Shown: piece after piece, positions 1 through 64,000 of the stretch
Numbering within the stretch: the stretch's first letter is position 1
How the letters are laid out: every line of letters starts with the position of its first letter
From: Levilactobacillus tangyuanensis
GTDB taxonomy: Bacteria > Bacillota > Bacilli > Lactobacillales > Lactobacillaceae
DNA: 64,000 nt
NCBI RefSeq assembly: GCF_003946545.1
Contig: NZ_RHOA01000003.1
Location: 186,001-250,000 of the forward strand
Direction of reading: 5' to 3'
Notes under the pieces: model-generated
The model's input: the letters and a program-made list of their open reading frames with translations, nothing else
Databases searched by the model: none
What the model was told of the DNA's origin: nothing
Position numbers and translations under genes: made by a program

Positions 1-1390
1 CGTCATCGGGTGGCTAGTGATTGTCTTGCTGGCCGTCCTGACGTTACCGAACATGAGTCAACTGGTGGCTGACAAGGGACAGATTACGGTCCCTGACAGT
101 TATCAGAGCACCCGTGCGACGAATATGCAGAAGCAGTGGGGCCGTTCCCAACGCGGCACCACTGCGGTCGTGGTGGTCTTCAGCAACGGCAACTCGGCCT
201 TGACGAGTTCCCAGAACACCGCGATTGACCAAACGATTCAGCGAATCAAGAATCATGAGTCCCAATATGAAATCCGGTCGGTGACCGCAGCCAGCGATAG
301 TTCAACGGCGGCGTCACAGCTGGTTTCAAAGGATAAGAGTACGCAGTTACTGCAATTAAACGTCCATAAGTCCTCCAGTCATGGGGTGGCCACGATTCGG
401 AGTCAAATCACGAACCTGGCCAAGACCAGCGGTGTTAAGACTTACGTTACCGGGGCCGATGTCTTGAATCAAGACTTCTCCGATGCCACACAGGCCGGGG
501 TTCAAAAGACCGAAGTGATTGCGGCGATCTTTATCTTCTTGGTTCTATGGTTGGTCTTCCGTTCGCCGGTCACGCCATTATTCTCACTATTAACGGTGGC
601 GGTATCCGTTATCACCTCGATTTCCGTGGTGGCCAACATGGTTGACCGCTTCAACTTCCCATTCTCCAACTTTACGGAAGTCTTTATTGTCATCGTGTTA
701 TTCGGGATTGGGACGGACTATAACATCCTCCTATACAATGAATTCCGGGAGCGATTGGCCCAAGGGCAGGATCGCTACTCGGCAACCAAGGACGCCATTA
801 AGATTGGAGGCCGGACGGTACTTTACTCCGGGCTTTCCGTCTTAATCGGGATGAGTGTGCTGGGCTTTGCCAACTTCTCACTGTACCGTTCCGCGGTTGG
901 CATCGCCGTCGGGGTTGTGGTCTTGTTGGCCGTTCTCCTGACCTTAAATCCATTCTTCATGGCCGTCTTCGGTAAACGGATGTTCTGGCCAGTCAAAAAG
1001 TTTGCCGGCGAAGGCGACAGTCGATTGTGGCACGGCATGGCCAAACACGCCATGATTCGCCCAATTATCACCTTAATTGTGACCGGAATTGTCTTTGTCC
1101 CATTAGCCCTGACGTCTCATGGGACCTTGGACTACGACAATCTGGTTGAAATTGGGAATAACGTTCCCGCCAAGCAAGGGTTCAAGATTGTTCAGAAGCA
1201 TTTCTCCAAGGGGACTGCGGAACCAACGACCATTTATATTCAGAGTGATCACAAGTTGGACAACGAAAAATCCTTGATGTTAATCGACCGGTTAACCAAG
1301 CAATTGCAAGCGTCGACCGGAGTTAAGACCGTGGCTTCCGCTACCCAACCGGGTGGTAAGGAAAAAAGCTTTACGTTCGGAACCAAATGA
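1..1390 (+). CDS. MMPL/RND-family membrane exporter, N-terminal fragment (5' end outside window, frameshifted)
   Basis: First part of an RND-superfamily (MMPL) transporter, the class that exports lipids or small amphiphiles using the proton gradient. The reading frame is open from base 2, so the true start lies upstream of the window. A first extracytoplasmic domain is followed by a block of hydrophobic helices (about 490-960 nt), including FGIGTDYNILLYNEF, an MMPL-type helix with a charged Asp, and by the helix that opens the second half (about 1070-1110). The frame stops at 1388-1390 in the middle of the second extracytoplasmic domain. The next frame (1387-3240) continues the same protein, so this is very probably one gene of over 1,070 codons split by loss of one A in the run at 1362-1367. 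Confidence 0.85.
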   Translation, partial: VIGWLVIVLLAVLTLPNMSQLVADKGQITVPDSYQSTRATNMQKQWGRSQRGTTAVVVVFSNGNSALTSSQNTAIDQTIQRIKNHESQYEIRSVTAASDSSTAASQLVSKDKSTQLLQLNVHKSSSHGVATIRSQITNLAKTSGVKTYVTGADVLNQDFSDATQAGVQKTEVIAAIFIFLVLWLVFRSPVTPLFSLLTVAVSVITSISVVANMVDRFNFPFSNFTEVFIVIVLFGIGTDYNILLYNEFRERLAQGQDRYSATKDAIKIGGRTVLYSGLSVLIGMSVLGFANFSLYRSAVGIAVGVVVLLAVLLTLNPFFMAVFGKRMFWPVKKFAGEGDSRLWHGMAKHAMIRPIITLIVTGIVFVPLALTSHGTLDYDNLVEIGNNVPAKQGFKIVQKHFSKGTAEPTTIYIQSDHKLDNEKSLMLIDRLTKQLQASTGVKTVASATQPGGKEKSFTFGTK

Positions 1391-3240
1391 GTACCGTCAC
1401 CAGCGGATTGGCACAGGCCCAGGCCGGCGTTAATAAGGTCAACAAGGGTCTTAAGTCCGCCAACGACCAATTGAGCAAGCAAGATGTTTCCGGTTCGGTC
1501 ACGTCGGCTAAGAAACTGGCCAGTGGGGCCCAAGAGGTCAGCACCGGGACCAATCAGCTACAGTCGGCCATTTCGCAGGTCTCGACCGGGGTTAATTCCC
1601 TGAATAGTCAGGTATCATCTGCCTCCGGTGGGAAGCAGGCAGCGCAATTAGCCCAGCTGGAGGCGGCCTTGCCACAGCTGAACGCGGCCATTCAAAAACT
1701 AAACCAACAGGTTTCGGGTAGTAGTACCAATACCAGCGGGATCAAGACTTCCCTGACCACCATTGGCGGGAAGACCCAGGATATTGGGAAGCAGTTGGCC
1801 ACGGTGCAGAGCACGATGAAGAGCATGCCAAGTGTGGATGCTAGCACCGTCAGTGCCGCCTTTACCAAGGCCGGCGCACCACTATCCGCTGCTCAGAAGC
1901 AGGTGTTAGCGGGGGTTCTCAAGCAACAGACCGCTGCGCAAGCGAAGTTACAGACCGAATTAACCGCGTCACTGACTAAGATTGGAACGGATGCCACCTC
2001 CATCGGTGCCGCCGACAAGTCGGTTGCCAGCCAATTAACCAGCCTGCAGAATTCAACGGCGACGTTGCAAAAGGCAGTGGCGACGTTGGCCCAAAAGTCC
2101 AATATCGCGCTGCCAGGGGCGACGAAGGCCTTGAATGCGGCTAGCGCTCAGTCGAGTAAGTTATCCGGTGCCACTGGGAAGCTCTCCAGTGCGATGTTTA
2201 CCATTAACGGTAAGATGCCAACGTTAGCCAGTGGTGCCAGTCAAGTGGCCGCTGGGAATCAGACTATGGCCGAAAAGTTGGCGGCTATGAGTCAGCAGTT
2301 GACCGACCTTCGGAATGGGTTAACATCCGCTTCGAGTGGTTTAACTCAGGTTTCTACCGGGGTTGGTTCGGCCAACGTTTACCTAAAGGAATTAAAGGAT
2401 TCCGCTGCCACTGAGACCTTCTACATTCCTAGTGCGCAGTTGCACGGGGAATCGTTCAAGCCGGCATTGACGACCTACATGTCGCCTAACCGTAAGCTGA
2501 CCAAGTTGACGTTGGTTCTCAACGACGATCCAAGTTCTGCGGCCGCCATGGCCCGGTTACCACAACTTGAAAAGGTTGTGAATGGATCGCTTAAGGGGAC
2601 GAGCCTCGGTCATGCCAAGGTTGCCTTCGGCGGTAACACGTCGCAAACCAACGACATTAACGACATGGCTTCCGGTGACTTTACGCGGACCGTCATTATC
2701 ATGTTGGCGGGGATCTTTATCGCCCTGATGGTGGTGACGCGTTCATTGGTTCAACCAATCGTCATCGAAGGGATCTTGCTGGTTGCCTACTCTGGGGCTT
2801 TGACCATTGTTCATTGGTTGGTTAAGCCAGTTCTGGGTGCCGACATGTTGACCTGGAACACGCCATTCTTTACCTTCGTTATGTTAATCTCCTTAGGGGT
2901 CGACTACTCGATCTTCCTGATGCGGAAGTACCGGGAGTCCTTACATGAGCCGGGTGCCACCAGCGATAAGATGCTGAAGGCCGCAACGGTCATGGGCACG
3001 GTGGTTATTTCCGCTGGAATTATCTTGAGCGGGACTTTCGCCGCGTTGATTCCATCAGGGGTCATGACGTTGATTCAAATCGCGTTGGCCGTGATCATCG
3101 GGATTATCCTATTGGTTGTCTTGTTGCCACTGGTTATGCCAGCGGTCATGAAGATCACCTATCCATATCCATATTCTAAGATTGCTCAGAATGCGGATGA
3201 AGAACAGGCCGAGCGGTCTACACGACGTCGGCGTCAGTAA
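1387..3240 (+). CDS. MMPL/RND-family membrane exporter, C-terminal fragment
   Basis: C-terminal part of the exporter above. It holds a long Ala/Ser/Gln-rich coiled-coil region (about residues 1-330, with repeated ASG, STG and QLT heptads), a short extracytoplasmic domain, then five or so membrane helices with the MMPL motif LGVDYSIFLMRKYRE. The ATG at 1387 overlaps the upstream stop as ATGA, but no good ribosome binding site precedes it. Reading this frame upstream of the ATG gives KKLYVRNQ in place of the frame-2 ending, which joins smoothly to MSTVTSGL. I infer that the ATG is internal and that the pair is a frameshifted gene. Restart at ATGA could still yield a separate polypeptide. Confidence 0.85.
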   Translation: MSTVTSGLAQAQAGVNKVNKGLKSANDQLSKQDVSGSVTSAKKLASGAQEVSTGTNQLQSAISQVSTGVNSLNSQVSSASGGKQAAQLAQLEAALPQLNAAIQKLNQQVSGSSTNTSGIKTSLTTIGGKTQDIGKQLATVQSTMKSMPSVDASTVSAAFTKAGAPLSAAQKQVLAGVLKQQTAAQAKLQTELTASLTKIGTDATSIGAADKSVASQLTSLQNSTATLQKAVATLAQKSNIALPGATKALNAASAQSSKLSGATGKLSSAMFTINGKMPTLASGASQVAAGNQTMAEKLAAMSQQLTDLRNGLTSASSGLTQVSTGVGSANVYLKELKDSAATETFYIPSAQLHGESFKPALTTYMSPNRKLTKLTLVLNDDPSSAAAMARLPQLEKVVNGSLKGTSLGHAKVAFGGNTSQTNDINDMASGDFTRTVIIMLAGIFIALMVVTRSLVQPIVIEGILLVAYSGALTIVHWLVKPVLGADMLTWNTPFFTFVMLISLGVDYSIFLMRKYRESLHEPGATSDKMLKAATVMGTVVISAGIILSGTFAALIPSGVMTLIQIALAVIIGIILLVVLLPLVMPAVMKITYPYPYSKIAQNADEEQAERSTRRRRQ

Positions 3241-3253
3241 AGTTAAATAAGAA

Positions 3254-3287
3254 GTCTCAGGTTGCCTTGGCGACCTGAGGCTTTTTT
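3254..3287 (+). terminator. Rho-independent terminator after the exporter
   Basis: An 11-bp stem with two G-T pairs (CTCAGGT pairs with ACCTGAG in its core), a short loop and a run of six T. It closes the exporter transcript. Confidence 0.85.
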
Positions 3288-3482
3288 GCGTTTAGGCGTA
3301 TTTTTACGACCAAGCCGGCCTGGTAGGTGAGAGACGATGGCGTATGTTCGAAAATTTCTGAAGATAATCAATTTGGTAAGGATAACTAACTAATGAAATT
3401 ATCGTGGTTAGCCGTTTAAAAGGTCGATTTTTTTGAGATGTTAAACGTGATAAAAGTGGTCGAACAGGTTCAACGGCGTTAA

Positions 3483-3496
3483 GGAAAACGCTTCCA
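3483..3496 (-). promoter_or_regulatory. cre-like CcpA site upstream of the surface-protein promoter
   Basis: On the minus strand the site reads TGGAAGCGTTTTCC, one mismatch from the catabolite-responsive consensus TGNAANCGNTNNCA. It ends nine bases before the -35 box of the promoter at 3505-3533. The position suggests carbon-source control of the surface-protein gene, but whether CcpA would activate or repress from there is inference. Confidence 0.5.
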
Positions 3497-3504
3497 TATT
3501 TGCA

Positions 3505-3533
3505 TTGATTTACACGCTTAATATTGATATACT
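3505..3533 (+). promoter_or_regulatory. Sigma-A promoter of the surface-protein gene
   Basis: -35 TTGATT at 3505-3510, a 17-base spacer, and -10 TATACT at 3528-3533. The rest of 3290-3606 is an AT-rich leader without an open frame; the ribosome binding site AGGAGG lies just before the ATG at 3607. Confidence 0.7.
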
Positions 3534-3606
3534 TGAATCAATTGATCGAGAACACACGGCAATTTGTCATTCCTAATGTCAGTCAAACATTGTAGGAGGA
3601 AGCGCC

Positions 3607-6600
3607 ATGTATTTTAATCGGAAGACTATTACGAGTGAGCATCGTAAAATGTATAAGGTTGGTCGAGGCTGGGTCATTGGATCGATCGCCACTATCGGCC
3701 TCGTGGCGGGGTTGAGCGTTGGTCAGCCACTGACGGCATCGGCCGCCGAGGATCCGGCTTCCAAGATCGAGCAGCCACGTGATAACGAGGTCAAGCCGGC
3801 GGCCGAGTCGATGACCGTCGAGAATGAGCCGGTTGAACCGACTCCGGGAAAAGCGGGCGTAAGGCCAGGAGACGCCGCGACGACTACGCCTGCCAGTTTA
3901 ACGGATTCCTATACCGACGCCCAGAAACAGGTCGACGTCGCCAACGGGAAAGCACAAGCGGTTAATGACAGTCTGGCCAAGTTACAAGACCTGTTACATA
4001 CCTCGGAATTAACTACACAGGCTAATTGGCAAGAACGGTTGCAAGCAGCGCTGGATGAATATCAATATAATGCGCAGGCCTTCGGTGAAACCACCGCTCA
4101 GACTCAGGCCCTAATTACCGCCTATCAGGCCAAGATTAATGAAACCATTAAAGATCCGCCCAATGCTGTCAAACAGGTGACCGATACCGAAACCATCAGC
4201 GACGATCTGGTCGACTATCAAAAATTGACGGTCAATCTACAGAAAGACGTGGCGGCCCAAGTTCAAACGGTGCAATCAAATCTGGCCAACTATGTCGTTT
4301 CGGATCAGGTTAACCAGGCAAGTGAGGTGCTCACTGGCGCTGCCACCGCGTTAAACGTTGGCCTCACTAATCCGGCACTGACCAGCGCGGACCTCATAAA
4401 GTTGAAGGCGACGTACGATCAAGCGCTGACAGCCTACAATACTGTGGTCATTGCGTATAACGACAAGACCGGGGCGGCCATGGCCATCATTAGTGCGGAC
4501 AAGAACCCAGAGATTACTCAGATGCTGGCCGATCTTCAGGTGGCGGAGGCTTATTCGCGGGCGGTCAAGCAATACCAAGGATTTCAGGATAAGGCCCAGG
4601 ACTATCAGGCTGCGGTGAGTGATTGGCAGCAGGCGGTGAGTGCTTACAATGCTGCCTTGGACAGTTTAACCATGGCGCCAAGGGCCAACGAGACAGAACT
4701 TCAGGCCGCCCGGCAGGCGGTAGAAGCTGCCGCCAAGCAGATAGTGGTGGTGCAAGCTGTCTACACTGAAGTTGTGCAGGATCCCCAAAATGACGTCATT
4801 ATCTCGGCTTACCTGGACGTTTACCAGACTTACTTAGATGCACTTGCCGCCCAAAGTAGTAAACAAGTCGATTACGATCGCGCGAAGACTAATTTAGATA
4901 ATGCGACGCAACAATTGGCGGCTGCCCAGGCGGCCGGTCAGGTGACGACCTATTGGGAAGGCGAAGTCGCCAGACGATCAGCGGCTTTGGCCATAAATCA
5001 GGGCGTCATGGATACAGCAGATCAAGCGGTGGCGGATGCCGAAACGGCCATGCTGGATCCTAAAGCATCATTTGATGCCATGGTGAAGCGCGAGGAACTG
5101 GTTATCGAAAGCTTTAATGCGGCCCTTAACGACTTAAAGGCTAAGTTGGCTGTCTGGCAGAATGCCTACACGGCATATGAGACGGCGGTTACCCAGCCGG
5201 TAAGTGGCGAGTCCAACGCATCAGACTTGGCGGCGCTGGCAACGACCGTGTTGCGGACGCAGGCAGCAGTCCAAGCCGCCCTCTCAGCGATTACCCAGAG
5301 CCAGGCTGATTACCAGGACGCGTTGACGGCCTATCAAGCGGCCTTGGATAAGAGTGGGCGGACCACGGTTAAAGCGACCGATGGGACGCTACCTGATTTG
5401 GCGTCCTTACAAACGGACTTATCCAAAAAAATTGAGGAAAATGACGCTGTACTGGCCGCCACACCGAAATTGTTGGCGGTTATCGCGGCGCAAACCGCCT
5501 TACAACAGCGCAGTAATCAAATCAATCAAATCGTGCTCGCGATTAATACTGACCAAGCCATGCTAAAAACTATTTATGAAGCGGCTTATACGGGGAATAT
5601 TTGGACGGTTCTGACGGATAGCTTCCAAACGATTGGGACTGATTTGGCTAGCAAGGCCACGGACTATCAATTGGCGATTAACGGGGATGATCAGCTCGCA
5701 AGCTATGCCGACCTGATCGCGACTCTAAAGGCGGCCAATGCGGACTATGGCAATACAGATGATGCCTACTCGTATCCGACGAATGATGATGTCACGGCCC
5801 AATACCTGAGATTTGGCACGAGCTGGACCAGCTTTGAACCGGCTTACCAGGAATTTTTAGACTTCCTGGCTAAGAGTGCGCCAACCGAGGAGAATAATGC
5901 GGCGGTTGTCGCTAGGATGAAAGATGGCGATTATCTATCGACTAATGGTGTCCACTCTGCCAGTGAGGGCGAAGAGCAGGAGCTGGGGACCTCGCACGTT
6001 AATATAAGTACCCGGTATGCCCAGAGACTAGATGATTTTCTTGGCCGGACTGTCACGGACTGGCAGGCAACGACTGAGGTGCAAATGACGCGGTGGAACT
6101 TAACCAAATTTCTTATCTACCTCACAGATACCACGCCGGCGAAGAGCGCAACCGGCTCGAACTATTTGATCGTTAGCGAGACCAGAAAGGCCGAATTTGC
6201 CGAATTACTAAAGGGAATGATTCAGCCATTCTTTGTGGCGGATGGCACGGTCTACCATTTGACGGCCCTTGGCGTTCCTGGGGCAGGAGTCGATGGGAAT
6301 GACAAGCAACAACTCGATAGCTTGCAGGACGTGTATACCTTCGCGAGCTTTGACCCGGTAGGCGAGGTCATGAAGATGTTTACTGGCATGAGCTATAATA
6401 CGCTGGTAAACACATCCTTCTATTTTCTCTATACCGCATCACCGCAACCGGGGGTCGACGATCGGACAAATCTTGCCGATCAGGCCACGTTACCGGACTT
6501 GTTGCCGTTTGCTGAGGACAACTTGGCGTCTTCGGGTTCCTGGCGCACGGGTTCCTTGACCGCTGGTGGAACCCTGGCGGCACCAGAGCCCAATCAAGTT

Positions 6601-7131
6601 GTCGATAGTGGGGGCACGGTGACCGGTCGATACGTTGGCGGCGAGACGATTGACAATTCATTTAGCGCGCTGGCCGTGAAGCAGGCGCCGACCATCAGCC
6701 TAAATCAGGTCAATGAAACGCCAACGGGCAATCCCGGAACGGTTGATCCCGGACCCGGAACAACCGCTCCCGGTAGCGAGTCGCCTGAACCTGGTGGTGA
6801 CCAAGCGCCCGGGACTGAACCAGGACAGCCCACGACCTTACCAACCGATCCGGATAATCCAGGGGGTGGTGATCGTCTGGGGTCAACCACTGAACCGGGC
6901 CCGGCTGGTAAAACGTTCAAGTGGCGTGTAGCGCAGGTCAGCGATGATCGGCTGAACGTTCGTCTCGACAATCGGCAACCGACTGCCGATCGGGCGCTGG
7001 CCCGTGATCATTCGGCAGCCGCCACGCTGCCCCAGACAGGCGACCGCTCCCAGGGAATCTTGGGTCTCATCGGGAGCCTGTTATTGGCATTGGCGAGTGG
7101 GTCGTTCATTAAGCGGTGGCACGAAGATTAA
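3607..7131 (+). CDS. LPXTG-anchored, largely alpha-helical cell-surface protein
   Basis: Cell-wall anchored protein of 1174 residues. The N-terminus carries a KxYKxGKxW-type signal variant (K14, Y16, K17, G19, R20, W22), a hydrophobic stretch and a likely cleavage site after ASAA near residue 47. Residues about 95-680 are Ala/Gln/Tyr/Asp-rich with heptad character and look like a long helical stalk. About 690-1040 is a more globular part rich in aromatic residues. A Pro/Gly/Thr-rich wall-spanning region follows (about 1040-1110), then LPQTG at 1141-1145, a hydrophobic helix and a KRWHED charged tail, the substrate layout of sortase A. I recognise no MucBP, Rib or Ig-like repeat. Adhesion or aggregation is a guess from architecture. 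It is flanked by its own promoter and a weak terminator, so it is monocistronic. Confidence 0.88.
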   Translation: MYFNRKTITSEHRKMYKVGRGWVIGSIATIGLVAGLSVGQPLTASAAEDPASKIEQPRDNEVKPAAESMTVENEPVEPTPGKAGVRPGDAATTTPASLTDSYTDAQKQVDVANGKAQAVNDSLAKLQDLLHTSELTTQANWQERLQAALDEYQYNAQAFGETTAQTQALITAYQAKINETIKDPPNAVKQVTDTETISDDLVDYQKLTVNLQKDVAAQVQTVQSNLANYVVSDQVNQASEVLTGAATALNVGLTNPALTSADLIKLKATYDQALTAYNTVVIAYNDKTGAAMAIISADKNPEITQMLADLQVAEAYSRAVKQYQGFQDKAQDYQAAVSDWQQAVSAYNAALDSLTMAPRANETELQAARQAVEAAAKQIVVVQAVYTEVVQDPQNDVIISAYLDVYQTYLDALAAQSSKQVDYDRAKTNLDNATQQLAAAQAAGQVTTYWEGEVARRSAALAINQGVMDTADQAVADAETAMLDPKASFDAMVKREELVIESFNAALNDLKAKLAVWQNAYTAYETAVTQPVSGESNASDLAALATTVLRTQAAVQAALSAITQSQADYQDALTAYQAALDKSGRTTVKATDGTLPDLASLQTDLSKKIEENDAVLAATPKLLAVIAAQTALQQRSNQINQIVLAINTDQAMLKTIYEAAYTGNIWTVLTDSFQTIGTDLASKATDYQLAINGDDQLASYADLIATLKAANADYGNTDDAYSYPTNDDVTAQYLRFGTSWTSFEPAYQEFLDFLAKSAPTEENNAAVVARMKDGDYLSTNGVHSASEGEEQELGTSHVNISTRYAQRLDDFLGRTVTDWQATTEVQMTRWNLTKFLIYLTDTTPAKSATGSNYLIVSETRKAEFAELLKGMIQPFFVADGTVYHLTALGVPGAGVDGNDKQQLDSLQDVYTFASFDPVGEVMKMFTGMSYNTLVNTSFYFLYTASPQPGVDDRTNLADQATLPDLLPFAEDNLASSGSWRTGSLTAGGTLAAPEPNQVVDSGGTVTGRYVGGETIDNSFSALAVKQAPTISLNQVNETPTGNPGTVDPGPGTTAPGSESPEPGGDQAPGTEPGQPTTLPTDPDNPGGGDRLGSTTEPGPAGKTFKWRVAQVSDDRLNVRLDNRQPTADRALARDHSAAATLPQTGDRSQGILGLIGSLLLALASGSFIKRWHED

Positions 7132-7157
7132 TGGTGGGCGATTCAAGTTTGCGGAAG

Positions 7158-7182
7158 AGGCGGTCAGTGGCCGTCTATTTTG
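7158..7182 (+). terminator. Weak terminator after the surface-protein gene
   Basis: AGGCGG pairs with CCGTCT (one G-T pair) over a seven-base loop, followed by ATTTTG. The stem is short, so some readthrough into trmK is possible. Confidence 0.45.
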
Positions 7183-7268
7183 TTGCCATCAAATTGGCGG
7201 TATTCAATTGTCCGGTGCTGTTTTATACTAGGACTAATGAGTTTTTTACGAGAAAGGAAGATTTGATT

Positions 7269-7976
7269 ATGGATGCAGACCATCTATCAGAACGACTGGC
7301 GACGGTTGCCAGTTACGTGCCACAGGGGAGCCGGCTGGCCGACATTGGGACCGACCACGCATACCTGCCGGTTAACCTGGCCAAGCGTGGCGTTATTATT
7401 AGTGGGGTTGCCGGTGAGGTCGTGAAGGGGCCCTTTGAGAATGCCCGTCACGAGATTGAACGCGAAGGACTGACGGATCAGATCACGGCTCGCCTGGCCA
7501 ACGGCCTCAAGGCCATCGAACCAGGGGACCAAATTGATACGGTTGTCATTGCCGGGATGGGGGGCGCCTTGATTACCCAAATCCTGACGCAGGACTTCCA
7601 TCGTTTGGCGGGGGTTAACCGCCTCGTGTTACAGCCTAACGTGGGCGAAATGAACGTGCGGCAGTTCTTGATGGACCACGGCTTCGCCTTAGTTGCCGAG
7701 CGGATCCTAACCGAAGATGGTCATACCTACGAAATCCTGGTGGCAGACCGCCAGTCGGTTGCTCGGCCTTACACCGCCGATGAATTGCGGTTTGGCCCAT
7801 TCCTGTTGGCCGAACACAATCCCATCTTTATCGAGAAGTGGCAACATGAGTTGGCCCGGAGCCAAGCCGTCCTGACACAGGTCCGGTCGGCTGCCGTGGT
7901 GCCCGCCGATAAGGTTGCCGCCTTGGAACAAGTGATTGCCGAGATTGAGGAGGTCCTCCACCGTGTTCGTGCGTGA
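7269..7976 (+). CDS. trmK: tRNA (adenine-22-N1)-methyltransferase TrmK
   Basis: Class I SAM-dependent methyltransferase of 235 residues that makes m1A22 in tRNA. The SAM-binding motif LADIGTDHAYLP is at about residues 23-34, and the conserved VIAGMGG and LQPN segments follow; these are hallmarks of the TrmK (YqfN) family. The ATG at 7269 is chosen because it follows GAAAGGAAG at a normal distance; the frame is open further upstream but that extension is not family-like. The Nif3-like gene overlaps its end by 14 bases, the usual trmK-yqfO pairing in Firmicutes, so the two are co-translated. Confidence 0.93.
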   Translation: MDADHLSERLATVASYVPQGSRLADIGTDHAYLPVNLAKRGVIISGVAGEVVKGPFENARHEIEREGLTDQITARLANGLKAIEPGDQIDTVVIAGMGGALITQILTQDFHRLAGVNRLVLQPNVGEMNVRQFLMDHGFALVAERILTEDGHTYEILVADRQSVARPYTADELRFGPFLLAEHNPIFIEKWQHELARSQAVLTQVRSAAVVPADKVAALEQVIAEIEEVLHRVRA

Positions 7977-8769
7977 GTTAATCGATCGGTTTGAACAGTT
8001 TGCCCCCCAGACCTGGGCGGAGCCTTGGGACCATGTCGGCCTGCAATTGGGCCGTCTGGACGCCGAGGTACACAAGGTCTTAGTCACCCTGGATGTTCGC
8101 CCAGAGGTAGTTGATGAGGCGATTGCGGTGGGGGCCGATCTGATTTTTGCCCACCATCCCCTGATGTTCCATGCCGCCAAGGACCTCGATCTGGCCAACC
8201 CGCAGAACCAAATGTATGCGACATTATTGCAACACGGCATCACGGTCTACGGGGCGCATACGAATCTGGACAGTGCGCCGGGTGGCATGAACGACTGGTT
8301 GGCGGCGGCCCTGAACCTCCAGGACTGTGAGGGCTTGGTGCCAAGCAACGGTGCCACGGCCACGCCGGTGGTGACCATGGGGCGCGTGGGTTCGTTACCA
8401 ACGCCCATGACCGTCGGTAAGTTTGCGTTGGCCTGTAAACAAGTCTTTAACGTGCCTGGGTTGCGGTTAATCAGTCATCGGCCGGATGCCATGGTGCACC
8501 GGGTTGCGGTCTTGGGCGGCAGCGGCAGTGAATTCTATCCTGCCGCCATGGCGGCCAAGGCCGATGTCTATGTGACGGGGGATGTCTCCTATCATCCCGC
8601 CCATGACATGTTGGCGGCCGGGTTCAGCGTGGTCGATCCGGGCCACCATATCGAGAGCATTTGCATTCCCCATTTGACCAGCCTGTTTCAGGACTGGGCC
8701 ACGGCGAATGACTGGCCACTAACGGTGGTGGCGACGCAGATCAATACGGATCCGTTTACTTTTATTTAG
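7963..8769 (+). CDS. Nif3-like dinuclear metal centre protein (YqfO family)
   Basis: A protein of 268 residues in the Nif3/DUF34 family, which forms toroidal oligomers with two bound metal ions. Metal-ligand motifs visible are AHHPLMF near residue 63, a GAHTNLD segment near residue 102, and the late GHHIES segment. The molecular function of the family is unsettled (GTP cyclohydrolase type 1-like activity has been proposed). The GTG at 7963 is chosen because GAGGAGG lies eight bases ahead of it, inside the end of trmK. It lacks the PII-like insertion found in the longer B. subtilis-type homologues. Confidence 0.88.
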   Translation: MFVRELIDRFEQFAPQTWAEPWDHVGLQLGRLDAEVHKVLVTLDVRPEVVDEAIAVGADLIFAHHPLMFHAAKDLDLANPQNQMYATLLQHGITVYGAHTNLDSAPGGMNDWLAAALNLQDCEGLVPSNGATATPVVTMGRVGSLPTPMTVGKFALACKQVFNVPGLRLISHRPDAMVHRVAVLGGSGSEFYPAAMAAKADVYVTGDVSYHPAHDMLAAGFSVVDPGHHIESICIPHLTSLFQDWATANDWPLTVVATQINTDPFTFI

Positions 8770-8793
8770 CGCGTTAAACGCGTAAACTAAGAT
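8765..8793 (+). promoter_or_regulatory. Candidate pepT promoter with an internal palindrome
   Basis: -10 TAAGAT at 8788-8793 has a weak -35, TTTAGC at 8765-8770. The perfect palindrome CGCGTT-A-AACGCG (8770-8782) fills the spacer and could be an operator. No regulator is identified. Confidence 0.35.
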
Positions 8794-8821
8794 TAGTGTT
8801 AATTTATTTGAGGAGTGATTT

Positions 8822-10066
8822 ATGTTGGCAAAGTATGAAAATTTGATTCCCCGGTTTCTGAAATACGTTAAAATTAATACCCGGTCGAATCCTAACTCGA
8901 CGACGATTCCTTCCGAACCGCGCTTAATGGACTTCGCAAAGGGCTTAGTCAAGGACCTCAAGGCCATTGGCTTGGATAACGTCCACATCAATGACCAATC
9001 CGCCTACGTTTACGCCACGCTACCAGCGAACACGACGAAGCAGGTCCAAAAGATTGGGTTCATTTCTCACTTTGATACCGCAGACTTTAACAGTGAAAAC
9101 ATCCAGCCACAGATCGTGGAAAATTACGATGGCAAGTCTGTTATCAAGTTGGACGACGCCGGCAAGTTCACCCTGGACCCAGCCGTTTTCCCTAACTTGA
9201 AGAACTATGCTGGGCAAACGCTGATTACCGCCGATGGGTCCACGCTGTTGGGTGCCGATGACAAATCCGGGGTTGCTGAAATCATGGCGGCCATGGAATA
9301 TCTGTTGGCCCATCCAGAGATCAAGCATGGTGAAATCGAAATTGGCCTGGGGCCCGACGAAGAAATCGGCTCCGGCGCCGACCATTTCGATGTTAAAGAT
9401 TTTGGCGCCGACATTGCTTACACGGTTGATGGTGGACCATTAGGCCAATTGGAATATGAAACCTTTAACGCGGCCGATGCCCAGGTTGAAATTACCGGGA
9501 CCAACGTGCACCCCGCTGAGGCCAAAGGGGTCATGGTTAACGCGTCACAAGTTGCCATGGACTTCCATGCCGCCTTACCCGCCCATGACCGGCCAGAAAA
9601 TACCGAGGGACGTGAAGGCTTCTTCCACCTATACAGTATGAATGGCACCGTTGATTCTGCTCACTTGGGCTACATCATCCGGGACCACGACCGGGAAATC
9701 TTCGAAGACCGCAAGAAGCTCTTCCAAGGGATTGCCGATCAGATGAACAAGGACTTCGGGAGTGACCGGATCAAGGTCACCATCAAGGACCAATACTACA
9801 ACATGCGTGAGGTTATCGAGAAGGACATGACCGTGGTTGATTTGGCCAAGGATGCCTTCGATGCCTTAGATATTAAGCCACTCATCTTCCCAGTTCGTGG
9901 GGGGACCGATGGTTCTAAGATTTCCTTCATGGGCTTGCCAACACCAAACCTATTCGCCGGTGGGGAAAACATGCATGGCCGGTTCGAATACGTTTCCGAA
10001 GAGACCATGGAACGGGCAACCGATGTCGTCGTTGAGATCGCCAAACTCGCCGAGGCACAGGCCTAA
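8822..10066 (+). CDS. pepT: Peptidase T (tripeptide aminopeptidase)
   Basis: Cytoplasmic zinc tripeptidase of the M20B family, 414 residues, normal for PepT. It releases N-terminal residues from tripeptides in the final steps of peptide use. Metal and catalytic motifs in order: SHFDTADF (metal His and catalytic Asp), LGADDKSG (bridging Asp), [10 protein letters not shown] (catalytic Glu pair), YTVDGGPLG (metal Asp), and a late metal His in the GENMHGRFE segment. The ATG at 8822 follows GAGGAG. It stands alone between the Nif3-like gene and clpB, with a terminator-like hairpin downstream at 10138. Confidence 0.95.
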
Positions 10067-10073
10067 ATTAATT

Positions 10074-10090
10074 AGTCAAACTTGGTCAAA
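10074..10090 (+). promoter_or_regulatory. CtsR-type operator upstream of clpB
   Basis: Direct heptad repeat AGTCAAA-CTT-GGTCAAA. This matches the CtsR box (RGTCAAA, three bases, RGTCAAA) except that the central spacer base is T instead of A. CtsR is the class III heat-shock repressor of clp genes in Firmicutes. A -10-like TAGAAT lies downstream at 10118-10123. No CIRCE element is seen. Confidence 0.7.
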
Positions 10091-10137
10091 TTATTTTCAA
10101 TTTCGATCAAGATCAGTTAGAATATGAATGAAAAATC

Positions 10138-10166
10138 GAGGTTAACCGGTTGGTTGCCTCTTTTTT
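10138..10166 (+). terminator. Terminator-like hairpin between pepT and clpB
   Basis: GAGG and AACC pair with GGTT and CCTC around a small loop (one bulge), followed by six T. It may end the pepT transcript. It sits downstream of the CtsR box and of TAGAAT at 10118, so if that -10 is used the hairpin would be in the clpB leader. Confidence 0.6.
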
Positions 10167-10211
10167 AGACCGAAAAATCATGAAATCAAACCAAATTAAG
10201 GGGGAGTTTAG

Positions 10212-12818
10212 ATGAATCCAGAAAAAATGACGCAGGGCTTAACTGACGCGATTGCGGAGGCCCAACAGATTGCCATGACGCGGCGGCACCAGGACGTGAC
10301 GGTGGCCCACCTGTTCAAGTTTTTAGTCCAGCCGGGTGAGTTGGCCCGCCAGATTTTTCAAGACGCCGGGTTAGACGTGACCGCACTCGATCAGGAGCTC
10401 GACCGCGAGTTGGACAGCATCAGTACGGTTACCGGGAGCGGTGTCCAGTATGGTCAACAGTTCTCGCGCAACCTGACGGAGCTGTTCCAAACGGCCGATC
10501 AGGTGCGGGCCGCCTACAACGATGACTTTATGGCCATCGATACGGTGGTGATTGCCCTGATGAAGCTGACGGGAGAGTCACTGACCGACTACCTGAAGGC
10601 CCAGGGCATCACGGAAAAGAAGCTACGTCAGGCCGTCGATAAGCTGCGTGGCGGCGAACGGGTTACCTCGAAGAATCAGGAGGACCAATACAAGGCACTG
10701 GAAAAGTATGGGACCGATCTGGTTAAGGCCATGCGGAGTGGCAAGATTGACCCCATTATTGGTCGAGACGATGAGATCCTCTCGGTCATTCGGATTTTGT
10801 CGCGAAAGACGAAGAACAATCCCGTGTTGATCGGGGAACCCGGGGTTGGTAAGACCGCGATTGTCGAGGGCTTAGCCCAACGGATTGTTCGCGGCGACGT
10901 GCCGGATAACTTGCAGGATAAGACGATCTTCTCCCTCGACATGGGGTCCCTGATTGCTGGGGCCAAATACCGGGGTGAATTTGAGGAACGACTGAAGGCG
11001 GTCCTGAAGGAAGTCACCAAGAGCAACGGTCAGATCATTATGTTCATCGATGAGATTCACAACATTGTGGGTGCCGGGAAGACCGAAGGCAGTATGGACG
11101 CCGGCAACCTGTTGAAGCCGATGTTGGCCCGCGGCGAACTCCACTTGATTGGGGCCACGACATTAGACGAATATCGCCAATACTTGGAGAAGGACAAGGC
11201 CCTTGCTCGTCGTTTCCAACGGGTCGTGGTGGATGAACCCAGTGTGGACGACACCGTGACCATCCTGCGGGGACTCCGCGAACGCTTCGAGATTCATCAT
11301 GGCGTTCGGATTCACGACAATGCCTTGATTGCGGCGGCTAAGCTGTCCGATCGTTATTTGACCGACCGGTTCCTGCCGGACAAGGCGATTGATCTGGTCG
11401 ATGAGGCCTCGGCCTCGATTCGGGTCGAAATGAATTCCGCCCCAACCGAACTGGATCAGGCGCGGCGGCAACTCATGCGGATGCAGGTCGAACAGACGGC
11501 GCTGAAGCAAGAGACGGATGCCGCCTCTAAGCAACGGCTGACAGAATTGAAGAAGGAACTGGCCGATACCCAAGAGAAGGTTGACCAATTGGGGGCCCGG
11601 TGGCAAGACGAGAAGAGTGCCATTAAGAAGCTGGGCGATCAGAAGCAGGCCCTAGACGAGGCCAAGCGTGATCTGGCCAACGCCGAGGCCCAGTATGACC
11701 TGAACAAGGCGGCGGAGCTTCAACACGGAACCATTCCCCAGTTGGAAAAGCAATTGGCCGTGTTGGAAAAGCAAGACCAGCAGGCCAACTGGCTGGTATC
11801 CGAGTCCGTGACCGAAAATGAAATCGCGGCGGTGGTTAGTCGAATGACCGGGATTCCCGTGACCAAGTTGGTCCAAGGCGAACGCGAGAAGTTACTGAAG
11901 CTAGCCGACCGGCTGCACGACCGGGTCGTTGGGCAAGATCAGGCGGTCTCTGCCGTGGCGGATGCCGTCCTGCGCTCCCGAGCCGGTCTACAGGATCCGA
12001 CGAAGCCATTAGGATCGTTCCTATTCCTCGGGCCAACCGGGGTAGGTAAGACCGAGTTGGCCAAGGCATTGGCCGAAAACCTCTTTGACAGCGAGGATCA
12101 CATGGTCCGTATCGATATGAGCGAGTACATGGAGAAGGAATCCGTCTCTCGTTTGGTTGGTGCGGCGCCCGGTTATGTGGGCTACGAAGAAGGGGGCCAG
12201 CTGACCGAGGCCGTGCGGCGGAATCCGTACACGATTGTCCTGTTTGATGAGGTGGAAAAGGCCCATCCGGATGTCTTTAACTTGCTCTTGCAGGTCTTGG
12301 ATGATGGGCGGTTGACCGATAGCCAGGGCCGGACCGTGGACTTTAAGAACACGATCCTCATCATGACCTCTAACCTGGGTTCCGAGATTTTGTTGAATGG
12401 CACCGACGATCAGGGCCAGATCGAACCAGCGGCACAGAAACAGGTGGCCCAATTGCTGCAAACCCACTTCCGGCCCGAGTTCTTGAACCGGATTGACGAG
12501 ACGATCATGTTTACCCCATTATCCTTAGCAGATGTTCAACAGATTGTGGTTAAATTGATTGATCACTTGGCGGTTCGGTTACACGAACAACAGCTCGATC
12601 TGACGATTTCGCCGGCGGCTCAGGCCTGGATTGCCAAGGCAGGGTATCTGCCAGTCTATGGCGCGCGACCACTGCAACGATTCATTACCAGTCATGTGGA
12701 GACGCCATTGGCTCGCGAGCTGATTGCTGGGAATATTCCGGCGCATAGCCTCATTACCATTGACGTAGCCAATGATGCATTGACCTTTACGCATGCACCA
12801 CAGCCAGTTGCAGATTAA
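10212..12818 (+). CDS. clpB: ATP-dependent chaperone ClpB (Hsp100 disaggregase)
   Basis: Hexameric AAA+ disaggregase of 868 residues, the usual ClpB length, which works with DnaK to rescue aggregated proteins. Order: N-terminal Clp repeat domain (1-145), AAA-1 with Walker A GEPGVGKT (about 206) and Walker [10 protein letters not shown], the middle coiled-coil propeller domain (about 400-530) that separates ClpB from ClpC/ClpE, then AAA-2 with GPTGVGKTE (about 608) and VLFDEVEKA, and a C-terminal small domain. The ATG at 10212 follows AAGGGGGAG. A CtsR-type box upstream fits heat-shock control. There is no ClpP-binding loop that I can recognise. Confidence 0.97.
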
Positions 12819-12833
12819 GTGAAGAATGGTTTG

Positions 12834-12865
12834 AAAGGAGCTTGGCGTTAGCCGGCTCCTTTTTT
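12834..12865 (+). terminator. Terminator after clpB
   Basis: GGAGC pairs with GCTCC, with an inner GGC-GTTA-GCC stem, followed by a run of six T. Confidence 0.8.
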
Positions 12866-12896
12866 GAAGTAAATTTAGAACACGCGTTCGTATTTG

Positions 12897-12924
12897 CCGA
12901 CAATGGCTGGATTTCTGGTATAAT
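12897..12924 (+). promoter_or_regulatory. dnaE promoter with extended -10
   Basis: A perfect -10, TATAAT at 12919-12924, preceded by TGG (extended -10). CCGACA at 12897-12902 with a 16-base spacer is the best -35. Confidence 0.65.
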
Positions 12925-12957
12925 AAACCTAACGATTTTTCAGAAAGGGGCGGCGCC

Positions 12958-15900
12958 ATGTTTGTGCCATTGCAGGTGTTGAGCACCTACAGCCTATTAC
13001 AGAGTACGAATAGCATTGAAAAACTGGTTCAAACGGCTAAGGAACGGGGATATCAGTCGTTGGCCCTGACCGACCGTAACGTCATGTATGGCGAGGTGGC
13101 CTTTTATAATGCCTGCCAAAAGGTCGGGATTAAGCCACTATTGGGATTGACCTTGACGGCCCAGGGCCTAACTGATCCCACACAGACCACCGACTGGATC
13201 CTCATTGCCAGTGATTTTCAGGGCTACCAACAGCTGATGCAACTATCGACCGCGTATCAGGTGGCCGAAGGTGCCGTTGATTTGGGCCAACAGGTGGCCA
13301 ACCTTAGCCATCTGAAGGTGATTGCGCCGTTAACGGGGGAAGTGCAAGACCTCCTCGCGGCCGGCACGGGGGATGCTGCGACACGGGTTATTCGTCAGTT
13401 ACAGGACTGGTGTACGACGGAAAACGTGTTTGTTGGGATTAGTCCCGAGCAATCGACGGCGGAACAGACGGCCCGTAAGGCCTTGGCCGAAAACACCGGA
13501 GCTGACCTGGTCGGCCTGGCACCCGTGGATTATTTGGATGCCGAGGATTACTTTGCGGTCACCGTCTTAAGGGCCATCGGTGCCGGCGAAACGGTGGCTG
13601 ATTTGACAGCGGCTCAGGCCAAGCGCGGCGAGCATTGGCTGCGGCCGGCAGCGGAACAGTTGCGCCGTTTTCAGACGGCTGGGCTGACAGAAGCTGCCGC
13701 GACCACGGCAACCCTGGCGGCGGCCACTGCGGTGACGTTGCAGTTTAAACAACCCCAATTGCCACAATTTCCGACCCCGGACCAGCAGACCTCCCAGGAT
13801 TATCTGCGACAGCTATGCCAGCAGGGGCTGACATGGCGATTGACCCAATTAGGGATTACTGATCCGACAACCTATCAGGAGCGGTTAGACCGTGAACTAG
13901 GAGTCATTCATCGGATGGGATTTGATGACTACTTCCTGATTGTGTGGGACGTCATGCACTTTGCTCACCAGGCCCACATTCAGACCGGGCCTGGCCGTGG
14001 TTCAGCGGCCGGGTCGCTGGTGGCCTATGTTCTGGCCATCACCGAAGTTGACCCGTTGACCTATAACCTGCTGTTTGAACGGTTCTTAAATGAAGACCGG
14101 GCCCAGATGCCCGATATTGACCTGGACATTCCGGACGATAAACGGGAACAGGTCTTGCAGTATGTTCACGATAAATACGGGCATGATCGGGTGGCTCAGA
14201 TCATTACCTTTGGGACGTTGGCCGCCAAGGCCGCGCTCCGAGATGTCGGCAGGGTCCTTGGTGTCCCACCCTATGAAATGAGCGATTGGAGTGCGGCAAT
14301 TCCCGCGCAACTCCATATTACCTTGAAGGCGGCCTACGACCAGTCTCAGCGTTTGCGTAACCTGGTGGCCGATTCCGATCGTAATCAGCTGTTGTTTGAA
14401 ACGGCTCGTCGTCTGGAAGGCCTGCCTCGGAATTATTCGACCCATGCGGCCGGGATTGTTCTAAGTCAGGGAGCCCTGACCGATCTGGTCCCGTTACAGC
14501 CCGGAAGTGAAGATTTGTTAATGACGCAGTATCCCAAGGACACCGTTGAGGCTGTGGGTCTATTGAAGATGGACTTTTTGGGGCTACGGAACTTGAGTAT
14601 TTTAGCCAACGCCTTAGATCTGGTTGCGAAGCAGACGGGGACGCGGCCGGATCTCAATCAAATTGACCTGAATGACCCGGCCACCTTGCAGCTATTTGCT
14701 GCGGGGGAGACTAACGGGGTCTTCCAGTTCGAGTCCTCAGGGATCAAACGCGTCCTACGAACCCTGCGTCCCGACAGCTTCGAACTCGTAGCCGCCGTGA
14801 ATGCGCTGTATCGCCCCGGCCCAATGGAGAATATCGATACCTTCATTCGGCGTAAGGATGGCAAGGAACCGGTCACGTTCCCGGCGGCAGCCTTAAAGCC
14901 GATCCTGGGGCCGACCTATGGTGTCTTGGTCTACCAAGAGCAGGTCATGCAGGTGGCCGCCGTCATGGGAGGCTTTAGCCTGGGTGAAGCCGACCTGCTT
15001 CGCCGAGCGATGAGTAAGAAAAAGAAGCAAACGATGGATGCCATGCAGAAAAAGTTCGTGGCGGGAGCCCTCAAGCTGGGTTATCCGGAGACCGTGGCCC
15101 AACAGGTCTTTGCCTATATGGACCAATTTGCCAATTATGGGTTTAACCGCTCGCATGCGGTGGCCTACAGTAAGTTGGCCTTTCAACTGGCTTACCTGAA
15201 GGCCCACTACCCGGCACCGTTCTACGCGGCATTGTTAAATTCGGTGATTAATGTCCCCGTCAAAACCAAGATGTATCTGACCGAGGCCAAACGCCATGGC
15301 GTGCAGGTCTTGCCGCCGGATATTAATCAGTCCGGGGCCTACTTTAATCTGCGACAGGGGGCCATTATTTTCGGCCTGAGTTCGATCAAGGGGGTTCGCC
15401 GTGACTTTTTGCGGGCAATCCTCGCCGATCGACGGGCCAAGGGGCCGTTTAAGAACCTCCATGAGTTTTTACAGCGAGTGGAGGATAAATACCGCAAGCC
15501 CGACCTGTTGAATGCCATGGTTTATGCCGGGGCGTTCGATCACTTCGGTTACAATCGGGCGGAATTGCTGGCGGCCATGCCGGAATTCCTCAGCAGTGTG
15601 GAATTGTCCGGGGATAATGTGGAGCTGTTCAGTGCCTTGGCCCCCAAGGTTACCCGGCAACCGGACCTGGATCTAATGACCAAATTAACCCAGGAGGATG
15701 CGGTGTTGGGGGCCTACCTGTCGGGTCACCCCGTGGAACAGTATCGCGAATTAGGCGAGCGCTTAAACGCCACGGCCATTACTGATCTTGCGGCCGACAA
15801 CCTGGTGACGGTCATCGTCTACGTCACGAAGATTCGAACGATTCGGACCAAGCGCGGGGAACCGATGGCATTCGTCACCGGGAGCGATGAGACCGCTGAC

Positions 15901-16314
15901 GTTAGCATCACCATCTTTCCTAACCAGTACCGGCAAATGGCCGACTGGCTCGCGACCAATCAGGTGTTGGTCGTTAAGGGGAAAGTTGAACAACAACGGG
16001 GCTTGCAGATTGTGGCCAATCAGGTCACCTTGGCGGAAAAGATGGCGACACCGGCGCCGGCCACGAAGGCGTTGCCTCGGGGGCCACGCTGGTTTATCCG
16101 GGTGGATGCCGAGCATGATGAACGCGCGATTGCCACACAGTTGGGGCAGTTTCTGACGGATCATCATGGCGGGGTGCCCGTGATCGTGTACCAAACGCAA
16201 TCCGATCGCAAGCGAGTGATGCCCACTAAGCAGTGGCTTGCTGCCGATCCCGCCTTACAATCGAACCTGGAAGCCTTAATGGGCAAGGGAAATATCGTTC
16301 TACAGAATGGATAG
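12958..16314 (+). CDS. dnaE: DNA polymerase III subunit alpha, DnaE type
   Basis: Replicative polymerase of the C family, 1118 residues. In Gram-positives DnaE extends primers before PolC takes over. The catalytic palm carries PDIDLD near residues 385-390 (two metal Asp) and KMDFLGLRN near residue 540 (third Asp). Polymerase, helix-hairpin-helix and C-terminal OB-fold regions (VYVTKIRTIRTKRG near 965) are in the normal order. The N-terminal PHP domain is degenerate: the first motif reads LQVLSTYS, where active homologues have HxH, and TDRN replaces TDH. There is no 3'-5' exonuclease insertion, so it is not PolC. The ATG at 12958 follows AAAGGGGCGG. Own promoter; no clear terminator separates it from the transaldolase gene. 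Confidence 0.96.
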   Translation: MFVPLQVLSTYSLLQSTNSIEKLVQTAKERGYQSLALTDRNVMYGEVAFYNACQKVGIKPLLGLTLTAQGLTDPTQTTDWILIASDFQGYQQLMQLSTAYQVAEGAVDLGQQVANLSHLKVIAPLTGEVQDLLAAGTGDAATRVIRQLQDWCTTENVFVGISPEQSTAEQTARKALAENTGADLVGLAPVDYLDAEDYFAVTVLRAIGAGETVADLTAAQAKRGEHWLRPAAEQLRRFQTAGLTEAAATTATLAAATAVTLQFKQPQLPQFPTPDQQTSQDYLRQLCQQGLTWRLTQLGITDPTTYQERLDRELGVIHRMGFDDYFLIVWDVMHFAHQAHIQTGPGRGSAAGSLVAYVLAITEVDPLTYNLLFERFLNEDRAQMPDIDLDIPDDKREQVLQYVHDKYGHDRVAQIITFGTLAAKAALRDVGRVLGVPPYEMSDWSAAIPAQLHITLKAAYDQSQRLRNLVADSDRNQLLFETARRLEGLPRNYSTHAAGIVLSQGALTDLVPLQPGSEDLLMTQYPKDTVEAVGLLKMDFLGLRNLSILANALDLVAKQTGTRPDLNQIDLNDPATLQLFAAGETNGVFQFESSGIKRVLRTLRPDSFELVAAVNALYRPGPMENIDTFIRRKDGKEPVTFPAAALKPILGPTYGVLVYQEQVMQVAAVMGGFSLGEADLLRRAMSKKKKQTMDAMQKKFVAGALKLGYPETVAQQVFAYMDQFANYGFNRSHAVAYSKLAFQLAYLKAHYPAPFYAALLNSVINVPVKTKMYLTEAKRHGVQVLPPDINQSGAYFNLRQGAIIFGLSSIKGVRRDFLRAILADRRAKGPFKNLHEFLQRVEDKYRKPDLLNAMVYAGAFDHFGYNRAELLAAMPEFLSSVELSGDNVELFSALAPKVTRQPDLDLMTKLTQEDAVLGAYLSGHPVEQYRELGERLNATAITDLAADNLVTVIVYVTKIRTIRTKRGEPMAFVTGSDETADVSITIFPNQYRQMADWLATNQVLVVKGKVEQQRGLQIVANQVTLAEKMATPAPATKALPRGPRWFIRVDAEHDERAIATQLGQFLTDHHGGVPVIVYQTQSDRKRVMPTKQWLAADPALQSNLEALMGKGNIVLQNG

Positions 16315-16336
16315 ACCAATTTTGATAAAAATACCT

Positions 16337-16374
16337 CTGGACTATTTGTACCAGTGTTGGTATGATTATACCAA
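16337..16374 (+). promoter_or_regulatory. Transaldolase promoter overlapped by a perfect inverted repeat
   Basis: Extended -10, TGG followed by TATGAT at 16361-16366, with a poor -35 near 16337. The inverted repeat TTGGTAT-GATT-ATACCAA (16357-16374) covers the -10 box exactly, the layout of a repressor operator. The cognate regulator is unknown. Confidence 0.5.
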
Positions 16375-16408
16375 TAACTGATGTAAATCTACTTTGGAGG
16401 TATTTTTC

Positions 16409-17137
16409 ATGCAATTGAAGGTCAAAGTTTATTCTGATGGTGCGGAATTATCCGCAATGAAGGCAGTCGCAGCAAAGGGTGTTGTGGAAGGCTTCACAAC
16501 CAACCCCAGCCTGATGAAGGCCGCCGGGATTACGGATTACTTGGCATTTGCTAAAGAGGCCGTGGCAACGTTCCCGGACCAATCGATTAGTTTCGAGGTC
16601 TTCGGTAACACGCCCGAACGGATGCTGGCAGAGGCTAAGGTGTTGGCGGCCCTGGGCAAGCATGTTGCCGTTAAGGTGCCCATCATTCGGGCCAGTGGGG
16701 AAGACAACGCGGCCGTGATTACGGCGCTGTCCGACGCCGGCGTACACGTTAATGTGACCGCTATCACGACGCTCGATCAAGTGAAGTTGGCCGTGTCTGC
16801 CTTGAACGCCGAGGTTGGTGGCATTGTGTCCGTCTTCGCCGGTCGGATTGCCGACACCGGTGTGGACCCAATTCCATTGATGAAGGCCGCTGCAACGGCT
16901 TGCCATGCCAAGGCCAACGTCGAATTACTCTGGGCCAGCACCCGAGAAGTCTTCAACATCGTTGAGGCCGACGAAACCGATTGTGATATTATTACCGTGC
17001 CACCGAAGATTTTGGCCAAGTTGCCAAAATTTGGGAAGGATGCCTTCCAAGTTTCCGTCGATACGGTGAAAACCTTTGACCAAGATATTGCGGAATTAGG
17101 ATTTACGATTCCCGTTGAGGGTGCGCCAGAAGCATAG
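16409..17137 (+). CDS. Transaldolase / fructose-6-phosphate aldolase family protein
   Basis: Class I Schiff-base aldolase of the small TAL/MipB-FSA group, 242 residues. It would move a dihydroxyacetone unit between sugar phosphates in the non-oxidative pentose phosphate pathway. Family marks are FTTNPSLMKAAG near the N-terminus, the catalytic lysine in VAVKVPI (about residue 88), NVTAIT, and SVFAGRIADTGVDP. Which of transaldolase or F6P aldolase it is cannot be decided by reading. The start is the ATG at 16409, because GGAGG at 16396-16400 sits eight bases ahead; a TTG at 16394 overlaps that site and is not used. It precedes pyk, but a strong terminator separates them. Confidence 0.85.
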   Translation: MQLKVKVYSDGAELSAMKAVAAKGVVEGFTTNPSLMKAAGITDYLAFAKEAVATFPDQSISFEVFGNTPERMLAEAKVLAALGKHVAVKVPIIRASGEDNAAVITALSDAGVHVNVTAITTLDQVKLAVSALNAEVGGIVSVFAGRIADTGVDPIPLMKAAATACHAKANVELLWASTREVFNIVEADETDCDIITVPPKILAKLPKFGKDAFQVSVDTVKTFDQDIAELGFTIPVEGAPEA

Positions 17138-17157
17138 CTAAAAATTATTCTTAAAAT

Positions 17158-17188
17158 AACCTACTGGTTATATAACCAGTAGGTTTTT
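17158..17188 (+). terminator. Strong terminator after the transaldolase gene
   Basis: Perfect 12-bp stem AACCTACTGGTT / AACCAGTAGGTT with an ATAT loop and a T run. Confidence 0.92.
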
Positions 17189-17214
17189 AAGTAGGATAAT
17201 CCCTTTAGCACCGG

Positions 17215-17228
17215 GGAAAGCGCTTACT
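17215..17228 (+). promoter_or_regulatory. cre-like CcpA site upstream of the pyk promoter
   Basis: GGAAAGCGCTTACT differs from the ideal TGTAAGCGCTTACA only at the ends and at one free position. It lies about 45 bases before the -35 box, a position typical of CcpA activation rather than repression. Confidence 0.5.
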
Positions 17229-17271
17229 TTGATAAGTATTCAACAATCTCGGTAAAAATCGATGATCTTAG

Positions 17272-17300
17272 CAGACATAAAATTTTAAAAGTGATAGAAT
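17272..17300 (+). promoter_or_regulatory. pyk promoter
   Basis: -35 CAGACA (17272-17277), 17-base spacer, -10 TAGAAT (17295-17300). The leader to the pyk ATG is about 90 bases and AT-rich. Confidence 0.65.
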
Positions 17301-17395
17301 ACTTTTGGAATCAAATTTGTGCCGAATAACTGAGACGCATTATTTTCTTAAAAATAATGGTTAGTTCGTGCCATTTCTAAAGGAGAGATTTTCTA

Positions 17396-19153
17396 ATGAA
17401 GAAAACCAAGATTGTAAGTACCCTTGGGCCTGCAAGTACTGATGTCGATACAATTGTTAAATTAATCGAATCAGGTGCCAACATCTTCCGGTTCAACTTC
17501 TCACATGGTGACCATGAAGAACACTTAGGCCGCTTGGAGAATGTTCACAAGGCCGAAAGAATTACTGGTAAAACGGTTGGAATCATGCTCGACACTAAGG
17601 GTGCCGAGATTCGGACCACCGTCCAACAAGGCGGTAAGTTGCAGTTTTCCACTGGTGACCAATTCCGAATCTCCATGGATGACTCGATCGAAGGAACCAA
17701 GGATAAGATTGCTGTAACTTACCCTGGTTTATATGATGACGTTCATGAAGGCGGCCACGTTATGTTTGATGACGGTCTCTTAGACTCCGTAATCGACAAG
17801 AAAGACGATGCAACTAAGGAATTAGTTGTGACCGCACAAAACGATGGTGTCTTGGGCTCACGTAAGGGTGTTAACGCTCCCGGTGTTTCCATCAACCTGC
17901 CTGGGATTACTGAAAAGGATTCCGATGACATTCGTTTTGGTTTAGACCACGAAATTAACTTCATCGCAGCTTCATTCGTTCGTAAGCCTCAAGACGTTAT
18001 GGACATTCGTGAACTGCTTGAAGAAAAGCACATGGAACACGTACAAATCTTCCCTAAGATTGAATCCCAAGAAGGGATCAACAACTTTGATGACATCATC
18101 AAGGTCTCCGATGGATTGATGGTTGCTCGTGGGGACATGGGTGTTGAAATTCCAACGGAAAACGTGCCATTGGTTCAAAAAGCCTTGATCAAGAAGTGTA
18201 ATGCTTTGGGTAAGCCCGTTATCACGGCTACGCAAATGTTAGACTCCATGCAAGAAAACCCACGTCCTACTCGTGCCGAAGCATCTGACGTTGCTAACGC
18301 CGTCTTTGATGGTACTGACGCCACCATGCTTTCTGGTGAAAGTGCTAACGGTGAATACCCTGTTGAAGCCGTTGCTACCATGAACCGGATCGACATCAAG
18401 GCTGAAAATGCTTTGAAGGAATTCGGTCGCGACAACTTGGACTTCGATAACGGCGACGTTACTGAATCCATCGGTGCTTCTGTTGCCCGGGTTGCTAACG
18501 AATTGGGTGTTAAGACGATCGTTGCCGCTACCGAAAGTGGCTACACGGCTAAGATGATTTCCAAGTACCGGCCAAACGCTGATATCCTGGCAATCACTTT
18601 CGATGACCGGACTCGTCGCGGCTTGATGGTTAACTGGGGTGTTTACCCAATCGTTACCGAAAAGCCAGGCAACACGGATGACATGTTCGATTTAGCAGCT
18701 GCTAAGGCTGTTGAAACCGGCTTGGCTAAGGAAGGCGACCTGATCTTGATCACCGCCGGTGTGCCAGTTGGCGAACGTGGGACCACGAACTTAATGAAGA
18801 TCCAATTGATTGGTTCTAAGTTAGTTCAAGGCCAAGGCGTCGGCGATGACACGGTTATCGGTAAGGCAATCATTGCTAACACCGCAGCCGAAGCGAACGC
18901 TAAGGTCGTTGAAGGTGGTATCTTGATTGCTAAGAACACCGACAAAGACTACTTGCCAGCAATCGAAAAGTCTAGTGCTGTTATCGTTGAAAACGGTGGT
19001 TTGACTTCTCATGCTGCTGTTGTCGGCATCTCAATGGGAATTCCTGTTATCGTTGGTGCTACCGGTGCCAGTGACAAGATTTCCGATGGCGAATTGATTA
19101 CCGTTGACTCACGTCGCGGGATCGTTTACCACGGTGCTTCTAACGCGCTTTAA
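17396..19153 (+). CDS. pyk: Pyruvate kinase
   Basis: Glycolytic enzyme that converts PEP and ADP to pyruvate and ATP. At 585 residues it is the long Gram-positive form, with an extra C-terminal domain. Motifs: STLGPAS at the start, FRFNFSHG, MLDTKGAEIR, the PK signature IFPKIESQEG with catalytic Lys (about residue 220), VARGDMGVEIP, and TATQMLDSM. The extra domain (about 475-585) ends with GGLTSHAAVVG, the TSH motif of PEP-utilising enzymes. The ATG at 17396 follows AAGGAGAG. Codon use is that of a highly expressed gene (GGT, GCT and GAA rich). pfk is not adjacent in this window. A cre-like site and its own promoter lie upstream. Confidence 0.97.
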   Translation: MKKTKIVSTLGPASTDVDTIVKLIESGANIFRFNFSHGDHEEHLGRLENVHKAERITGKTVGIMLDTKGAEIRTTVQQGGKLQFSTGDQFRISMDDSIEGTKDKIAVTYPGLYDDVHEGGHVMFDDGLLDSVIDKKDDATKELVVTAQNDGVLGSRKGVNAPGVSINLPGITEKDSDDIRFGLDHEINFIAASFVRKPQDVMDIRELLEEKHMEHVQIFPKIESQEGINNFDDIIKVSDGLMVARGDMGVEIPTENVPLVQKALIKKCNALGKPVITATQMLDSMQENPRPTRAEASDVANAVFDGTDATMLSGESANGEYPVEAVATMNRIDIKAENALKEFGRDNLDFDNGDVTESIGASVARVANELGVKTIVAATESGYTAKMISKYRPNADILAITFDDRTRRGLMVNWGVYPIVTEKPGNTDDMFDLAAAKAVETGLAKEGDLILITAGVPVGERGTTNLMKIQLIGSKLVQGQGVGDDTVIGKAIIANTAAEANAKVVEGGILIAKNTDKDYLPAIEKSSAVIVENGGLTSHAAVVGISMGIPVIVGATGASDKISDGELITVDSRRGIVYHGASNAL

Positions 19154-19177
19154 TAAGAGATAAACCTGTTATAAAAA

Positions 19178-19206
19178 ACGGATCCTCTGTCGGGGGTCCG
19201 TTTTTT
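19178..19206 (+). terminator. Terminator after pyk
   Basis: ACGGATCC pairs with GGGTCCGT (one G-T pair), followed by six T. From here to 19442 I see no gene or convincing promoter, only a 7-bp inverted repeat GGCCTCG/CGAGGCC. Confidence 0.85.
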
Positions 19207-19442
19207 GCTGTGTTTAATGATGACGGGCGGTAGCTTCTTCGGCCGTGGAAGGGCAGGCCTCGATGAAAAATTGAGCGGGTTTTGGACGAGGCCACCTGAC
19301 GAATGCCACCACGACGTCATTATTTGGCCGGCGAACCGCCAGTTTGTGAGATTGAAGCTGGCTAGTTGTGGGGTTTCCGTGTAAAATAAGCGTTAGACAG
19401 TTTTGAACGGACACTGGTTTACCCAGTAGAATTGAGGAGAAT

Positions 19443-20333
19443 ATGGCAGATTTATTAGGACGACTCATCACCGGTAAGGTTACCGATGAGAACGAAACGG
19501 ATTACTTTGTTCAGGTTGAAGGGACGACCTTCCACCTGAGCAAGGAAGAAATTAAGAAGCCCCTGAAGATGAACGGGACCTTTACGGGTTTTGCTTACGA
19601 AAACGAGAAGCATAAAATGCAAATGACCCGGGATGCGCCTAAGTCTCAGGTCGACCGGTATGGTTTTGGGACAGTGGTTCGGAGTCAACGGACCCTGGGA
19701 GTTTTCGTTAACATCGGCTTGCCCAACAAAGACATCGTGGTTTCATTGGATGACCTGCCTGACATGATGGAACTCTGGCCACAACAGGGTGACCGGTTGC
19801 TGATTGCCCTCAGAGAGGACGCTAAGCATCGGTTGTGGGGCGTGTTGGCCGATGGTGACATCTATCAGGCCATCGCGCAACCCGCTAACAAGCGCCTACA
19901 AAACAGCAATGTGACTGTGACCGCATACCAACTGAAGTTAGTTGGGACGCGGGTGATCACCGATCACTTCGAATTAGGCTTTATTCATCCGTCGGAACGG
20001 GAAACCGAACCCCGTTTGGGTGAAGAACTAAAGGCCCGCGTGATTGGCGTTCATGACGATGGGACCTTGAACCTGTCGCTACGTCCCCGGACGTTTGAGG
20101 CCATCGATGATGACTCGGCAATGTTGTTGGCTGCGTTAGAACATAGCGAAGAGGGCCACCTGGACTTTAGTGATAAGAGCGATCCAGCGGCCATTAAGGC
20201 CTACTTTGGGATTAGTAAGGGACAATTCAAGCGGGCCGTCGGTCACTTGATGAAGGCCCGGAAGATTACGCAACACGATGGTGGCTTATGGCTGGCCGAT
20301 GAGGCCCCAGAAACCACTGAACCAAACAAGTAA
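19443..20333 (+). CDS. cvfB: S1-like RNA-binding regulatory protein CvfB
   Basis: CvfB (YitL) family, 296 residues: three consecutive S1-type OB domains (about 5-60, 65-145, 150-215) and a C-terminal winged-helix part. Conserved stretches seen are YGFGTVVRSQRTLGVFV and the closing DGGLWL motif. In staphylococci the family affects virulence gene expression through RNA binding; the role here is not known. The ATG at 19443 follows GAGGAG. It begins a tight run cvfB-xerD-ribT-scpA-scpB-rluB, with xerD 11 bases downstream. Confidence 0.9.
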   Translation: MADLLGRLITGKVTDENETDYFVQVEGTTFHLSKEEIKKPLKMNGTFTGFAYENEKHKMQMTRDAPKSQVDRYGFGTVVRSQRTLGVFVNIGLPNKDIVVSLDDLPDMMELWPQQGDRLLIALREDAKHRLWGVLADGDIYQAIAQPANKRLQNSNVTVTAYQLKLVGTRVITDHFELGFIHPSERETEPRLGEELKARVIGVHDDGTLNLSLRPRTFEAIDDDSAMLLAALEHSEEGHLDFSDKSDPAAIKAYFGISKGQFKRAVGHLMKARKITQHDGGLWLADEAPETTEPNK

Positions 20334-20344
20334 GGAGGCGTAAC

Positions 20345-21241
20345 GTGGCAGATCTGACGACTGCGGTGGCTGACTTCGGTCACTATTTAACGGTTGAACA
20401 AGGGTTGGCGGAAAATTCGGTCAAGAGCTATGTTCAGGAGATGACCACTTTCGCTCAATACTTGACCCTGCAAAAGGTGACGACATTCACGGCCGTTGAC
20501 CGTCTGACCATTTTGGCCTACTTGAATCATTTGACCGAGGCGGGGAAGTCCCGTAACTCGGTGATTCATGCCGTGTCGGCCCTACGTAAGTTTTACCGGT
20601 ACCTGGTTCAGACACACCAATTGACGGTGAACCCGATGGCTAACGTGGCGGCGCCCAAGCATGCCCAACATCTGCCGGCCGTTCTGACGGTAGCGGAGGT
20701 TGATCGGCTACTGGCCGCGCCGGATACCTCAAAGAAGCTGGGCCTAAGGGACCGCACGATATTAGAGGTGTTATATGCGACCGGCCTTCGGGTCAGCGAG
20801 CTGGTGCATTTGAAACTGGCCGACCTGCATCTCGAAATGGGCTTGATTCAGACCCTAGGTAAGGGTGACAAGGAACGGATTATTCCGATTGGCGACGTTG
20901 CCGGGGAGTGGATCAACCGTTACCTCCAAGAGGTGCGGCCCAAGCTGTTGAAGCAACGAACGAGTCCCTATCTGTTTTTGAATGCCCACGGGGGTGGCTT
21001 GTCGCGGCAGGCCATCTGGCAGATGATTAAGCGGTATGTGTTGACGGCCGGGATTAAGAAGGACGTGACGCCGCATACGCTACGTCATTCCTTTGCCACG
21101 CACATTCTGGAAAACGGGGCGGACCTGCGGGTGGTTCAGGAATTACTGGGCCACGCTGACATCACGACGACGCAGATCTATACCCATATTTCGAAGCAGC
21201 GGTTAGTCAAGGTGTATGACCAATATCATCCCCGTGCCTAG
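20345..21241 (+). CDS. xerD: Site-specific tyrosine recombinase XerD
   Basis: Tyrosine recombinase of 298 residues that, with XerC, resolves chromosome dimers at dif. SAM-like core-binding domain (1-90), catalytic domain (about 105-298). Catalytic residues visible: Arg in TGLRVSEL, Lys in LGKGDKER, His and Arg in HTLRHSFATH, His in LGHADITTT, and the nucleophile Tyr279 in QIYTH. The GTG at 20345 follows AAGGAGG. Assignment to XerD rather than XerC rests on its neighbours (cvfB, ribT, scpAB) and on a second, XerC-like copy at 49719 next to hslVU. A dif site lies in the same window at 63443. Confidence 0.95.
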   Translation: MADLTTAVADFGHYLTVEQGLAENSVKSYVQEMTTFAQYLTLQKVTTFTAVDRLTILAYLNHLTEAGKSRNSVIHAVSALRKFYRYLVQTHQLTVNPMANVAAPKHAQHLPAVLTVAEVDRLLAAPDTSKKLGLRDRTILEVLYATGLRVSELVHLKLADLHLEMGLIQTLGKGDKERIIPIGDVAGEWINRYLQEVRPKLLKQRTSPYLFLNAHGGGLSRQAIWQMIKRYVLTAGIKKDVTPHTLRHSFATHILENGADLRVVQELLGHADITTTQIYTHISKQRLVKVYDQYHPRA

Positions 21242-21280
21242 CCTGGAATAAATTTATTTATAACTGATTGGAGGACCAAG

Positions 21281-21676
21281 ATGTTACTGAAATACCGGAG
21301 TGATTATCAGAAGATCGCCATGGGGCTACTCAGCCTGCTGCCCAATTTTAAGGATTGGGATCGGCTTCAGGCGGAATTAACCTGGTATTTAAGTGGCGAT
21401 GATCGGACCCTCTACCTGTGGAAGGATGAACACGATGATTTCGCCGGGATCATCGGGGCTGAGGAACAGGGCAATTACCTCATTGTCCGGTTACTCACGC
21501 TGATGCCCGACAAACAATCGACCAAGAATACCTGGCAAATGTTAGACGAGTTGGCAACGGCGGTCCCTAAGCTTCGCTTGATGGGGACGCTAGCCACCGC
21601 CAAGATTATTGCAAAATGGGAGTATTACCATGGACAAAGCAACGACGAACGGTCAACCACTGATTCAGGTCAGTGA
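21281..21676 (+). CDS. ribT: RibT-like GNAT-family protein
   Basis: Small protein of 131 residues resembling RibT, a GNAT-fold acetyltransferase-like protein first found in riboflavin operons. The start MLLKYRSDYQKIAMGLLS and the LYLWKDE and GNYLIVRLL segments match the family. The substrate is unknown. In lactobacilli without the full rib operon it stays beside xerD and scpAB, as here. scpA starts 47 bases before its end in another frame, so the two genes are coupled. The ATG at 21281 follows TTGGAGGACC. Confidence 0.85.
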   Translation: MLLKYRSDYQKIAMGLLSLLPNFKDWDRLQAELTWYLSGDDRTLYLWKDEHDDFAGIIGAEEQGNYLIVRLLTLMPDKQSTKNTWQMLDELATAVPKLRLMGTLATAKIIAKWEYYHGQSNDERSTTDSGQ

Positions 21677-22421
21677 TTTCGAGGGACCGTTAGATTTACT
21701 CTTACACCTCATCAAAACCAATGAAATGGACATCTATGACATTCGGATCTCAACGATTACGAGTCAATACTTGACGTACCTTCATCAGATGCAGACTCTC
21801 CGGCTGGATATTGCGGGAGAGTATTTTGTCATGGCGGCTAATCTGATGGCCATCAAGGCTAAATTACTCCTGCCAAAGCCCCAAACGGTGACGGTAGACG
21901 AGGATGAAGATCCCACCGTCGACCCCCGCGAGGAGTTGGTGAGTCAGCTGCTGGAATATCAGCGGTATAAGCAGGCGGCCCAAAACCTGAAGGAACGGGC
22001 GGCCGATCGGCAACAGCACTTTACGCGACCTGCGTCTCCGGTGCCGGATTCTGTGGCGCTGACGGTTGCCCCGGGGGTGACACCGGTGGATCTGCAACAG
22101 GCCTTGGTCAAGTTGCTGCATCGCGCCACCATGATGAAACCCGTGACGCAAAACATTCACCAGGAGCATTTCACCATTAAGACGCAGATGCAGGTCGTCT
22201 TGCGACGACTGCAGGCCGCGCACGGCCTGGTTGATTTCGAACGACTGGTAGCCCAGGTCCCCGCGATGGAGGAAGTCGTCACAACCTTCTTAGCGGTCCT
22301 GGAGTTGGCCCGCCAGCGGCAGGTTCGCCTGCAGCAGGTCAGCCGAGTAGCACCACTAGAAGTTAAATTTTTACGAGCGGAAGGAAGGTACGATGCGGAT
22401 GACGCCACTAGCACAGATTGA
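21630..22421 (+). CDS. scpA: Segregation and condensation protein A (kleisin)
   Basis: Kleisin subunit of the SMC-ScpAB condensin, 263 residues, bridging the SMC heads during chromosome segregation. The N-terminal FEGPLDLLLHLIKTNEMDIYD motif region contacts the SMC neck. The middle is acidic (DEDEDP), and the C-terminal winged helix begins near residue 190. The ATG at 21630 is preferred over an in-frame TTG at 21609 because GGGAG precedes it and the protein then starts as family members do. It lies inside the ribT end and overlaps scpB by 29 bases. Confidence 0.93.
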   Translation: MDKATTNGQPLIQVSDFEGPLDLLLHLIKTNEMDIYDIRISTITSQYLTYLHQMQTLRLDIAGEYFVMAANLMAIKAKLLLPKPQTVTVDEDEDPTVDPREELVSQLLEYQRYKQAAQNLKERAADRQQHFTRPASPVPDSVALTVAPGVTPVDLQQALVKLLHRATMMKPVTQNIHQEHFTIKTQMQVVLRRLQAAHGLVDFERLVAQVPAMEEVVTTFLAVLELARQRQVRLQQVSRVAPLEVKFLRAEGRYDADDATSTD

Positions 22422-23001
22422 AAGTCTACTCTTCGTGAGCGGGGATGAGGGTGTGACGGTGGCCGACCTCGCAGCGGCGACCGGACTGATGCGACCGGCA
22501 ATCTTAGCCAGTCTGGAACGGTTGGCCCAGAAGTATGCGGCCGATCGGGATTCCGCATTGGAATTAATGGTGAATGACACCACGTATCGGCTGGTGACCA
22601 AGGCGGCGGCCCAGGACCTGATCAAGCAGTATTTCGAGAACCCGTTGAGTACCAGCCTGACGCCGGCCTCCCTTGAGGTGTTGGCCATCATCGCCTATCG
22701 GCAACCGGTGACGCGGATTGAGGTCGATGAGATTCGTGGCGTTCAGAGCGCATCGACCGTTCAGAAGCTGGTCTTGCGCCGACTAATCGAGGATGCCGGG
22801 CGGTTGGATGAACCCGGACGGCCCAAGGTCTATCGCACCAGCGACTACTTCTTAGACTATTTTGGCCTAAAACAACTTGCGGACTTACCCCCATTACCAG
22901 CAGCCGCTAAACCGGATGCCACGGATGAGGAGACGCCGAACGGTGATTTATTTTTGAAAGCCTTTAATCAACAATTGAATTCGTCAGGAGATGAAGCATA
23001 A
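22393..23001 (+). CDS. scpB: Segregation and condensation protein B
   Basis: ScpB, 202 residues, two winged-helix domains that dimerise and bind ScpA in the SMC condensin. Signature segments are IESLLFVSGDEG at the start, LEVLAIIAYRQPVTRIEVDEIRG in the middle and YRTSDYFLDYFGL near residue 155. The ATG at 22393 follows GGAAGG and overlaps scpA. The stop TAA is directly followed by the rluB start, so the three genes are translated in close coupling. Confidence 0.94.
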   Translation: MRMTPLAQIESLLFVSGDEGVTVADLAAATGLMRPAILASLERLAQKYAADRDSALELMVNDTTYRLVTKAAAQDLIKQYFENPLSTSLTPASLEVLAIIAYRQPVTRIEVDEIRGVQSASTVQKLVLRRLIEDAGRLDEPGRPKVYRTSDYFLDYFGLKQLADLPPLPAAAKPDATDEETPNGDLFLKAFNQQLNSSGDEA

Positions 23002-23724
23002 ATGGAACGATTACAAAAAGTTTTAGCTCATGATGGCGTGGCTTCACGTCGTCAGTCAGAAAAACTCATCATGAGTGGCCGGGTCCGGGTAAACGGAACT
23101 GTGGTCACCGAACTGGGTACCAAGGTGGGGGTTCATGATGAAATTCTCGTGGACAACGTTCCGGTCAGTACCGAGGCCCCCGTTTACATCATGTTGTACA
23201 AGCCGCGTGGGGTTATCTCAACGGCTAACGATGACAAGGGTCGGCAAACGGTGGTTGACTTGCTAAAGGACATTCCCCAACGGGTCTACCCCGTTGGCCG
23301 GTTAGATTACGATACCGATGGCCTGCTCCTACTGACCAACGATGGGGAACTTGCCAATCGATTGACCCATCCGAAGTATGAGGTTGAGAAGACCTATATC
23401 GCTCGGGTGACGGGCATTCCGACCAACGATGCTTTACGACAATTACGTCAAGGGATCACGGTTGATGGCGAAAGCTATGCACCGGCCAAGAGCAAGTTAC
23501 TCAGTGCCGATGATAAGAAACACACGGCCATTGTTCAGCTGGTGATTCATGAAGGTAAGAACCATCAGGTCAAGAAGATGTTAAGCGGCGTTGGCTATCC
23601 CGTCGAGAAGCTAAAGCGTGAACAATATGGCTTCTTAACGCTGAAGGGATTGAATGCGGGTGAAGCCCGGCATCTGAAGCCCGCCGAGGTTCAAGAACTC
23701 AAGCGGTTGACGGGCCTCGCCTAA
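23002..23724 (+). CDS. rluB: 23S rRNA pseudouridine synthase RluB family
   Basis: RsuA/RluB-type pseudouridine synthase of 240 residues: an S4 RNA-binding domain (1-60, MERLQKVLAHDGVASRRQSE) and a catalytic domain with GRLDYDTDGLLLLTNDG, whose Asp in RLDYDT is the nucleophile. Neighbouring scpAB is the standard context of RluB in Firmicutes. The ATG at 23002 touches the scpB stop; the upstream TCAGGAGATGAAG serves as the ribosome binding site. It is the last gene of the cvfB-rluB run. A new promoter starts 10 bases after its stop. Confidence 0.93.
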   Translation: MERLQKVLAHDGVASRRQSEKLIMSGRVRVNGTVVTELGTKVGVHDEILVDNVPVSTEAPVYIMLYKPRGVISTANDDKGRQTVVDLLKDIPQRVYPVGRLDYDTDGLLLLTNDGELANRLTHPKYEVEKTYIARVTGIPTNDALRQLRQGITVDGESYAPAKSKLLSADDKKHTAIVQLVIHEGKNHQVKKMLSGVGYPVEKLKREQYGFLTLKGLNAGEARHLKPAEVQELKRLTGLA

Positions 23725-23733
23725 GCCAAACGT

Positions 23734-23762
23734 TTGACAGGTCAACGAAAATTTCGTATATT
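23734..23762 (+). promoter_or_regulatory. Consensus promoter of the ribU riboswitch transcript
   Basis: -35 TTGACA (23734-23739), 17-base spacer, -10 TATATT (23757-23762). Transcription would start near 23769, about 18 bases before the FMN aptamer. Confidence 0.88.
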
Positions 23763-23786
23763 AGCGTTGTAATAAAATATCTGGTT

Positions 23787-23898
23787 CATCTTCAAGGCAG
23801 GGTGTAATTCCCGACCGGCGGTAAAGTCCGCAACCCGTGAGAGCGGTTGATTCGGTGCAACTCCGGAACCGACAGTATAGTCTGGTATGCAGAAGATG
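23787..23898 (+). promoter_or_regulatory. FMN riboswitch (RFN element)
   Basis: The closing stem P1 is CATCTTC (23787-23793) with GAAGATG (23892-23898). Inside it lie the conserved FMN-aptamer blocks AGGCAGGGTG, ATTCCCGACCGGCGGTA, AGTCCGC, CCGTGAGAGCGG and GATTCGGTGCAACTCCG, in the proper order. It controls ribU by sensing FMN. Confidence 0.97.
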
Positions 23899-23933
23899 AG
23901 ACGTTGCTTTTTGCGTACTCTAACGTAAATCCC

Positions 23934-23965
23934 AAGGTCTTGCCCTTCTGTGGCAAGGCCTTTTT
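23934..23965 (+). terminator. Riboswitch expression-platform terminator
   Basis: AAGGTCTTGCC pairs with GGCAAGGCCTT (one mismatch), followed by a T run. It lies between the aptamer and the ribU start, so FMN binding should favour premature termination. Confidence 0.88.
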
Positions 23966-24009
23966 CATTGGGGCTTGTCACGAGATGACCGCAAGGAGGA
24001 ACAAGTATC

Positions 24010-24591
24010 ATGGAAAAAAGTCATAGTGGGTTAGGTGTTCGGTCGATGGTCTTGATGGCCCTATTCGCCGGGATTGCAACGGTGCTGATGTTCGTATCGG
24101 TGCCGATCCTGCCGTACATCAGTTACATGAAGTTAGATATCAGCGACCTGTTTGTTTTACTGGGGATGGGCATCTTTGGCCCCGCCGGTGGGGTGGCCAT
24201 CGCCGCGATTAAGGAGTTGCTCTATTTTATTTTGACGGGGTTTAACCTACAAAATTTCATTGGCATTCTGACGGCCTTCGTTGCCGATGTGGCGTTTATC
24301 CTGCCGATTGGCTGGATTCTAAAGAAACCCACCAATAGTTTGCAACGGCAGATCGTGGCGGTCACGGTGGCCACAATCAGTCTGACGGTTATTCTGTCGC
24401 TGGCCAACTGGTGGGTGGTGACGCCACTATACTTGAAACTCTTTGGCTTTTCATTGGGGATGCCCGTGAAACAGTTAGTCTTAACCGGCGTGGTGCCATT
24501 TAACCTCATTAAGGGAATTGTTTTAGGCATCATGTTTATTCTGCTCAACCGGCGGCTCGCCCCTTGGATTGAAAAGCATCGCTTGTATTAA
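24010..24591 (+). CDS. ribU: Riboflavin ECF transporter substrate-binding subunit RibU
   Basis: Integral membrane S component of an energy-coupling-factor transporter, 193 residues with about six hydrophobic helices. It binds riboflavin and pairs with a shared EcfAA'T module encoded elsewhere. It contains the S-component motif for contact with EcfT (small residues in the LFAGIATVLM helix), YMKLDISDLFVLLG and GPAGGVAIAAIKELL, which are typical of RibU. The FMN riboswitch directly upstream strongly supports the substrate. The ATG at 24010 follows AAGGAGGA. No riboflavin biosynthesis genes are in the window, which suits a riboflavin-importing lactobacillus. Confidence 0.95.
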   Translation: MEKSHSGLGVRSMVLMALFAGIATVLMFVSVPILPYISYMKLDISDLFVLLGMGIFGPAGGVAIAAIKELLYFILTGFNLQNFIGILTAFVADVAFILPIGWILKKPTNSLQRQIVAVTVATISLTVILSLANWWVVTPLYLKLFGFSLGMPVKQLVLTGVVPFNLIKGIVLGIMFILLNRRLAPWIEKHRLY

Positions 24592-24617
24592 AAAGTTCAT
24601 TAGACGTGATAGTGACG

Positions 24618-24644
24618 AGGACTGGCACTGGGCCAGTCCTTTTT
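24618..24644 (+). terminator. Terminator after ribU
   Basis: AGGACTGGC pairs perfectly with GCCAGTCCT, followed by TTTT. Confidence 0.9.
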
Positions 24645-24690
24645 GTATGGTAAACTAAACCATAGTTATTTTTTGAAAGGGGGGGTGACC

Positions 24691-25737
24691 ATGGGACCAG
24701 CAGACTTACTTCAATTATTGGATCAAACGCAACCGCGACGCGTTCGGGCCATTGAAAACCTTTTGCGCGGCCGGCGAACGGTGTCCACGCTTTACTGGGG
24801 ACAACGGTATCAGCTCCTGGCACTCCTGAGCCTAGCCAAACAGCTGGATCGGGGTGCCCTGGATGCCGCCGCTCAGCAGGTGGTACAACAGGGATTGGCC
24901 TCATGGGATGCCAATCATGAACGGTTGGTCTTAACACCCCGTGGCCTAGCGGCACAACAGTCGGCGACTTACTTTCACCCGCAGACGGCCGATTGGTGGC
25001 CGACCATCGATCTGATGACGGCCCGACAGCGAATCCTGTTAGCGGTTCAGGTCGCGTCGCAATTCAGCCACCATGCCGGCCATTACCTGCCACTGACGAC
25101 AGATATGGCGACCCGACAATTTGTCCGCAACTGGTTTCACCAGGTTAAGGCCAATGATCTCGGTACCCAGGTCTTAGCGGCCTTGACGACTAGCCTGGCC
25201 AAGCTCGATCCATTGGTTGCGGCGGTTGTGACGGGGCAGTTTACGGGGTACCAACAAGCGGGGCAGACCCTGGGACAATTATCACAGACGACTCAGCGAA
25301 CGCCATGGGAAATTCAACTCATGCAGTTCGAAGGCCTGGCCCAGATTATGCAGGATGCGAAGGCGCCGACGAATCCCTTCAACAGTCTGTTGCAACCGCT
25401 ATGGCAGACCCCGGTTAGTCGCAGTGCCCAGATTACGCTGAATACGGTTAAACAGGGCCAGACGCTGGCCCAAATCGCCGGTGAACGGCGGGTGAAGGTG
25501 AGCACGGTTAGAGAACACCTGCTGGAGGCCGCCATTATGCTACCCTTGGCAGCGTTCCCGTACGATCGGCTGTTGGCTCCGGCCACGCGTGACCAATTTA
25601 AGGCGGTCGTTCAGGGACCGGTAGATGACTGGCAGTACACGGAATTACCCGAGGCCCTTCAAAAGCAGTATGAATTCTTTTACTTTCGGTTATACGCCAT
25701 TTGGGTAGGAAAGCAGGGTGAACAACATGGGAAATGA
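24691..25737 (+). CDS. YpbB-like helix-turn-helix protein
   Basis: A protein of 348 residues of the YpbB family, found beside RecQ-type helicases in Firmicutes. The recognisable part is a C-terminal helix-turn-helix (HTH_40-like), GQTLAQIAGERRVKVSTVREHLLEA, near residue 255. The N-terminal 250 residues are helical without a motif I know. Its function is not established; DNA binding in concert with the helicase is inferred from genomic pairing. The ATG at 24691 follows a strong AAAGGGGGGG and agrees with the N-terminus expected for the family; an upstream in-frame ATG at 24643 lacks a binding site and falls in the ribU terminator. It overlaps recQ. Confidence 0.8.
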   Translation: MGPADLLQLLDQTQPRRVRAIENLLRGRRTVSTLYWGQRYQLLALLSLAKQLDRGALDAAAQQVVQQGLASWDANHERLVLTPRGLAAQQSATYFHPQTADWWPTIDLMTARQRILLAVQVASQFSHHAGHYLPLTTDMATRQFVRNWFHQVKANDLGTQVLAALTTSLAKLDPLVAAVVTGQFTGYQQAGQTLGQLSQTTQRTPWEIQLMQFEGLAQIMQDAKAPTNPFNSLLQPLWQTPVSRSAQITLNTVKQGQTLAQIAGERRVKVSTVREHLLEAAIMLPLAAFPYDRLLAPATRDQFKAVVQGPVDDWQYTELPEALQKQYEFFYFRLYAIWVGKQGEQHGK

Positions 25738-27151
25738 ACCCTTAACGGCTAGCCTGGAACGGGTATTTGGCTATGAAACGTTTCGCCCGGGACAACAGGC
25801 TGCCCTGGAGGCGTTGGAGGCCGGCAATGATAGCCTGGCCATTTTGCCAACCGGTGCCGGTAAGACCTTGATTTATCAGCTTTATGGCTATCGGCATGCG
25901 GGGTGTACGGTGATTGTGTCGCCCCTGCTTTCGTTAATGGCCGATCAGGTTGACCGGATGCGGTTGGGCGGCTTTCGTCGTTCGGCCGCCATTACCTCGC
26001 AGACCAGTTATACCGATCGGCAGACGATCTTAGATCAGTTGGCTGACCTGCAGTTTCTGTTTCTATCACCGGAAATGCTGGCGCAACCCAAGATGTTGAC
26101 GCGGATTAAGCAATTGACGATCAGCCTGTTTGTGGTGGATGAGGCCCATTGCATCGTGCAGTGGGGGCCGGACTTTCGGCCGGAATACTTGCTGTTGGGT
26201 GCCATCAAGGAGCAGCTAGGGAATCCATTGACGCTCATGCTGACGGCGACTGCGGGTCAGGCCACTCGCCAGGAGATTGCCAAGCAATTGCGCAGCCAGC
26301 CCACGATAGTGACGGAATCAGTCAATCGCGCCAATATTTTCCTAGATGTCGATCGGGTAAATGATGAGGCGGATAAGAAGGAACGACTCCAACAATTGGT
26401 GAGTCGGTTACAGGGGCCGGGCGTGATCTACTTTTCCAGCAAACAGTTGGCGACGGACACCGCCGAATGGTTGCAGGCGACTACTGGAGTTCGTGCCGCG
26501 GCCTACCATGCCGGACTGAGCGGTGAGGATCGCTTTAAGATTCAACAGCAGTTCATGTCGGGCGAGCTCGATTTGATCTGTGCGACCAGTGCTTTCGGGA
26601 TGGGGATTGATAAGAATGATATTCGTTATGTCATTCATTATCACCTGCCTGGGGACCTCGAGAGCTATGCCCAGGAGATTGGTCGGGCCGGTCGGGATGG
26701 CCAGCCAAGTGTGGCCATTCTGTTGTATGCCCCGGGCGACGAGCAGTTACCGCTAGCCCTGGGTCAGGCCAACCGGCCCGATGAGGCCGAGATTGCCCAG
26801 TACTATGCCCAGCCAACCAAGTTTGATGATAGCGAGCCCACCGTTCATTTGTTGGCGTTCTATCGGCAACACGGGATTAGTCAGGCGGCGGTGCAACGAC
26901 TGTTCGTTAAACGTGAGCAGGAGAGAAATCGGGCGTTAGCGGGGATGGTTGCCTATGCCCGTGAAGACCATTGTCTACGTCAACGGTGGCTGGCGGCCTT
27001 TGATGAGCAGGCACCGGCCCACACCGAGGATTGCTGTGCCCCTCAAGCGACGCCACTAGATATTGGTCGCTTGGACCTTGGACGGGTTGTCAATTCCGCG
27101 GATAAGGCCACGCCGATGGATTGGCAAACGCAATTGGCCCGGCTTTTTTAA
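25727..27151 (+). CDS. RecQ-family ATP-dependent DNA helicase (short, RecS type)
   Basis: Superfamily 2 3'-5' helicase of 474 residues. Motifs: Q-motif FRPGQQAALEALEAG, Walker A PTGAGKT, DEAH box VVDEAHCIVQWGPDFRPEY, motif III LTATA, IYFSSK, the late-helicase motif SAFGMGIDKNDIRYVIHY and IGRAGRDGQ. A zinc-binding segment with CLRQRW and DCC follows. The HRDC domain of full-length RecQ is absent, as in B. subtilis RecS. Two starts are possible: ATG 25727 (CAGGG eight bases ahead) or GTG 25718; both overlap the end of the YpbB-like gene. It probably acts in recombination or fork repair. Confidence 0.9.
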   Translation: MGNEPLTASLERVFGYETFRPGQQAALEALEAGNDSLAILPTGAGKTLIYQLYGYRHAGCTVIVSPLLSLMADQVDRMRLGGFRRSAAITSQTSYTDRQTILDQLADLQFLFLSPEMLAQPKMLTRIKQLTISLFVVDEAHCIVQWGPDFRPEYLLLGAIKEQLGNPLTLMLTATAGQATRQEIAKQLRSQPTIVTESVNRANIFLDVDRVNDEADKKERLQQLVSRLQGPGVIYFSSKQLATDTAEWLQATTGVRAAAYHAGLSGEDRFKIQQQFMSGELDLICATSAFGMGIDKNDIRYVIHYHLPGDLESYAQEIGRAGRDGQPSVAILLYAPGDEQLPLALGQANRPDEAEIAQYYAQPTKFDDSEPTVHLLAFYRQHGISQAAVQRLFVKREQERNRALAGMVAYAREDHCLRQRWLAAFDEQAPAHTEDCCAPQATPLDIGRLDLGRVVNSADKATPMDWQTQLARLF

Positions 27152-27222
27152 GAAGAATTTAGAGAATTCAAGTTTCTGGTATGGTACAATTACGGGTGAA
27201 AGTTTTTCAGGGAGGTTAGATG

Positions 27223-27822
27223 ATGAGTCAAAAGCAGGACGATCAGAAGTCAAAAGCAAAGGATGCCCATCCGTGGGATCAGTCGTTTGCCGATGACCGC
27301 GATGATCAGGGGAACTTTTCCCGAACCAAGATGCGGCGACAGAACCATGGGAATACCATGGTGACGGTAATCCTGGTGGCCATTATTATTGTGATCGCAG
27401 CAGCTTCGCTGGTCTATGGATTAGCCCGGCAGAGTGCGGTCAATCGACCACAGAACACAGAGAAGGTTGCGGCCAGCTCTTCCAGTTCATCACACAAGAA
27501 GGCGAAGGCCTCGTCAAGCCACAAGAAGGCGACGAAGACCAGTTCGTCAGCAACGAGTACCACGAAAACCAGTTCATCCAAGACTGCTAGCTCAAAGACA
27601 GAGGCTAGCAGCTCTTCTGTTACCACCAACAGTGCTAGTCACGCAAGTAGTCATTCCCAGTCGAGCTCAGCCACGACGAAAAAATATGCCACGGTTGAAT
27701 CTGGACAAGGGGTCTACCGGGTCGCGACTAATGCTGGGATTTCAGTCCAAAAACTATATGAACTTAATGGCATGTCTTCGGGGTCATCACTTTACCCAGG
27801 GCAACGTCTGCGAGTTCGGTAG
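27223..27822 (+). CDS. Membrane-anchored LysM-domain protein (YpbE-like)
   Basis: Small protein of 199 residues: charged cytoplasmic N-terminus, one membrane helix (about residues 45-65, TVILVAIIIVIAAASLVYGL), a low-complexity Ser/Lys/Thr linker (about 80-150) and a C-terminal LysM domain (YRVATNAGISVQKLYELNG to PGQRLRVR) that should bind peptidoglycan. Equivalent to ypbE, which also lies between recQ and cmk in Bacillus. Two ATGs are adjacent, 27220 and 27223; GGAGG at 27211-27215 is better spaced for the second. The linker uses many TCA and AGT codons. Confidence 0.85.
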   Translation: MSQKQDDQKSKAKDAHPWDQSFADDRDDQGNFSRTKMRRQNHGNTMVTVILVAIIIVIAAASLVYGLARQSAVNRPQNTEKVAASSSSSSHKKAKASSSHKKATKTSSSATSTTKTSSSKTASSKTEASSSSVTTNSASHASSHSQSSSATTKKYATVESGQGVYRVATNAGISVQKLYELNGMSSGSSLYPGQRLRVR

Positions 27823-27852
27823 ACTAATAATTTTAGAGGGAGTCTGGATTTC

Positions 27853-28533
27853 ATGGAGAAACAAGGATTACAAGTAGCCATTGATGGTCCTGCCTCGGCC
27901 GGTAAGAGTACGGTTGCTAAGATTGTCGCAACGCGTTTTCACTACATATATTGTGATACCGGGGCCATGTACCGTGCCATTACTTGGAAAGTTTTACAGG
28001 CAGGCGTTGCCTTAGATGATGAGGCCGCGGTTAAGCAATTGTTGGATTCAATTACCATTCGATTTGAGCCGGGCGAACCAACCCAAAAAGTTTTCGTTGA
28101 CCAAACGGATGTCACGTTGGCGATTCGCCAACCGGACGTCACTAATTCCGTTTCTGCCGTCTCGGCCTTACCAGCCGTTCGGCAGGAGTTGACGGCGCGT
28201 CAACGGGATATTGCCGATGCTGGCAAGATCGTCATGGATGGTCGCGACATTGGGTCGACGGTTTTACCAGACGCCGAAGTCAAGATTTTCTTGGTTGCCA
28301 GCGTTGATGAACGGGCCCAACGGCGGCTGAAGGATAACGCGGCTAAGGGGATTGATACCCCACTGGCCACGTTGAAGCATGAGATTGAAGAACGGGACCG
28401 TAAGGACTCCACTCGAAAGGTCTCACCACTAACCCAGGCCGCCGATGCAATTCGGCTAGATACGACCTCAATGTCAATTAATCAGGTCGCCGATAAGATT
28501 GCAGAAATCATTAAAGAAAAAGAATCCCTATAA
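27853..28533 (+). CDS. cmk: Cytidylate kinase
   Basis: (d)CMP kinase of 226 residues that phosphorylates CMP and dCMP with ATP in pyrimidine salvage. P-loop GPASAGKSTVAK near the N-terminus, YCDTGAMYRAITW (CMP-binding), the MDGRDIGSTVLPDA motif and the lid ERDRKDSTRKVSPL are all present. It sits in the conserved cmk-rpsA-der-hup order of Firmicutes. The ATG at 27853 follows GAGGGAG at a slightly long distance. Confidence 0.96.
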   Translation: MEKQGLQVAIDGPASAGKSTVAKIVATRFHYIYCDTGAMYRAITWKVLQAGVALDDEAAVKQLLDSITIRFEPGEPTQKVFVDQTDVTLAIRQPDVTNSVSAVSALPAVRQELTARQRDIADAGKIVMDGRDIGSTVLPDAEVKIFLVASVDERAQRRLKDNAAKGIDTPLATLKHEIEERDRKDSTRKVSPLTQAADAIRLDTTSMSINQVADKIAEIIKEKESL

Positions 28534-28611
28534 TATGGGCTTTTTACTAGCTTTTAGAGAAACAATCGGCTAGAATAATATATAGAGTTGTCGCAAGGAG
28601 GAAAAATTCGC

Positions 28612-29925
28612 ATGAGTGAAAATGGCACGAGTCAAAACAGTGAAAACAATGAATTATTAGATGCTTTAAACAGCATCGATAACGTTAAAGTCGGTGACGT
28701 TGTTAAGGGTGAAATCTTAACGATCGATGACGACCAACAAGCAATCGTCGGTATTGCTGATACTGGTATTGAAGGGGTTGTTCCAAAGAAGGAACTTTCC
28801 ACTAAACCAGTTGACGATATTAACTCTGTAATTAAAGTCGGGGACGTTTTAGACCTCGTCGTTATTTCTCGGATCGGTACTGACAAGGAAGGCGGTAGCT
28901 ACTTACTGTCTCAACGTCGTTTGGAAGCCCGTAAGGTTTGGGACGACATCCAAAAGGAATTTGAAGCTGGCCACACATTAACTGCGCCTGTTACCCAAGT
29001 TGTTAAGGGTGGTTTGGTTGTTGATGCTGGTGTCCGTGGGTTCGTTCCTGCATCCATGGTTTCCGACCACTTCGTTGAAGATCTCGCCCAGTTCAAGGGC
29101 CAGACGCTTGAATTCAAGATCGTCGAAATCGAACCTAGCGAAAACCGGTTGATCTTATCTCACCGGGCAATCGTTGAAAAGGAACGCGCTGCACAAAAAG
29201 AAGAAATCATGGCTAAGTTAACTGCCGGCGACGTTGTCGATGGTAAAGTTGCTCGTCTGACTAGCTTCGGTGCATTCGTTGACCTTGGCGGTGTTGATGG
29301 TTTGGTCCACGTTTCAGAAATCGCCTTCGAACGGGTTGAAAAGCCTAGCGATGTCTTGAAGGTTGGCCAAGACGTTAAGGTTAAGGTCTTATCAGTAGAC
29401 CCAGACCGCGACCGGATTTCCCTTTCCATCAAGCAAACCTTACCAGAACCTTGGGACGGTATTGAAGACAAAGCCCCTCAAGGCAGTGTCTTAGATGGTA
29501 CTGTTAAGCGTTTGACTAGCTTTGGGGCCTTCGTTGAAGTGTTCCCTGGCGTTGAAGGCTTGGTTCACATTTCCCAAATTTCTCACCAACACATCGCAAC
29601 GCCTGCTGACGTTTTGAAGGTTGGTCAAGAAATCAAGGTTAAGGTCTTAGATGTTCGTCCAGACGATCACCGTTTGGCATTGTCCATCAAGGCTCTTGAA
29701 GAAAAGCCACAATCTGCTGATGAAGGTTCTGAAGACCGGAGCAGCAATAACAACAACCGTAGCCGGAGCAACAACAACGGTGGCAACAACAACCGTCGTC
29801 GTAGCAACCGGAACTCTGCTGAAACTTCAACGGCTAACGCCCCAGAAGAAAGCACTGGTTTCTCCTTAGGCGATCTGATTGGTGATAGCCTTAAGAAGGA
29901 TATGGAAGATAACGAAAACAACTAA
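28612..29925 (+). CDS. rpsA: 30S ribosomal protein S1 homologue (four S1 domains)
   Basis: S1-type RNA-binding protein of 437 residues with four S1 repeats (about 18-88, 105-170, 192-262, 280-350). The last two carry the classic motifs GAFVDLGGVDGLVHVSEI and GAFVEVFPGVEGLVHISQI. Low-G+C bacteria lack a true six-domain S1, so the precise translational role is less certain. The tail (about 365-415) is a low-complexity Asn/Arg/Ser region, then a short acidic end. The ATG at 28612 follows AAGGAGG; an in-frame start at 28588 precedes that site. Codon use is strongly biased to preferred codons, as in highly expressed genes. A terminator follows. Confidence 0.93.
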   Translation: MSENGTSQNSENNELLDALNSIDNVKVGDVVKGEILTIDDDQQAIVGIADTGIEGVVPKKELSTKPVDDINSVIKVGDVLDLVVISRIGTDKEGGSYLLSQRRLEARKVWDDIQKEFEAGHTLTAPVTQVVKGGLVVDAGVRGFVPASMVSDHFVEDLAQFKGQTLEFKIVEIEPSENRLILSHRAIVEKERAAQKEEIMAKLTAGDVVDGKVARLTSFGAFVDLGGVDGLVHVSEIAFERVEKPSDVLKVGQDVKVKVLSVDPDRDRISLSIKQTLPEPWDGIEDKAPQGSVLDGTVKRLTSFGAFVEVFPGVEGLVHISQISHQHIATPADVLKVGQEIKVKVLDVRPDDHRLALSIKALEEKPQSADEGSEDRSSNNNNRSRSNNNGGNNNRRRSNRNSAETSTANAPEESTGFSLGDLIGDSLKKDMEDNENN

Positions 29926-29943
29926 TACGTTTGGTTGAGAATT

Positions 29944-29986
29944 GGGTCTAGAGCGGAACTTTGTTGGTTTCGTTCTGGACCCTTTT
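29944..29986 (+). terminator. Terminator after rpsA
   Basis: GGGTCTAGAGCGGAA pairs with TTTCGTTCTGGACCC through several G-T pairs, followed by TTTT. Confidence 0.8.
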
Positions 29987-30022
29987 CATGTCAAACGAGA
30001 ATGATTTAAAGGAGGGATTGTC

Positions 30023-31330
30023 GTGGCATTTCCAGTAGTTGCCATTGTTGGTCGGCCTAACGTAGGCAAATCAACGTTGTTCAACCGGATCGCCGGTGAA
30101 CGGATCTCTATCGTAGAGGATACCCCCGGGGTTACGCGTGACCGGATTTATACCCGCGCGGAATGGTTGGGAACTGAGTTTCGGATGATTGATACCGGGG
30201 GAATTGACCTCGGTGATGAACCGTTCTTAACGCAGATTACCCAGCAAGCAGAAATTGCGATTGAAGAAGCGGATGTCATTGTCTTCATTGCCAGCGCACC
30301 AGAAGGCGTGACGGATGCTGATGAAAAAGTGGCCAAGATTTTATATCGGGCGGATAAGCCCGTTCTCTTGGCCGTTAACAAGGCCGATAATCCTGAGACA
30401 CGGGAATCCATTTATGATTTCTACTCACTTGGATTTGGCGAACCGTACCCGGTTTCCGGGGCCCATGGTTTAGGGCTTGGGGACTTGTTAGATGCCGTTG
30501 TAAAGGAGTTCCCAGAAAAGGAAGCCGGTCCTAAGGATGATTCGATTCGTTTCAGCCTAATCGGTCGGCCTAACGTGGGGAAGTCATCGCTTGTTAACGC
30601 GATGTTGGGTGAAGATCGCGTGATCGTTTCCAACATTGCCGGGACGACCCGTGACGCGATTGACACCAAATTTACCGCGGATGACACGAAGTTTACGATG
30701 GTCGACACGGCCGGAATTCGTAAACGGGGGAAGGTCTACGAAAACACGGAGCGTTACAGTGTGATGCGGGCCATGCGGGCCATTGACGACTCCGACGTTG
30801 TCTTGATGGTATTGAATGCCGAAGAGGGCATCCGGGAACAAGATAAACGAGTCGCCGGTTACGCCCATGAGGCTGGTCGCGGGATTATCATCCTGGTTAA
30901 CAAGTGGGATACCCTGAAAAAGGATAACCATACGTTAACTGACTTTCAAAACCTCATTCGCATTGAGTTCCAATACCTGAGCTATGCACCGATTGTCTTC
31001 GTTTCGGCGAAGACTGGTCAACGGTTGGACCAACTACCAGCGATGATCGAACGGGTGGCTAAGAACCATAACCAACGGGTACAATCAGCGACGCTGAACG
31101 ATGTGATTATGGATGCCATCGCCCTGAACCCAACGCCTTCCGACAACGGTAAGCGGCTGCGGGTTTACTACGCGACTCAGGTGGCCGTGGCGCCACCAAC
31201 CTTCGTGGTCTTCGTGAATGACCCGAAGATGATGCACTTCTCTTACGAGCGATTCTTGGAAAATCAGATCCGGGAACACTTCGATTTCGAAGGGACACCA
31301 ATCCACCTGATCGAACGGGCACGAAAGTAG
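30023..31330 (+). CDS. der: Ribosome biogenesis GTPase Der (EngA)
   Basis: Essential double-GTPase for 50S assembly, 435 residues. G domain 1 has [12 protein letters not shown] (about residue 10), [13 protein letters not shown] and NKAD. G domain 2 has [12 protein letters not shown] (about 182), [20 protein letters not shown] and NKWD. A C-terminal KH-like domain (about 355-435) follows. The GTG at 30023 follows AAAGGAGGG. Its place between rpsA and hup is conserved in Firmicutes. Confidence 0.97.
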
Positions 31331-31428
31331 TCGAATCGGCGGCGGGAAGGGTTTTAACAGGATTTTAACGATTTTTCAGTAAAAATGAGAATTTTGAGCT
31401 GTTAATTAGTAAAAAATGCCGTTATCCC

Positions 31429-31457
31429 TTGTCATATAAGGCTTCCTGTGCTATCTT
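31429..31457 (+). promoter_or_regulatory. hup promoter
   Basis: -35 TTGTCA (31429-31434), 17-base spacer, -10 TATCTT (31452-31457) with TGC before it (extended -10). The 31331-31569 gap otherwise holds an AT-rich leader of about 100 bases and no clear der terminator. Confidence 0.75.
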
Positions 31458-31569
31458 TGATAAAGAAATGATGCGGCTGACCGTATTTGTTTCATCATTT
31501 TTGGACCACTCAAAAATGACCACTAGATGTTCATTCATCTAAGCTTCTATTCAGGAGGTGAATTCACAC

Positions 31570-31845
31570 ATGGCAAACAAAGCACAATTGGTTAGCGATG
31601 TTGCAACTGCAACTGGCTTAACTAAAAAGGACGCAACGGCTGCTGTAGACGCAGTCTTCGATTCTGTCCAAGCAACGTTAGCAAAAGGCGAAAAGGTTCA
31701 ATTGATCGGCTTTGGTAACTTTGAAGTTCGTGAACGTGCAGCTCGTAAGGGCCGTAACCCACAAACTGGACAAGAAATCCAAATTCCTGCAAGCAAGGTA
31801 CCTGCATTCAAGCCAGGTAAAGCTTTAAAGGATGCTGTTAAGTAA
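31570..31845 (+). CDS. hup: HU-type nucleoid DNA-binding protein
   Basis: Histone-like protein HU, 91 residues, which bends and compacts DNA as a homodimer. [20 protein letters not shown] opens the helical base, and the beta-arm signature is [21 protein letters not shown], with the conserved Pro in the arm tip (NPQTG) that intercalates DNA. The ATG at 31570 follows AGGAGG at 31553; an in-frame ATG at 31558 overlaps the binding site. Highly biased codon use. Own promoter and terminator. Confidence 0.97.
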
Positions 31846-31874
31846 TTAAAATTAATTATTTAACCGTTGAAAGG

Positions 31875-31904
31875 CCAGTCCGGTCCTTACTGGGCTGGTT
31901 TTTT
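31875..31904 (+). terminator. Terminator after hup
   Basis: CCAGTCC pairs with GGGCTGG (one G-T pair), followed by six T. Confidence 0.85.
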
Positions 31905-31958
31905 AATACGCTAAAATTAAATGATAAAAAGACATTTAAAAAGTAATGGAGGCGGGTC

Positions 31959-33218
31959 ATGAGCTACGCACAATCAGCATTAGACCAATTGGAAAAAGGG
32001 CAACTCGAGGATTTTAAGAAGCAGTATGCCTTATCACTGCGACACGATGACGACGATACCCTGTTTAGTCTGGCAGAAGAGCTCTACTCCCTAGGCTTCT
32101 TGAACCAATCTCGGCGAATTTATGAAAAGTTGCTTACAAAGTATCCCGACGAAGACGAGCTGCGAACTAATTTGGCCGATATCGCCATCGATGAGGATAA
32201 AAACGACGAGGCCTTAGACTACCTGAATCAGGTTAAACCGGACTCCCCAGCGTACGTGGAATCCTTGCTGGTGGCGGCCGATCTATATCAGACCCAGGAA
32301 CTATTCGAGGTTAGCGAACAGAAGCTGCTGACGGCCAAGGAATTGGCTCCAGATGAACCGGTGATTACCTTTGCTCTGGCGGAATTGTATTTCACGATGC
32401 GTGAGTTCCAGAAGGCCATTCCGCTGTATCTCGATCTGATTATGGCGGGAACGACGACGCTGTCGCAAGTGAATATCGTTGAACGACTTGGGGTGGCCTA
32501 CGCCAACGCTGGGCGCTTCGAACAGGCGATCGGATACTTGAAACAGATTCATTCCGGTGAAATGACGCCGGACGTCAAATTTGAAACGGCCTTCACTTAC
32601 CTGCAATTAAAGGACCGGGTGTCCGCCATCCGGCTGTTCGAGGAGTTAAAAGATACCGATTCTCATTACACGTCGTTATATCCTTATCTGGGCCAGGCCT
32701 TGGAGGAAGAGAACCGGCTTCCAGAGGCGTTGACGACGTTGCAGGAGGGCTTGGGTGTTGACCAGTATAACGAGAAGCTCTGGCTGCAGGCGGCTCATGT
32801 GGCCACTAAATTGGACGATGAGAAGCTGGCAGAGTCCTACCTGGAACACGGCCATGAGCTTGATGGGGACGACTTGAACGCCGTCATTCAACTAAGCAAT
32901 CTCTATGTTAAGCAGGAACGGTGGGCGGACAACGCCACGCTGGTTCAGCCATACGTTAAGAATGACGATGCCGATCCGCAATTGTATTGGAATCTGGCCG
33001 TTACGGCGGAACACCAAGAAGATTTCGACTTAGCCCGCAAGTATTACGATGCTGCGCAACCATTCTTCATGGACCAGGCAGATTTCTTACAGTCGGCCAT
33101 TTACTTCTATCGTGAGGAAGGGGCCACGGACCAGGTGGTCAAGCTTTTGCAGGCCTATTTGCAGGTCGTGCCAGATGATACCGAGATGGCGCTCATGCTG
33201 GAAGGCTATCAGGAATAA
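31959..33218 (+). CDS. Tetratricopeptide-repeat protein (YpiA-like)
   Basis: TPR-repeat scaffold of 419 residues with no signal peptide, hence cytoplasmic. Helical repeats of about 34 residues run almost end to end, for example YSLGFLNQSRRIYEKLLTKYP, AYANAGRFEQAIGYLKQI and LARKYYDAAQPF. The protein is acidic. Homologues (YpiA) occur near the hup region in Firmicutes; the partner is unknown. The ATG at 31959 follows GGAGGCGGG. A terminator at 33229 closes it. Confidence 0.87.
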   Translation: MSYAQSALDQLEKGQLEDFKKQYALSLRHDDDDTLFSLAEELYSLGFLNQSRRIYEKLLTKYPDEDELRTNLADIAIDEDKNDEALDYLNQVKPDSPAYVESLLVAADLYQTQELFEVSEQKLLTAKELAPDEPVITFALAELYFTMREFQKAIPLYLDLIMAGTTTLSQVNIVERLGVAYANAGRFEQAIGYLKQIHSGEMTPDVKFETAFTYLQLKDRVSAIRLFEELKDTDSHYTSLYPYLGQALEEENRLPEALTTLQEGLGVDQYNEKLWLQAAHVATKLDDEKLAESYLEHGHELDGDDLNAVIQLSNLYVKQERWADNATLVQPYVKNDDADPQLYWNLAVTAEHQEDFDLARKYYDAAQPFFMDQADFLQSAIYFYREEGATDQVVKLLQAYLQVVPDDTEMALMLEGYQE

Positions 33219-33228
33219 ACGAGTGCTC

Positions 33229-33259
33229 AAGGTGACTTCTTAATTGGAGTTGCCTTTTT
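33229..33259 (+). terminator. Terminator after the TPR gene
   Basis: AAGGTGACTTC pairs with GGAGTTGCCTT (three G-T pairs), followed by a T run. Confidence 0.75.
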
Positions 33260-33296
33260 AGTTACGACACAAATATTACTTTAACTTATCCCCAAT

Positions 33297-33326
33297 AAAT
33301 AAAGCAACCGCAAAAACCGCGGTTGC
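33297..33326 (-). terminator. Terminator of the yitT-like gene (minus strand)
   Basis: Perfect 8-bp stem GCAACCGC/GCGGTTGC. On the minus strand it is followed by a T-rich tail. Confidence 0.75.
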
Positions 33327-33337
33327 CAGCCCAAAAC

Positions 33338-34231
33338 TCAATGTCGGAAGCGACTGAACCAATTCTTTTGTGGTACTTCAAAACTAAAGCCTTCGCCTAA
33401 AGCTTCATTCACGTTTATCACGGAAACAAACGCGCGGGGATCGTTGCGCTGAATAATTTGTCGTAAGCGATGGAGCTCACTCGGAGCGACCACCACATAA
33501 ATCATTTGCCGTTGCTGATGAGAGTAGCCACCTTCACCATGAATGAGACTCACACCACGCTGAAGTTCATCCATAATCTCATCCGTAATGGCCTGGTGTT
33601 GATCGGAAATCACGATGACCCCGCGAGCGGCATAGGCGCCTTCCTGGGTGAAGTTCACGATTCTGGCGAAGACGTAGGAGTAAATCAGGGTGTAGGCCAT
33701 GTGTTGAATATCGATGTAAACCAAGGAGAACATCAGAACAATCACGTCTAACCATAATAGCGTTCGCCCCATGGGAACCCCGCGGAAACGCTCAAATATC
33801 CGGGCAATAATGTCGGTCCCGCCGGTCGTCCCACCATAGCGGTAAAGCAATCCGGAGCCAAAGCCGCCAATAATGCCGGCGCCTAAGGCCGACAAGAGCA
33901 AATCACCATGGAGCTCAATGTGGATGGGCACTCGTTGCCAGACCCACAGAAACAGGGACAACATGAACGTCCCATAAATAGTATAGATCAGGGATTGTCG
34001 CCCCAGATAACGCCAACCGATTAGAATCAGGGGAACGTTAATGATAATGGTCGAGTAGGCCGGATCGATATGAAAGAGTGCCCGAAAAATCAAGGTAATC
34101 CCGGAAACCCCGCCATCCGCCAAATGATTGGCAATGTTGAAAAATACCAGGCCAAAACCAAACATGGCACAACCAATGCCAATCATGATTAGGTCAATTA
34201 ACCGAATTGATTCATCCTTACTCGTACTCAT
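33338..34231 (-). CDS. YitT family membrane protein
   Basis: Membrane protein of 297 residues with five or six N-terminal hydrophobic helices (DUF161/YitT region, including GGVSGITLI and GGTTGGTDIIARIF) and a soluble C-terminal DUF2179 domain (YVVVAPSELHRLRQIIQRNDPRAF). The family is widespread in Firmicutes and has no firmly established substrate. The start at 34231 (minus strand ATG) has GAGGAG just upstream; the frame is open further back but without a binding site. Transcribed against its neighbours, with its own terminator. Confidence 0.87.
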   Translation of the reverse strand: MSTSKDESIRLIDLIMIGIGCAMFGFGLVFFNIANHLADGGVSGITLIFRALFHIDPAYSTIIINVPLILIGWRYLGRQSLIYTIYGTFMLSLFLWVWQRVPIHIELHGDLLLSALGAGIIGGFGSGLLYRYGGTTGGTDIIARIFERFRGVPMGRTLLWLDVIVLMFSLVYIDIQHMAYTLIYSYVFARIVNFTQEGAYAARGVIVISDQHQAITDEIMDELQRGVSLIHGEGGYSHQQRQMIYVVVAPSELHRLRQIIQRNDPRAFVSVINVNEALGEGFSFEVPQKNWFSRFRH

Positions 34232-34403
34232 CCAATCTACTCCTCGCCGAAAACGTTTACTACCTTTTATCATAGCACAGGCCGTCTGAGAACGGGCAGA
34301 AACCCATGGAACCAATTCGGGGTTTCAATTCAATTCTGACAATGAATCTGTTAGACTGACATAGGGAACCACAACAGAAATTGCTGGTAGAAGGGTGAAT
34401 AAT

Positions 34404-35594
34404 TTGAAACTAGAACACTTACCACAAGAATTTGAACTGGCGCGACCAGTTCTACAAACCATTGAAGCTGCCGGCTACGAGGCGTACTTTGTCGGGGGAA
34501 GCGTTCGTGATACCATCCTGGGGAAATCCATTCATGACGTTGATATTGCCACTAGCGCCTACCCAGAAGAGGTCAAGCGGCTATTCAAGCGGACCGTTGA
34601 CACGGGAATCGAACACGGGACGGTCATGATCCTGGACCACGGAACCGGCTATGAAACGACCACCTTCCGGTCAGAATCAACCTATACCGATTACCGGCGA
34701 CCCGATCAGGTCACCTTTGTTCGGTCATTGGCTGAAGATCTCAAGCGACGGGATTTTACCATTAATGCCCTAGCAATGAAGGAAAATGGGGAAGTCATCG
34801 ACCTGTTCGATGGCCTGGCCGATTTGGCCGCCAAGCAACTCCGTGCCGTGGGTGATCCGGAGCAGCGTTTCCATGAAGATGCGTTACGAATGATGCGGGC
34901 CGTGCGCTTTGCCAGTCAGCTCGACTTTACCATCGTTCCGGAAACTCTGGAGGCCATCGCCGATCATGCGTCGCTTCTCGAGAAGATTGCGGTGGAACGC
35001 ACGCAGGTGGAATTGTTAAAACTCTTACAGGGACAGGCACCCAAGCGTGGCCTGGCGGCATTCATGACGACCGGTCTCTGGCAATACTGTCCAGAGTTTG
35101 TCGGTCACCGGGCCTCACTGAAGGACCTGAGTGAACGACTAGAGGCCGGCCTATCTTCCGAAACGGCGGCCTGGACCTTGCTGACCACCCAATTCAGCCT
35201 GGCAACGAGTCAAATCGGGACCTTCTTGAAGGCCTGGAAGACAGCCAACCAAATGATCACCGACGTTCAGGCAACCACCACGGCTGCCCGGTTACTTTTA
35301 GAACGTGATTTACTGGCCTGGGAAGTCTACCAGTGTGGCGCTGATCGTTTGGCCATTGCCAATGAGGTGGCCGTTATTTTAGGCGCCGCCGATCGGGAAC
35401 CACTTTTAGCCACGCAATGGACAGAATTGCCCATCCATTCGAAGAAAGAATTAGCCGTCACCGGCCGTGATCTGATGCAGGCCGGCGTGCAGCCAGGACC
35501 ACAACTGGGGGCAGACCTGAAAACTTTGGAACAGCAAGTGGTTCGTGGGGAATTGCCGAATGACGCCCCTACGCTAATTGCAGCAATTCAGTAA
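34404..35594 (+). CDS. cca: CCA tRNA nucleotidyltransferase
   Basis: Class II CCA-adding enzyme of about 396 residues that builds or repairs the tRNA 3' CCA end. The head domain has VGGSVRDTILG and the catalytic DVDIATSAYPEE, followed by the DYRRPDQVTFV and RRDFTINALAM motifs and the EDALRMMRAVRFASQLDF motif that selects CTP or ATP. The start is uncertain: TTG 34404 is eight bases after AGAAGGG and gives MKLEHLPQEF; GTG 34395 is possible but overlaps that site. It leads the run cca-ABC-F-thyA-folA. Confidence 0.93.
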   Translation: MKLEHLPQEFELARPVLQTIEAAGYEAYFVGGSVRDTILGKSIHDVDIATSAYPEEVKRLFKRTVDTGIEHGTVMILDHGTGYETTTFRSESTYTDYRRPDQVTFVRSLAEDLKRRDFTINALAMKENGEVIDLFDGLADLAAKQLRAVGDPEQRFHEDALRMMRAVRFASQLDFTIVPETLEAIADHASLLEKIAVERTQVELLKLLQGQAPKRGLAAFMTTGLWQYCPEFVGHRASLKDLSERLEAGLSSETAAWTLLTTQFSLATSQIGTFLKAWKTANQMITDVQATTTAARLLLERDLLAWEVYQCGADRLAIANEVAVILGAADREPLLATQWTELPIHSKKELAVTGRDLMQAGVQPGPQLGADLKTLEQQVVRGELPNDAPTLIAAIQ

Positions 35595-35628
35595 TCTATA
35601 GATTGATAGAGAAGAAAGTGAAGAGATT

Positions 35629-37524
35629 ATGCAGACATTAAGAGCAGAACATTTACATCGAACCTATGGGGAAAAGACCTTATTCGATGATCTTAACTTC
35701 ATCATAAACGAGCACGATCGCATTGGCTTGATCGGGGTCAACGGTAGTGGGAAGACGTCCCTGCTTAACACCTTGGCAGGGATTGCGAACGAACCCGATG
35801 GGGAACTCGCCACGCCCAAGGACTATACCATTGGGTACCTCACGCAAAAACCAGATCTTGACGAGAATTTAACGGTGATGGATGCCGTTTTCTCTGGTGA
35901 TCAACCGGTCTTCGTTACGATTCGACGGTACGAGGCCGCATTAGCCGCCTATGGTGCCCATCCTGAGGACGAGGCGGCTCAGAAACGCTATCTGGATGCC
36001 GAGGCCCAGATGAATGAAGAGGAAGCCTGGACGGCCGAGAGTGACGTTAAAACCATCCTGACTCAACTGAAAATTACCGATCTATCCCAGTCCATCAAAA
36101 CCATGTCTGGAGGCCAAATCAAACGGGTGGGTCTCGCACAAGTCTTGATTCAGTCACCCGATCTCTTGTTATTAGATGAACCGACCAACCATTTGGACTT
36201 TGATTCAATTGCCTGGTTACAACAGTACTTGGCTTCTTATAAAGGGGCCTTACTCGTTGTGACCCATGACCGGTATTTCCTGGATCAAATTGCCAACCAA
36301 ATTTGGGAACTTGATTTCGGGAAACTCTATCAATACCCAGGAAACTACCAGGCCTACGTTCAACAGAAGGCTGAACGCGTCAACCTCGAGGCCGAGGCCG
36401 AAAAGAAACAAAAGCGACTGTATCAGCAGGAACTGGCCTGGATGCGGGCCGGTGCTCAGGCCCGTTCCACCAAGCAACAGGCCCGGATCAACCGCTTCAA
36501 TGATATTGAAAGCCAGCAGGGCACCCGTCAGGTAGAACATCATGTGGCGATTTCATTAGGCCAGCAACGCTTGGGTAAAAAGGTTATCGAACTGAAGGAT
36601 GCCAATCTGTCATTGGGCGGTCACGTCATCTTGAAGGACTTCACGGACCTGATTCAGGGTGGCGAACGAATCGGTATCAGCGGCGAGAACGGGGCCGGTA
36701 AGTCCAGCCTGCTCAACGTGATTGCGAATCGGTTACCCTTGGATTCCGGTCTGGTATCAATTGGGGAGACCGTCAAGATGGCTTACTACACGCAACAGAT
36801 CGAGCCGATCCCTGAAGATAAACGCATGATTAGTTATCTCTCGGAAGTTGGGCAACAGGTCACCGACAATCAGGGGAACTCCGTCAGTGTCACCGAACTG
36901 TTGGAACAGTTCCTGTTCCCACGGTTCATGCACGGCACGCTGATTCGAAAGCTCTCCGGTGGTGAAAAACGCCGGCTGTATCTGTTGAAGCTTCTGATGG
37001 AACAGCCCAATGTTTTACTCTTGGACGAACCCACCAATGACCTGGATATCAGCACGTTAACGGTGCTTGAAGACTATATTTCCCAATTTGCCGGGACCGT
37101 CATCACGGTCTCTCATGACCGGTACTTCCTGGACAAGGTTGCCGATCGCCTGTTGATCTTCGATGGCAACGGGAAAATTGACCGGTATTCCGGCCGCTTT
37201 AGTAGTTACCTGGCTGCCAGCCAAGCCGAAAGTAAGCAGGCCACAAAGTCCAAGCCAAAGGAAGCGGCAAAGCCCGCCGTCAACGAGGCGGATCAACCCA
37301 AGAAGAAGGTTAAGCTGACCTATGCTGAACAAAAGGAATGGGAAGGCATCGAGGGCGAAATTGACGGTCTCGAAGACCAAAAGTCCCAAGTACAAACGGC
37401 CATGAATGCTAACGGTGATGACTATGGTAAACTGGCTGAGCTGCAATCCCAGTTGGATGACTTAGATCATCAATTAGACGACAAGATGGCTCGTTGGGAA
37501 TACCTGAGCGAATACGCAGAATAG
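35629..37524 (+). CDS. ABC-F family ribosome-associated ATPase
   Basis: Soluble ABC-F protein of 631 residues with two ATP-binding cassettes and no membrane part. Cassette 1: [24 protein letters not shown] and [13 protein letters not shown] linker helix pair follows, then cassette 2: [26 protein letters not shown] and [12 protein letters not shown] Lys-rich region and a C-terminal coiled coil (about 570-631) match the Uup/YfmR type. Such proteins act at the ribosomal E site to relieve stalling; antibiotic resistance is not implied by the sequence. thyA starts 10 bases downstream. Confidence 0.9.
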
Positions 37525-37534
37525 GGGCGCAATC

Positions 37535-38485
37535 ATGTTAGAAGAGGCCTATTTAAACCTGGCAAAAACGGTTTTAACCACTGGACACAAGAAGACCGAT
37601 CGGACGGGCACTGGCACAATTAGCCTGTTTGGCTATCAGATGCGGTTCAACTTACAGGAGGGTTTTCCGCTCCTAACGACCAAAAAAGTTCCCTTTGGCT
37701 TAATTAAGTCGGAACTGCTCTGGTTCCTGCGGGGTGACACAAACATTCGCTTCTTGCTGCAGCACCATAATCACATCTGGGACGAGTGGGCCTTCCAACG
37801 CTACGTTGATAGTCCCGCCTACCATGGTCCCGACATGACCGACTTCGGTCGTCGTTCCTTAAGCGATCCAGCATTTAACACGCAGTACCAGGCGGAAAAA
37901 AAGGCGTTTTGCGACCGCATTCTTAACGATCAGGCATTCGGCGACCAATATGGAGATTTAGGCTTGGTCTACGGTAGTCAATGGCGAGCCTGGCAGGGAC
38001 ATAACGGGGAAACCATTGACCAACTGGCCAATGTCATCGAGACCTTGCGAACCCATCCCGACTCAAGACGAATGATCGTTTCGGCCTGGAATCCCGCAGA
38101 CGTGCCATCCATGGCACTGCCCCCATGCCACACCTTGTTTCAATTCTACGTCAATGACGGTAAATTAAGCTGTCAGCTCTATCAACGTAGTGGTGACATC
38201 TTCCTTGGGGTGCCGTTTAACATTGCCAGCTACGCGCTGTTAACGTCCTTAATTGCCAAGGAAGTGGGCCTGGAGGTGGGCGACTTCGTCCATACACTCG
38301 GTGACGCCCACATCTATAGCAATCATATTGACCAAATTACCGAGCAGCTGACCCGGGCCCCTAAGGCCGCGCCACAGCTCTGGTTGAATCCAGACAAATC
38401 CAGTATTTTTGATTATGAAATGGCTGATATCAAACTCACTGGTTACGATCCGGCGCCGACCATTAAGGCGCCCGTAGCCGTATAG
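37535..38485 (+). CDS. thyA: Thymidylate synthase
   Basis: Makes dTMP from dUMP with methylene-tetrahydrofolate. The length (316 residues) and the catalytic cysteine (residue about 198 in [12 protein letters not shown]) equal those of the L. casei enzyme. The Lactobacillus-type insert after the first 80 residues ([15 protein letters not shown] onward) is present. Other motifs: [27 protein letters not shown] and the [16 protein letters not shown] signature. folA follows 16 bases later, so the folate cycle partners are co-transcribed. Confidence 0.97.
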
Positions 38486-38501
38486 AAAGGGTGTTCACGC
38501 G

Positions 38502-38993
38502 ATGTTAATTTTTCTTTGGGCGGAAGGTCACGATGGTGTAATTGGCCAGGACGGCCAATTACCTTGGCATTTACCCGCCGACATGCACTTCTTTAAGACG
38601 GTCACCACGGATAACACGGTCATTGCCGGCGCGAAAACATTCGAGTCGTTCAAACGGCCACTACCCAACCGAACTAATGTGGTCGTGACCCATCAGGCCG
38701 CGGACAAATTTCCGGCGGGGGTCATCGTTCTCCATAGTATCGAAGCTATCCGCGAGTATGCTCGGGAACGGCCAACTGAAAAATTATTCGTTGTCGGCGG
38801 CGCCCAAATATTTGCGGCCCTCCTCGATGATGTCGATTGGTTGTATCGAACCGTCATCGATGCCGACTTTGATGGCGATACCTGGATGCCAGCCATCGAT
38901 TATGATCAATTCAATTTGGTCAAAAGCCGTCAAGGCGTCCGCGATACGGCTAACCCTTACAACTATGAATTTGAGCAATATCAACGACAATAA
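38502..38993 (+). CDS. folA: Dihydrofolate reductase
   Basis: NADPH-dependent reductase of 163 residues that regenerates tetrahydrofolate after the ThyA reaction; the target of trimethoprim. N-terminal LWAEGHDGVIGQDGQLPWHL and the catalytic Asp in LPADMHFF match the L. casei enzyme, and the NADPH loop VVGGAQIFAALL is intact. The ATG at 38502 follows AAAGGGTG. A strong bidirectional terminator follows. Confidence 0.96.
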   Translation: MLIFLWAEGHDGVIGQDGQLPWHLPADMHFFKTVTTDNTVIAGAKTFESFKRPLPNRTNVVVTHQAADKFPAGVIVLHSIEAIREYARERPTEKLFVVGGAQIFAALLDDVDWLYRTVIDADFDGDTWMPAIDYDQFNLVKSRQGVRDTANPYNYEFEQYQRQ

Positions 38994-38994
38994 A

Positions 38995-39030
38995 AAAATG
39001 GATGTGGGGGTCAATTCCCACATCCATTTT
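38995..39030. terminator. Bidirectional terminator between folA and the hemolysin III-like gene
   Basis: Perfect 14-bp stem AAAATGGATGTGGG / CCCACATCCATTTT with A and T tracts on both sides. It serves two converging genes. Confidence 0.92.
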
Positions 39031-39033
39031 AAT

Positions 39034-39675
39034 TTAGGCGTATAACAAGATGCTGAAGTACATGAGGGCCGTGCCCAGCATGACGAACAGGTGCCAGATG
39101 ACATGACCGAAGGGGATATTCTTAAAGCTATACAGAACGGCCCCGGCTGTAAAGGCGACGCCACCCAGGAATAACAGCAAGAAGCCAATGGAGCCTAAGC
39201 CGTGATATAGGGGCTGAATGCCCATGAGACACATCCAGCCCATCACCACGTAAATGACCGTTGAGAGTTTCTGGTATTGTCCCAGCCAGATGGCCTTGTA
39301 GATGATACCTAGGATGGCCATGGCCCAAATGATGCCGAACATGGTCCAACCCAGCTTACCACCAACCACAACCAGGCTGAATGGGGTATACGTCCCGGCG
39401 ATCAGGAGATAGATAGCACAGTGATCAAATATTTGAAACACATGACTCGCACGGGTAAAGTACAGGCTATGAAATAGGGTTGAGGCTAAATAGAACAAGA
39501 CGAGGATGATACCATAAATGGTAAAGGTGGTCATCCGTAAGGCCCCTCCGCGGGCGTGTGCCTGTAGGATCAAGATGACCAATCCAGCAATACTCAGGGC
39601 GGCACCGATTCCATGAGTGGCTGCATTTAAGATTTCATTAATGATTTGATAGGTGCGGCTCCGTGTATTTGGCAA
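39034..39675 (-). CDS. Hemolysin III family (PAQR-like) membrane protein
   Basis: Seven-helix membrane protein of 213 residues in the HlyIII/PAQR superfamily. Marks are NAATHGIGAALSI (first conserved His), FHSLYFTRASHVFQIFDHCAIYLLIAG (Ser/His/Asp metal-site residues) and the late GHVIWHLFVMLG (paired His). Some relatives may be hydrolases; a haemolytic role is unproven despite the name. The start is a TTG at 39675 with GGAGG seven bases ahead; the ATG overlapping it is out of frame. Confidence 0.88.
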   Translation of the reverse strand: MPNTRSRTYQIINEILNAATHGIGAALSIAGLVILILQAHARGGALRMTTFTIYGIILVLFYLASTLFHSLYFTRASHVFQIFDHCAIYLLIAGTYTPFSLVVVGGKLGWTMFGIIWAMAILGIIYKAIWLGQYQKLSTVIYVVMGWMCLMGIQPLYHGLGSIGFLLLFLGGVAFTAGAVLYSFKNIPFGHVIWHLFVMLGTALMYFSILLYA

Positions 39676-39727
39676 ACCATATCCTCCTTATGGGGTTGAC
39701 GGGACAACCAGACCCGACAACTCCTAC

Positions 39728-39756
39728 TTAAAAAATGTTATTAACTCTGCTATACT
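39728..39756 (+). promoter_or_regulatory. degV promoter
   Basis: -10 TATACT (39751-39756) with TGC before it (extended -10); the -35 TTAAAA at 39728 is weak. Confidence 0.55.
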
Positions 39757-39825
39757 ACTACTGTATGTTTCATTACGCATATTGTAGCATAAACCAAATT
39801 CTCTGGTTAGAAAGAGTGGGATCTC

Positions 39826-40677
39826 ATGGCTAAAATTAAAATCGTTACGGATTCGTCTGCCGGACTTACCGATCAGCAAATCCAAGATTACGACATCACC
39901 ATTATCCCGTTGACGGTCATGATTGATGACACGATTTACGTTGAACGGGAATCCATCACAAATAAAGAATTTATCGAGAAAATGAAAACGTCTAAGACGT
40001 TGCCAAAGACCAGCCAACCACCATTAGGTAAGTTTGTTGAAACCTTTGACAAGTTGGGAGCAGATGGCAGTTCCGTCATCTGCTTCACCATGTTGGCGGC
40101 AATTAGTGGGACCGTCCACACCGCCGAACAGGCTGCCCAATTAACGAAGACTGACGTGACCGTTGTCGACAGTCAATACACGGACCAGGCATTGGCCTTC
40201 CAAGTCGTTGAGGCAGCCAAATTGGCAGCAGCCGGTGCCGACACCCAAGCCATTCTGGATCGGGCCGTGGCTGTTCGTGATCACACTCATCTCTTCATGG
40301 GTGTTGTGACCCTAGAGAACATCCTCAAGGGTGGTCGGTTAAGCCGGGCCGCGGGTATGTTAACGTCATTATTAAATATTAAGGTTGTTCTTCAAGTAAC
40401 CGGTGGTGAACTGAAGATCCGGGCCAAGGGTCGAGGCATGAAGACCATTGACCGGTACTTCGATAAGGTTTACGACCAAATGAAGCAGACACCAGACATC
40501 ATGGCCATGGGCATTTCTCACGTGGAAGCCTTTGAGTCCGTTGAGAAGGTCACGGGACACTTACACGAGTTGTTCCCTAAGCAAGATGTTTTGGTCCGTG
40601 AAACGGTCCCAATTATCGCAACTCATGGTGGTATGGGCGCCTTTGCCTTAATGTATTACACCGACCCAACTAAATAG
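39826..40677 (+). CDS. DegV family fatty-acid-binding protein (FakB-like)
   Basis: DegV-fold protein of 283 residues. The family binds a fatty acid between two domains and, as FakB, presents it to the kinase FakA for phospholipid synthesis. Motifs: VTDSSAGLT, a TSQPPLGKF loop and ISGTVHTAEQAA around the carboxylate site, and GRLSRAAGMLTSLLNIKVVL. Which fatty acid it binds cannot be read. The ATG at 39826 follows AGAAAGAG. It begins degV-ypmR-ypmS-yozE, the same order as in Bacillus. Confidence 0.9.
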   Translation: MAKIKIVTDSSAGLTDQQIQDYDITIIPLTVMIDDTIYVERESITNKEFIEKMKTSKTLPKTSQPPLGKFVETFDKLGADGSSVICFTMLAAISGTVHTAEQAAQLTKTDVTVVDSQYTDQALAFQVVEAAKLAAAGADTQAILDRAVAVRDHTHLFMGVVTLENILKGGRLSRAAGMLTSLLNIKVVLQVTGGELKIRAKGRGMKTIDRYFDKVYDQMKQTPDIMAMGISHVEAFESVEKVTGHLHELFPKQDVLVRETVPIIATHGGMGAFALMYYTDPTK

Positions 40678-40744
40678 TCATTGTACTTTTGGAAGAAGGG
40701 GTGGCGACGTCACCGCTTTTTCTTTATCCTGAGGGGGATCTAAC

Positions 40745-41662
40745 ATGAAACTCAAAAATCTAAGCAAGGTGATTGGGGTTGCCTTACTGGTCGTCTTAAT
40801 TGTCCTGGCCGTTGTGACGTACTGGCATCCTGGTGCCCGGACAACCGTCTCGAGTACGCCCAGCAACAAGCGTTCTGTGGTTCGCATTGTGGCCCTGGGT
40901 GACTCCCTGACCGAGGGCGTTGGCGATCAGCAGAAGCAAGGCGGCTATACCAGTCGACTAAAGACCATGATTCACGAGAAGGACCATGTTCGTGTTATTA
41001 TGCACAACTATGGTAAGTCTGGGGACCGCAGTGATCAGATTGAGCAGCGACTGACCGATAGTCGTAAGATGCAGCGTCAGGTTAAGAAGGCCCAGGCGAT
41101 CACCATGACCGTTGGTGGCAACGACCTGTTACAGACGCTAACTAAAAACGTCACCATCAATCAGCAGTCGAAGTTAAATCACCAACTGGACTCGGCAGAA
41201 ACGACCTATCAGAAAAAATTGAAATCGTTGTTAACGCAAGTACGCAAGCTGAATCCGGATGCGCCAATCTATCTGTACACGATTTACAATCCCATCTACG
41301 TCTACTTTGCCAATCTTGACCAAATTACCAAGGCTGTTGATGACTGGAACGCTAAAACCACGGCGACGGCCACGACCTTTGATCACCTTTACATGGTGAA
41401 CATCAGTCGGGCCATGTCGGTTGGTCAATTCAAGTCGGCAACCCAGCAGGCCAAGCTCAAGCGAGATGCTCAGAAGGCCAACGACGGTAAATTGTCGGCA
41501 CAAAGCTTCCAGGCCCAGATTCTGGCGAGCGACAGTAGCGATGAACGCAATGATTATTTATCCAATGAAGACCATTTTCACCCGAATGCAAAAGGGTATC
41601 GACTGATGACCCGCTACGCTTATCAACAAATGCAGGCCCATCAGCAATGGTTATTGAAGTAA
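40745..41662 (+). CDS. Membrane-anchored SGNH/GDSL hydrolase (YpmR-like)
   Basis: SGNH-hydrolase of 305 residues with an uncleaved N-terminal helix (about 10-30), so the catalytic part faces outward. Block I is VALGDSLTEGVGD with the nucleophile Ser, block III is TVGGNDLL, and block V is DHFHPNAKGY with catalytic Asp and His. An esterase or lipase acting on an unknown cell-envelope substrate. The neighbouring ypmS and yozE support the YpmR assignment. The ATG at 40745 follows GAGGGGG. Confidence 0.9.
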   Translation: MKLKNLSKVIGVALLVVLIVLAVVTYWHPGARTTVSSTPSNKRSVVRIVALGDSLTEGVGDQQKQGGYTSRLKTMIHEKDHVRVIMHNYGKSGDRSDQIEQRLTDSRKMQRQVKKAQAITMTVGGNDLLQTLTKNVTINQQSKLNHQLDSAETTYQKKLKSLLTQVRKLNPDAPIYLYTIYNPIYVYFANLDQITKAVDDWNAKTTATATTFDHLYMVNISRAMSVGQFKSATQQAKLKRDAQKANDGKLSAQSFQAQILASDSSDERNDYLSNEDHFHPNAKGYRLMTRYAYQQMQAHQQWLLK

Positions 41663-41677
41663 GGAGGAACCGAATCC

Positions 41678-42277
41678 ATGCAACGACATGCCAAAACGAA
41701 TACCCCACGAAATTGGTGGAAATGGGGCTTCATTGCCCTGGTGGCCATCATCCTGCTCACCGCAGTCACGATGAGTGTGAAGGTGTTCTCTGGTAGCCAA
41801 GAGGCGACCACGACCAAGCCCGTGAGTGGCGGCACCGACGTCAATGTCACGCTCAATAAAAAACAAGTGAATGCCTTGGCCGACTACTACGTCAATAAGT
41901 CCTTGAAGGGCCATCCATTAAAGTATCGTTTCCAAGTGACCGATCACGCCATGCTGACGGGATCAACCCAGGTTTTAGGGGCCAACGTCAACTTTGTCTT
42001 GCTCTTTAAACCAACCGTTCTGCCTTCGGGTGACGTGAAATTAAAGGCACAGAAGCTCTCGATTGGATCCTTACCGGTCCCAGTCAGCTTTGTTATGAGC
42101 TACATCGATAAGAATTATCCCCTGCCAAAGTGGGTCGCTATGAACGTGAAGGATGAAACCATGACCCTGCACTTGACGGCCATCGGCCACGGTAAGAAAC
42201 TATCGTATGCGGCGAAGAAAATCGATCTAAACGGTGCCGGAAAGTTTGTCTTCCAGGCACGAATTCCCAAAAACTAA
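41678..42277 (+). CDS. YpmS family (DUF2140) membrane-anchored protein
   Basis: A protein of 199 residues with one N-terminal membrane helix (about 11-32, WGFIALVAIILLTAVTMSVKV) and an extracytoplasmic domain of the DUF2140/YpmS family (LNKKQVNALADYYVNKSLKG, LPVPVSFVMSYIDKNYPLPKWV). Function unknown; it is nearly always found after the GDSL hydrolase YpmR, so a shared envelope role is inferred. The ATG at 41678 follows AAGGAGG, 15 bases after ypmR. Confidence 0.88.
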   Translation: MQRHAKTNTPRNWWKWGFIALVAIILLTAVTMSVKVFSGSQEATTTKPVSGGTDVNVTLNKKQVNALADYYVNKSLKGHPLKYRFQVTDHAMLTGSTQVLGANVNFVLLFKPTVLPSGDVKLKAQKLSIGSLPVPVSFVMSYIDKNYPLPKWVAMNVKDETMTLHLTAIGHGKKLSYAAKKIDLNGAGKFVFQARIPKN

Positions 42278-42288
42278 GGAGGATTTAG

Positions 42289-42510
42289 ATGCCTAAGTCA
42301 TTTTACCAATATCTCATGACCCAGCGTAATCCCGAGAGTTATGATCCGGTCGCGACTTTTGCCAACAATGCCTTCTATGACAGTTCCTTTCCCAAGCAAG
42401 AAACGGATTTTGCTGAAATTTCAAAATATTTAGAGGAAAATGCCGGCTACTTGCCATCGATGACCATCTTCGACGATGCTTGGCAACTCTATTTAGCAGC
42501 ACTGGCCTAG
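42289..42510 (+). CDS. YozE family protein
   Basis: A small acidic protein of 73 residues matching the YozE SAM-like family: [16 protein letters not shown] start, then [14 protein letters not shown] and [11 protein letters not shown]. It folds as a sterile-alpha-motif-like helix bundle; its role is not known. The ATG follows AAGGAGGA and it closes the degV operon, with a terminator just after. Confidence 0.9.
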
Positions 42511-42536
42511 GATGACTGGCTAGTCTGACCAAGGAA

Positions 42537-42562
42537 GCCCACTCGAAGAAGTGAGCTTTTTT
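42537..42562 (+). terminator. Terminator of the degV-yozE operon
   Basis: GCCCACT pairs with AGTGAGC (one mismatch), followed by six T. Confidence 0.75.
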
Positions 42563-42654
42563 AGGTCGGGTGACCGTTGCCGACTGACTAAGTTTTTAAT
42601 GAGCGAAGGCCGGCTAACATCTAATTTGCTGGTAAAACATGGTAGAATAGATGT

Positions 42655-42795
42655 ACTTGAAATTCTGGGTAGGCTCCATGCGTCGTCACCCATCGACCAC
42701 TACCCAGACATTTAACGATTAAGTAGCGGTAGCGTCTTCACAAGACCGTCGCCCAACACAAAATTTATTATCACGCGATTGTATGAATAGAGGAG
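42655..42795 (+). other. Candidate structured 5' leader of rbgA (ylqF)
   Basis: About 140 bases without an open frame between a -10-like TAGAAT (42643-42648) and rbgA. Perfect 8-bp inverted repeat CTGGGTAG (42665-42672) with CTACCCAG (42700-42707), an inner GTCG/CGAC, and a second hairpin with GTCTT-CAC-AAGAC near 42734-42746. I do not recognise it as T-box, 6S or a known ribosomal leader. Confidence 0.35.
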
Positions 42796-42803
42796 ACTAA
42801 CTT

Positions 42804-43667
42804 ATGAGTAACATTCAATGGTTCCCTGGCCATATGGCCAAGGCCATTCGACAGATGGAAGAAAATATTCATCTGGTCGATATTGTATTTGAATTAGTAG
42901 ATGCCCGCATTCCCGGTGCATCCAGAAATCCCGAAATTGCCCGAATTGCTAAGGACAAGCCCCATTTAATTATTTTGACCAAGATGGATCTGGCCGATCC
43001 CCAGCAAACCGCTGCCTGGATTCGCTACTATCGCGCACAGGGCAAGGGGGCCATTGCTATCGATTCCCGAGCCAATGTGACGCCTAAACAAATCACCAAA
43101 CTGGCGCTAAGCTTGTTGGCAGACAAGTTGGCTGCGGAACAGGCTAAGGGCCTGAAGGAGCGGCCAGTGCGGGCCATGACCGTCGGCGTTCCGAATGTCG
43201 GCAAGTCAACCTTGCTTAACCACTTGGTTAACCGCAAGGCGGCACAAGTCGGCAATACGCCAGGGGTAACCAAGGGACAACAGTGGCTACGCTCAAGTAA
43301 GCAACTTGAATTATTGGACACCCCAGGGATTCTCTGGCCAAAGTTTAAGGACCAGGAAACAGCCCTTAAGCTAGCATTGACCGGGGCCATCAAGGAAAAG
43401 TTGTACGCCAAGGATGACGTGGCCCTCTATGCGTTGAGTTTCTTCCGTCAATACCACGAACCGGCCTTGCAGGACCGGTACCATCTGACGGCGGACGACA
43501 TGAGTCTGAGCGACGTTGATCTCCTACTGAAGATCACTAGTAAGATCGGTATGCGTGACGACTATGAACGCGGTAGCGAACGGTTGATTCAAGATGCCCG
43601 CCGTAAGAAGCTGGGCGGCTTTACCCTTGATCGGGCACCCCAAGGTGAGGCGACGACCAGTGACTAA
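42804..43667 (+). CDS. rbgA: Ribosome biogenesis GTPase YlqF/RbgA
   Basis: Circularly permuted GTPase of 287 residues needed for late 50S assembly. The order of motifs shows the permutation: G4 TKMDLAD first, then G5 SRA, then G1 [14 protein letters not shown] (about residue 127), G2 and G3 DTPGI (about 172). It starts [14 protein letters not shown], typical of the family. A C-terminal helical RNA-binding domain follows. The ATG at 42804 follows AGAGGAG. rnhB begins inside its end. The usual rplS neighbour is not here. Confidence 0.95.
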
Positions 43668-44445
43668 GCAACCCAGTCTTAGTCAATTAAAGCAGGATCT
43701 AAACGACGTGGTTAGCCTCGATGATGAGCGTTTGGCCACGCTTCGTTTGGATTCTCGCAAGGGCGCCCAACAACTACTCGGCCAAATTGAACGACGCATT
43801 GAAAAGGGCCGTCTCGCCGAGGCTGCTTTTCAGAATCGACTCAAATATGAGCGGGATTTTTGGGCGCAGGGCGACCAGGTCGCGGGGATCGATGAGGTTG
43901 GGCGCGGTCCGCTGGCGGGGCCCGTGGTGACCAGTGCCGTCATTTTGCCACATGACTTTGATATCCCATTGGTAAACGACTCAAAACAACTGACCGCCAA
44001 GGAACGGGAACGATTATATCCGTTAATCCTGGATCAGGCAGTTGCCGTTAGTATTGGGATTGGCAGTCCCAAGCTGATCGATCATATTAACATTTATCAA
44101 GCTACCCGGGTGGCCATGCGGCGGGCCGTCATGGGACTAGGGGTCGTTCCCCAACAGTTAATCGTCGATGCCATGCAGATCCCGGTTCAGGTCCCGCAAA
44201 CCCGTTTAATTAAGGGTGATGCCAAGAGTGCTAGCGTGGCCGCGGCCAGCATCGTTGCTAAGGTCTATCGTGACCATCTGATGGCCACCTATGACGTTTT
44301 GTATCCTGGCTATGGCTTTGCTAATAACGCCGGTTATGGCACTAAGGAGCACCTGACAGGGTTAGCCGATCGCGGGGTCACCCCCATCCATCGAACGACT
44401 TTTTCACCGGTTCAAAAAATAATTAACCAAGCATCACGGAGTTAA
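43660..44445 (+). CDS. rnhB: Ribonuclease HII
   Basis: RNase HII, 261 residues, which removes single ribonucleotides and RNA from RNA-DNA hybrids. Catalytic acids are in [15 protein letters not shown] (Asp-Glu pair, about residue 76), in the LIVDAM segment and in the Asp of [23 protein letters not shown]. The N-terminal 65 residues are a helical extension. The GTG at 43660 is chosen because AAGGTGAGG precedes it; it overlaps rbgA by eight bases, the standard rbgA-rnhB coupling. Confidence 0.95.
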
Positions 44446-44475
44446 TCCTCAAAAGAGGAAAGGGCGGTTGCCACC

Positions 44476-45348
44476 ATGCAACTGACACTTCGTGATTTTT
44501 TCATGCGGTTACCACTGATTACGGGCATTGGTCAGAAGGCCTGCCGGGCTTGTTGGATCTGGACCAAACATCATCCCCAAGCAACGTTCACCCCAGAATT
44601 GGTCGATCAACTCTGTACGGAAATCCCCATGACCATTAGTCAGGCCACGGCAATGCACCAGCAGTTATTTTCAACAGAGCTTACCCGACAGGTTCGCGCA
44701 AATCTAACCTTCGGTGGGTGTCTAACCATTGTCGATCAGGCCTATCCGGCCCAGCTCCGTGAGATATATGCACCGCCAGTCGCCTTATATTTTCGGGGTG
44801 ATGTCCGCTTGTTACAGGCTACCCAATTAGCGGTAGTTGGCTCGCGACAGCCGACGCCATATGCCGTTCAAGCGATGCGCCGCCTATTACCGGCAGTCGT
44901 CGATCACCAGATCTGTATTGTTTCGGGCCTTGCCCAGGGGGTCGACACCCTAGGGCATCAGGTCGCCTTGGCCCACCATGGCCATACCGTAGCCGTGATT
45001 GGAACCGGGCTCGACCGCTGTTATCCGGCCTGCAACCGCGAGCTAATGACGACCCTGATGCGAGAACAACTCGTCCTCTCGGAATATCCGCTGGGGACGC
45101 CGGGGGCCCGCCACCATTTTCCGGAACGGAATCGGCTGATCGCCGGTCTAGCACGGACCATCCTAGTCATCGAGGCTGCCCATCATTCTGGCAGCCTAAT
45201 CACGGCAAACATTGGCCTGCAAGAAAACCGCAATATTCTGGCGGTACCGGGTCCAATCACCCAAAAGAATTCGGTTGGAACGAATGAATTAATTCTGGCG
45301 GGCGCAAAGCCAGTTCTTAATTCCGGCCATATAATAGAAGAATTTTAG
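44476..45348 (+). CDS. dprA: DNA-processing protein DprA (Smf)
   Basis: DprA of 290 residues, which loads RecA on incoming single-stranded DNA during natural transformation. The Rossmann-like DNA-binding core shows AVVGSRQPTPYAVQAM, SGLAQGVDTLGHQVAL, VIGTGLDRCYPACNREL, SEYPLGTPGARHHFPERNRLIAGLA and GSLITANIGLQENRNILAVPG. The N-terminal 60 residues form a SAM-like helical part. Start: ATG 44476 is rather far from AGGAAAGGG; an in-frame TTG at 44467 is an alternative. Its presence does not by itself show competence. Same position as smf before topA in Bacillus. Confidence 0.94.
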   Translation: MQLTLRDFFMRLPLITGIGQKACRACWIWTKHHPQATFTPELVDQLCTEIPMTISQATAMHQQLFSTELTRQVRANLTFGGCLTIVDQAYPAQLREIYAPPVALYFRGDVRLLQATQLAVVGSRQPTPYAVQAMRRLLPAVVDHQICIVSGLAQGVDTLGHQVALAHHGHTVAVIGTGLDRCYPACNRELMTTLMREQLVLSEYPLGTPGARHHFPERNRLIAGLARTILVIEAAHHSGSLITANIGLQENRNILAVPGPITQKNSVGTNELILAGAKPVLNSGHIIEEF

Positions 45349-45378
45349 TTGACAACCCACCCTCTGTTGAAATATCAT
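45349..45378 (+). promoter_or_regulatory. topA promoter
   Basis: -35 TTGACA at 45349-45354, whose first bases directly follow the dprA stop, 18-base spacer, -10 TATCAT at 45373-45378. This leaves a leader of about 110 bases before the TTG start of topA. Confidence 0.75.
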
Positions 45379-45498
45379 GTGTGGGATTAAACGTGAAAAA
45401 TTTCGCGAACTTAAAATTCCGCAAAATAATCAATTATGGGGACACGAAACCCAAGCCTTACAGGGTTCTTCGTTGTTCATTCGAGGGAGTAATGTGCA

Positions 45499-47610
45499 TT
45501 GCCTACCAAGACAAAAACTAAATCCAGCACCAAAAAGCGGCGGGCGCCGCAAAAAAAATTAGTCATCGTTGAATCGCCCGCAAAAGCCAAAACCATTGAG
45601 AAATATCTAGGACGGACCTACAAGGTTGTCCCTAGTCTAGGCCACGTGCGTGACTTACCTAAGAGTTCGATGGGGGTCGACGTCGATAACGACTACGATC
45701 CACATTACATCTCGATTCGTGGTAAGGGTGACGTCATCAAGGGCCTGCGTTCCGAGGCCAAAAAGGCCAAGGCCGTCTACCTCGCATCTGACCCTGACCG
45801 TGAAGGGGAATCCATTGCCTGGCATTTGGCCCATGTGCTTAACCTTGACGTCACGGCCAAGAACCGAGTGACCTTTAACGAAATCACAAAGGATGCCGTT
45901 AAAGAGGCCTTCAAGACCCCGCGCTCAATCGACATGGATCTGGTCGATGCCCAACAGGCCCGTCGGATCTTGGACCGGTTGGTGGGCTATTCCATTTCAC
46001 CACTGTTATGGAAAAAAGTTAAAAAGGGCCTGAGTGCCGGACGGGTCCAATCCATCGCCTTATCGCTGATCATCGAACGCGAAAAGGAAATCAAGGCGTT
46101 CCAACCCGAAGAATATTGGACGATCGATACGGAATTCAAGAAGGGCCGTTCAACCTTTAATGCCAGCTTCTATGGCTTAAATGGCAAGAAGGCCGGCTTG
46201 AAAGACAATGACGCCGTTCAAGATGTGCTAAACAAACTCGACCGCAAGGGTAATTTTGATATTACCAACGTTGTCCGGAAGGAACGGAAGCGTTCCCCAC
46301 AACTACCATTTACGACGAGTTCCATGCAACAAGATGCCAACCGGAAGTTAAACTTCCGGACCCGAAAGACCATGATGGCCGCTCAACAGCTCTACGAAGG
46401 GATTAACCTGGGTAAAGAAGGGACGCAAGGGCTTATCACCTATATGCGGACCGACTCCACGCGGATTTCCAGCATTGCTAAACATGAGGCCTCAACCTTC
46501 ATTCACGAGAAGTATGGGGCGGAATTTGCCGCTACCAAGCCAATCAAGGGGAAATTACCTGAAGGGGCCCAAGACGCCCATGAAGCGATTCGGCCAACGT
46601 CCGTCTTCCGGACACCCGCTAGCCTTAAGGACAAGCTGACGCGTGACCAATTCCGGCTTTACCAATTAATCTGGAACCGGTTCGTCGCCAGTCAAATGAC
46701 CAACGCGATCATGGATACCATGGCCGTCACCATTGAACAAAATGGGGTCACTTTCCGGGCCAACGGATCTAAGATGAAGTTCGAAGGGTTCCTGAAGATT
46801 TACAAGGATGGTAAGGAAAAAGATAACCTGTTACCCGATCTTGAGATCGGTGACCAAGTCAAGTTAGCCAAGACCGATCCGGCCCAACACTTTACTCAGC
46901 CGCCTGCACGCTATTCCGAAGCCAACCTAATCAAGGCCTTGGAAGAAAACGGTGTGGGTCGACCATCAACCTATGCGCCAACGTTGGACACCATCCAACG
47001 GCGGTACTACGTGAAGTTGGTTGGCCGTCGCTTTGAACCCACTGAGCTGGGAGAAATCGTCGATCAAATTATCAACGATTACTTCCCGGACGTGGTCAAC
47101 GTTGACTTCACGGCCGACCTTGAACATGAATTAGATGGGATTGAAGAAGGTCATCAGGACTGGGTTAAGGTCATTGATAACTTCTACAAGCCATTCTCAA
47201 CGGAAGTGGCCCACGCCGAAGACGCCATCGAAAAGGTGCAGATCCGTGATGAACCTGCCGGCTTCGACTGTGACATCTGTGGCGCGCCAATGGTTATCAA
47301 GATGGGGCGTTACGGTAAGTTCTACGCCTGCTCACGCTTCCCAGATTGCCGCAATACCAAGGCTATCGTTAAGGAAATCGGTGTCACTTGTCCGGTTTGT
47401 CATAAAGGCCAAGTCATCGAACGGAAGTCCAAGAAGAACCGGATCTTCTACGGCTGTTCCCGTTATCCAGACTGTGACTTCGTCTCATGGGACAAGCCAG
47501 TCGGTCGTGATTGTCCTAAGGACGGTCACTACCTGGTTGCCAAGAAAATTCGTGGTGGGAGTCAAATCGTTTGTCCTAACGGCGATTACGAAGAAGCCCC
47601 CCAAAAATAA
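45499..47610 (+). CDS. topA: DNA topoisomerase I
   Basis: Type IA topoisomerase of 703 residues that relaxes negative supercoils. TOPRIM domain with [17 protein letters not shown] and the metal triad DPDREGES (about residue 97-104); active-site Tyr in [12 protein letters not shown] (about residue 315); [13 protein letters not shown] downstream. Three C-terminal zinc-ribbon modules start near 590, 635 and 675; the first two have full Cys4 sets (CDICG, CSRFPDC; CPVCH, CSRYPDC), while the third keeps only CP pairs. The start is TTG 45499 with GAGGGAG ahead; no in-frame ATG or GTG fits. A terminator follows. Confidence 0.96.
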
Positions 47611-47620
47611 ATGGTTCGTC

Positions 47621-47657
47621 AACGTTGCCGCCCTCGAAAGAGAACGGCAACGTTTTT
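47621..47657 (+). terminator. Terminator after topA
   Basis: Perfect 10-bp stem AACGTTGCCG/CGGCAACGTT with a run of six T. Confidence 0.92.
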
Positions 47658-47672
47658 TGATCCATCGTCCCA

Positions 47673-47701
47673 CAAAAAAAGCCGACCAAGTTATGGTCGG
47701 C
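47673..47701 (-). terminator. Terminator of the minus-strand cassette
   Basis: GCCGACC/GGTCGGC stem followed, on the minus strand, by seven T. Confidence 0.88.
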
Positions 47702-47710
47702 ATGACGAAC

Positions 47711-48382
47711 TTAGGCTAAATAAGTTTCCGGGTGATCAAAGACCGTTTGCAGGCGTTCAAAGAATTGGCTCACGTGATAACCGTCGGCAACCGCGTGGTG
47801 AATGGTCACGGACACAGGCATTTGCCAGCCATGCTGACCGTCTTCAACGAATTTACCGGCCTGGATCACCGGGAAGAAGGTGTTCAGTGGCCCAAATGGT
47901 AACGGCGTATACGAGGTAAAATGCGTCCAGGGCAGACTACCAATCATATAGGTGTTAGCACTCCGAGGGGCCTTCGGCATCGGGGTATGTTGGTCGCCAT
48001 ACGTTTCCTGGTCGGCCAAATAATTCGCATAAAACTGTTCAAACTGGGCATCATAGGCGGTCCAGAGGCTTGAGATGCTGTGGTCATCCCCATGAAAAAT
48101 CGTGTAGCTAGGGTGTAAGACGTCGAAGTGAACCAGTTCGCCCGCCTCGTTGCGACCTACTCGTAATTCGGGAATTTCCGCGATGACCCGTGACGCGAGA
48201 TAGAGGTAGGCCGGATTAAATTTTAATTGACGAGCGGCCAGCCAGTGCTTGGTGGCCGTCACATCAATCTCAACGTTAATCGTAAAACCGGTAGGCATCA
48301 TCTTGGTAAAGTAATAAAAACTCTCACGCCGTGACCAAGTTGCTTGATCGATCGGGTGACTCGTCGTATTTAATTCTGTCAT
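47711..48382 (-). CDS. Chloramphenicol acetyltransferase-like acyltransferase (CatA family)
   Basis: A protein of 223 residues with the CAT fold. The catalytic His is in TIHHAVADGYHVSQFF (the HHxxxDG signature, about residue 194). Conserved start region RRESFYYFTKMMPTGF and the LPWTHFTSY segment match type A CAT relatives. Lactobacilli carry many such chromosomal homologues, and the true acyl acceptor is unknown; chloramphenicol resistance should not be assumed. Start 48382 with GGAGACT ahead. It is the last gene of a minus-strand cassette behind the broken GIY-YIG gene and the DUF2087 regulator. Confidence 0.85.
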   Translation of the reverse strand: MTELNTTSHPIDQATWSRRESFYYFTKMMPTGFTINVEIDVTATKHWLAARQLKFNPAYLYLASRVIAEIPELRVGRNEAGELVHFDVLHPSYTIFHGDDHSISSLWTAYDAQFEQFYANYLADQETYGDQHTPMPKAPRSANTYMIGSLPWTHFTSYTPLPFGPLNTFFPVIQAGKFVEDGQHGWQMPVSVTIHHAVADGYHVSQFFERLQTVFDHPETYLA

Positions 48383-48393
48383 GTTCAGTCTCC

Positions 48394-48726
48394 TTATGAG
48401 GGGTGATTATAGCTGGGTTGCTTCAAGGTTAACCACTTGGCCTTAACGTCTTTCATCGCCTGACGCAGGTTGAGGACCTCACTGGTGTCTTGTTCCCACA
48501 AGACCTGATAACTAAATGCCGCGGCGCCAAGTTCGTCCCAGTCCCGTTGTAGATCGGTGTCATGGTAAAAATGCCCGTTCAAATTGGTTTGGTAATAACC
48601 CCAACGATTGTGAATGTTGGACACAACATCGATAAACGTCTAACCATTTTTGGTATTCTTAATTTCGATAACGCCATAGAAGGTTGGCGTGGCCTTGTAT
48701 TGTTGAAGCAATTCTTTTCGATTCAT
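48394..48726 (-). pseudogene. GIY-YIG nuclease family protein, interrupted by an in-frame TAG
   Basis: From the minus-strand ATG at 48726 the frame reads MNRKELLQQYKATPTFYGVI, then a TAG at 48642-48640 (codon 29, after NTKNG), then continues TFIDVVSNIHNRWGYYQTNL to the stop at 48394. Read through, it is 110 residues and resembles the short GIY-YIG-type proteins of lactobacilli, with the YGV and NRW..YYQ core. AAGGAG before the ATG overlaps the stop of the regulator, showing an original coupled gene. A GTG at 48624 gives a 76-residue fragment. One base change (for example AAG to TAG) explains the break. Confidence 0.75.
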
Positions 48727-48729
48727 AAT

Positions 48730-49482
48730 TTACTCCTTGTAATCTGGGTTCCGCCAATAGTCACTGCCATCGGCCTTTCGTTGCAGAAAGTCATAGTCAA
48801 TCAAATAACGCCGTAACATCGGATAGTCCGCGTAGACTGGCTTGAGCACGGCCGTTAAGTCTCGTTCCGTGTAGTGCCGGTCAACGGGGATAAGGCTCAT
48901 CACTTGCTTCAGAACCGCCAAAATAGCCTTCTGTGATTTAGGCCACCGCTTTAACCGCAGCGGGTCGGTCGAGATAAAGTATTTCTGGACAATTGTCTGA
49001 AACTCAGTCGTGGTGATAGCGAAACGATCATCAACCGGTCCGGTCTGCTCGGGCAAATCAACCAGGGCATCCGGTACGGGTGTTTGGTTAAACACGCGTT
49101 CATAGATCGCCAGGTACAGCTTGGCCTGCTTGGCCTTCTCGCGAAAGGTGAATTTTTGATGACGCACGGTTGCGGCAGCGACGCCAGTTTCCCCAGCAAT
49201 GGTGGCGTCCTTTTCCCCACGAGCAAAGGCCATGAGGAGCGAGCGTTGTTTAGTCGTCAGGGTATTATACTTGCTGTCGGTTTGAATCAGGTCATTGATG
49301 GCATCCGGGTGGGCCTGGGCAACGTGTTGCCGAATCATTTCAGCGGCCGGATAGAACTTTCCTTCAACAGGAAAGACCTCATCCTTGGCAAATACCGTGT
49401 CACAGTAATGGCAAACATAATCGGTGTCGGTCTGGTGCCAGCCTTGTTCAATTTCGGTTAAGGAACGTTCTAATGAGGACAT
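48730..49482 (-). CDS. DUF2087 domain transcriptional regulator with LuxR-like HTH
   Basis: A protein of 250 residues. The N-terminus has a zinc-ribbon-like pair (CHYCDTVF with a later HVAQAH). A LuxR-like helix-turn-helix follows (about 72-110, TTKQRSLLMAFARGEKDATI, then ATVRHQKF). The C-terminus (about 165-250) is a DUF2087 domain (LKRWPKSQKAILAVL, YTERDLTAVLKPVYADYPMLRRYLIDYDFLQRK). The signal it senses is unknown. Start 49482 follows GGAGGG. A consensus promoter lies upstream, and it heads the cassette with the GIY-YIG and CAT-like genes. Confidence 0.87.
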   Translation of the reverse strand: MSSLERSLTEIEQGWHQTDTDYVCHYCDTVFAKDEVFPVEGKFYPAAEMIRQHVAQAHPDAINDLIQTDSKYNTLTTKQRSLLMAFARGEKDATIAGETGVAAATVRHQKFTFREKAKQAKLYLAIYERVFNQTPVPDALVDLPEQTGPVDDRFAITTTEFQTIVQKYFISTDPLRLKRWPKSQKAILAVLKQVMSLIPVDRHYTERDLTAVLKPVYADYPMLRRYLIDYDFLQRKADGSDYWRNPDYKE

Positions 49483-49503
49483 GTTTATCCCTCCAATGAA
49501 ATT

Positions 49504-49532
49504 ATTCTACAAACGTTTACTGATTCTGTCAA
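49504..49532 (-). promoter_or_regulatory. Consensus promoter of the DUF2087-regulator cassette
   Basis: Minus strand: TTGACA (49532-49527), exactly 17 bases, TAGAAT (49509-49504). The spacer contains AAACGTTT, a partial cre-like or autoregulatory palindrome. Confidence 0.85.
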
Positions 49533-49560
49533 CACATTTCAAAAATTATTGGTTTATCGT

Positions 49561-49598
49561 TGCCAGTCGATCGCCACCAATTTGGTGGCAGATTGGCA
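49561..49598. repeat. Long interrupted inverted repeat upstream of xerC
   Basis: Outer arms TGCCAGTC (49561-49568) and GATTGGCA (49591-49598), inner arms GCCACCAA (49573-49580) and TTGGTGGC (49582-49589) around one base. Sixteen base pairs, one of them G-T. No T run follows, so it is not itself a terminator. Confidence 0.6.
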
Positions 49599-49628
49599 GG
49601 GATTCGACTGAGGTTGCGCTTAGGTTGG

Positions 49629-49657
49629 CCTGGTGACGAGCCACTAGGGAGTTTTTT
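49629..49657 (+). terminator. Terminator-like hairpin upstream of xerC
   Basis: CCTGGTG pairs with CACTAGG (one G-T pair) over ACGAGC, followed by GAG and six T. No gene ends here on the + strand, so it may end a short RNA or attenuate xerC. Confidence 0.5.
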
Positions 49658-49718
49658 GATGAGTTAATTGAGTTTTAGAAAAGCGTTTGCTAGCATTAAC
49701 AGGGCAGGAGGTGTTGTC

Positions 49719-50666
49719 GTGGACAAACAAGTTGAACAATTTATCACGTATCTCAGCGGTGAGCGGCAGTACTCTCCGGAAACGGTCAAGGCCTATCGCG
49801 AGGATCTGGCCGAATTCGACCAATTTCTGGCGGATAATGGCGGGCGTAAGCCCTGGGCGGACATCGACCAGCTCGATGTCGAGGTCTACTTGAGCGACCT
49901 GTACGACCGGCATTATGCCCGGACGACCATCGCCCGAAAGCTCTCAACATTACGATCGTTATATAACTTTCTCATCAGCAATGGCCTGGCGAAGGACGAT
50001 CCATTTGCCTACGTCCAGCTCAAGCATCATCAGAACCATTTGCCCCGATTCTTCTATGAACGAGAAATGACGGCTCTGTTTGTGGCAGCCGCGGCAAATC
50101 CCAACGACCAGTTGGCCACCCGCGACTCTGCCCTACTGGAAGTTCTGTATGGGACGGGCATTCGGGTCAGCGAGTGTGTCAATCTCACTTTGACCGACGT
50201 TGATTTCGATAACCGGATCATGCTGATTCACGGGAAGGGGAACAAGGAACGGTATGTGCCGTTCGGCCACTATGCCAGCGATGCGTTACAAGCCTACTTC
50301 AATGCGGCGCGTAGCCCAATCATGGCCCAAAATGACCAGGCTCATGACTTCGTCTTCATCAACTATCGTGGCGAACAATTGACCTCGGCGGGTGTCACCT
50401 ATCTCCTCAATCAAATCATTCAGCGGAGCACGTTAACCACGGACATTCATCCCCATATGCTCCGTCACACCTTTGCCACACACCTCTTGAATCGAGGGGC
50501 CGACCTGCGTTCCGTTCAAGAATTACTCGGCCACAGCAGCCTCTCGACCACCCAAATTTATACCCACGTTACCCGAGAACATTTACAACGGGACTATCGC
50601 AAGTTTTTCCCGCGGGCCACACAGGGCCACTCGGATTCCTCATCAACTAAAAAGGAGCAAAAATAA
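49719..50666 (+). CDS. xerC: Site-specific tyrosine recombinase XerC (CodV)
   Basis: Partner of XerD in chromosome dimer resolution, 315 residues. Core-binding domain with [16 protein letters not shown]; catalytic residues Arg in TGIRVSEC, Lys in HGKGNKER, His/Arg in [10 protein letters not shown], His in LGHSSLSTT and nucleophile Tyr281 in QIYTH. A Ser/Lys-rich tail of about 15 residues extends past the usual end. The GTG at 49719 follows AGGAGG. Position directly before hslV-hslU is the codV-clpQ-clpY order of Bacillus, which supports XerC. Confidence 0.94.
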
Positions 50667-50668
50667 TT

Positions 50669-51211
50669 ATGCCAGTAAAATTTGAAGCAACGACCATCTG
50701 TGCCGTTCGTCACAACGGCCATAACGCGATGGCTGGTGACGGCCAAGTCACCATGGGTGAAAAGGTCATCATGAAGGGTACCGCTCACAAGATCCGTCGC
50801 ATCTACAACGACCAAGTGGTGGTTGGATTTGCCGGAAGTGTTGCCGATGCCTTCAACCTAGAAGAAAAATTCGAAGGCCAACTCAACGAATACAGCGGCA
50901 ATTTACAACGGGCCGCCGTTGAACTCGCCAAGTTATGGCGTTCCGATCAGGCCCTACAGAAGCTTGAGGCGCTGCTCATCGTCATGGACAAGGACGAGAT
51001 GTTACTCGTATCTGGTTCCGGTGAAGTCATTGCCCCAGACGATGACATCCTAGCCATTGGGTCTGGTGGCAACTTTGCCTTGGCCGCCGCGACCGCCTTA
51101 CACCATCACGCCACGGACATGAGCGCCAAGGAAATTGCCGAAACCGCCATTCATATTGCGGGTGGCATTGATATCTTTACAAATAATAACGTTATCTCAG
51201 AAGAACTCTAA
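50669..51211 (+). CDS. hslV: HslV (ClpQ) proteasome-like protease subunit
   Basis: Proteolytic dodecamer subunit, 180 residues, threonine protease fold. After a short propeptide (MPVKFEA) comes [10 protein letters not shown], so Thr8 should be the N-terminal nucleophile of the mature chain; B. subtilis ClpQ has Ser instead. The [20 protein letters not shown] and SGSGEVI segments are conserved. The ATG at 50669 is two bases after the xerC stop, with AAGGAG inside xerC. Works with HslU, encoded 20 bases downstream. Confidence 0.96.
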
Positions 51212-51231
51212 TCGAACGGAGGACACAAAAT

Positions 51232-52641
51232 ATGGATGCTATTGATAAAACACCACGAGAAATCGTCGGCCTACTTGACCAATACGTCATTGGCCAAGAT
51301 GAGGCAAAACGAGCCATCGCCATCGCCTTGCGTAACCGGTACCGTCGCATGCAACTCGACGACGCCATGCAAGAGGAAATCTCACCAAAGAACATGCTGA
51401 TGATCGGACCCACCGGTGTCGGTAAAACTGAAATTGCCCGACGACTCGCTAAGATTGTCCATGCGCCGTTCACCAAGGTTGAAGCCAGCAAGTTTACCGA
51501 GGTCGGGTACGTCGGTCGCGACGTGGAATCCATGGTGCGTGACCTGGTTGAAGTCTCCGTTAATATGGAAAAGCAAGACCAATTTACCCGCGTGCGTAGC
51601 GATGCTGTCCAGGCGGCTAACAAACGGTTAGTCAAACTACTGGCCCCTGCAAAGAAGAAGGAACAGAAACAAAACAATGACTTCTCTAACATGATGAACA
51701 TGTTCTCCCAGATGCAAAACGGGGAAACCCCGACGGCACCGGCCGATGACGAAGAGGTCACCGATGATATTCGTAACCAACGGTTATCCCTGACGGAACA
51801 ACTCGACAAGGGCTTACTTGAAAATAACCAAGTGGAAATTGAGATGGCCGATCCCGAACAAGCCAACGCCACGGATAACAACATGTTGGGCCAAATGGGA
51901 ATCGACTTGAACGATACCTTAGGCGCCATCATGCCGAAGAAGCGGGTCAAGCGCACCGTTCGCGTTTCGGAAGCCCGGGAAATTCTGGTTGCCGAGGAAT
52001 CCGAAAAGCTCGTTAACAATGCCGACATCAATCACGATGCCATCAAACGGGCCGAAAACACCGGGATTATCTTCTTGGATGAAATCGATAAGATTACCAA
52101 GGGTGGCCAAAACAGCGGCGATGTCTCCCGTGAAGGGGTCCAACGTGACATCTTACCAATCGTTGAAGGAACCCAGATCAAGACTAAGTATGGCTCGATT
52201 TCGACCGACCACATCTTGTTTATCGCTGCCGGGGCCTTTGCCGAATCTAAGCCAAGTGATCTCATTGCCGAACTCCAAGGGCGTTTCCCAATTCGGGTTG
52301 AATTAAACGACCTCAGCAAGTCCGACTTCGTTAAGATTTTAACGGAGCCAAACAATGCCCTGGTTAAGCAATACATTGCCTTGATTGGTACCGACAACGT
52401 GAAGGTCACCTTCACCATGGAAGCCATCGAACGCATTGCCGAATTGGCCTTCGAACTTAACCATGAGAACCAAAACATCGGGGCCCGGCGGCTACAAACC
52501 GTCCTCGAAAAGCTGCTGGAGGATCTCCTATTTGAGGGGCCTGACATGGGGACCGGTGACGTCACGATTACCGAAAACTACGTCAATGATAAAATTGGTG
52601 ATATTGTCCAAAACAAGGACTTGTCCCGTTACATCTTGTAA
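51232..52641 (+). CDS. hslU: HslU (ClpY) protease ATPase subunit
   Basis: AAA+ unfoldase of 469 residues that feeds substrates to HslV. TPREIVGLLDQYVIGQDEAK opens it; Walker [16 protein letters not shown] (about residue 63), the inserted I domain (about 110-235), Walker B GIIFLDEIDKI, sensor and C-terminal small domain ending in KDLSRYIL, the tail that inserts into HslV. The ATG at 51232 follows CGGAGGAC. In Bacillus codY comes next; here a terminator and an epimerase-like gene follow. Confidence 0.97.
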   Translation: MDAIDKTPREIVGLLDQYVIGQDEAKRAIAIALRNRYRRMQLDDAMQEEISPKNMLMIGPTGVGKTEIARRLAKIVHAPFTKVEASKFTEVGYVGRDVESMVRDLVEVSVNMEKQDQFTRVRSDAVQAANKRLVKLLAPAKKKEQKQNNDFSNMMNMFSQMQNGETPTAPADDEEVTDDIRNQRLSLTEQLDKGLLENNQVEIEMADPEQANATDNNMLGQMGIDLNDTLGAIMPKKRVKRTVRVSEAREILVAEESEKLVNNADINHDAIKRAENTGIIFLDEIDKITKGGQNSGDVSREGVQRDILPIVEGTQIKTKYGSISTDHILFIAAGAFAESKPSDLIAELQGRFPIRVELNDLSKSDFVKILTEPNNALVKQYIALIGTDNVKVTFTMEAIERIAELAFELNHENQNIGARRLQTVLEKLLEDLLFEGPDMGTGDVTITENYVNDKIGDIVQNKDLSRYIL

Positions 52642-52647
52642 GAAACT

Positions 52648-52680
52648 AACGGTCGTGGCAGGGGCCACGACCGTTTTTTT
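52648..52680 (+). terminator. Terminator of the xerC-hslVU operon
   Basis: Perfect 12-bp stem AACGGTCGTGGC / GCCACGACCGTT and a long T run. Confidence 0.92.
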
Positions 52681-52702
52681 AGGGAAGGGAATGTAAACAC
52701 AG

Positions 52703-53578
52703 ATGCTAACTTTGAAGAATGACTATCTAACCGCACAAATTAATCCGCTGGGAGCCGAACCCACAAGCATTAAGGACAATGACACGGGCTTGGAATACCT
52801 GTGGCAGGCCGATGCCAAATACTGGGGACGGCATGCGCCCATCCTGTTTCCGATCGTTGGCCGGTTGCAGGACAACGAGTACCGCGTGGACGACAAGACC
52901 TATAAGATGACGCAACACGGCTTTGCCCGTGACCGCGAGTTCACCACGATTGAACAATCGGCAGACCGCGTGGTCTTACGCTTAACGGCGGACACCGAAT
53001 CACACTTACTCTACCCGAATGACTTTAGCCTCACGCTGACCTACGAACTCGTCGATCACCAACTGAAGGTTAACGCCACGGTGACGAATCCGGCGGATAC
53101 TGCCATGGACTTCTCCTTCGGTGCACATCCCGGCTTCAACATTCCCTTTGGTGGTGCGACAGCTGACTTTACGGACTACGTGGTCACGGTGGCTCCTAAG
53201 CAAGCCTACCAACGAATCCCTTTGGTCGGGCCATACAGCGACAGCACGCACAGCGTTCCCCTAGACCTGTCACGGCCCATGGGGCTCACCCACGATCTCT
53301 TTGAACACGATGCCCAAATTCTGACGCTGACCAATCCCGAGACGACGGTCATGCTGAGCACGGCGGCCGACGACCATGGGGTTGCCCTGACCACCACCGC
53401 ACCCTATCTCGGCATCTGGTCACCATACCCTAAGGAAGCCCCATTCGTCTGCCTGGAACCATGGTGGGGGCTAGCCGACGACGTTAACGCTACCGGCGAC
53501 TTAGCCACCAAGGTTGCCATCAATCATCTGGCGGTCCATGAAGACTTCAATGCCAGTTACCAAATTACTTGTTTCTAA
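52703..53578 (+). CDS. Aldose 1-epimerase-like protein (LacX family)
   Basis: Galactose-mutarotase-fold protein of 291 residues. Seen: LNPLGAEPTSI-type start, GRHAPILFPIVGRL, TQHGFARDREF (conserved His), FGAHPGFNIPF (second His) and LCLEPWWGLAD-like end (VCLEPWWG, catalytic Glu). The sequence is closest to the LacX subgroup rather than classical GalM; the sugar is unknown and no sugar operon surrounds it. The ATG at 52703 lies after GGAAGGGAATG. Terminators on both sides make it monocistronic. Confidence 0.87.
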   Translation: MLTLKNDYLTAQINPLGAEPTSIKDNDTGLEYLWQADAKYWGRHAPILFPIVGRLQDNEYRVDDKTYKMTQHGFARDREFTTIEQSADRVVLRLTADTESHLLYPNDFSLTLTYELVDHQLKVNATVTNPADTAMDFSFGAHPGFNIPFGGATADFTDYVVTVAPKQAYQRIPLVGPYSDSTHSVPLDLSRPMGLTHDLFEHDAQILTLTNPETTVMLSTAADDHGVALTTTAPYLGIWSPYPKEAPFVCLEPWWGLADDVNATGDLATKVAINHLAVHEDFNASYQITCF

Positions 53579-53582
53579 CTAA

Positions 53583-53629
53583 AAAAGGACTATCAACGAT
53601 CGCCTCGCGCGGTCATTGATAGTCCTTTT
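53583..53629. terminator. Bidirectional terminator between the epimerase-like gene and plsY
   Basis: AAAAGGACTATCAA pairs with TTGATAGTCCTTTT perfectly, with A and T tracts on either side. Confidence 0.92.
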
Positions 53630-53632
53630 CGG

Positions 53633-54271
53633 TTATTTGTTCAGTTGTCGTTTATGATAACCATGCCCAAATGGCACCATGGATTCGGTTCCTTCACGAA
53701 TCCGGGTAATGTTGGTCCGGTGCCGGTAGAAGACAAAGGCCGTTAATGCCACGGCAATGCCGGTCAAATACCAGTCGTGGAAGAACAGTGAGATCAGCGT
53801 CACCAGTGAAAAGGCAATCATGCTGGCCAGACTAACCATACTCGTCCAATAGATCAGGCTAACCCATAGCCCGGCGGCAATCACGAACATAATCGGGTTA
53901 TAGGCGAGCAGCATCCCCGCCGAGGTGGCAACGGCCTTGCCGCCCTTGAAGTGGTCGAAGATCGAAACGGTGTGACCAAGAATCGCCATCAGCCCAAATA
54001 ATAGGGGTAAGGCCGATCCCAGTACCGTATGTGCCGGCACCCAGCTCGGTAGGAGGGTGGGCAAGAGGGTGGCAACCGTTCCCTTAGCGATGTCCAAGAC
54101 CATCACGGTCGTGCCGGCATACGGGCCGAGGACCCGGTAGGTGTTGGTGGTTCCGATGTTACCGGACCCCGATTGTCGAATATCAGTTTTAAAGAAGGCC
54201 TTGCCAATCCAGACACCGTTGGGGATTGCTCCCAACAGGTAGGCCACGATGAGTAAGCCAATTAATTTCAC
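53633..54271 (-). CDS. plsY: Acyl-phosphate:glycerol-3-phosphate acyltransferase PlsY
   Basis: Membrane acyltransferase of 212 residues with about five helices that makes lysophosphatidic acid from acyl-phosphate and glycerol-3-phosphate. The three cytoplasmic motifs are present: SGSGNIGTTNTYRVLG, KGGKAVATSAG (in FDHFKGGKAVATSAGMLLA) and HRTNITRIREGTE. A GTG start at 54271 has GGAGG eight bases ahead. Divergent from parE, as plsY is from parEC in many Firmicutes. Confidence 0.95.
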   Translation of the reverse strand: MKLIGLLIVAYLLGAIPNGVWIGKAFFKTDIRQSGSGNIGTTNTYRVLGPYAGTTVMVLDIAKGTVATLLPTLLPSWVPAHTVLGSALPLLFGLMAILGHTVSIFDHFKGGKAVATSAGMLLAYNPIMFVIAAGLWVSLIYWTSMVSLASMIAFSLVTLISLFFHDWYLTGIAVALTAFVFYRHRTNITRIREGTESMVPFGHGYHKRQLNK

Positions 54272-54450
54272 GAGTCATTCCTCCGCTCTGTAATCCTTGG
54301 GATCAGTCAGGTCCCAAAGAAGCTGCTCATTATTTTAGCATGTTTTCAGGCCGCCGCCAAATATCTCCTGATTGGCTAGCAAGTTTTTCGGTTCCTGTGG
54401 TATGATTATGAAGTTACTGAGCGCTGTCCTGGGGGCTTTGGCCAATTTAT

Positions 54451-54479
54451 TTGAACGTACGTTCGGCCAGGAGTACACT
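54451..54479 (+). promoter_or_regulatory. parE promoter overlapped by a LexA-type SOS box
   Basis: -35 TTGAAC (54451-54456), 17-base spacer, -10 TACACT (54474-54479). The palindrome TGAACGTACGTTCG (54452-54465) fits the Gram-positive LexA/DinR box (CGAAC, four bases, GTTCG) with one mismatch and covers the -35 and spacer, where LexA would block polymerase. Confidence 0.75.
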
Positions 54480-54534
54480 GAGATAGCACCTGGTTAAGTT
54501 CTGAAAATTCGTAAAAAGTAAAGGGGATTTACGC

Positions 54535-56499
54535 ATGGCGAAAGCAAAACCAACATATGACGATTCCTCCATTCAAGTCTTGGAGGGATTGGAAGCTGTT
54601 CGTAAACGACCCGGTATGTACATCGGTTCTACCGACGGCCGGGGTTTACATCACCTGGTCTATGAAATTGTCGATAACGCCGTTGACGAGGCCTTAGCGG
54701 GCTACGGGAAAGAAATCAATGTCACCATTCATGCTGACAATAGCATTACAGTGGTCGACCATGGGCGGGGTATGCCAGTAGGCATGCACGCCTCCGGGAT
54801 TCCAACCCCCGAAGTCATTCTGACGGTCCTGCATGCCGGTGGTAAATTCGGCCAGGGGGGCTATAAAACCTCCGGTGGTCTCCACGGGGTGGGGGCCTCG
54901 GTCGTCAATGCTTTATCCAGCTCACTCACCGTCACCATCGTCCGCGATGGCGTGCGCTACCAAGAAAAATTTAAGAACGGGGGCAAGCCACAAGGCACCC
55001 TCGAAAAGAAGGGCAACACCCGGGCTCACAACGGGACCACGATGACCTTCAAGCCCGATAGCAGTATTTTCACCACCACCGTTTATAATTTTGGGACGCT
55101 GGCAGAACGGCTCCGTGAATCTGCCTTCCTTTTGAAGGGCGTCAAGATCACGCTCACCGACGAACGGGAAGGGCAAGAACGAGAAGAATCCTACCAATAC
55201 GATGATGGGATCAAGGAGTTTGTTAACTATCTAAACGAAGATAAGGACACCCTTGGGGACATCATGTATTTCGATGGCAAGAAGGATGGTATCGAAGTTG
55301 AGGTGGCTGCGCAATACAACGACGGCTATACCGAAAACCTCTTGTCGTTCGTCAACAACGTCCGCACCAAGGATGGCGGAACCCATGAGGTCGGCCTGCG
55401 TAGCGGCTGGACCAAGGCCTTTAACGATTATGCACGCAAGGTTGGCCTGCTAAAGGAACGGGATAAGAACCTCGAAGGTAGTGACGTCCGTGAAGGCTTA
55501 TCCGCAGTCATTTCCCTTAGAGTTCCCGAAAACCTGTTACAGTTCGAGGGTCAAACCAAGGAAAAATTAGGGACGCCCGAGGCCCGGACAATTGTCGACA
55601 ACGTCATCAATGAACAACTGGGCTACTACCTGATGGAAAACGGGGACTTCGGGAAGATGTTAATCAAGAAGTCCACCCAGGCCCGTCAGGCCCGTGAAGC
55701 CGCCCGCAAGGCTCGCGACGAGAGTCGTAACGGCAAGCGTCACAAGAAACATGAACGCCTGCTTTCGGGGAAGCTGACGCCCGCCCAATCCAAGAATTCG
55801 GCTAAGAACGAACTGTTCCTAGTCGAAGGGGATTCCGCCGGGGGCTCGGCCAAACAAGGTCGTAACCGGAAGTTCCAAGCCATCCTGCCTTTACGGGGGA
55901 AGGTCTTGAACACCGAGAAGGCCAAGCTGCCAGACATCATGAAGAACGAAGAAATCAGTACCATGATTTATACCATTGGTGCCGGTGTCGGTTCAGAATT
56001 CAATATCGAGGATGCCAATTACGATAAGATTATTATCATGACCGATGCCGATGACGACGGTGCCCATATCCAGATTCTCCTGTTGACCTTCTTCTACAAG
56101 TATATGCGGCCCATGATCGATGCCGGTCGGGTCTATATTGCGCTACCGCCACTGTACCGGATTCAAAAGACGGGGAAGAAACCCAGCATCGAATATGCCT
56201 GGACCAACGATGAATTAGCCGAGAAGACCAGTAAGATTGCGAACCACGGGTATCATTTACAACGGTTCAAGGGGTTAGGGGAAATGGATGCCGGTCAACT
56301 CTGGGAAACCACCATGGACCCCGAGAATCGGACGCTAATCCGGGTACAAATCGACGACGCCGCCCTAGCAGAACGCCGGGTAACGACGCTAATGGGAGAC
56401 AAAGTTGAACCCCGCCGGAAATGGATCGAAAACAACGTGCAGTTTACGTTGGAAGACGATAGTTCAAGTTTGTTGGAAAACGAGTCTAACAAATCCTAA
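54535..56499 (+). CDS. parE: DNA topoisomerase IV subunit B
   Basis: ATPase subunit of topoisomerase IV, 654 residues, needed to unlink sister chromosomes. GHKL ATPase: LEAVRKRPGMYIGS, EIVDNAVDEAL, DHGRGMPVG and GGLHGVGASVVNAL. TOPRIM: LVEGDSAGGSAKQGRNR (about residue 427) and DADDDGAHIQ. The C-terminus has GLGEMDAGQLWETTMDP. It is ParE rather than GyrB because of the directly following parC and the plsY neighbour. The ATG at 54535 follows AAAGGGG. SOS-type promoter upstream. Confidence 0.96.
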   Translation: MAKAKPTYDDSSIQVLEGLEAVRKRPGMYIGSTDGRGLHHLVYEIVDNAVDEALAGYGKEINVTIHADNSITVVDHGRGMPVGMHASGIPTPEVILTVLHAGGKFGQGGYKTSGGLHGVGASVVNALSSSLTVTIVRDGVRYQEKFKNGGKPQGTLEKKGNTRAHNGTTMTFKPDSSIFTTTVYNFGTLAERLRESAFLLKGVKITLTDEREGQEREESYQYDDGIKEFVNYLNEDKDTLGDIMYFDGKKDGIEVEVAAQYNDGYTENLLSFVNNVRTKDGGTHEVGLRSGWTKAFNDYARKVGLLKERDKNLEGSDVREGLSAVISLRVPENLLQFEGQTKEKLGTPEARTIVDNVINEQLGYYLMENGDFGKMLIKKSTQARQAREAARKARDESRNGKRHKKHERLLSGKLTPAQSKNSAKNELFLVEGDSAGGSAKQGRNRKFQAILPLRGKVLNTEKAKLPDIMKNEEISTMIYTIGAGVGSEFNIEDANYDKIIIMTDADDDGAHIQILLLTFFYKYMRPMIDAGRVYIALPPLYRIQKTGKKPSIEYAWTNDELAEKTSKIANHGYHLQRFKGLGEMDAGQLWETTMDPENRTLIRVQIDDAALAERRVTTLMGDKVEPRRKWIENNVQFTLEDDSSSLLENESNKS

Positions 56500-56526
56500 T
56501 TTACCGGTGAAAGGAGTAATGAGTTC

Positions 56527-58974
56527 GTGAGTGAAGGACAAAATATTCAAGAATTGACCTTGGAAGAAGTCATGGGCGACCGGTTCGGCCGCTATTCCAA
56601 GTCAATCATTCAGGAACGGGCCTTGCCAGACATTCGCGACGGCCTCAAGCCCGTTCAACGGCGAATTTTATTTGCCATGAACAAGGACGGCAACACCTAC
56701 GACAAGGGGTTCCGTAAGTCTGCAAAGTCTGTCGGGAACGTCATGGGTAACTTTCACCCCCATGGTGATAGTTCCATCTACGAAGCCCTGACGCGGATGA
56801 GCCAGGACTGGAAGGTCCGCGAACCCCTCGTTGAAATGCACGGGAATAACGGTTCCATGGATGGGGACCCCGCGGCTGCCATGCGGTATACCGAGGCGCG
56901 ACTGAGTAAGTTGGCCGGTGAGATGTTGCGAGACATCGATAAGGATACCGTCGAAATGGTCTTAAACTTTGACGATACCGAGTATGAACCAACCGTTCTA
57001 CCGGCGCGTTTCCCCAATCTGCTGGTCAATGGATCGACGGGGATCTCGGCCGGTTATGCGACGGAGATTCCACCGCATAACTTGGGTGAGGTCGTGGACG
57101 CCTTGGTCTACCTCCTTAGTCATCCCAAGGCCACCCTGGAAGAACTCATGGGCTTCGTCAAGGGTCCAGACTTTCCAACCGGCGGGATTATTCAAGGTCG
57201 TGACGGAATTGTTAAGGCCTATGAGACCGGCCGTGGCCGAATCGTTGTTCGCTCGAAAACCGCTATTGAAGAACTTCGCGGTAACAAGAGTCAGATTACC
57301 GTGACCGAAATTCCTTACGAAGTCAACAAGGCCCAATTGGTCAAAAAGATTGATGAAATCCGCTTGAACAAGAAGGTTGAAGGGCTCGCAGAAGTTCGGG
57401 ACGAAAGTGACCGGGACGGGCTACGAATTGCCATTGAATTAAAGCGTGACGCCGATGCCAAGGGGATTTTGAACTACCTGTTCAAGAATACCGAGTTACA
57501 AATCGCCTACAACTTTAACATGGTGGCCATCAACCACATGCGGCCAGAACACGTGGGATTAAAGACCATTCTCACGGCTTACCTGGAACACCAACGCACG
57601 GTCATTACCAAGCGGACCCAATACGATCTTCAAAAAGCCTTGGATCGGCAACACATTGTGACCGGTTTGATTAAGGCCCTATCCATTTTGGATCAGGTCA
57701 TTCAAACGATTCGGGCCAGCAAGGATCGGCGTGATGCCCGCGACAATCTGGTTAGTACCTATGATTTCTCCGAGAAACAGGCCGACGCAATTGTGGCCCT
57801 GCAACTCTACCGATTAACCAATACCGACGTGACCCAGCTCGAAGCCGAGTCAGCCAAGCTATCTGCCTCGATTGATGAGGATCACCAGATTCTGGCCGAG
57901 CCGAAAAAGCTAAATGCCGTGTTGCGGTCCGAACTAAAGACGATTGCCAAGAGTTACCGGAACGATCGCCGAACAGAAATTGAGAATGAAATTGAAGACC
58001 TCAAGATTAAGACGGAAGTGACCGTTGCCGATGAAGACGTGATCGTCTTGGTCAGTCACGATGGCTATCTGAAGCGATCTGGTGTCCGGTCCTACACGGC
58101 TTCCGATCCCGAGGATAACGGCTTGAAGGATGAGGATTATCCAATCTTCCTGCAAAAGCTCAGCACACTGAGTCATCTCTTCATGTTCACCAGCAAGGGG
58201 AACCTCATCTATCGACCCGTCCATGAAATTACGGACGCCAAGTGGAAGGAAACCGGGGAACACATTTCGCAAACGATCGGCCTAGCTGCCGATGAAGAAA
58301 TCGTGGCCACCTATGCCTTCGATTCGCTTAAGGAATCCGGTCGGTTCCTGATTGCGACCAGCGATGGCTACATTAAGCAGACCGCGTTTAGCGACCTGAC
58401 ACCCGGCCGAACCTATAAGAGTCGGGCTGCCATCTATGAAAAGCTCAAGCATCCGGAGGCCAAGGTCGTCCGCGTAGTTTACCTACAAGAACCCGTTGAC
58501 CAAGGAATTCTACTGGTCTCGAAGAACGGCTACGCCTTACGGTATGCCGTCGATGAAGTCTCCATCAACGGTGCCCGGACCACTGGGGTTCGTTCCATGG
58601 ACCTCCGCGACGACGATCAAGTGGTTAACCTAGCCTTGGTCAACGACAGTGATACCATTGCCTTGATCACTCAGCGCGGGGCCTTTAAACGCCTGGCAAT
58701 GAAGGAACTCTCGGTAACCAGTCGGGCCCGTCGTGGCGTGATTATCCTCAGAGAATTGAAACGTGATCCTCATCGAATCGTTGACTTCATGACGATTCCT
58801 GCCGGCAATCCCGCCTTAGAAATCGTCACCAGTCGTGAACGAACGCATGACGTCTTACCGACAGAACATCCACTCAGTGGGCGCTACTCCAACGGTTCGT
58901 TCGTTGTGGATACTGATGTCGAAGGGGAACCCGTTTCCTTACGGGTCAAGCCTACGGAGCTCGTTCTGGATTAG
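56527..58974 (+). CDS. parC: DNA topoisomerase IV subunit A
   Basis: Cleavage subunit of topoisomerase IV, 815 residues. The catalytic Tyr is Tyr121 in AMRYTEARLS. The quinolone-determining helix reads HPHGDSSIYEAL with Ser82 and Glu86 in the wild-type, drug-sensitive state. The C-terminal part is a GyrA-type beta-pinwheel with degenerate blades (VSHDGYLKRSG, SDGYIKQTAF, KNGYALRYA, QRGAFKRLA) and no GyrA-box, as expected for ParC. The GTG at 56527 follows AAGGAG at ten bases; an ATG at 56519 is out of frame. 27 bases after parE. Confidence 0.96.
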   Translation: MSEGQNIQELTLEEVMGDRFGRYSKSIIQERALPDIRDGLKPVQRRILFAMNKDGNTYDKGFRKSAKSVGNVMGNFHPHGDSSIYEALTRMSQDWKVREPLVEMHGNNGSMDGDPAAAMRYTEARLSKLAGEMLRDIDKDTVEMVLNFDDTEYEPTVLPARFPNLLVNGSTGISAGYATEIPPHNLGEVVDALVYLLSHPKATLEELMGFVKGPDFPTGGIIQGRDGIVKAYETGRGRIVVRSKTAIEELRGNKSQITVTEIPYEVNKAQLVKKIDEIRLNKKVEGLAEVRDESDRDGLRIAIELKRDADAKGILNYLFKNTELQIAYNFNMVAINHMRPEHVGLKTILTAYLEHQRTVITKRTQYDLQKALDRQHIVTGLIKALSILDQVIQTIRASKDRRDARDNLVSTYDFSEKQADAIVALQLYRLTNTDVTQLEAESAKLSASIDEDHQILAEPKKLNAVLRSELKTIAKSYRNDRRTEIENEIEDLKIKTEVTVADEDVIVLVSHDGYLKRSGVRSYTASDPEDNGLKDEDYPIFLQKLSTLSHLFMFTSKGNLIYRPVHEITDAKWKETGEHISQTIGLAADEEIVATYAFDSLKESGRFLIATSDGYIKQTAFSDLTPGRTYKSRAAIYEKLKHPEAKVVRVVYLQEPVDQGILLVSKNGYALRYAVDEVSINGARTTGVRSMDLRDDDQVVNLALVNDSDTIALITQRGAFKRLAMKELSVTSRARRGVIILRELKRDPHRIVDFMTIPAGNPALEIVTSRERTHDVLPTEHPLSGRYSNGSFVVDTDVEGEPVSLRVKPTELVLD

Positions 58975-59010
58975 ACGTCTCGTTATTAATAGAGTTATAA
59001 GAAGAATTAA

Positions 59011-59039
59011 TTGCGCTTTTTTTGGAAACAGCCTATGAT
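59011..59039 (+). promoter_or_regulatory. Promoter of the LysR-type gene
   Basis: -35 TTGCGC (59011-59016), 17-base spacer, -10 TATGAT (59034-59039). Confidence 0.7.
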
Positions 59040-59115
59040 ATAACTTAATAGTTACCATTAGGTTGGCCTGGTGTTTTGTCGCACCATCGTCAGACGTGAT
59101 AAGGAGTAGAAGCGG

Positions 59116-60075
59116 ATGAAGACCAAGCAGGAAAGCATTTTTTCTTCGAAGACCCTAACGTATTTCTTGCAGCTAGCTGAGACCATGAACTATACTCAGG
59201 CTGCGCAGATTTTGGGGATCACTCAACCGGCACTGACCCAGCAGATTAAGAAGCTGGAGCGGACGGTAGGGGCACCCCTATTCTATTCAGTTGGCAAGAA
59301 GCTCCGTCTTTCCGACGCGGGTTACACCATGCTTGAGGCCACCCACAAGATCTATGGAATCCTCAACCAGGCGACGGATGAGATTCAGCAATCGACCAGT
59401 GCCACCCAAGGCGAAATCAGCATTGGCTTATTGGCATCGGTCGAGGACGCGGTGTTTGAAGACTTCGCCATCTTGTCGTATCAGGATAATCCCGATCTAA
59501 AGATTTCCTTCCACATGTTGACGCGTAAGGAAATCTGGGAACGTCTAGAGAATAATAAGATCGATCTGGCCATTATGTATCTGCCGGACGATTCAATTAA
59601 GAACTGGAAGCCCTACGAATCGAAAAAGATTATTTCTGATGACTTGTTATTCATTCACCATGATGAACAGCTGGCCAAGAAGCGCCGGATCAAGCTAAAG
59701 GATACGACGGCTAACGTCTGGGCCATGTATCCCGACGGCTACTATCTGAACCAAGCACTTCATGAATCTTACAAGAACCAGTTGGCCGATTTTCCCCGTG
59801 GGGTAGCTAATTTCACCACACCAACCCAGTTACTGCATTTTTCGATGCAGACGGGGGCCTCGACAGCGCTGCCTAATTCGTTTATGATTGGGCAAGAGGC
59901 GTTGCCACAGACCTGGACGGCACACTTTGAACCAAATATTCGTTTTGACCTCGCCTTTGTTTTCCGAAAGGGCAAAGCCGAAATCCCGCGGATCAGTCAT
60001 TTCTTGTCGCAATTTGACCGGTACTTACATACCGATGACTACATCTCAAGGCTTAAACAACTTCGGAACCAATAA
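59116..60075 (+). CDS. LysR family transcriptional regulator
   Basis: LTTR of 319 residues. N-terminal winged helix-turn-helix (about 12-72): FLQLAETMNYTQAAQILGIT, then QPALTQQIKKLERTVGAPLF. The effector-binding domain (about 98-300) has the periplasmic-binding fold, with GEISIGLLASVED at its start. The co-inducer and targets are unknown; ppaC, 34 bases downstream on the same strand, may be co-transcribed. The ATG at 59116 follows AAGGAG. Confidence 0.9.
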   Translation: MKTKQESIFSSKTLTYFLQLAETMNYTQAAQILGITQPALTQQIKKLERTVGAPLFYSVGKKLRLSDAGYTMLEATHKIYGILNQATDEIQQSTSATQGEISIGLLASVEDAVFEDFAILSYQDNPDLKISFHMLTRKEIWERLENNKIDLAIMYLPDDSIKNWKPYESKKIISDDLLFIHHDEQLAKKRRIKLKDTTANVWAMYPDGYYLNQALHESYKNQLADFPRGVANFTTPTQLLHFSMQTGASTALPNSFMIGQEALPQTWTAHFEPNIRFDLAFVFRKGKAEIPRISHFLSQFDRYLHTDDYISRLKQLRNQ

Positions 60076-60109
60076 ATAAAACTATCTTACTTTAAAGGAG
60101 TTCTATCTA

Positions 60110-61039
60110 ATGAGTAAAGCATTAATTTTTGGTCACCAAAATCCTGATACTGACGCAATCGTTGCCGCAAAGGCTTTTGCATACTTCCAGACCCAAAAAG
60201 GCTTGGACGTTGAAGCCGTTGCATTAGGCGAACCCAACATGGAAACCAACTACGTTTTGAACCACTTTGACGAACCTGCTCCACGGGTTATCAAGACGGC
60301 CTCAAACGAAGTTGACCACGTGATGTTAGTGGACCACAACGAAGCTCAGCAAAGTGTCAGTGACTTGGACAAGGTTACGGTTACGAATGTGGTTGATCAC
60401 CACCGGATCGCTAACTTTGAAACGAAGATGCCACTGTACTACCGGGCAGAACCAGTGGGCTGTGTCAGCACAATTTTGACCGAAATGTTCGACGAAGAAA
60501 AAATCGAAATCCCAGCTAAGTTAGCTGGTTTGATGCTTTCCGCCATCATTTCCGATACACTCTTATTACAATCCCCAACCACAACTGACAAGGACCGCGA
60601 AGCCGTTCGGGCATTAGCAGAAATTGCTGATATCGATGTTCAAAGCTACGGTATCGAAATGTTAAAGGCTGGGACTAACCTCGCTGCCAAGACCGACAAG
60701 GAACTAATCGACGGCGACGCTAAGTCCTTCGACATGGCCGGTAAAAGCGTTCGGATTGGCCAAATCAACACGGTTGACTTGAACGAAGTTCTGGACCGTC
60801 AAGCTGGTTTGGAAAAGGAAATGAATGATGAAATGGCTGCTGACGGTTATGACTTATTCATCACCTTGGCCACCAACGTCTTGAACAGTGACTCTGAACT
60901 CATCGTTGCCGGTGAACCAAAGAGCGTTGTCGAAACGGCCTTCAATACGAAGTTAGAAAACAACCGTGCCAGCTTGCCTGGTGTTGTTTCTCGTAAGAAG
61001 CAAGTTGTGCCACCATTAACGGCGGCCTTCGAAGGCTAG
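60110..61039 (+). CDS. ppaC: Manganese-dependent inorganic pyrophosphatase
   Basis: Family II pyrophosphatase of 309 residues that pulls biosynthetic reactions forward by hydrolysing PPi. DHH-superfamily motifs: [11 protein letters not shown] (His and two Asp ligands), [21 protein letters not shown] (DHH), and in the C-terminal DHHA2 domain [10 protein letters not shown], whose SRKKQ motif binds substrate. Codon use is that of a highly expressed gene and contrasts with its neighbours. The ATG at 60110 follows AAAGGAG. A strong terminator follows. Confidence 0.97.
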
Positions 61040-61062
61040 TCAATTAAATTAAGCTAGTTTTG

Positions 61063-61100
61063 ATACTCCCTAACTAATCCGTTTAGTTAGGGAGTATTTT
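61063..61100 (+). terminator. Terminator after ppaC
   Basis: Perfect 15-bp stem ATACTCCCTAACTAA / TTAGTTAGGGAGTAT with TTTT. Confidence 0.93.
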
Positions 61101-61184
61101 GATCGCATCTCATACGGGTTCGACCTACAATGATGGCCGATGGTAGGCGTAAGACATCGTTCTTCGAGGAAGAGGGACTTTGCA

Positions 61185-61757
61185 ATGACAAGCTGGTATC
61201 GGGGAATTATCACTGCGCTTGTAGCGTTGGGTTTAATCGGAACTGGGACAGGAAGCGTCGTTGGCCATGCCGCGAGCACCACACCATTCGGACCGGAACG
61301 ATTCACGAGTAATCACGCAACCTATGTCATCACCACCAGATCGACCTATTATCGACGAATTTGGGAATCCGCCATCTCGGCCTGGAACAAGACCGGCGCC
61401 TTTCATTTCCGGGCGGGATCCAAGAGTCGGGCCCAGATTGTATTGGGGACGGCCTCTGGTAGTGAAGCAACGACCATGGGGGGGGACGTTGGTTTAACGG
61501 ACTTTCGGGCCGTAGGCGATTATTTTGTAAAGGTCGATGCAACGCTGAACCCAACATTATTCGACGAGTACGATTACTCCCGTTCTGATGACCTTCACGT
61601 TGCCGAACACGAATTAGGCCACACCATGGGCCTGGCACACAATCCATCCAAGAACAGTGTCATGTACTATCGGAATCGGTCAGTAGGTATCCAAAAGGTT
61701 GATATCAAGGGCGTTATTCTACGGTACAAGACACCAGCGGGTCAATCCTTATCGTAA
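61185..61757 (+). CDS. Secreted matrixin-like zinc metalloprotease
   Basis: A protein of 190 residues with a signal peptide (positive MTSWYR, hydrophobic core, likely cut after GHAA near residue 29) and no wall anchor, so it should be secreted. The metzincin zinc motif HELGHTMGLAH (HExxHxxGxxH; His142, Glu143, His146, His152) is complete, and a Met-turn follows (SVMYY). This fits short M10/M57-type matrixin-like proteins of lactobacilli. No propeptide cysteine switch is seen. Substrate unknown. The ATG at 61185 follows GAAGAGGGA; the frame is open to 61140 without a signal-like start. Confidence 0.85.
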   Translation: MTSWYRGIITALVALGLIGTGTGSVVGHAASTTPFGPERFTSNHATYVITTRSTYYRRIWESAISAWNKTGAFHFRAGSKSRAQIVLGTASGSEATTMGGDVGLTDFRAVGDYFVKVDATLNPTLFDEYDYSRSDDLHVAEHELGHTMGLAHNPSKNSVMYYRNRSVGIQKVDIKGVILRYKTPAGQSLS

Positions 61758-61771
61758 GTGAGAATCACTTA

Positions 61772-61805
61772 AGCCACCGGATAGATTCAACCGGTGACTT
61801 TTTTG
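61772..61805 (+). terminator. Terminator after the metalloprotease gene
   Basis: CACCGG/CCGGTG stem, extended by AG/CT, followed by a T run. Confidence 0.82.
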
Positions 61806-61818
61806 TTGGGCAAATTAG

Positions 61819-61873
61819 TTGTATTTTCATGACGGAAGCCTAAACTAGAGTTGTTAACTAATTGTGCACAATT
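61819..61873 (+). promoter_or_regulatory. msrB promoter region with a 14-bp palindrome
   Basis: Possible -35 TTGTAT (61819-61824), 16-base spacer, -10 TAAACT (61841-61846). The perfect palindrome AATTGTGCACAATT at 61860-61873 lies just past the predicted start of transcription, where a bound repressor would block it. Regulator unknown. Confidence 0.5.
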
Positions 61874-61890
61874 GAAACGGAGGATTACGT

Positions 61891-62331
61891 ATGACTAAAT
61901 CTGAGAGTCAAGAGGAATTGAAGCAGCGCTTGACGGCAGAGGAATATGCCGTCACTCAAAACGCCGCCACCGAGGCTGCCTTTACTGGAAAGTACGACCA
62001 GTTCGATGAACCCGGCATCTACGTCGATGTCGTCAGTGGTCAACCATTATTTAGTTCGACGGATAAGTATGATGCTGGTTGTGGTTGGCCATCATTCACC
62101 AAACCCATTGATGCCGGTAACGTTCATGAGAACACCGACCATTCCTTTGGTATGGTTCGTCAGGAAGTCCGCAGTACGGATGCTGGCTCCCACCTGGGCC
62201 ATGTCTTCAATGACGGCCCAGTAGAGGCGGGGGGGCTGCGATATTGCATCAACTCCGCCGCCCTGAAATTTATCCCGGCCAGCGACCTCGAAACCCAAGG
62301 CTACCATGACTTCGAGCAACTCTTTAAGTAA
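61891..62331 (+). CDS. msrB: Peptide-methionine (R)-S-oxide reductase MsrB
   Basis: Repairs the R form of methionine sulfoxide, 146 residues. Family marks: [59 protein letters not shown] and the catalytic Cys in [11 protein letters not shown] (about residue 124). The zinc CxxC pairs of many MsrB proteins are absent; the Cys in AGCGWPSF is the likely resolving residue. The ATG at 61891 follows CGGAGGA. msrA follows 26 bases later. Confidence 0.95.
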
Positions 62332-62357
62332 TCTAAAACACAATTAGGAGGGATTTC

Positions 62358-62882
62358 ATGAGTCAAACCGATACCGCTATTTTTGCTGGTGGCTGCTTCT
62401 GGTGCATGGTTAAGCCATTCGACACCCAACCGGGGATCGTCAGCGTCGTTTCCGGCTATACCGGTGGCCATACGGTCAATCCCACGTATGCCGACGTCGC
62501 GAGTCATACAACCGGTCATACTGAGGCGGTTGAAATTACCTTTGATCCCGCTATTATTAGCTACGATGACCTCGTCACAATCTACTGGCGGCAGACCGAT
62601 CCCACCGATGCCAGTGGCCAATTCCAAGACCGGGGCGACAGCTATCGACCCGTCATCTTCGTCAATGGTCCTGAGCAGCGGCGCATTGCCCAGGCGTCTA
62701 AGGACAAACTGGCCGCCAGTGGTCAGTTTGATGACCCCATTGTCACAACGATTGAAGACGTCCAGCCATTTTACCCAGCTGAGGAAGAGCACCAAGACTT
62801 TTACCGTCGCAACCCATTCCGCTACCAGATTGAAGAAATGGGCGGGCGTGAGGCGTTTATTAAGCAATACTGGTCCAATTAA
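62358..62882 (+). CDS. msrA: Peptide-methionine (S)-S-oxide reductase MsrA
   Basis: Repairs the S form of methionine sulfoxide, 174 residues. The catalytic motif is [11 protein letters not shown] with the nucleophile Cys near residue 14. The [29 protein letters not shown] region and [23 protein letters not shown] are classic. Only the N-terminal cysteines are present and no C-terminal resolving Cys is seen, so recycling may use the second Cys of the motif. The ATG at 62358 follows AGGAGGG. The operon msrB-msrA handles both stereoisomers. Confidence 0.96.
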
Positions 62883-62925
62883 CCTCATTCACTGTGCTAC
62901 AATTTAGATGAAGGATGGTGATTAG

Positions 62926-63375
62926 ATGGGATATGTGCTTAACCTACGTCAACAAGTCGGTCAAAAACCGATTATCGTGGTTGGTGCCGCAGCCATCGTC
63001 CATGATGACCAATTAGGCTTGCTACTGGTAAAACGCCTGGATAATCAGCTTTGGGGCTTACCGGCGGGATCAAAGGAATTGGATGAAAGTACTGAGCAAA
63101 CCGTCCTCAGAGAATTAACTGAGGAAACTGGCTTAATTGGACAAGATCCACGGTTATTGACGGTGGCCAGTGGTCAGGACATGCAATATGCTTATCCCAA
63201 TGGTGACCAGATTGATTCGGTAACCGTCGTCTATGAGTTGGCGGCGTCCGGCCAGTTGCAGGCTGACCAACAGGAAACTAGCGTAGCCAAATTTGTGGCG
63301 TTAGCTGACTTGAAACAGTTGGCGCTGACACCGTTGACAAAAAAGATTCTAATGGACTTGCAACTGATCAAATAA
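62926..63375 (+). CDS. NUDIX hydrolase
   Basis: NUDIX-fold pyrophosphohydrolase of 149 residues. The Nudix box GSKELDESTEQTVLRELTEE followed by TGL matches Gx5Ex7REUxEExGU exactly. No further motif fixes the substrate; a nucleotide or ADP-ribose-type compound is possible. The ATG at 62926 follows AAGGATGG. It is 43 bases after msrA with no terminator between, so it may share that transcript and be linked to oxidative damage. Confidence 0.9.
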   Translation: MGYVLNLRQQVGQKPIIVVGAAAIVHDDQLGLLLVKRLDNQLWGLPAGSKELDESTEQTVLRELTEETGLIGQDPRLLTVASGQDMQYAYPNGDQIDSVTVVYELAASGQLQADQQETSVAKFVALADLKQLALTPLTKKILMDLQLIK

Positions 63376-63408
63376 AAACCAATCGATCTCAAGTCGATTG
63401 GTTTTTTT
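63375..63408 (+). terminator. Terminator after the NUDIX gene
   Basis: Perfect 12-bp stem AAAACCAATCGA/TCGATTGGTTTT with a run of seven T. Confidence 0.92.
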
Positions 63409-63442
63409 GTGGTTTCAGGGGGCTTTCCGTTTTCTGAGCACT

Positions 63443-63470
63443 GCTTTCGATAATATATATTATGTAAAGT
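63443..63470 (+). other. dif site for XerCD chromosome dimer resolution
   Basis: 28 bases: XerC arm GCTTTCGATAA, six-base centre TATATA, XerD arm TTATGTAAAGT. The centre and the XerD arm match the B. subtilis dif at all but one base, and the XerC arm is the more divergent one, as usual. It lies outside any gene, after a strong terminator, in a window that also encodes XerC and XerD. Confidence 0.9.
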
Positions 63471-64000
63471 AGAATATCTTTTCGATTAAGACTTGAGGAA
63501 TAACCATGCCCTTTCTTTTATCGACGTCGATAATCTTTGCCTCGTAACTTATGAGAATATGCTACTAAAAATATCAATTCAGTTAACCGGCAAGTCGCTG
63601 ACGACATGCACGTGTCTGCCGATTACGCTGCTCAGCAGCTAGTTTGGTTGCCGCTCACTAAACTAGCTCGCAGACTTACCAACCACATTCGTCTGATTGC
63701 TGCCAATTTAGTTTAATTTTAACTAAGCGCTGCCGTCACGACTGAATGCGGTCAGCAAACCTATTCACCGGTTAAAGCCAGACAAAATCGGTATTTTGCA
63801 GGCGGATTCTCCGTTAATTTCATGGTCAGGTCTCCGTCTAAAGCCTGAACGTGTGCTTAGAATCAACGTCTAAAATCACGTTATGCCAGTCGGTTCTGAT
63901 ATCACTTGACTCTAGGTTATTGCTGTCGGTTCTTAAACTCAAGTGCCAGACAAACACAGATTGCCAATTAGGGATATTAGACAGGATTTGCTGACTAGCT
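63471..64000. other. Gene-free region next to dif
   Basis: About 530 bases without a credible reading frame on either strand. It contains a perfect 9-bp inverted repeat AGCTAGTTT (63637-63645) / AAACTAGCT (63660-63668), a 7-bp repeat CACTTGA (63903-63909) / TCAAGTG (63939-63945), and the repeated string GTCGGTTCT (63889 and 63925 regions). No RNA family or promoter is recognised. Confidence 0.6.

Follow-up and report, generated by a model that had tools for sequence, protein, structure and literature searches.

Streptococci pose a question that is still open: how does a bacterium come to exchange its dimer-resolution machine for one with a different site and a different enzyme? The locus described here raises it for Levilactobacillus. 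The window, the whole stretch of Levilactobacillus tangyuanensis DNA that was analysed, comprises 64,000 nucleotides (bases 186001–250000 of contig C23, 263,295 bp) and carries near its end a 28-mer resembling the XerC/XerD recombination site dif. Is this 28-mer a real dif at the replication terminus, and is it the only dimer-resolution site there?

A dif site at the terminus

The site (63443–63470, plus strand) consists of a XerC arm GCTTTCGATAA, a TATATA centre and a XerD arm TTATGTAAAGT. The 11-6-11 layout proposed by the sequence-only reading was borne out by the window letters, as was its claim of a single-base difference from the Bacillus subtilis dif over the XerD arm and centre (B. subtilis dif being ACTTCCTAGAATATATATTATGTAAACT in the available text of PMC3025954). 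A genome-wide search for the 28-mer, which the same reading had proposed as a check, returned a single copy and no equal or better one elsewhere in the 2.19-Mb, 35-contig draft genome. One match was obtained at ≤3 mismatches (reversed-pattern control, 0), and the 15-base core TATATATTATGTAAA also occurred once at ≤1 mismatch. Exactly one equivalent of the 28-mer at ≤3 mismatches was present in 34 of 35 Levilactobacillus genomes, with no reversed-control match in any of the 35. The remaining genome, G025, gave no match at this threshold or with a relaxed pattern, which either divergence of the site or a break between contigs would explain.

When flanks from 30 of the 34 dif-bearing genomes were aligned, 33 columns proved conserved, each identical in 26–30 flanks compared to 10–26 for the columns beyond. 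The inner 28 columns are biased, since the loci were found using the 28-mer itself; the outer CT and AGA are unbiased. The conserved dif unit (CT-28mer-AGA, 63441–63473, plus strand) is longer than 28 bp, correcting the extent first given. Single copy, genus-wide presence and column conservation together ruled out a chance AT-rich palindrome as the source of the 28-mer.

The terminus location claimed for the site was upheld by GC skew and gene strand, both of which switch at dif. Measured in 10-kb steps along the contig, skew was +0.03 to +0.11 until ~32 kb before dif, stayed close to zero for the remaining 32 kb, and was −0.08 to −0.13 immediately past the site. Non-overlapping open frames of ≥150 codons numbered 162 plus and 26 minus before dif, against 2 plus and 9 minus after. 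The skew sign also changed at dif in two near-complete relatives, each sampled at 20 stretches of 10 kb. In L. brevis CD0817 (G030) it was positive in 14/14 stretches before dif and negative in 6/6 after; the corresponding values for G019 were 11/11 and 9/9. Since dnaA lies on a contig other than that of dif in the window genome, distances from dnaA were taken from G005, G019 and L. brevis CD0817 only (G032 and G034 were left out), placing dif at 0.505, 0.524 and 0.697 of the contig, respectively. A position opposite oriC, the other part of the proposed check, therefore holds for G005 and G019 but not for L. brevis CD0817. The replichores of L. brevis CD0817 are thus very unequal, with dif at the skew switch and away from the midpoint. 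Because skew in this genome changes sign at dif (0.697), dif tracks the skew switch even far from the midpoint. Across window positions ~31000–63443 skew is near zero with most genes still on the plus strand, and in both G019 and L. brevis CD0817 the stretches sampled immediately ahead of dif likewise gave values near zero. Replication forks may frequently converge on this flank of dif.

Both cognate recombinases are encoded on the plus strand of the window. XerD (20345–21241, 298 aa, upstream of scpA and scpB) scored 382.3 bits against TIGR02225 (cut-off 329.6), and XerC (49668–50666, 332 aa as listed from a provisional TTG start, upstream of hslV and hslU) scored 363.1 bits against TIGR02224 (cut-off 335.15). 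Their distances from dif, about 42–43 and 13–14 kb, agree with the 43 and 14 kb reported earlier. The R, K, HxLR, H and Y motifs, which we take to be the usual catalytic motifs of such recombinases, are all visible in the two sequences, and both genes look intact. The sequence-only reading had also considered the clustering of xerC, xerD, scpAB, topA, parEC and dif notable. The genes are indeed present: ScpB, TopA, ParE and ParC each scored above a NCBIfam cut-off, and ScpA matched five ScpA models strongly, yet below or near their cut-offs. Their clustering is ordinary, because in a hand-collated set of 28 genomes among the matches listed, restricted to those in which dif and both recombinase genes share a contig, xerC lay 11–108 kb and xerD 31–151 kb from dif. 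Between topA and xerC, where trmFO usually lies in Firmicutes, the frame list holds no long plus-strand frame of trmFO size (47611–49667). With a single conserved copy at the skew switch and apparently intact xerC and xerD, the 28-mer is almost certainly a real, classical XerC/XerD dif.

xerS and a conserved palindrome beside dif

A third recombinase gene lies just beyond the window edge, outside the view of the sequence-only reading. This gene, xerS (C23:250546–251610, 546–1610 bases past window position 64000), starts ~1.1 kb after dif and encodes a 354 aa protein scoring 466 bits against NF003462 (cut-off 267), whose best matches, at 98%, come from Levilactobacillus. The alignment of 30 dif flanks revealed a second conserved block ahead of it, a palindrome here termed the S-site: CTACTTTCATTAAAA-CAAATA-TTTTAAAGATAGTAG (C23:250421–250456, 421–456 bases past window position 64000). 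It lies on the same strand as dif, 0.98 kb downstream and likewise outside the window, with the xerS start codon 89 bp past it. The general design, CTACTTTCATTAAAA-N6-TTTTAAAGATAGTAG, is near-symmetric, its 15-bp arms meeting in AAAA-N6-TTTT. A further block near TCTCCATCTAAAGTCTGAACGTGTGCTTAGAATCAACGTC (window ~63831–63877) is also conserved in the genus alignment; it falls between the two sites, in a region that has no gene of appreciable size.

All 30 Levilactobacillus flanks carried the S-site on the strand of dif, at a distance of 635–1056 bp from it. Arm mismatches were ≤3 of 30 in 29 flanks, and 8 in L. senmaizukei (G022). Arm columns were mostly identical in 28–30 of 30 flanks (21 for three right-arm columns), compared to 23–25 for the centre, which took eight different sequences. 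This pattern fits arms bound by protein and a centre that would need only to match its sister copy. The strict palindrome occurred once in the 263-kb contig, in 4/1580 loci shuffled by 2-base blocks, and in 0/39 dif loci of XerS-negative genomes. Three control loci proved to be XerS-positive, and two of these had the strict palindrome.

Displacement of xerS to 4–23 kb from dif was seen in six genomes of the genus: L. acidifarinae, Ca. L. faecigallinarum, L. namurensis, G019, L. spicheri and L. zymae. In these the S-site is still near dif, with other centres. A changed centre is not an exclusive sign of displacement, as L. senmaizukei also has another centre though its xerS is adjacent. IMEX-like integration at the S-site, considered as the cause of displacement in the L. 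zymae/L. namurensis group, was unsupported: no integrase was seen among ten proteins scanned, seven from the L. zymae insert and three from G019, which make up part of the genes there, and a search of L. zymae gave no second S-site at the xerS end. The L. zymae insert separates S-site and xerS by ~14.7 kb (L329, 1870–16600). One of its proteins matches DUF2399 and, weakly and below cut-off, the C-terminus of JetD of the Wadjet system.

XerS, S-sites and XerCD across Lactobacillaceae

XerS was detected in 94 of 301 sampled genomes and 14 of 40 genera. Three types of S-site arms were distinguished: type A, CATTAAAA-N6-TTTTAATG; type B, AACTTAATAAAA-N6-TTTTATTAAGTT; and type C, GTTGTTAAAA-N6-TTTTAACAAC. 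Type A at ≤1 mismatch was found in 52/94 XerS-positive versus 14/207 XerS-negative genomes among the matches listed, and the 21 genomes with exact matches among those listed were all XerS-positive. Type B at ≤3 mismatches was found in 26/94 versus 5/207, and at ≤2 mismatches in 23 genomes, all XerS-positive. These splits were collated by hand. Type C, searched for in g25 loci, was present in 6/6.

By hand count among the matches listed, and with the matches of G160 and G236 left out as chance, 78 of the 94 XerS-positive genomes carry an S-site. Weaker members of this count are g6 genomes (S-site 1.5–18 kb from xerS), most Secundilactobacillus (g20) genomes (5–16 kb), G246 and G290 (S-site and xerS on separate contigs) and G315 (a 3-mismatch match 64 kb away). 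The site was not found in the other 16: G022 (degenerate), G157, G109, G160, G241, G080 (whose xerS is cut by the contig start), five g12 genomes, G117, G055, G064, G236 and G307. Many genomes place the S-site ~80–125 bp before the xerS start, usually ~90–100 bp. Streptococcal-type loci carry the difSL core in the same place, 74–149 bp before xerS in 13/13 (approximate, from match start). The centre CTATAA of several g6, g22 and g37 S-sites is also seen in difSL.

The S-site and dif appear to have separate histories. In a tree of 93 XerS proteins (11 of 79 loci, missed by the motif filter, were left out, and several genomes entered twice under handle and name), Companilactobacillus was placed twice among Levilactobacillus, in groups with support of 0.863 and 0.98. 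L. kribbianus (G243) joined the Companilactobacillus/Levilactobacillus groups (0.998), apart from other Lentilactobacillus. Its S-site is type A, compared to type B in the other 11 of 12 Lentilactobacillus sampled, and its dif 28-mer is that of other Lentilactobacillus. Judged from these sequences, S-site type follows xerS lineage and dif follows species. We infer that, within the Lactobacillaceae, xerS and its S-site have passed from one genus to another on at least a few occasions.

The presence of XerC and XerD was assessed at E 1e-60 in 57 of the 94 XerS-positive genomes and in 23 XerS-negative genomes. Both proteins were present in 38/57, and a dif candidate was identified in every one of these 38. 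In 33 it matched the core at ≤1 mismatch among the matches listed, a few of which may be chance; the other five candidates were diverged, two of them at 3 mismatches. Both were absent at E 1e-60 from six (Dellaglioa algida (G064), Bombilactobacillus apium (G110), G117, G146, G277 and G304), in which a threshold of 1e-10 yielded only XerS or weaker integrase-like scores. The dif core at ≤1 mismatch was absent from all six among the matches listed, and the S-site was found in four (not in G064 or G117). A relaxed dif pattern gave one 3-mismatch match each in G110 and G304, taken as chance.

The 13 XerS-positive genomes of g6, probably Lactobacillus proper, all keep one XerC-like protein (219–309 bits), and two have weak XerD-like matches with an internal stop. 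Among the matches listed, eight of the 13 had no dif core and five had one match. The 23 XerS-negative genomes comprised 19 with both XerC and XerD, one with one, and three with neither. These three (G161, G184 and G206, all g9) also had no dif core at ≤1 mismatch among the matches listed. Six of the 19 (G054, G090, G098, G181, G239 and G297) likewise showed no core at ≤1 mismatch among the matches listed; the core pattern alone therefore misses some dif sites, and an absent pattern is no proof of dif loss. Four stages, XerCD only, both systems, XerC with XerS, and XerS only, seem to coexist within one family.

Two proposed dimer-resolution systems and their known counterparts

We favour, with a probability of roughly three in four, the reading that the Levilactobacillus terminus holds an XerCD dif and, 0.6–1.1 kb away, a complete single-recombinase XerS/S-site module, that both would resolve dimers, and that XerCD loss has been repeated. 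Extended with similar confidence to several other Lactobacillaceae genera, this reading posits two complete, separately inherited systems, XerCD/dif and an XerS/S-site module that moves horizontally, with their sites ~1 kb from each other. Together they would be an intermediate stage still alive today, with XerCD and dif having disappeared from it more than once; the S-site would be the XerS target missing for lactobacilli. XerS action on the S-site, dimer resolution by both systems, service of both by FtsK, and the order of gains and losses are all inferred from sequence comparison.

Once two sister chromosomes have become joined as a dimer, translocation by FtsK would bring the terminus to the septum. 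There, XerC and XerD would recombine two dif copies to give two monomers or, alternatively, XerS bound to both arms would recombine two S-site copies with the same outcome. Transfer of xerS with its S-site between genera, settling beside dif, would have left two systems together. Loss of XerC, XerD and dif would then be possible and apparently happened repeatedly, leaving XerS-only lineages like the streptococci. With dif and the S-site this close together, one could ask which of the two systems is active, whether there is competition between them and whether FtsK acts for both.

An unlikely alternative is that only XerCD/dif resolves dimers in Levilactobacillus, with XerS and the S-site a conserved passenger module doing another job, such as one that concerns mobile DNA in the terminus region. 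In its favour, tyrosine recombinases commonly act for mobile DNA, and all components of XerCD/dif are conserved and intact in this genus. However, 6/57 XerS-positive genomes are without XerC and XerD at E 1e-60, and because such XerS-only relatives exist, XerS can apparently serve alone. The module also remains at the terminus, its S-site kept in 30/30 flanks, and the ten proteins scanned from two displaced-xerS genomes, part of the genes there, included no integrase.

That the S-site serves xerS as a terminator or regulatory palindrome, with no role in recombination, is quite improbable. Its position ~80–125 bp before the xerS start in many genomes could be that of an operator, but the site stays near dif in the six Levilactobacillus genomes whose xerS is 4–23 kb off. 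The 6-bp spacing is constant, the arms vary less than the centre, layout and place are the same as in streptococcal difSL, and no T-run follows the S-site in the window genome. Least credible is a completed XerS takeover with the 28-mer as a disused relic: the existence of relatives with XerS alone shows that such a takeover can run to its end, but the 33 near-invariant dif columns in 30 flanks, the intact XerC and XerD motifs, and the loss of dif along with that of both XerC and XerD argue against it.

The preferred two-system arrangement combines features of two known ones. Like B. subtilis and other Firmicutes XerCD/dif, it has a single-copy 11-6-11 site at the terminus and two recombinases, with one base of difference over the centre and XerD arm. 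It differs in its diverged XerC arm, its nearly palindromic unit (CTACTTT ... AAAGTAG) and the xerS beside dif. The second counterpart is the XerS/difSL system of streptococci and lactococci, described in the available text of PMC5357621 and PMC2731167. Shared features are a XerS above the equivalog cut-off (354 aa here, about 356 aa there), a site just upstream of the gene, the AAAA-centre-TTTT core and the terminus location. The arms differ in sequence (CTTTCCGAAAAA / TTTTCTTGAAA in difSL, CTACTTTCATTAAAA / TTTTAAAGATAGTAG here), and those of the S-site are nearly equal in length, whereas the 31-bp difSL, per the accessible portion of PMC5357621, has unequal arms. XerS is the sole Xer recombinase in that system, a state also seen among relatives, for instance Dellaglioa algida and Bombilactobacillus apium, whereas XerC, XerD and dif are also present here.

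In the open-access literature we found no paper on a XerS site in lactobacilli. The available text of PMC5345009 reports that L. delbrueckii ssp. bulgaricus has dif in two inverted copies and, like that of PMC7955673, has no bearing on the XerS site. A close precedent is L. helveticus DPC 4571, in which Kono et al. 2011 (PMC3025954), in the portion available, reported xerS alongside xerC and xerD and near the skew switch, and suggested a possible evolutionary intermediate via horizontal transfer. Neither dif nor a XerS site was found in that genome according to the same portion. In Levilactobacillus, by contrast, both sites are present, and the candidate XerS site defined here across many genera is proposed as the one that could not be found in L. 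helveticus.
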